Shown here: positions 1 through 21,118 of the stretch, piece after piece
Position numbering within the stretch: position 1 is the stretch's first letter
Layout of the letters: every line of letters begins with the position of its first letter
IMG/VR virus record: IMGVR_UViG_3300044695_002852
Span: 1-21,118 of that record
Reading direction: 5' to 3' (one strand)
DNA: 21,118 bases
Source: a virus
Program-made: the position numbers and the translations under genes
The notes under the pieces: generated by a model
Seen by the model: the letters and a program-made list of their open reading frames with translations, nothing else
Told to the model about the DNA's origin: nothing
The model's database searches: none

Positions 1-2
1 CA

Positions 3-254
3 CCCGTGAAGGGTCCTTTCTTCTCTATAGCTCAGGACCAAGTTTCTATCGGTGAGGTGTTCGGGGCGATAGCTTGCTATAAATATCAGGCTTGCGAGGT
101 TGAAGGATGGCTAGATAGTTTTGCCTATCACTTTTGCCAGGGGCTAATTGACGGGCTACTAAGGGTGTTTGTTTCTACGGGGTGGGAGTGGACTAAGCCG
201 GCAAGCTTTGCGCCGGTAGTGTCGATCTTTGACCTAGCTAGGGGGGGTAAGTAA
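3..254 (+). CDS. hypothetical actinophage protein, possibly 5'-partial
   Basis: Function unknown. The frame is open to the left edge, so the protein may start outside the window; a GTG at 6 is an alternative start but no ribosome-binding site can be seen for it. The visible part is about 83 residues and contains the string YKYQACEVEGW, which resembles (from memory, not searched) a widespread small actinophage family with a YQxCE motif and a Trp-rich end. It ends in GGK and its TAA overlaps the next ATG (TAATGG at 252-257), so the two are probably translationally coupled. Codon use is rich in CTA and CTAG like the rest of the left block. Confidence 0.6.
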   Translation, partial: PVKGPFFSIAQDQVSIGEVFGAIACYKYQACEVEGWLDSFAYHFCQGLIDGLLRVFVSTGWEWTKPASFAPVVSIFDLARGGK

Positions 255-532
255 TGGAGCGTGTAACGGTAGCGAATATCCACCGCCGCGCGTTAGTTGT
301 GACGGAGCTTGCAAGGGAGCTAGGCATTATTGGCGCGGATGATTATCTAGAAATACAACAAGGGAGCAAAACTTACGGCCGCGCCTGGCGTATATGGGGG
401 GAAGGTGGCCGCGACATATTCAACCTAGGCCGCGGGTTTTTAGGGATGACACGCGGCGACGCATACGCCGCGCTAGGCGTGATCCTTTCCACCCTTCGCG
501 CCGTTAAAGACACTAGGCAGGGGGTCAGCTGA
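254..532 (+). CDS. hypothetical phage protein (QGSKTYGRAW motif)
   Basis: A 92-residue protein of unknown role. It carries QQGSKTYGRAWRIW at about residues 35-48 and FLGMTRGDAYAALGVI in the C-terminal third; this pair recalls a small protein repeatedly seen in actinophage early regions (recollection of the family, not a search). No membrane segment or known catalytic motif is visible. The start overlaps the preceding stop and the TGA overlaps the ATG of the next gene (TGATG at 530-534), so it sits in a coupled rightward operon. Confidence 0.7.
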   Translation: MERVTVANIHRRALVVTELARELGIIGADDYLEIQQGSKTYGRAWRIWGEGGRDIFNLGRGFLGMTRGDAYAALGVILSTLRAVKDTRQGVS

Positions 533-678
533 TGGCTAACAAGGTTCTAGCGTTTAGCCTTATCGGTTCTAGTTTGCTGGCGCTGATGGCTACGCCTGAA
601 TATGACACACCCTGGCTTAGCTTGCTACTGATGGCCGCGGGGGTGGTGGTAGTTTTCAGGCAATACGGGCGGGAGTAG
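532..678 (+). CDS. 48-residue membrane mini-protein
   Basis: A short gene of 48 codons plus TAG. It starts at the ATG that overlaps the previous TGA. The product has two hydrophobic stretches: residues 5-20 (VLAFSLIGSSLLALMA) and about 29-42 (LSLLLMAAGVVVVF), separated by a short polar turn with PEYDTPW, and a basic tail RQYGRE. This suggests a two-pass membrane hairpin. No function is recognised; a holin-like or superinfection-exclusion role would be a guess. The stop codon lies inside the hairpin at 669-684. Support comes from overlap with the upstream gene and matching codon use; no homology was checked. Confidence 0.6.
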   Translation: MANKVLAFSLIGSSLLALMATPEYDTPWLSLLLMAAGVVVVFRQYGRE

Positions 679-684
679 TCCCGC
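669..684 (+). promoter_or_regulatory. stem-loop spanning the stop codon of the 48-residue gene
   Basis: GCGGGA (669-674), loop GTAG, TCCCGC (679-684): a perfect 6-base stem. It is followed by GC-rich palindromes CCCGCGGG (680-687) and GGCCGGCC (687-694). No U-run follows, so it is not a canonical intrinsic terminator; it may still slow or process the transcript. Confidence 0.35.
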
Positions 685-731
685 GGGGCCGGCCCTTTAG
701 GGGTAGCTATTCGATTAGACCGGTCCGCTAG

Positions 732-748
732 CCTGACACGGTGTCAGG
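732..748. promoter_or_regulatory. perfect 8+8 inverted repeat upstream of the clamp-like gene
   Basis: CCTGACAC-G-GTGTCAGG is a perfect palindrome with one central base, about 40 bases before the start at 788. Its form fits a dimeric repressor operator, and it lies in the only sizeable gap (679-787) of the rightward block. No convincing -35/-10 pair was found next to it, so the operator reading is inference. Confidence 0.4.
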
Positions 749-752
749 TGAT

Positions 753-766
753 CCCGCTACGGCGGG
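753..766 (+). promoter_or_regulatory. small hairpin in the clamp leader
   Basis: CCCGC-TACG-GCGGG, a 5-base stem with a tetraloop, directly follows the 732-748 palindrome and precedes the ribosome-binding site GAAGGGG of the gene at 788. It could influence translation of that gene. There is no U-tract. Confidence 0.3.
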
Positions 767-787
767 CAAATTATGAAGGGGTAAGAG

Positions 788-1378
788 ATGAAGATAGAAA
801 CTAAGACACTACGCGCCGCGGTTGAGGCCGCCGCGCTAGCGGTGGATACTAAAGGCGGGGCGAGATTCCCCGCTATAGAAATTAACCCGCTTAACGGGGG
901 CGGGATTCAACTACTAGCTACGGATATGTTCCGCGCACACTTGGTAAGTATTCCGGCAGACAAGGTAGAAGGGTCACCGGTTGTATCTGCTTTAGTGGCA
1001 CGGGAGCTTGTAGCCGCATTAAAGGCGGCGAAGGGTGCCGAATATGTTGAGATCACCTCTTACGGTGATCAGGTCACAATATCTGCCGCGGGTGTTTCTT
1101 CGCGGTTAGACCGTTACCAAGGCGGCACGATTCCTAACTTGGCAAGCCTTAGGGAAGGTACGTTTACAGTGCCGGAGTCCGTACACTTTAATGGGAGTTT
1201 TCTAGCCGACACTGGCAAGGCAGCCGAATTGGTAGCGGGTCCTAAAGGCTTAGCGGATATCACCTTCAACGGGTGCCTGGATGGATCAGTAACCAAGGCG
1301 TCCAAGTGGACCTGCACTAATCCATTTACCGGCGTAGCGGTTGAGGTAGTTCTAATGCCATTAAAGGCTAGGGGGTGA
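788..1378 (+). CDS. two-domain DNA polymerase sliding-clamp-like protein
   Basis: A 196-residue protein that looks like the second and third domains of the bacterial beta clamp (DnaN), the ring that tethers the replicative polymerase. IQLLATDMFRAHLVSIPA (about residues 40-57) matches the ATDxxRL...MP pattern of DnaN domain 2. RYQGGTIPNLASL matches the DGRFPD region, and the end VEVVLMPLK resembles the DnaN terminus YVVMPMRL. DnaN is about 370 residues with three domains; this is about half, close in size to T4 gp45 or short PCNA-like clamps, so a trimeric ring is possible. The start ATG has GAAGGGG eight bases upstream. No polymerase gene is in the window. The family call is from motif reading; the lack of domain 1 is directly visible. 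Confidence 0.65.
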   Translation: MKIETKTLRAAVEAAALAVDTKGGARFPAIEINPLNGGGIQLLATDMFRAHLVSIPADKVEGSPVVSALVARELVAALKAAKGAEYVEITSYGDQVTISAAGVSSRLDRYQGGTIPNLASLREGTFTVPESVHFNGSFLADTGKAAELVAGPKGLADITFNGCLDGSVTKASKWTCTNPFTGVAVEVVLMPLKARG

Positions 1379-1381
1379 CTA

Positions 1382-1564
1382 ATGGCTATTAACTCTTATT
1401 GCACTAGCACCGGATGGCCGGTTGACCTTCGCAAGCTGCACCGCGATGACGCGCTATTCATTCGAGAAGAATCAGACCCCGATAGCCAGCAGGTGTTTAT
1501 AGATCAGTGTTTCACCGATTACCTAGCGCGGGGCAGGGATATTAGGAAGGCGGCGAAGGTATGA
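1382..1564 (+). CDS. hypothetical protein, 60 residues
   Basis: A small acidic/polar protein without recognisable motifs. It begins three bases after the clamp-like gene and its TGA overlaps the next ATG by four bases (ATGA, 1561-1564), so it is part of the same coupled operon. It contains a stretch DPDSQQVFIDQCFTDYLARG likely to be helical. Function unknown. Confidence 0.6.
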   Translation: MAINSYCTSTGWPVDLRKLHRDDALFIREESDPDSQQVFIDQCFTDYLARGRDIRKAAKV

Positions 1565-1773
1565 GGCGCTATGAAGTGACACTGAATCTGCACCTAGCAC
1601 CGCTAGTTGCTAAGAATCCGGCAGAAGTTGACCGGATCATTAACGGCTATGTCGATCTGCTAGCTAATGCTACGGCGGAAGAGTGCCGGCTAAACGGTCA
1701 AGAGGTGACCTGGCCTGATGTCAGCTGGGATATCGTTCACGCTAGCGGGGAGCTAGAAGGGGGTGAGAAGTGA
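1561..1773 (+). CDS. hypothetical protein, 70 residues
   Basis: No known motif. The N-terminus RRYEVTLNLHLAPLVA suggests a beta strand, followed by a helix (NPAEVDRIINGYVDLLANATAEE), a pattern common in small phage proteins. ATGA overlaps link it to both neighbours (1561-1564 and 1770-1773). Function unknown. Confidence 0.6.
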   Translation: MRRYEVTLNLHLAPLVAKNPAEVDRIINGYVDLLANATAEECRLNGQEVTWPDVSWDIVHASGELEGGEK

Positions 1774-2045
1774 ACACCTACGAAATTCGGTACGGGCGAA
1801 ACACTGAGAACGTGCTAGCGGATGCCCGCGGCATTAGATCAGGGCGAATACCGCCGGCGGTAATGAAGTATGCCACCGCGAAACTAAACTACGCGAATAG
1901 GTACGGCGACAGGCTTTACCCTTACGTGGAGATATCCCTAGTCGAATTGCCTAACGTATCTATCGGTACAGCTGGGGAGCGTACCGTGCTAGAGATCATT
2001 AGTCACGCCGAAATAGTGCGGGATAATGTCGCGCAGCTGGGATAG
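1770..2045 (+). CDS. hypothetical protein, 91 residues
   Basis: A protein of unknown role that starts in a four-base overlap with the previous gene (GTGA, 1770-1773), with the start codon given by GTGAACACC. It begins NTYEIRYGRNTEN and is rich in Tyr, Asn and Arg, with a central helical part containing AVMKYATAKLNYANRYGDR. No catalytic or membrane signature. Codon use matches the left block (CTA leucine, CTAG). Confidence 0.6.
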   Translation: MNTYEIRYGRNTENVLADARGIRSGRIPPAVMKYATAKLNYANRYGDRLYPYVEISLVELPNVSIGTAGERTVLEIISHAEIVRDNVAQLG

Positions 2046-2322
2046 CCGGCGGCACGTTGAATTAGCACTAGCGATAAGGGGCCGGCTCTCTCGGGGGCCG
2101 GCTCTCTCGCTATCTAAACGGCGGCGGGTGTTTTATGTGGCAGTACGGCGGGCTAACGGGGTCACTATCGGCTATTGGCAGGGTCCCGTTAGCCACGTGC
2201 GCGGGCGGGTTAAGCCGGTGATCCTGGCTAGAGCTTGGCGGGCGGGAAGTGTTGAAGCGTTACAGGCAGCGCTTGAAGGGTGTTCTTTGACGGGGGTGTT
2301 CGAGGTGGAGAAACACCGTTAG
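2026..2322 (+). CDS. hypothetical basic protein, start uncertain
   Basis: An open frame of 98 codons that overlaps the previous gene by 20 bases if the ATG at 2026 is used. The first third contains the 16-base tandem duplication at 2078-2109 and reads as an Arg/Ser-rich low-complexity stretch, so the true start may be the GTG at 2128, giving FYVAVRRANGVTIGYWQGP as the N-terminal strand-rich part. The C-terminal part (ILARAWRAGSVEALQAALEG) looks like an amphipathic helix. It is the last rightward gene before the convergent junction. Function unknown. Confidence 0.45.
   Translation: MSRSWDSRRHVELALAIRGRLSRGPALSLSKRRRVFYVAVRRANGVTIGYWQGPVSHVRGRVKPVILARAWRAGSVEALQAALEGCSLTGVFEVEKHR
2078..2109. 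repeat. perfect 16-base tandem duplication
   Basis: GGGGCCGGCTCTCTCG occurs twice back to back (2078-2093 and 2094-2109). The GGGGCCGGC core also occurs at 685-693, in the gap upstream of the clamp-like gene. It sits just after the stop of the gene ending at 2045. Confidence 0.85.
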
Positions 2323-2336
2323 AAGTTTTTAGGGGT

Positions 2337-2367
2337 GGATCACCGGCAAGCTTGCTAGTTGTGATCC
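2337..2367. terminator. inverted repeat between convergent operons, possible weak terminator
   Basis: GGATCAC (2337-2343) and GTGATCC (2361-2367) form a 7-base perfect stem around a loop that itself contains the palindrome GCAAGCTTGC (2346-2355). It lies 15 bases past the last rightward gene and about 95 bases past the end of the leftward operon. A T5 run (2325-2329) lies on the wrong side for the + strand and would follow the hairpin for leftward transcripts as A residues, so it is not a textbook intrinsic terminator in either direction. Confidence 0.35.
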
Positions 2368-2382
2368 TTGACCCGTGGATGC

Positions 2383-2460
2383 CACACAAGGAGTCGCGGT
2401 GTCTAGTTTGTTTTCTTTTCTACAGCGCCTTGGCACCAGTAGTCGCACACAAGGGGTCGC
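2383..2460. repeat. imperfect direct repeat CACACAAGGrGTCGC at the convergent junction
   Basis: CACACAAGGAGTCGC at 2383-2397 and CACACAAGGGGTCGC at 2446-2460, one mismatch, period 63. Flanking bases also partly match (CCTTG upstream of both). A second short repeat, GTCGCAC at 2442-2448 and 2456-2462, brackets the second copy. The copies occupy the noncoding junction 2323-2461, which holds no convincing gene. Confidence 0.6.
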
Positions 2461-2461
2461 A

Positions 2462-3319
2462 CTAGGGCAGGATTGCGTTGATTTGTTCTGCTATCCATTG
2501 AGCTACAGGGGATGCTACTCCGTTGCCACACATTTTGTATCGAGTGGTATCAGCGTTGCTTTTACCGTCGGCACGGTGCAGTGTGTGGTTGTCGGGCCAT
2601 CCCATAAGGCGTTCACATTCTATGGGGGTTAGCCGGCGTACCTGATGGGTGACTACTACGCCTGTTGATTGTTTGGTGCCAGCTCGAATTGCGTGATGTG
2701 GACCTTCTTCGGTCACACTGTCGTTGTATTCATCGTAGGCGAACGCTACCCCGTGTTGGCTAATAGTATCCAGCGTGAAACACGGGTCGCCTTCTTGTCC
2801 GAATCCTGGTCCTTGTGGTCCAGCGGTGTCTGATCTCCCGATTATGGTTCCCTGTATTGGAATCGCTACAGCCTGACCGCCACCTTCCCGCCGAAGCGTT
2901 GGCCACGCTTCGGCTGATGGTTGACAATCTAAACCTTGCGTATGGCTGAAGCCGATTGGTTCAATTTGTTCTTGCATAATGATTAGTTGTCCATCTCTCG
3001 CATTTTCGTGGTTCGGACCTTTATAGTTTCGTTCTTGTAATGTTCCTACAACATCGTGACTTGTGACCTGGGTTATTAGTGGCACGTTATTTCCTCCGGT
3101 ACCCATGCGATGTTTAAGGCATGGGATGATTTCATCTTCGTAGATCCGAACATCATCAACTCTTGTTCCGTCAATGATGAGTACGGTTGCGCGGGTTTCT
3201 GTCCCGTTATCAAACACATTCAATGTCGGTGACACCCCCCCCTCAATCCAGGTTTCATAATCGTCAACCGATTGCGCTCGGCGGCGTTTCGTGAACCACA
3301 AGTTTGCCTTCATTGACAT
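2462..3319 (-). CDS. C5 cytosine-specific DNA methyltransferase, C-terminal part (frameshifted)
   Basis: Carries the C-terminal motifs of a C5 DNA methyltransferase: RRLTPIECERLMGWPDN (motif IX region, target recognition side) and RYKMCGNGVASPVAQWI (motif X, which closes the AdoMet pocket). The preceding 200 residues are a variable region with RRRAQSVDDYETW and GGVSPTLNVFDNG, typical of the long spacer of phage enzymes of this class. It lacks motifs I-VIII, which are in the gene at 3353-4174. The frame is the same as that of the N-terminal part but the stretch between them reads in another frame (see 3264-3400), so this is most likely one broken gene. The nominal ATG at 3319 has no clear ribosome-binding site and is probably not a natural start. 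Confidence 0.75.
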   Translation of the reverse strand: MSMKANLWFTKRRRAQSVDDYETWIEGGVSPTLNVFDNGTETRATVLIIDGTRVDDVRIYEDEIIPCLKHRMGTGGNNVPLITQVTSHDVVGTLQERNYKGPNHENARDGQLIIMQEQIEPIGFSHTQGLDCQPSAEAWPTLRREGGGQAVAIPIQGTIIGRSDTAGPQGPGFGQEGDPCFTLDTISQHGVAFAYDEYNDSVTEEGPHHAIRAGTKQSTGVVVTHQVRRLTPIECERLMGWPDNHTLHRADGKSNADTTRYKMCGNGVASPVAQWIAEQINAILP

Positions 3320-3400
3320 ACTGGTTACCTACCCCTTTGTAGTCTCTTGCCATTAGTGATCCGATGACTGGAACGTAACTAATGTTTCGCTCCCCCCCCC
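3264..3400 (-). other. frame-shifted middle segment of the cytosine methyltransferase
   Basis: Between the two methyltransferase parts, a third frame reads VIGSLMARDYKGVGNQ followed by YVNEGKLVVHE before a stop at 3264-3266. This looks like genuine protein and would join smoothly to RRRAQSVDDYE of the C-terminal part. Restoring the protein needs one added base near the G9 tract (3392-3400, read as G on this strand) or before 3354, and one removed base near the CGCCGCC run at about 3280. The changes cancel, which is why both outer parts share a frame. A sequencing or assembly error, a decayed gene, or slippage-based phase switching would all look like this. Confidence 0.65.
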
Positions 3401-4174
3401 TAGGTCACCACCAGCAGCTTTGATTGTGCCGAAACCTTCGCTGTAGTTAGCGAATGATGATGAAGCGAACGGTGTTTGCTGTTCAACAATCAGATGTTCT
3501 CCTCGGCTTGACGGGACTCCCCCATCACCACCACTTCTAAGGCAACCTGCAACATCGTTGGCAGGGTTTTGCCCCTCTTGTTTGCCCTTCTTAGGATTCC
3601 TTCGGCGGCTTTGGCCGACAGAAAGTATTTGCGATCCACATCCGTTGGCGATTGCAGGATCGAGGACAGCGATGACGAACACCCTTCTACGCCGTTGGGG
3701 GACTCCGAAGAACTGTGCATCCAGGACTGACCATTCTGTGTGATGGCTCCCGATGTCAACCATTTCTTCGAGGACTGCCTCAAAGTCTGCACCGCCGTTG
3801 CTGGAGAAAGCTCCGACGACGTTTTCCCAAATAGCGATTCTTGGATAGGTTCCATTTGTTGCTTCTCTCATTTCTCTGATGATTCGTGTTGCTTGGAAGA
3901 ACAGGTTTGATCTTCCACCTTCTACTAGACCGGCTCGTTTGCCAGCTACCGATAGGTCTTGGCAGGGTGACCCGAATGTAATGACATCTACGGGTGGTAG
4001 TTCTGCTCCGTTGACATCGGATACATCCCACCATCGTGGTACATCGGGCCAGTGATGGGCGAGTACCTGTTGGCAGTGGGCATCCCATTCCACTTGCCAT
4101 CCACATTGCCATCCTGCTGCTTCCAGCCCGATATCAAACCCGCCTACTCCAGCGAATAAACTTCCGAATCTCAT
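3353..4174 (-). CDS. C5 cytosine-specific DNA methyltransferase, N-terminal catalytic part
   Basis: Adds a methyl group to cytosine C5 in DNA with AdoMet as donor. Visible motifs: FAGVGGFDIG (motif I, AdoMet binding, residues 7-16), GSPCQDLS with catalytic Cys71 (motif IV), ENVVGAF (motif VI, Glu117) and FGVPQRRRRVFVIA (motif VIII, 156-169). Motifs IX and X are missing because the reading frame stops at 3353; they are in the gene at 2462-3319. The start ATG overlaps the stop of the WhiB-like gene upstream (ATGA, 4171-4174). In phages such enzymes usually protect DNA from host restriction. As read, this product alone would probably be inactive; with the frame restored it would be a full-length enzyme of about 570 residues. 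Confidence 0.85.
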   Translation of the reverse strand: MRFGSLFAGVGGFDIGLEAAGWQCGWQVEWDAHCQQVLAHHWPDVPRWWDVSDVNGAELPPVDVITFGSPCQDLSVAGKRAGLVEGGRSNLFFQATRIIREMREATNGTYPRIAIWENVVGAFSSNGGADFEAVLEEMVDIGSHHTEWSVLDAQFFGVPQRRRRVFVIAVLDPAIANGCGSQILSVGQSRRRNPKKGKQEGQNPANDVAGCLRSGGDGGVPSSRGEHLIVEQQTPFASSSFANYSEGFGTIKAAGGDLGGGSETLVTFQSSDH

Positions 4175-4551
4175 GCTGATCCCTTCTTGTATGAACTAAC
4201 TCTTGCGTAGTTGCCTTTAACACATGGTTGGCATCGGCATCCACGGGTCCACATTGACCGTGTGCCATGCACTTGTTCGCTGACGGTCAGTTGGTATCTG
4301 CGGTAGCGGCGCTCGTTTGGTGTTTCTCCTGCCCACATTCCGTACACTCTTGCGTCGGGTGCGGATTCAATTTCGTCACATAGTTGCCGGCAGTCTTCTA
4401 TGACGGGACAGGATTCACATATCGCTCGAGCTTGCGCCCATACACGGTCACGGTTGCCTGATCCTTCAGGGAAGAAGATGTCGGTTGGTACTCCGTGGCA
4501 AGCTTTTGCCTGTAGCCATCCGGATTTTACGGCGTTCAAGTTGGCGTTCAC
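4171..4551 (-). CDS. WhiB-like iron-sulphur transcription factor with C-terminal HGT/Cys motif
   Basis: WhiB-like proteins bind a 4Fe-4S cluster through four cysteines and act with the primary sigma factor. Here the ligands are in ACHG, then CESCPVIEDC (C-x2-C-x5-C), followed by the GMWAGE turn and ERRYRR basic patch. An additional C-terminal module HGTRS...RGCRCQPC resembles a small motif common in actinophage proteins, possibly a second metal site. The open frame goes up to a TTG at 4569; I chose the GTG at 4551 because it reduces overlap with the upstream WhiB gene to 86 bases, and the WhiB domain starts soon after. No strong ribosome-binding site decides the start. It is the second of two adjacent WhiB genes. 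Confidence 0.85.
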   Translation of the reverse strand: MNANLNAVKSGWLQAKACHGVPTDIFFPEGSGNRDRVWAQARAICESCPVIEDCRQLCDEIESAPDARVYGMWAGETPNERRYRRYQLTVSEQVHGTRSMWTRGCRCQPCVKGNYARVSSYKKGSA

Positions 4552-4810
4552 GAGGAGACATCCCCCCAAATAATCCGTGTGCTATATAGTTTTCGATTGC
4601 GTACTGTCGGCATTCCAATAGTACAGGGCAGGTGTCGCATAGTTTTCTCCCTTCCCGATATGCGTCTTTTGTGTCTGCGTCTGAGAAGAAGTACCACGAT
4701 GGTGCATCTATACAGGCGGCTTGTTTAACCCACGGTCCTGCTGGTTTGTATAAGACCGGCAGTTGGTAGGGATCTATGTCTTGTGGCTGTTCCTCAGAAT
4801 GGTTCTTCAT
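4466..4810 (-). CDS. WhiB-like iron-sulphur transcription factor
   Basis: A 114-residue protein with the four cluster cysteines at C33 (AACIDAP), C58, C61 and C67 (CDTCPVLLEC), then HGLFGG (79-84) and the basic SPRERQLERRK that contacts DNA in this family. The last 15 residues overlap the next WhiB gene in another frame and look unconstrained. The ATG at 4810 lies inside the end of the SSB gene (17-base overlap). Phage WhiB proteins (e.g. of mycobacteriophage TM4) are known to interfere with host WhiB regulation and septation; a similar host-takeover role is plausible here but is inference. Confidence 0.87.
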   Translation of the reverse strand: MKNHSEEQPQDIDPYQLPVLYKPAGPWVKQAACIDAPSWYFFSDADTKDAYREGRKLCDTCPVLLECRQYAIENYIAHGLFGGMSPRERQLERRKIRMATGKSLPRSTNRHLLP

Positions 4811-5186
4811 CGCCGTAGTTCGGGGCTGAGGCGTTCTTCGCCTGGGTTGGTGCGCCCTTCTCTTTCACGGCAACATCGTATTTGATGGACAGGCCAGCTT
4901 CGTTGACGATCATTTGGAATCGGTAAACCTTTTGACCGTTCTTTTCGTAGGAGCTTTTCTCTAGTCTGCCTACGACAATGACTCGATCTCCTTTGTGGAA
5001 TGATGCCGCAATGTTTTCGGCTTCCGTTCCGAAGGCTACACAGTCGTGCCAGGTGGTTTCTTTTTCTTTGTCCACACCTTTGAGGTGGGTGGTGCCTACG
5101 CTGAAGTTGGCGATGGCTTTGCCTTGTGGGGTGAATCGGAGTTCGGGGTCTTTGCCGATGTTTCCGATGATTGTTGCTTGGTTCAT
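4794..5186 (-). CDS. ssb: single-stranded DNA-binding protein
   Basis: A 130-residue OB-fold SSB that coats single-stranded DNA during replication and recombination. It begins MNQATIIGNIGKDPELRF, the usual SSB N-terminus, continues with FSVGTTH...TTWHDCVAFG and GDRVIVVGRLEKSSYEKNG, and ends in the acidic tip GDEEPF, which in bacterial SSBs recruits partner enzymes. Start: the ATG at 5186, preceded by AAGGGA, overlaps the stop of the zinc-finger gene by four bases; a longer frame upstream is not SSB-like. It fits with the recombination genes at 7010-9138. Confidence 0.95.
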   Translation of the reverse strand: MNQATIIGNIGKDPELRFTPQGKAIANFSVGTTHLKGVDKEKETTWHDCVAFGTEAENIAASFHKGDRVIVVGRLEKSSYEKNGQKVYRFQMIVNEAGLSIKYDVAVKEKGAPTQAKNASAPNYGDEEPF

Positions 5187-5320
5187 TGTTGTCCCTTCGG
5201 TGTTAAAGGTAGTTGTCTGTTTGCTTTTTTCTTGCAGGAGTGTGAAGGCGGCGCTAAGGGTTTGATGTAAAGCGTGATCTTTTGTCCACAGCTTGTGCAT
5301 TCCCATTCTGTTTTTGCCAT
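5183..5320 (-). CDS. 45-residue zinc-ribbon-like mini-protein
   Basis: A short gene filling the gap between the Rpf-like gene and SSB. It starts with ATG overlapping the previous TGA (TGATG) and ends in a TGA overlapping the SSB ATG (ATGA), which strongly supports it being translated. The product has ECTSCGQKI near the N-terminus, APPSHSCKKK at about 23-32 and a basic tail. The CxxC plus His/Cys arrangement suggests one small zinc-binding knuckle. Phage mini-proteins of this sort are common; function is unknown. A TTGTCCACA string (5282-5290) lies within it. Confidence 0.75.
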   Translation of the reverse strand: MAKTEWECTSCGQKITLYIKPLAPPSHSCKKKANRQLPLTPKGQQ

Positions 5321-5883
5321 CACCTTCCCCAATAGATTTCGTAGGTAGGTTCGCCAGCATACTTCAGGCAGTTGTTCCGACTCAAGCCTTTCGGTGGAAT
5401 AAACTTGCCGGCAGGTGTCGTGTATCCGTATAAAGATTTGCGGATGAAGATTACTTTCTGCTGGTCATAGGTCGTTTCGTTTGCCCAAAAGGTTCCTGTC
5501 AGGTCGCGGCCACCGTAGTATTCGAATGTCCCCGATCCATTTGCTGTTGTCCAGTTGCCAAACGCTCCACGGAATGTGGCATTGGGGCCGTATTCCTCGC
5601 TGGCGTGTCCGATGTGGGCAGGGTCTTGGCCTGTTTCGCATTGTGCTATCGCTTCCATGAATGGGTGGGTGAAGATCGGTTTGCCGATGAACTCCCTATA
5701 TGGGTCTGTGATGAGTTGCCACAGTGACGCTAGCTCTGTGGCAAGTGTCGGGTTTGCGTCTTTCTCAGGGGCTTCAGGAGCCGCTGGAGAGGCTGGTGCT
5801 TCAACCATTAAGGCTTCTGCGGTTACGTTGCTAACAGCAAATAGGGCTGCGGTTAGCAGGATTACTTTCCGTAGTCGAGCCAT
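5320..5883 (-). CDS. secreted Rpf-like transglycosylase-fold protein
   Basis: A 187-residue protein with a signal peptide (basic RLRK, hydrophobic core VILLTAALFAV, residues 6-17, and probable cleavage near residue 24), an Ala/Pro/Glu linker, and a domain like actinobacterial resuscitation-promoting factors. AIAQCETG (79-85) matches the Rpf AVAQCESG site, with Glu83 as the likely catalytic acid. GAFGNW and YDQQKVIFI match later parts of the fold, and RNNCL holds the second cysteine for a disulphide. Rpf proteins cleave peptidoglycan and wake dormant actinobacteria. It sits among SSB and regulatory genes, not in the lysis cassette. The ATG has GAAAGGGG upstream. A lysozyme-like wall hydrolase with no wake-up role is the main alternative. 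Confidence 0.65.
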   Translation of the reverse strand: MARLRKVILLTAALFAVSNVTAEALMVEAPASPAAPEAPEKDANPTLATELASLWQLITDPYREFIGKPIFTHPFMEAIAQCETGQDPAHIGHASEEYGPNATFRGAFGNWTTANGSGTFEYYGGRDLTGTFWANETTYDQQKVIFIRKSLYGYTTPAGKFIPPKGLSRNNCLKYAGEPTYEIYWGR

Positions 5884-5898
5884 AAAGACCCCTTTCGG

Positions 5899-6144
5899 TT
5901 ATCCGTCTAAACGGAACTTTGATTTCTCTATTTCAAGGGCGGCTGTGAGTAAGCCGATGGTTGTAGTTGCTCGTTGGTTCGGCAAGCCGGAGAATGCAAG
6001 CTGATCTTCGCCTTCGTCATCTATGTAGTTGACGATTAGTGCGTAGCCGGTGATGACTGCGCGGGGGAAGGCTGCTGATAGTACATCCAGCACGGGGTCG
6101 TCGTCAGGAAATGACACGTCATCCACCGTATCACAGATCCGCAA
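5899..6144 (-). CDS. hypothetical acidic protein, start uncertain
   Basis: An 81-codon frame beginning with TTG at 6144; a GTG at 6126, four bases past the upstream stop, is an equally good start. The product is acidic (VDDVSFPDDDPVLDVL), with a hydrophobic centre PRAVITGYALIVNYID and a C-terminal ATTTIGLLTAALEIEKSKF helix. No family recognised. It lies between the Cys/Glu-rich gene and the Rpf-like gene in the leftward operon. Confidence 0.6.
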   Translation of the reverse strand: MRICDTVDDVSFPDDDPVLDVLSAAFPRAVITGYALIVNYIDDEGEDQLAFSGLPNQRATTTIGLLTAALEIEKSKFRLDG

Positions 6145-6325
6145 CGAATCGGTCCCAGCGGTCCTGCATACGGGCTTCGTGGTTGGCTACCAGGGTGTCC
6201 TCATCGGGGCCTTGGTCGCATTCGCATTCTTCGCATTCGCATTCTTCGCATTCGCATTCTTCGCAGTATTCTTCGCTGTCTCCTTCAACAATGTTGAGCA
6301 TCCAGCTGTCGTAATCTGTTCCCAT
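6131..6325 (-). CDS. Cys/Glu-repeat protein, possible metal binder
   Basis: A 64-residue acidic protein. The ATG at 6325 is preceded by AAGAAGGG, a good ribosome-binding site. Residues 18-36 contain three repeats of Glu-Glu-Cys-Glu-Cys, giving seven cysteines in under 20 residues, encoded by three exact 15-base repeats. Around it are ordinary sequences (DYDSWMLNIV before, NHEARMQDRWDRFVADL after). Clustered Cys and Glu suggest metal chelation as in metallothioneins, though no known family fits. No function is established. Confidence 0.7.
   Translation of the reverse strand: MGTDYDSWMLNIVEGDSEEYCEECECEECECEECECDQGPDEDTLVANHEARMQDRWDRFVADL
6218..6262. repeat. three exact copies of a 15-base coding repeat
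   Basis: On the + strand the unit GCATTCGCATTCTTC is repeated at 6218-6232, 6233-6247 and 6248-6262. On the coding (-) strand it encodes the Glu/Cys block of the gene at 6131-6325. Being a multiple of three, copy number can change without shifting frame. Confidence 0.9.
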
Positions 6326-6343
6326 TTTCCCTTCTTTCTTGGT

Positions 6344-6514
6344 TCAATCTCGTTTGTCGAGAAGTTTTGAGAGTGTTTCGTCTGCTTTGATTACTTCGCT
6401 TTGTACCTGTGGATCGGCTGTGGATACGTGACGTATCACGCGGCGTATCGCTAGCAAGGTGCGGCGAGGAACCTCAACCGTTGGTATCGGCGTTGTCTGC
6501 TGTGTTGATTTCAT
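6344..6514 (-). CDS. 56-residue hypothetical protein
   Basis: A short gene filling the gap between the Cys/Glu-rich gene and the methyltransferase, overlapping the latter's 3' end by 41 bases. It starts at the ATG at 6514 (within GAAATGAAATC), beginning MKSTQQTTPIPTVEVPRR. The middle, RRTLLAIRRVIRHV, is basic and amphipathic; the tail EVIKADETLSKLLDKRD looks helical. No family recognised. Support comes from its continuous open frame, fit to the gap and codon pattern; the overlap with its neighbour is a weakness. Confidence 0.55.
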   Translation of the reverse strand: MKSTQQTTPIPTVEVPRRTLLAIRRVIRHVSTADPQVQSEVIKADETLSKLLDKRD

Positions 6515-7013
6515 TTCTCACTTTTTCTATTGTGTCGTTCATTCCGTTGCTGCCAGGAAACAGGTCATCTAGTTCATCTCGGTGCGGGTCAAACCCTAGT
6601 AGATCTAATACCCATCGGTTGAAAGCTTCAGGCTTAGCTCCTGGGAGTCCTTTCTTCATACCGATATGGCAGGCCATCCAGTCCCTAACCATCGGTTTGC
6701 GTGGCACAATATTTGCACCGCCGCGCCATACCACCGGTTCCCATGCGTATTGAGTAGATACATTGACGCGGATCTGGTGAAAGGTTTTAGTCCAAGCGGC
6801 AACTCGAACATCATCGGGCAATGCGGGCAGAATCCAGCGCAAGTCTTTTGGATTACAGGACAATGCCCAGCCATCAGGGTAGTCGGTCACCAATCTATTA
6901 AGTAGCGCAAGGTGTGATTCAACGCTGTCGTACTCTCCGCTATTTTCATGGAATGGTGAATAGTGTTTTTTGCCATTGCCCAAGTATGGTGGGTCTGCAT
7001 ACGCAAACTTCAT
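6474..7013 (-). CDS. DPPY-type DNA methyltransferase (amino-methylating)
   Basis: A 179-residue protein with the catalytic DPPY tetrad at residues 7-10 (FAYADPPYLGNGKKHY), characteristic of enzymes that methylate adenine N6 or cytosine N4 in DNA. Later WALSCNPKDLRWILPALP and RVAAWTKTFH follow the strand-helix order of the AdoMet fold, and W..VVWRGG is shared with small phage methyltransferases. The AdoMet-binding FxGxG motif is not evident near the C-terminus, so substrate and activity are unsure. The start is the ATG at 7013, in ATGA overlap with the resolvase stop; an upstream extension is the resolvase read in another frame. With the C5 enzyme at 2462-4174 it gives the phage two DNA methylation activities. 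Confidence 0.75.
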   Translation of the reverse strand: MKFAYADPPYLGNGKKHYSPFHENSGEYDSVESHLALLNRLVTDYPDGWALSCNPKDLRWILPALPDDVRVAAWTKTFHQIRVNVSTQYAWEPVVWRGGANIVPRKPMVRDWMACHIGMKKGLPGAKPEAFNRWVLDLLGFDPHRDELDDLFPGSNGMNDTIEKVRNEINTADNADTNG

Positions 7014-7345
7014 GTTCTTTCCCTCTTTATTTCTTCTATTAGTACCTTCAGTGGCATCACAACATACCATTCCCCTGGGTCGGTGGTGCCACGTTTCTTG
7101 GCTACCACGAATCCGAAGTCTGCTTTGGCGTTGACCATTTCTTGTTCTAGTTCTTTCAGCCATCCAGCTAGGTCAAGTTTGGCGTGGTTCTTCACCTCGA
7201 TCACTACGCCTGGTAGTCCTGTGATGTCGCCTTTGTCTTGTGTTCCGTGTAGCGCACGGCGTTCAGCGTGAATGAAACCTTGTGCTTGTAGGTATCGGAC
7301 TACTGCAGTTTCGGCGGCTGTGCCTTTGGCTCGCTGTTTACTCAC
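7010..7345 (-). CDS. PD-(D/E)XK Holliday-junction-resolvase-like nuclease
   Basis: A 111-residue nuclease resembling archaeal-type Hjc resolvases. It begins KQRAKGTAAETAVVRYLQ with Glu12, then DKGDITGLPGVVIEVKNH with Asp40, Glu50 and Lys52, the metal-binding core. It would cut four-way or branched DNA during recombination and before packaging. It starts with GTG at 7345, overlapping the stop of the annealing protein (GTGA), and ends in ATGA overlap with the methyltransferase. A related endonuclease of unknown DNA structure preference cannot be excluded. Confidence 0.8.
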   Translation of the reverse strand: MSKQRAKGTAAETAVVRYLQAQGFIHAERRALHGTQDKGDITGLPGVVIEVKNHAKLDLAGWLKELEQEMVNAKADFGFVVAKKRGTTDPGEWYVVMPLKVLIEEIKRERT

Positions 7346-8199
7346 TTGTCCTGCTTGGGTGATTCAACATCACGCTTCAATGTGTCAATCAGCAACAGAG
7401 CCTCATCATTGTTGAGCTGTGCAATGTCGGTGATTTCACGGTTAGCGGTAAAGCCAGCAATCGAGATGACGTGTTCACGGCTTAGTTCTTTCTTGCCCAT
7501 CAGCAAACTGATGTCACGCAACTGTGTCTTGGTGATCGTGCCAGGTATGCCGGCTTCAGGTACTTCAAGTATTGGCGCTGGTTCGGGTGCTGGTACTGGT
7601 TTAGCGACAGCGGTTTTGAACAGGCTTCGCAACTTGTTGAAGTCGGCTTCAGTGAGTTCGGTTGATGCTTTGCCCACTTCTTTCAACAAGGCATCGGGGT
7701 CAATACTTTTGTCGATGCAAGCTTTCACGAACTTGTCGTAGTCAGATTTTGCTACAAGTTTCGGTGGTTCAGGCTTGGTCAGATCTTCCCATTCTTGTTT
7801 TGTCCACAGCGACAGACAGATTCCGAATCGCATTGCAGCGTTGCGTAAGAAGTCTGATACGAGTTCCTTGTCAAGGTCAGGCTTGTTGAGTTCGCATGAT
7901 CCGACAGCGACACGGGTGATGCCGTGAACGGTGAGGCGACCCCACATTGTTGCCATGTCCACCTCGACGGTTGACCCGCCACGGCGAATCGTTGCCTTGT
8001 GAACATGGATTGCTGGCCGACCGTTGTTCCAATCGCATGGCTCCCATGTCCACATTGGATCTACCTCAATGAGGATGCGGGTAACATCGGCGTGACCTAC
8101 GAAGTCAAGCTGTGCGCCACCCTTCTCTAGTTTGCCGACAATCTTCTTATCCGGTACTGCCCAATCGTTGAGCGCCTTTAACAGTGGATGCTGTTCCAT
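7342..8199 (-). CDS. Rad52/Sak-like single-strand annealing protein
   Basis: A 285-residue protein whose first half matches the Rad52/DdrA-like annealing proteins found in actinophages. KLEKGGAQLDFVGHADVT, RVAVGSCELN, and FLRNAAMRFGICLSLW (about 117-132) recall the strand-helix core of that fold, where the AAMRFG helix is a hallmark. It anneals complementary single strands generated by the exonuclease encoded just upstream. The C-terminal part (from about 150) is a linker rich in Pro/Ala plus a small helical domain. The ATG is adjacent to the exonuclease TAA, with AAAGGGAAAG as ribosome-binding site. An Erf-like relation is possible. Confidence 0.78.
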   Translation of the reverse strand: MEQHPLLKALNDWAVPDKKIVGKLEKGGAQLDFVGHADVTRILIEVDPMWTWEPCDWNNGRPAIHVHKATIRRGGSTVEVDMATMWGRLTVHGITRVAVGSCELNKPDLDKELVSDFLRNAAMRFGICLSLWTKQEWEDLTKPEPPKLVAKSDYDKFVKACIDKSIDPDALLKEVGKASTELTEADFNKLRSLFKTAVAKPVPAPEPAPILEVPEAGIPGTITKTQLRDISLLMGKKELSREHVISIAGFTANREITDIAQLNNDEALLLIDTLKRDVESPKQDK

Positions 8200-9138
8200 T
8201 TACTTTCCCTTTCGGTTGATACGCAACACTCGAAATGTGCTGCTCTTTTCGTATTGTTTTACGATCTCAGGATGAGCTGACCCTAACGCTTTGGTGTCTA
8301 GCGATACGCGGGACTGTGGCTTCCAGGTTACTACGGTGTCGCCGTTGAGGGTGCCTGTTGTGGCATCACCAAGTAGCCCAGCGAGCAGGGTTTTGGCGGC
8401 ATCTTCTTGTTTCGCCCAATGATCTTTCTGTGTCTTGGCTTTGTTCAATAGTTCAAGGGTTTCTATCGCAACATCAGGTAGCTCAACCGATAGTTCTTGT
8501 GGTTCGGAGTAGATGGTTTGCATATGGTCGTAAGCAAACACGACACCTTCGGGTGCTTCGCCTTTGTGGATGGCGGCAAGAAACTCTTTGGCGGCTTCAA
8601 TGTGGTTACGCTTCATTTCCCAATCCACGATTTGTAGATGGTGTTTGAAGGTTTGTGACCTGTCAAATACCCACCAGTTGATCTCGTCAACATCGGCACA
8701 GATAGCTTGCTGTACGCCCTGATAGAACCAGTGCGGTGGGAGCCAACCTGACCATTCGTTTGTGGTGGTTTTGATTTCGTGAACAGATCCATCGTCACCT
8801 ACGCCATCGAGCGTTGCTACGAGATGCACGATTTCTTCATCAAAGGTGACCAGCACATCAGGTGTGGTGATCGGTACGCCGTACTTGTCTGATGCCCAAG
8901 CAAGCAAGGTTGGTTCAAGCCTGTTGCCACGTTCCATTGCTTCGTTCTGTTCTTTCGGCATTGGCTGTACCGCTGACAGAAGTTCGGCAGCAAGATCGGC
9001 GCGGGTCTTGTATGGGTGGACTTCGTAGATTGCAGCACATTCGGATGCGGCAAGCCGGCGTTCCCCTGTTGGGGTACACCAGCGTTGGCGTAGCCATTCA
9101 GCTGAACCGTGAGGATGTTTAATTTCTGTGTTATTCAT
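8200..9138 (-). CDS. YqaJ-type viral recombinase exonuclease
   Basis: A 312-residue 5'-3' exonuclease of the lambda-exonuclease/YqaJ family. Visible motifs: RRLAASECAAIYEVHPYKT (28-45), MERGNRLEP (Glu75), ATLDGVG (Asp111) and VHEIKTT (Glu121, Lys123), which form the PD-(D/E)XK metal site. It would resect double-stranded DNA ends to give 3' tails for the annealing protein immediately downstream. The start ATG has AGAAAGAAGGG upstream. The C-terminal 100 residues form a coiled-coil-like helix (LLNKAKTQKDHWAKQEDAAK) followed by strands, as usual in this family. Confidence 0.88.
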   Translation of the reverse strand: MNNTEIKHPHGSAEWLRQRWCTPTGERRLAASECAAIYEVHPYKTRADLAAELLSAVQPMPKEQNEAMERGNRLEPTLLAWASDKYGVPITTPDVLVTFDEEIVHLVATLDGVGDDGSVHEIKTTTNEWSGWLPPHWFYQGVQQAICADVDEINWWVFDRSQTFKHHLQIVDWEMKRNHIEAAKEFLAAIHKGEAPEGVVFAYDHMQTIYSEPQELSVELPDVAIETLELLNKAKTQKDHWAKQEDAAKTLLAGLLGDATTGTLNGDTVVTWKPQSRVSLDTKALGSAHPEIVKQYEKSSTFRVLRINRKGK

Positions 9139-9164
9139 TTGCCCTTCTTTCTAGTAAATGGAAG

Positions 9165-9458
9165 TTACATAGTTTTATGGTTGAAGTCAAGGCTGGATGC
9201 GAGCCGTGTGACATTCCTAATCATTACTGAAGGGATGTGACATACATTCGACACCATCTCAGGTGGCCATTCTTCATTGTGGATATAGCCCGATATCAGG
9301 GTGACGTGATCCTTTAGCTTGTTCGGCCAAATGAACCCCACATTGAGAGCTATGGTCGGTTGCGGTTCGTAGTCATCGGTGTCTGTCCAGCCTGTGTCGC
9401 CATCAAATGCGTCAACCCAGGTGACAGCGACAAGTTCCCATTGTCCTGAATCACTCAT
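9165..9458 (-). CDS. hypothetical conserved phage protein, 97 residues
   Basis: The protein begins MSDSGQWELVAVTWVDAF, continues DGDTGWTDTDDYEPQ and IALNVGFIWPNKLKDHVTL. The strand-rich start with VTWVDA, and the G-WP-DHVTL segment, recall a small actinophage family whose members are thought to be beta-sheet proteins; this is recollection, not a search. The start at 9458 overlaps the stop of the zinc-finger gene (ATGAGTGA); a longer upstream frame is the zinc-finger gene read in the wrong frame. Role unknown. Confidence 0.7.
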   Translation of the reverse strand: MSDSGQWELVAVTWVDAFDGDTGWTDTDDYEPQPTIALNVGFIWPNKLKDHVTLISGYIHNEEWPPEMVSNVCHIPSVMIRNVTRLASSLDFNHKTM

Positions 9459-9579
9459 AGGTCTTGTCTTTCTCCGGTTCAGTATCTCGTTCGCCACGGC
9501 TTGAACATATCGAGCAACGCTGGCTTTCGCGTTCAGGCCAGGTGACATCACAGACGGGGCAGATCAGCCATGCTTCCAT
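9451..9579 (-). CDS. 42-residue zinc-finger mini-protein
   Basis: A very short gene with two CxxC pairs: ICPVCDVTW (C7, C10) and RCSICSSR (C22, C25), a classical spacing for a zinc knuckle. The tail is charged (RGERDTEPEKDKTYE). The ATG at 9579 lies 16 bases inside the metallophosphoesterase end, and its TGA overlaps the start of the next gene. Such mini-proteins may bind DNA or RNA or act as adaptors; none is assigned here. Confidence 0.75.
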   Translation of the reverse strand: MEAWLICPVCDVTWPERESQRCSICSSRGERDTEPEKDKTYE

Positions 9580-10721
9580 AACTGCCCACGATACATCATC
9601 TGTCCATCACGGATAGGGACAAGCTCCAGGTTAAATGGGGCATCTCCCTCTTGGTAGGTGACCACGGCTAGACCTTGTTGCCAGTTTTCGGTGACCGTCA
9701 AAGGTCTGCCATCTAGGTCTATGCCACCCTTGGTGGAAGGGACAGCCCCATCTACACGGGCGAGACATCCTGCTGATGCTGCAAGGATTGTCTTGGGTCC
9801 ATCCCAATCTTCACGGGTTTGTTCTGCCCATTCTCTGCGGTGAACGTGACCGTACAGGACTGAGGTTTTCTCATGGGCTAGGTATTGGTGGGCGGTGGAG
9901 CCGTTCGATTTGGCTTTGGTTCCGTGGATGCACCGTAGTTTTTGGTTGATCCATACTTGTCCTGCGGGGTAGCCAGGGAAGTATTTGATTTCGTATTGGT
10001 CAAACCGGCACAGGAACGGTACTGATAGGACTGGCCAACCTTCAGGGTTGCCACCTTGCTTTAGTCCGAAGGCGGCTTTGGCGTTGTCAAGGAGATAGTT
10101 GACAAGGCGTTCTTCGTGGTTGCCAGCAAGCCAACAGATTTCTGCGTCAGGGGCAGCCTCTCGAAGGCGGGCTACCAGCTCTGTGGCGTAGTCAATGGCG
10201 GCTTGTGTGGTGCGCCCAAAGGCGGGTGACAGTCGGTACTTGCCCATTTCAGGCAGGTCTAGGTTGTCTCCGTGCATGACCACCATCTGTGGTTTCAGCT
10301 TCTTTACCAAGGAGATGGACAGGTCTATAGCCACAGGGTCGTGAGTAGGCTCTAGATTGTCGTCTGCTCGACGATAGAACCCGATCTGCATATCGGGAAG
10401 GATCACCGCTGTCAGCCAATCCTGAGGCTTCTGAGAGGCTGTCTTTCGGGGTGGCAGTTTGTATGCCGGACCCTGCTGAATGACTGGCCATTGGGGTCCT
10501 GTCTCCCACGCTGGCGAGAATTGGACTCCCATCAGGTCATGGACTTCGGCTTCCCCGTCAACATTCTTAGTGAGCGACTGGTAAACCGACACCCGTTTGA
10601 TTGTGCCAACCTCGTTGATGTCTATACCTTGACGGTCAAACAGGTCAACAAGTTTGCCAAGCTTCTCCAGTTTGGCTGCCTTGTCGGTCGGCGGTGGGGG
10701 TGGGGTGATGTTTAACGGCAT
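9564..10721 (-). CDS. metallophosphoesterase
   Basis: A calcineurin-like phosphoesterase of about 385 residues. Metal-binding motifs appear in order: ILPDMQIG (first Asp), VVMHGDNLDLPEM (GDxxD), WLAGNHEERL (GNHE), IHGTKA and LYGHVHRREW (GHxH). It would hydrolyse phosphodiesters or nucleotides; in phages such enzymes are near replication genes but their substrate is rarely known. The first 100 residues are a non-catalytic extension with a Pro-rich stretch ITPPPPPTDK. The start is either ATG 10727 or ATG 10721; I chose 10721 because GAGAGG lies nine bases before it and only three before the other. It overlaps the HTH gene by ten bases. Confidence 0.85.
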   Translation of the reverse strand: MPLNITPPPPPTDKAAKLEKLGKLVDLFDRQGIDINEVGTIKRVSVYQSLTKNVDGEAEVHDLMGVQFSPAWETGPQWPVIQQGPAYKLPPRKTASQKPQDWLTAVILPDMQIGFYRRADDNLEPTHDPVAIDLSISLVKKLKPQMVVMHGDNLDLPEMGKYRLSPAFGRTTQAAIDYATELVARLREAAPDAEICWLAGNHEERLVNYLLDNAKAAFGLKQGGNPEGWPVLSVPFLCRFDQYEIKYFPGYPAGQVWINQKLRCIHGTKAKSNGSTAHQYLAHEKTSVLYGHVHRREWAEQTREDWDGPKTILAASAGCLARVDGAVPSTKGGIDLDGRPLTVTENWQQGLAVVTYQEGDAPFNLELVPIRDGQMMYRGQLWKHG

Positions 10722-10954
10722 ATACATTCGCCTCTCAAATGGCGGCGAAGGGTGTTTTCGCCTATAGTGAAACCTTCGTTTTTGAGGATTTTCAAAAGCC
10801 ACACAGTTGTGTAGCCAGGTTCTTGACCGATACGTGGAAGCACCGTGTTGAGTGCTTCCCGATCCTCGTCGGTCAATGATTGGATAATGGCACCAGCATG
10901 ACAGTGCCGGTTGCCGTTTGATGGATGTTTCAGTATTTCGTCTTTCAAAGACAT
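10712..10954 (-). CDS. helix-turn-helix-like small protein
   Basis: An 80-residue protein ending WLLKILKNEGFTIGENTLRRHLRGEC: a helix-turn-helix pattern (FTIGENTLRRHL as recognition helix) seen in actinophage proteins beside replication genes. The ATG at 10954 is preceded by AAGGGAG. As the first gene after the promoter-like region at 10985-11013, it is a candidate regulator of the long leftward operon, though it may simply be an accessory DNA-binding protein. Confidence 0.65.
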   Translation of the reverse strand: MSLKDEILKHPSNGNRHCHAGAIIQSLTDEDREALNTVLPRIGQEPGYTTVWLLKILKNEGFTIGENTLRRHLRGECICR

Positions 10955-10970
10955 TGGGACTCCCTTCGTT

Positions 10971-10979
10971 TTATCCACA
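10971..10979 (+). promoter_or_regulatory. DnaA-box-like site (exact TTATCCACA)
   Basis: TTATCCACA equals the E. coli consensus DnaA box. A near copy, ATATCCACA, lies on the opposite strand at 10994-11002. Both are in the longest gap of the leftward block (10955-11016). Confidence 0.4.
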
Positions 10980-10984
10980 ATCCC

Positions 10985-11013
10985 ATTCTGATATGTGGAT
11001 ATCTAGAAGTCAA
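10985..11013 (-). promoter_or_regulatory. candidate sigma-70-type promoter for the DNA metabolism operon
   Basis: On the - strand TTGACT (11013-11008) and CAGAAT (10990-10985) are 17 bases apart, matching -35 and -10 elements 5/6 and 4/6. Transcription would start about 30 bases before the HTH gene. A dyad GATAT-CCAC-ATATC (10990-11003, given on the - strand) sits in the spacer, where a repressor could block it. Confidence 0.45.
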
Positions 11014-11016
11014 GCA

Positions 11017-11226
11017 TTAGTGATCTTCGGCTTTGTGCCTCAGGAAATCTTCCTTCAAAGAGTCTAACTTTTCATCGTGCCGATCCAGCTTTGTGTCAAT
11101 GCGCCCAATGGTGTGCATCATCAGCTCGTTGGATTCGCCTGACTCGCGGCGATGACGCTGTAGCAGGGCGACCATCACAGCACCCACTAAGCCAATTAAG
11201 GCAACGGCGATTCCTTCGGTAATCAT
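11017..11226 (-). CDS. membrane protein with C-terminal coiled coil, lysis-associated
   Basis: A 69-residue protein with one transmembrane helix (GIAVALIGLVGAVMVALL, residues 5-22), a basic RHRRE anchor and a heptad-like helix IDTKLDRHDEKLDSLKEDF. This layout is frequent in the last gene of actinophage lysis cassettes, where it may be a second holin, an antiholin or a pinholin regulator. The start overlaps the 25-residue peptide's stop (ATGA). It is the last gene of the structural/lysis operon before the 62-base gap. Confidence 0.7.
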   Translation of the reverse strand: MITEGIAVALIGLVGAVMVALLQRHRRESGESNELMMHTIGRIDTKLDRHDEKLDSLKEDFLRHKAEDH

Positions 11227-11300
11227 TCTTTATCTTCGGGTATCGCTAAAGCAAGGCAGATGAACGCACAGATAAACACCATCGGAATTATGACAACCAT
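11223..11300 (-). CDS. 25-residue membrane micro-peptide
   Basis: MVVIIPMVFICAFICLALA followed by IPEDKE: a single hydrophobic helix and an acidic tail. The ATG overlaps the endolysin stop (TAATG) and the TGA overlaps the next ATG (ATGA); both overlaps argue for translation. It lies between endolysin and the coiled-coil membrane protein, so a role in lysis is plausible. The size makes chance hard to exclude. Confidence 0.55.
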   Translation of the reverse strand: MVVIIPMVFICAFICLALAIPEDKE

Positions 11301-11908
11301 TAGTTCTTCACTCCTAATGCTTGCATGAACTTTTCCCATTCAGCTTTGACAGTTTTGGTTGGGTTGTTGGCATCAGATAGTTGCCAATGCCATGCCTCGT
11401 ATTCGGGGTTTGGTTTCCACAGATACTTCGGTGGACCCTGCAAATAGATGCCGTAGGTTGGTGCGTTGCGGCATAGCCAATCGTAAACGGGGCTAGTTAT
11501 CAGGAAATCTTGCGCACAGGCAACGCCATGAGGACTTGTGCCAGGGCTTGCACTTGGGCTAGCTCCCTGGTTGAGGAAGTAGGTGCGCCCGTTGTATTGG
11601 CGTGTGATCTGTGGAACTCGACCTGTGGGGGTTAGCGAGTAACGGGAGAAGAACAGGGCTTCTTGTGCCTCAAAGGATCGGTAGCCACCGCTGACAGCTT
11701 TGAGGGTTAGCCCGTCACGCTTGGCGTGGTCGTACATCAGGTTGAACGCAAACACGGCACCGCCATACCAGTTGATGTCAAACCATGCTGTGCCACCGCA
11801 GGACAGTTTGGCTAGTTTGTCTGCCGGCAGTTTGCCGTTGCCGTACTGTTCTAAACGGTGCGGTACAACTAGACGCTTGTACGGGTGACCTGGTGCAACG
11901 ATGCCCAC
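11300..11908 (-). CDS. endolysin, M15-type D-Ala-D-Ala carboxypeptidase/L,D-peptidase
   Basis: A 202-residue peptidoglycan peptidase. VSGGYRSFEAQE (72-83) and SPHGVACAQDF with His127 and Asp134 (SxHxxxxAxD) and EAWHWQ with His174 are the zinc-binding motifs of the VanY/M15 family. No signal peptide is present, consistent with release through a holin. It starts with GTG at 11908, one base after the holin stop. No separate wall-binding domain can be recognised. Confidence 0.87.
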   Translation of the reverse strand: MGIVAPGHPYKRLVVPHRLEQYGNGKLPADKLAKLSCGGTAWFDINWYGGAVFAFNLMYDHAKRDGLTLKAVSGGYRSFEAQEALFFSRYSLTPTGRVPQITRQYNGRTYFLNQGASPSASPGTSPHGVACAQDFLITSPVYDWLCRNAPTYGIYLQGPPKYLWKPNPEYEAWHWQLSDANNPTKTVKAEWEKFMQALGVKN

Positions 11909-11909
11909 A

Positions 11910-12128
11910 TCAGCCGCCTTCTACCGCTTCTGCTACTTCTTCTGTGGTGAGCCGACCATCTGCTGCGGCATTGGCAAGGTTGTTTACGACAGCGATCAGG
12001 TACATCACTACGGTTGTGCCGGCTGTTACCCATGTTGAGACATCAAAGATGAATGCGGTAGAGATGACACCGATTACCACCATGCCAAGGTTGGCAGCAA
12101 ACTTCACAAGGATTGCTTTTGAGGTCAC
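11910..12128 (-). CDS. holin, two transmembrane segments
   Basis: A 72-residue protein with two hydrophobic segments, VKFAANLGMVVIGVIS (8-23) and TWVTAGTTVVMYLIAVV (about 32-48), and a charged tail DGRLTTEEVAEAVEGG. The size, the tail and the location just before the endolysin fit r1t-like holins. The GTG at 12128 overlaps the stop of the S74 fibre gene (GTGA). Confidence 0.8.
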   Translation of the reverse strand: MTSKAILVKFAANLGMVVIGVISTAFIFDVSTWVTAGTTVVMYLIAVVNNLANAAADGRLTTEEVAEAVEGG

Positions 12129-13822
12129 TTGGACTCCAACGCTGCGACACGTGTTTCGAGTGCTTCAACCTTTTCAAAGAGGGTGCGAATCAACTGCTGT
12201 TGCGCTACGCACATACGCTCGTAAGCGAAGTAGTCAACGAGTCCGTTTTCGTCACGGCCAATGAGTTCGGGCAGACCGCCTTGTTCTGCTTGTTCTGCTA
12301 TGAAACCGTAGTTCCATCCTGCTTCATCGCCGTATTCTTCAACATCTGTACGGTATTTGAACTTGACAGGAACCATGCCAAGGACTGCTTCTTCGTCAAA
12401 GATGTGTGCGGAGATTTGCTCTTTGAAACGTTGCGATGATGACGAGAATCCGATGACGTTCGTGGACCGTGAATATACGGCACGGATGCTCGATGATCCT
12501 ACGTCGTGACCGTTGACACCCTGGTTGGAGTCAATGCCCATGATGACGCTACTGCCACCGTTGGTGACATTGAAGAATGTGTCGTTGGTGTTCTTGGTTG
12601 TTTGTAGATCACCAGCTATTACGACATCGCCGTAGGTTTGGACATTGCCGGTGGCTACGACAGCACCAGTTGTTGTTACGGATGCAACGCTGACTGCGGC
12701 AGTGCTTGAAATCTTTGCACCTGTTACTGCACCTGCGTCAATTTTGGCTGTGGTTACTGCACTGTTGGCTAGTTCTGTTGTGTCCACTGCACCAGCGGCA
12801 ATAGCGGTGTTGAGGGCTACGGCTGCACTTCCGTTGAACGATACTGCTGTCGCTGTTACGTCACCTGTCAGAGAGAAGTTGCGGGCGGTAGCGAGCGTTG
12901 TTGCTGTTGTTGCGTTGCCACTTAGGGCTGCCGTTACTGTTCCTGCGACGAAGTTGCCTGATGCGTCACGCGCAACAATGGCGCTAGCGGTGTTGGCTGA
13001 TGCTGCTGTGGTTGCTGAGTTTGCTACTTTGCCAGCGGTGGAAATTGTTGCAAGCTTGGTATCTGCAATAGCGGCAGCATCAGCAACCATTGCGTTTGTA
13101 ATACCGCCACCTTTAATTCGAACTTGATCGGAAGAAACTTCAAGGGTCACACCATCGGTATTGACCGAAAGGGCTGTACCAGCACCACCCGACAAGCCAT
13201 CCCCAGCAACAGAAGAAGCAAGCTTGGCTTCGGTAATAGCCGCGTTAGCGATATCGCCGGTAGCGATAGTGCCATCAAGGATCTTGGCTGAAGTTACTGC
13301 ACCATCGGCAAGGTCGCCAGCAACGATGGTTCCGTCAGCAATTTTGGCTGAGGTTACTGCTGAGTCTGCGATACCTGCCGTGGCGATCTGACCCCATTCG
13401 GGGGCGGTAGCGCCAGCGTTGACTTTGAGAACCTGTGCTGCTGTACCGATAGCGACACGGGCGAAATCGGATGCACCGTGGTACAACATATCGCCCTGGG
13501 TTGTGAGGGTTGAGGCAAGCAGGTTGGCTTCGTTAGCGTCAACGGCTGTGAATACGGGGTAGATGACAGCTCCAGCGGAATGGCTGGAAGCTGAGGTGTC
13601 GTCGGCTCCACGGGAACCCGAAACGGTGAGGGTTGTGCTGGAACGGGTTACAAGCACCTTTTCTTCAGCAGATGTACCTGGGTCAATAACGACATAGAAG
13701 GGTGCGCCTGAAGGCCAGCCGGTTGCGGCGGTGATGCTTATTGTTGTATCGCCAGCAGAAATGCCCGATGACAGCGTTGTGGATGCCGCGTTGCCACTGT
13801 ATGCCCTGCGTGTCTTAGCCAT
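12125..13822 (-). CDS. tail fibre with C-terminal S74 intramolecular chaperone
   Basis: A 565-residue fibre. An N-terminal domain (TTISITAATGWPSGAPF, VLVTRSSTT, SRGADDT) resembles phage adapter domains; then a repetitive AKI-DGT/GDIANAAI segment (about 150-205) and long Ala/Thr-rich strands suggest a triple beta-helix. The end is a peptidase S74 domain: SSQRFKEQI with Ser462 and Lys467 as the self-cleaving dyad, AGWNYGFIAEQ, and a final coiled coil LIRTLFEKVEALETRVAALES. The chaperone helps trimerise the fibre and is then removed. The ATG has AGGAAAG upstream. It would be part of the host-recognition apparatus. Confidence 0.85.
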   Translation of the reverse strand: MAKTRRAYSGNAASTTLSSGISAGDTTISITAATGWPSGAPFYVVIDPGTSAEEKVLVTRSSTTLTVSGSRGADDTSASSHSAGAVIYPVFTAVDANEANLLASTLTTQGDMLYHGASDFARVAIGTAAQVLKVNAGATAPEWGQIATAGIADSAVTSAKIADGTIVAGDLADGAVTSAKILDGTIATGDIANAAITEAKLASSVAGDGLSGGAGTALSVNTDGVTLEVSSDQVRIKGGGITNAMVADAAAIADTKLATISTAGKVANSATTAASANTASAIVARDASGNFVAGTVTAALSGNATTATTLATARNFSLTGDVTATAVSFNGSAAVALNTAIAAGAVDTTELANSAVTTAKIDAGAVTGAKISSTAAVSVASVTTTGAVVATGNVQTYGDVVIAGDLQTTKNTNDTFFNVTNGGSSVIMGIDSNQGVNGHDVGSSSIRAVYSRSTNVIGFSSSSQRFKEQISAHIFDEEAVLGMVPVKFKYRTDVEEYGDEAGWNYGFIAEQAEQGGLPELIGRDENGLVDYFAYERMCVAQQQLIRTLFEKVEALETRVAALESK

Positions 13823-13833
13823 CTTTCCTGCTC

Positions 13834-15693
13834 CTATTCAGTAATGCTTCTCATTGTAACCGTCAGGGTGCCTTCCCAATCCCATTCCAAGTCACGACAA
13901 TCTACGGGTGTCCATTCAATATCTTCAACGGTGACAGGGTAGGAACGGTTGCCTTCCTGATATGTGATAATTCGAGGATCATCTACATAGCCGTGGATTA
14001 GTTCGCGTTCTGCTAGGACATCAAAGAAGTAGTCACGGTTACGGATGTTCACCCGCTTGTGCAGAAGGATTGGCACTACAAAGAATCGTGAACGGATCGG
14101 TGCGGCGTAAGCACGGGCTGTCCATCGAGTCAATGTTGGCCCCGTGCTTGCCACGGTTGCGCTACGGGTAAAGGTTAGTTTGAACGCTGCTTCTATCAGC
14201 TTGCTTTCTTTACCGTCAAAGGTATCCTCTGTGTCATTCGCTGTGGACATGGTACCTAGCGTTGTCCAAGAACCGTTGTCCATAGATACAGCAGCGGAGA
14301 TTGAACCTGCGAGTGGGCGTGAACGGAGATCAAACTTGGCAACAAACTTGCGGTCGGGGATGTCCCATGTGTAGATGCCGGTTTCTAGGGTGGCTGTGCT
14401 GACCTTGTTGTCGGAATCTTCAGCGATGACACCGACACCTGAAACGGTGAAGATGCGCTTAGTCCCGAATGAGGCTACGGATTGGACAGCGTTGCCTGAT
14501 GATGCGTACATTAGGTCTGATGCGTATGCTGGGGTATTAGGTGCGGTGAACTCTGCAAGGTCTAGTCGGCCAACACCCGATACTCCTGTTTCGTACAGTG
14601 TCCAGCCGAACCAGGCGTATCTTCCATCTGTTGTAATGGATTGCACGGTGTTGGGTGTGGGGATGAGCGCACCTACAGTGAGGCTTCCTGAGTTGTCTGC
14701 TGTTGCGTAACGCACACCTTTGTTGGTTCCGATGAGGATGAAACCTAGGTAGCCGTGGATGGTGTGGATTAGTTCGCCGGTTGGTAGGTCGAGCGCCACT
14801 ACAGGGGTGTTGAATGTTCCGTCATCTTTAATGGTGATCTTGTAGATCGAGCTTGTTTTCCCTGCGTAGCCTGATGCGTAGATGGCGTTGTAGCCACCAG
14901 CAAACCCTGTCCATGTCCACGATGCGTTCGGATGGGTGTAGTAAACGGTGGGGTTGTTGCCTACAGGGTTAGCCCAAAGTTTTGGTGAATCCGTGGATGC
15001 CCCTGCTGCAAACAAATGTCCTTTGACATAGCCAAGAGCGCCAAACTCATGACCGTGTGCATAGTTGGTAGCCGTATGGGCGGAGTCTATTTTCCATAGT
15101 CCGTAATTGTTTGTTGTTCCAGGGTGGGTGGTGTAGATGTTTGTGCCATCGGATGCCATTGAACGAGCCGCTGTGTTTGGCGTTGAGGACACCGTTGACC
15201 AGGTTGGGCTGGAAGCATATGGATCTGTCGTGTATTTGATTGCTGTACCATCCGACACATAAAGCTCAGTGGCGTTCAACGCGGTGTAAAGGTTGGTTCC
15301 TGTGGCTGCGAGCGACAGCTCCGTATCGTTCAGCAACGAGACAGAACCTTTAGTCCATGGGTTTATGCCACGGGACTTGTAGAACCTGAAATCTAAAGCA
15401 TCAGCAGAGTCGGCATATTCCTGTCCCGCACCCAAATGCCAAGACACCTGCGATCTGCGCCACAAGCCACCAGGGTTGATAGCCGCCTCACCTGGCACAG
15501 ATGATTGGTCAACGCTGTCACGAATACGGGGTTCATGTGCGGAAGCAAAACGCCCCGATTTCATGTCAATCATGTATGGGCGACCGTTGATAGCGACAGG
15601 GAAAACGTCAGGCACAAGGCTTGACGAACCGCTACCCGTGAAGAATGCGGGACCGCCCGTGTAGGCGGTGGTGAACTGGACTAGCGAAGCCAT
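13834..15693 (-). CDS. large virion/tail protein with propeller-like repeats
   Basis: A 619-residue protein of the structural block. It has many short repeats of the kind DGTNIYTT, DGTAIKYTT and TDGRYAWFGW, suggesting a beta-propeller or other repeated-sheet fold from about residue 110 to 430, followed by a jelly-roll-like part and a final strand-rich region (IEWTPVDCRDLEWDWEGTL). No signal peptide or catalytic motif. It lies between the connector-like gene and the S74 fibre, so it is probably a tail or adsorption protein. The ATG has AGGGA upstream. Confidence 0.65.
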   Translation of the reverse strand: MASLVQFTTAYTGGPAFFTGSGSSSLVPDVFPVAINGRPYMIDMKSGRFASAHEPRIRDSVDQSSVPGEAAINPGGLWRRSQVSWHLGAGQEYADSADALDFRFYKSRGINPWTKGSVSLLNDTELSLAATGTNLYTALNATELYVSDGTAIKYTTDPYASSPTWSTVSSTPNTAARSMASDGTNIYTTHPGTTNNYGLWKIDSAHTATNYAHGHEFGALGYVKGHLFAAGASTDSPKLWANPVGNNPTVYYTHPNASWTWTGFAGGYNAIYASGYAGKTSSIYKITIKDDGTFNTPVVALDLPTGELIHTIHGYLGFILIGTNKGVRYATADNSGSLTVGALIPTPNTVQSITTDGRYAWFGWTLYETGVSGVGRLDLAEFTAPNTPAYASDLMYASSGNAVQSVASFGTKRIFTVSGVGVIAEDSDNKVSTATLETGIYTWDIPDRKFVAKFDLRSRPLAGSISAAVSMDNGSWTTLGTMSTANDTEDTFDGKESKLIEAAFKLTFTRSATVASTGPTLTRWTARAYAAPIRSRFFVVPILLHKRVNIRNRDYFFDVLAERELIHGYVDDPRIITYQEGNRSYPVTVEDIEWTPVDCRDLEWDWEGTLTVTMRSITE

Positions 15694-15696
15694 CGG

Positions 15697-16584
15697 CTAG
15701 TCCCTTGCTAGAAATGTTGGATACTGTTTGGCCAGTTTCATGGCTTCAGCGGTGATGCGATCTCGACGCAACCGAAGCAGGTTTGTGATTGAACTAGCGA
15801 TAGCGCCGGCAGGTACTTCTTCTGAACGGCGGGTGTCGCCTTGGGTGTCTATCAGGTTGCGGCGTATTTCGCGTGGTGACATGAGGCGTATCTGTGCGCC
15901 CAACGCCAAAATATCTTCGGCGCTTGTCGGGATACCAGCAACCAGTTGAAGGTTGTCTGATTCGCTAGCAACAGCTTGGAATGGTGCTTTGAATGTGATG
16001 CGAAGGTCACCGGAACGGGAACGCTGGTTGAACTTGATAGCGAACCCTGATGGGAAATCTAATGTTGGCAGGTCACGGATTAGTTGCGTTTTGCGGATCA
16101 TTGGGTAGTCGTCATTTGTGTACCGCAGACGGACATCGTAAAGCTCAATGATGCCACCAAACACGGGCAGGTTAATCATTATGTCTGTGCCGTTGTAGGG
16201 CAGATCCACAAGCTTCATTTGATACAGACCGTTTACGGGGCTGGATAGGTCTGAGATTTCGTCGTTGATGGCTTCCAAGATTTGTGCGCGGGGGAAGCGG
16301 GGATTGACGGTAATGACCGCATTGTTCGCATGAGATGTGGCGGTGGTTCCGTTCCAGCCTCGTTCAACGGTAAGGCTTTTGGATGATACAGAGGATTCCC
16401 ACACATAGAACATTTCGGAGTCAATCTCAAATACGGTTCCTGGGCGTAGGCCGTTTAGGTCGTACAGGGTGGTGACGGTGGTTGCTGTGGAGTTGATCGT
16501 GCCGCTGAGCTTGTTCTTCTCCTCAACTTGACCCGACAACAGTTGGCGTTGTGTCTTGTTGATTACGGTTGCAACTGTCGCCAT
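15697..16584 (-). CDS. structural protein, possible head-tail connector or tail component
   Basis: A 295-residue protein. The first half includes TTVTTLYDLNGLRPGTVFEI and VERGWNGTTATSHAN, a small strand-rich domain, then FPRAQILEAINDEISDL, which resembles adaptor-type tail proteins in environmental phages. The C-terminal half is helical and basic (LLRLRRDRITAEAMKLAKQY). It overlaps nothing and starts at ATG 16584 with GGAG upstream. Assignment as connector is inference from size and position upstream of fibre genes. Confidence 0.55.
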   Translation of the reverse strand: MATVATVINKTQRQLLSGQVEEKNKLSGTINSTATTVTTLYDLNGLRPGTVFEIDSEMFYVWESSVSSKSLTVERGWNGTTATSHANNAVITVNPRFPRAQILEAINDEISDLSSPVNGLYQMKLVDLPYNGTDIMINLPVFGGIIELYDVRLRYTNDDYPMIRKTQLIRDLPTLDFPSGFAIKFNQRSRSGDLRITFKAPFQAVASESDNLQLVAGIPTSAEDILALGAQIRLMSPREIRRNLIDTQGDTRRSEEVPAGAIASSITNLLRLRRDRITAEAMKLAKQYPTFLARD

Positions 16585-16602
16585 CTGATCTCCTACGGTC
16601 TA

Positions 16603-17661
16603 TCAGATTGTAGCAATAGCACTAGAGTAGAAACTGAGGTTCGCTTTGAGGCGTTCGTTGTCGGGGTCTAGAGCTAGGGCGTTAGTGCCGTGCTGTGCTG
16701 CTTCTTTGTGTAAACCAAGATGATGGGCTGAGATTGCTGCAAGGTCGTGTGGTGTTGCTCCCCATGCGTGAGATTCGCACAGGTACTCCAATGGCATTTC
16801 TGTAATGGAAAGGCAGGTGGTTGCCGTAAAGTAGCATCCCCGCCATTGTTGCCGTTCATAGTCGTATTGGGCTAGGTCAAACCAGGCTTCTCGTCTGTCG
16901 GGTGCTTCAAGGACAGCCATTTTGAGCCAGCGTTCAGCGTTGTCAGGATCGCACTTTGACATGAATCTGTATGCGGCTGAGCGTTCCGGACCCCAGGTTG
17001 CTGACGGTAGGGCAAGGTAACGCTGGAACTCTAGTAGGGCTTCGCCGTTGCGGGCTTTGTAGAACAGTTCTCTCGCATAGTAGAAGGCGATGCGGTCATC
17101 TGTCGGGTGTTCTGCGGCGGCTTCAGCTAGCAGTTCGTAGTATTGTCCACGGCTTTTAGAATGGTCGGGGTGGTGATGGATTTCTAGGTCACACCATCCT
17201 TGTTTTTCGTGCTTGTTTGGCGTGAGGGTTTCGTGGACTTTGTGTTTCCAACGGTATCCGAACCGTGTATGGATTTTGTCGCCACCGTATTGCAGATCGG
17301 GTTGCCCGTTTGGTTTCCATGACCAGGTGTATTTGTAGCGTGGCCGTGTTACTTCTTGGTCAAACATGACTTGGAGTTGGTCACGCCATCCTGGGAGCAG
17401 TATCTCATCCATGTCTAACGCTATGCAGTAGTCAATGTCTGCTGGGAGTAGGGCGAGAGCAGCGTTTCGAGCGTCATCGAATCGCCATGGTGAGATCACA
17501 ATTTCGGCGGTATCCACTTCGTTTTCAAAAGCTTTGGCGAGCGTGTTGTCGGTTGAGCCGGTATCTACGATGAGGCGGTAGTCTGCGTCGGCGCAGGATT
17601 CTGCCCAACGGTTGACAAATTGCGCTTCGTTTTTGGCGATTGTGTAAACCGCTACCTTCAT
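16603..17661 (-). CDS. family 2 glycosyltransferase with C-terminal TPR repeats
   Basis: A 352-residue enzyme. VAVYTIAKNEAQFV (3-16), DTGSTDNT (33-40) and ALDMDEILLPGW (DxD metal/nucleotide-sugar site) define a GT-A fold GT2 glycosyltransferase; HKVHETL follows. The second half has helical pairs (AYRFMSKCDPDNAERWLKMA, REAWFDLAQYDYE, ALALDPDNERLKANL) typical of tetratricopeptide repeats used for protein contact. It lies directly after the collagen-like fibre, so a virion protein is a plausible acceptor; a host-surface polymer is another. The ATG has AAGGGG upstream. Confidence 0.82.
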   Translation of the reverse strand: MKVAVYTIAKNEAQFVNRWAESCADADYRLIVDTGSTDNTLAKAFENEVDTAEIVISPWRFDDARNAALALLPADIDYCIALDMDEILLPGWRDQLQVMFDQEVTRPRYKYTWSWKPNGQPDLQYGGDKIHTRFGYRWKHKVHETLTPNKHEKQGWCDLEIHHHPDHSKSRGQYYELLAEAAAEHPTDDRIAFYYARELFYKARNGEALLEFQRYLALPSATWGPERSAAYRFMSKCDPDNAERWLKMAVLEAPDRREAWFDLAQYDYERQQWRGCYFTATTCLSITEMPLEYLCESHAWGATPHDLAAISAHHLGLHKEAAQHGTNALALDPDNERLKANLSFYSSAIATI

Positions 17662-17670
17662 GTTGTCCCC

Positions 17671-19658
<1,988 letters not shown>

Positions 19659-19661
19659 CTA

Positions 19662-19778
19662 CTACTTCATCTTCTTCTTGGCGGCCATCTTCTTCTTGGC
19701 CATCTTCTTCTTTGCCATAGCAGCGGCTTTCATGCCAGCTTTCGTGTATGGGAACTCTTGCTTTCCAACCATCGGCAT
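19662..19778 (-). CDS. 38-residue lysine-rich mini-protein
   Basis: MPMVGKQEFPYTKAGM followed by three Ala/Met-Lys-Lys-Lys blocks. The ATG has AAGGAG seven bases upstream, one of the best ribosome-binding sites in the window, and the gene ends in a tandem TAG TAG. The start MPMVGKxxFPYTKAGM recalls a short basic protein found in many environmental phages next to structural genes (recollection). DNA binding or packaging help is possible but unproven. Confidence 0.75.
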   Translation of the reverse strand: MPMVGKQEFPYTKAGMKAAAMAKKKMAKKKMAAKKKMK

Positions 19779-19800
19779 AATAATCTCCTTGTTGTAGGTG

Positions 19801-20085
19801 TCACCACTTTACCTTATTAGCCCAATACGCAGCCGACATTCGACCCTTAGAAATGTTGCCAGCATGACGAGCCTTGAAAGACTCACGGCGCTTACGGTAC
19901 GCCTCAGATTCCCCAGCCTTCTTCGGGGAGCCGGACACGCCCTGCTGACCGAAACGGATCGTCTTTACCTGGTCGCCTTCTTTGGCTACCACAACGTGCG
20001 ATTTCTTTGGGTGGTTAGGGGTGCGTTTAGGTTTGTTGTAACCCGAAACGCCAGCCCTTGCAAGCCTTGGGTCTTTCTTATTCAT
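19801..20085 (-). CDS. conserved basic phage protein, 94 residues
   Basis: A strongly basic protein: KDPRLARAGVSGYNKPKRTPNH, then KSHVVVAKEGDQVKTIRFG, FKARHAGNISKGRMSAAYWANKVKW. This order is highly characteristic of a small protein spread over aquatic phages (recollection). Role unknown; its charge suggests nucleic acid contact. The ATG overlaps the DUF5872-like stop (ATGA). Confidence 0.82.
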   Translation of the reverse strand: MNKKDPRLARAGVSGYNKPKRTPNHPKKSHVVVAKEGDQVKTIRFGQQGVSGSPKKAGESEAYRKRRESFKARHAGNISKGRMSAAYWANKVKW

Positions 20086-20477
20086 CTGTACCTCGCAGTC
20101 TTTTTTGCGATCTTTGGTGGCTGTTTTACAAACTGTTTGCCAGCAGAAGTTCCTTTTCGTTTAGCTCTTGTGGTGGCGGCGTATTCTGATGAAGTTAAAG
20201 CTTCACGCGCCTTCTTCGGAAGATAGCGTTCACCAGTTGCCTTACCGCCTTGGGTGCTGGGCTTGCCCGACTTGGTACCCCAATCCTCTTTAGTCCACTT
20301 GGAAAGGGATTTCTGTTTATCGGTCTTGCTTCCCGAATAGCCACCGCCGGCTTTCTCGTAAGCCAACGCCAACAGTTGAGCTTTGCGGGCAGACCACTGC
20401 CCAGGCTTGCCACCTTTAGAACCCTGCATAATTTGGTTCTTCAAGCGTTCTCGAAGTTCGGGTTTGGTGTAAGCCAT
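20082..20477 (-). CDS. DUF5872-like protein
   Basis: A 131-residue basic protein. LRERLKNQIMQGSKGGKPGQ, WSARKAQLLALAYEKAGGGY, KSLSKWTKEDWGTKSGKPS, RYLPKKAREALTSSEYAATT and the final KKTARYR match DUF5872-type proteins as I remember them. These are found in phages, algae viruses and bacteria; function unknown. The TAA of the upstream glycosyltransferase overlaps its ATG (TAATG). Confidence 0.75.
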   Translation of the reverse strand: MAYTKPELRERLKNQIMQGSKGGKPGQWSARKAQLLALAYEKAGGGYSGSKTDKQKSLSKWTKEDWGTKSGKPSTQGGKATGERYLPKKAREALTSSEYAATTRAKRKGTSAGKQFVKQPPKIAKKTARYR

Positions 20478-21118
20478 TAGTTCTCTTTCAACATTCCTGC
20501 GTTACGCAGAATATCACGCACATTTGGGGAAACTAGGGCAGACTCACCACGGCGCAAATCAACATGATGCCTACCGATATCTGCCTGTATGCGCTGATTG
20601 GCAGTAATCAAGATCCCAGGTTCATCGGCAAGTTGCCATTTCGGATTCTCCAGCAAGCCACCAGTGCCAGCAACAGCAACCATCTTCTTGGCTGACTTAG
20701 CCCAAGTCATCAACGCTGCGTCAGATGCTTTATCTAAATCTCGCCTACCTGCCCCAGCTTGATATTCGGCCAGCATCGCCTCACACAGATCGCCTACTGA
20801 CACCTCGTACCAGTCCCCAACATTCCACACCGCTTTATGTTTGGCGGGCATAGGGGGAGCTTCAACGACTGTAGAAGCAAAGTTGATGAAATCAGAATGA
20901 CCGGTCATGTCGGACATGATGGTAGGTATGCCCATCGCTATCGCCTGTAGGGGCATGAGTCCAAAGCCTTCGCCACGGGATGCCGCAACAAAACAATCGG
21001 CTGTGGCATACAGGTCATACTCCTGTTCAAGCGTTAGCCAAGAGTCCACAATCTTGATGTTCGGATTGGTGATCTTGGGGACTTCTTTCCTGATGGTTTC
21101 AGCAACCTTGATAACCAG
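20477..21118 (-). CDS. GT4-type glycosyltransferase, N-terminal part outside the window
   Basis: The frame is open to the right edge, giving 213 codons of the C-terminal end. IKIVDSWLTLEQEYDLYATADCF and ASRGEGFGLMPLQAIAMGIP (the EGFGLxxLxAxAxG motif) define the nucleotide-sugar-binding half of a GT-B, GT4-like glycosyltransferase, with MSDMTGHSDF following as usual. The end (ESALVSPNVRDILRNAG) is an unusual tail that could contact a partner. It precedes DUF5872-like and fibre genes and may act with the GT2 enzyme at 16603-17661. Confidence 0.82.
   Translation of the reverse strand: MVIKVAETIRKEVPKITNPNIKIVDSWLTLEQEYDLYATADCFVAASRGEGFGLMPLQAIAMGIPTIMSDMTGHSDFINFASTVVEAPPMPAKHKAVWNVGDWYEVSVGDLCEAMLAEYQAGAGRRDLDKASDAALMTWAKSAKKMVAVAGTGGLLENPKWQLADEPGILITANQRIQADIGRHHVDLRRGESALVSPNVRDILRNAGMLKEN

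Follow-up and report, generated by a model that had tools for sequence, protein, structure and literature searches.

Phase-variable methyltransferases are already known in bacteria, where the genes of Type I/III enzymes (mod genes, phasevarions) carry slipped-strand repeat tracts. Poly-G phase variation is likewise known for phage receptor-binding proteins, as far as the accounts of the Campylobacter phages extend (Sorensen et al. 2021, via PMC11868660, PMC8713573). The methyltransferases of Bacillus phages contain tandem recognition domains (PMC8936443), and in M.AquI motifs I-VIII reside on a large polypeptide and motifs IX-X on a small one, with the break in the variable region (PMC3404938). 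No report of poly-G phase variation in phage methyltransferases turned up in the literature searched, which comprised sources outside subscription journals. The present analysis deals with uncultivated viruses and annotated gut phages that appear to apply poly-G switching to their own anti-restriction enzyme, together with cassette shuffling. We consider it probable that the locus belongs to an actinobacteriophage and encodes a multispecific cytosine-C5 methyltransferase split into alpha and beta. The enzyme most likely serves anti-restriction, and slipped-strand poly-G tracts would act as random switches in it.

Overlapping genes for motifs I-VIII and IX-X

The window, which is the whole stretch of DNA analyzed, is the 21,118-bp IMG/VR virus record IMGVR_UViG_3300044695_002852. 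Two WhiB-like genes, along with genes for SSB, a single-strand annealing protein, and RusA-like and YqaJ-like proteins, suggest that the virus is an actinobacteriophage. Two overlapping WhiB-like genes lie directly 5' of the methyltransferase on the minus strand (4171-4810), and WhiB-like proteins are apparently encoded beside the methyltransferase in two relatives (L004, L010) as well. The stop codon of the upstream WhiB-like gene overlaps the methyltransferase start codon as ATGA (4171-4174, minus strand), by which the two genes are likely to be translationally coupled; the overlap suggests that they form one coupled operon. Elsewhere in the window, a perfect 15-bp tandem repeat of 3.3 copies (6216-6265) encodes a Cys/Glu repeat (EECECEECECEEC) in a minus-strand ORF (6131-6325), and a long collagen-like protein with GPTG repeats and tandem repeats is encoded on the minus strand at 17671-19317.

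Three-frame translation of the minus strand revealed that frame 0 is open at 4174-3353 (273 aa) and again at 3319-2462 (285 aa), and that the intervening segment, ending in ...ERNISYVPVIGSLMARDYKGVGNQYVNEGKLVVHETPPSAIG and a stop, is readable in one other frame only (3404-3264). The N-terminal and C-terminal parts thus share a frame and the segment between them lies in another, as the original prediction had described, and the poly-G runs were found at 3392-3400 (G9) and 3235-3242 (G8) as it had noted. The first piece, referred to as alpha (3353-4174, minus strand), contains the N-terminal part of a C5-methyltransferase (motifs I-VIII) and recognition modules R and X. It matched PF00145 at profile positions 1-177, and its residues 1-170 are similar to HhaI/HaeIII. 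The second piece, beta (2462-3319, minus strand), contains modules Z, D/T, Y', H, and G and the motif IX-X part, and matched PF00145 at positions 250-323; the C-terminal methylase part with motifs IX-X (2477-2698, minus strand) corresponds to positions 256-323. The core motifs of C5 cytosine methyltransferases are present in the window (PCQ, ENV, QRRRR, and the C-terminal GNGVASP), with the catalytic motifs intact. The same arrangement, with the C part in the frame of the N part and module Y in another, recurs in L041, L047, L089, and L090.

The relatives, which were gathered by protein similarity and by DNA pattern, revealed that the frame change near 3280 is a conserved overlap of the N-terminal and C-terminal genes without an indel. 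It directly precedes the beginning of a module, W[FY][TVS]K[RS]RRAQ, and a start codon in the downstream frame (ATG, GTG, or TTG) was found just 5' of W[FY]xK in 101/101 distinct split loci. When the split loci with 20 or fewer open codons were considered, the start codon was present in all 84, compared with 27.8 expected by chance. The upstream stop and the downstream start overlap as ATGA in L037, L096, L098, and L104, and also in L084/L086, the first module of which is different. Eleven single-chain relatives have neither the W nor the tract. The candidates for the beta start in the window are ATG 3319, ATG 3313, and TTG 3301 (M-W-F-T-K...), and TTG 3301 has AAGG 5 nt upstream. Since a start codon is always present at the boundary, ATGA overlaps occur, and the single-chain relatives have no W, these sequences indicate that the enzyme is encoded as two genes, alpha for motifs I-VIII and beta for motifs IX-X, as in two-subunit enzymes of the AquI type. 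The proposal of one gene with two compensating indels is not supported, because the supposed frameshift near 3280 is the conserved boundary of overlapping genes. Naturally separate subunits had been named beforehand as evidence against that proposal, and they were found in part, in the form of a conserved two-gene boundary near 3280. The gene overlap is present without G tracts in L010, L039, L048, and L078, and thus the split and the tracts are separable.

The internal stops in one frame might also be taken as signs of a decaying pseudogene. Three identical contigs from different records (L003, L004, L005) have an in-frame TAG in motif VIII (FGVP*RRRRV) and tract 2 out of frame, and because of this additional TAG some copies may be decaying. 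However, every piece of the enzyme is open and conserved in its own frame across many viruses, and the catalytic motifs of the window are intact, which makes decay an extremely unlikely explanation of the locus.

Length variation of the poly-G tracts

Tract 1 (G9, 3392-3400, minus strand) lies at the end of module X. It is read as GGG in frame 0 (GGDLGGGSETLV), as in intact relatives, and in the present tract state alpha ends in ...GGGSETLVTFQSSDH and a stop. Among the relatives, the tract ranges from G8 to G11 and occurs in all three phases. A tract of G10 (L120, L129) or G11 (L084) places modules X and Y in one continuous frame; G9 (the window, L041, L047, L090, L086, L116) brings alpha to a stop soon after GGGSETL(L/V)V. 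The alpha frame closes within module X itself in L036 and L065/L123. Tract 1 is the site of frame choice, and neither choice is simply wrong. The original prediction had called for one base to be added near G9; the tract length is indeed variable and sets the frame, but G9 already matches the intact relatives in frame 0. The opposite view, that G9 is not the shift site since GGGSETLV is in frame with intact relatives, was dropped because the relatives show three phases there. Between L084 and L086, with 95% identity across 2.6 kb, no methyltransferase indel exists other than tract 1. The single-chain pair L224/L228 likewise differs by no indel but tract 1 in 712 bp, and of the two enzymes only one is in frame as a result. 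Only one pair of at least 95% identity differs in tract 1, and an A/G substitution lies beside the tract in the same pair.

Module Y (ARDYKGVGNQ...GKLVVHE; 3264-3391, minus strand) is out of frame with alpha in the window, and its own stop codon lies inside the beginning of beta. When nine distinct out-of-frame sequences were compared in the frame of module Y itself, 280 synonymous and 17 nonsynonymous single changes were counted. This bias indicates that module Y is translated at least sometimes. The conservation of an out-of-frame module is also compatible with programmed ribosomal frameshifting or transcriptional slippage, which would act at the G runs and the alpha/beta overlap and produce a fused enzyme from unchanged DNA; module Y could be reached from G9 by -1 slippage, and this one phase is shared by most of the tract-1 loci. 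However, a programmed site needs a conserved phase, whereas tract 1 occurs in three phases and tract 2 has 7-9 G. Moreover, tract lengths differ between near-identical viruses, and the overlap is accompanied by a start codon in every case and by ATGA in some. Frameshifting or transcriptional slippage, still conceivable at tract 1, is therefore rather unlikely, and we favor changes of tract length in the DNA itself.

Tract 2 (G8, 3235-3242, minus strand) is part of beta module Z. The window has it in frame (WIEGGVSPTL), and it is predicted to turn beta on and off. It was in frame in 66 and out of frame in 19 of 85 deduplicated loci, most of which were chosen solely for having a G run at that site, and its lengths were 7, 8, and 9 G. 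When the tract is out of frame, beta would end ~12 codons further on, without motifs IX-X. Four sets of relatives with 94.7-99.4% identity over aligned stretches of 0.9-5.7 kb have tract 2 as the sole indel, as seen in L182/L212 (99.4% identity, 5658 bp), L116/L118 (99.0%, 4897 bp), L188/L199 (98.9%, 1881 bp), and L169/L170 (94.7%, 1139 bp). None of the viruses found was near-identical to the window. A further G8 run is present out of frame in another module of L222 (GKAGGGKGP). Its relative L223 is in frame and has GGC codons in place of the run; with 85% identity overall as well, the two were rejected as a clean tract pair. The idea that homopolymer slippage serves as a switch, which came with a call to look for length variation among related phages, thus gained support at both tracts, each being the sole indel between closely similar viruses, and annotated phage records behave alike.

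Distribution of the tracts and recognition modules

We compared homopolymer runs of at least 8 in 79 deduplicated loci found by protein similarity. Inside the methyltransferase, there were 22 runs of G and none of any other base in 111 kb; outside it, there were 2 of G, 2 of C, 13 of A, and 4 of T in 273 kb. Coding-strand runs of at least 8 G are thus enriched 27-fold in methyltransferase genes (Fisher odds ratio 27, p=8e-14). Two runs of at least 8 within 170 bp, as in the window, appeared in 2/300 Markov simulations of the window, and the tracts of at least 8 G lie in coding regions at places where length changes alter the frame. The four split relatives without tracts would fit the view that the methyltransferase is simply a natural two-subunit enzyme and its G tracts are mutational noise with no adaptive role. 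However, diverse viruses have the tracts at the same fixed positions although synonymous codons are available (GGG accounts for 9% of Gly codons in the other ORFs of the window), and together with the 27-fold enrichment this makes mere noise improbable. It could also be argued that homopolymers are error-prone and that the window is one metagenomic record. Yet dozens of independent contigs share this frame arrangement and these tracts, annotated phage genomes have them too, the coding-strand G runs are concentrated in the methyltransferase gene only, and no homopolymer exists at the alpha/beta overlap. Because of the recurrence in dozens of independent contigs, sequencing or assembly error is very unlikely as a general cause, and slipped-strand switching remains our preferred explanation.

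In more distant relatives (L019, L023, L027), frame changes of this module array coincide with G8-G10 tracts, of which each relative has one to three. Annotated Faecalibacterium phage records carry tracts elsewhere in the enzyme (FP_Toutatis, G9; Lelie, G14; MT836117, G11), and FP_Toutatis and Lelie are 98.5% identical over 5.3 kb with the poly-G tract as the sole indel. Tract switching would explain why gene callers break these genes, as in the FP_Toutatis record, which annotates its enzyme as two methyltransferases. Two fecal contigs matching the Toutatis methyltransferase (MT839040 and MT836117) overlap by ~23 bases and end near the poly-G tract, as would happen if a mixture of tract lengths had interrupted the assembly. 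A pattern scan of IMG/VR found no tracts of the Toutatis type. A tblastn search of phages with the X-Y modules gave no match and thus no isolate of the same clade; genome contigs gave a single weak match.

The window enzyme has ~9 modules, and module order and content vary between relatives, the tandem homologous recognition domains lying between motifs VIII and IX as in multispecific phage C5-methyltransferases. L120 and L129 are 97.8% identical downstream and have different recognition modules at one position upstream of module X, a difference attributed to recent cassette exchange. In the alignment of the window beta with SPbeta MtbP (E 2e-10), the matching part is GxxFxExGxPxFTxxTIxxHGVA together with motifs IX-X. 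Two module profiles placed MtbP 345-373 ahead of 999 shuffles. The modules are thus similar to a recognition domain of the SPbeta enzyme, which is multispecific. Profile-profile comparison among the module types gave no convincing similarity. An AlphaFold model of a single-chain relative was fine in the core, with pLDDT mostly 20-35 in the module array, which is low and makes the array uninformative.

Proposed switching and comparison with known systems

The frames, gene overlap, tract conservation, sole-indel tract differences, module shuffling, and one-module SPbeta homology are all read from the sequence, and the following scheme is built on them. Motifs I-VIII, which form the catalytic core, would be supplied by alpha along with the recognition modules that come first, and beta would supply the remaining modules and motifs IX-X. 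Beta would start at ATG/TTG near 3301-3319, inside the DNA encoding the last module of alpha, probably through translational coupling or re-initiation, and the halves may assemble as in M.AquI to methylate phage DNA against restriction. Gain or loss of a G in tract 2, presumably by slippage during replication, would shift the reading frame of beta within ~12 codons, and the enzyme should then be off. Depending on the length of tract 1, alpha would stop after X, run in frame through Y, or be cut inside X; this tract should thus turn a single recognition specificity on or off or, in relatives whose enzyme is one chain, the enzyme as a whole. The window would represent the state with beta on and alpha without Y. 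A more specific form of the scheme, which we rate about as likely as not, is that separate poly-G switches operate in one phage methyltransferase, one turning beta on or off and another adding or dropping a single cassette, which would yield combinatorial methylation specificities and help the phage past differing host restriction. Phase variation of the enzyme in general predicts that a phage stock is a mixture of methylation states, which would alter the range of hosts it can enter.

The closest counterparts are the multispecific C5-methyltransferases of Bacillus phages (SPbeta, SPR, phi3T, H2), which likewise are phage-borne and combine a C5 core with a tandem array of recognition domains placed between motifs VIII and IX; the two also share a homologous domain (MtbP 345-373) and the character of an orphan enzyme. 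In contrast to them, the window enzyme has ~9 modules, is encoded by two genes instead of one, has a shuffled module order, and contains poly-G tracts, whereas MtbP has no run of at least 7. The division between motifs I-VIII and IX-X with the break in the variable region is the same as in M.AquI (PMC3404938), but in the window enzyme both subunits carry many recognition modules, and the genes overlap, contain tracts, and reside in a phage. With the Campylobacter phages, as far as that system is described in the sources cited above, it shares a hypermutable poly-G tract in a phage gene; the gene is that of a receptor-binding protein there and of a DNA methyltransferase here, where one enzyme can have as many as three tracts. 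Like the host mod genes and phasevarions, the present locus has repeat tracts of the slipped-strand kind in a methyltransferase gene. The host enzymes are of Type I/III, however; the enzyme here is a C5 enzyme of a phage, and one of its tracts can remove just one recognition module.
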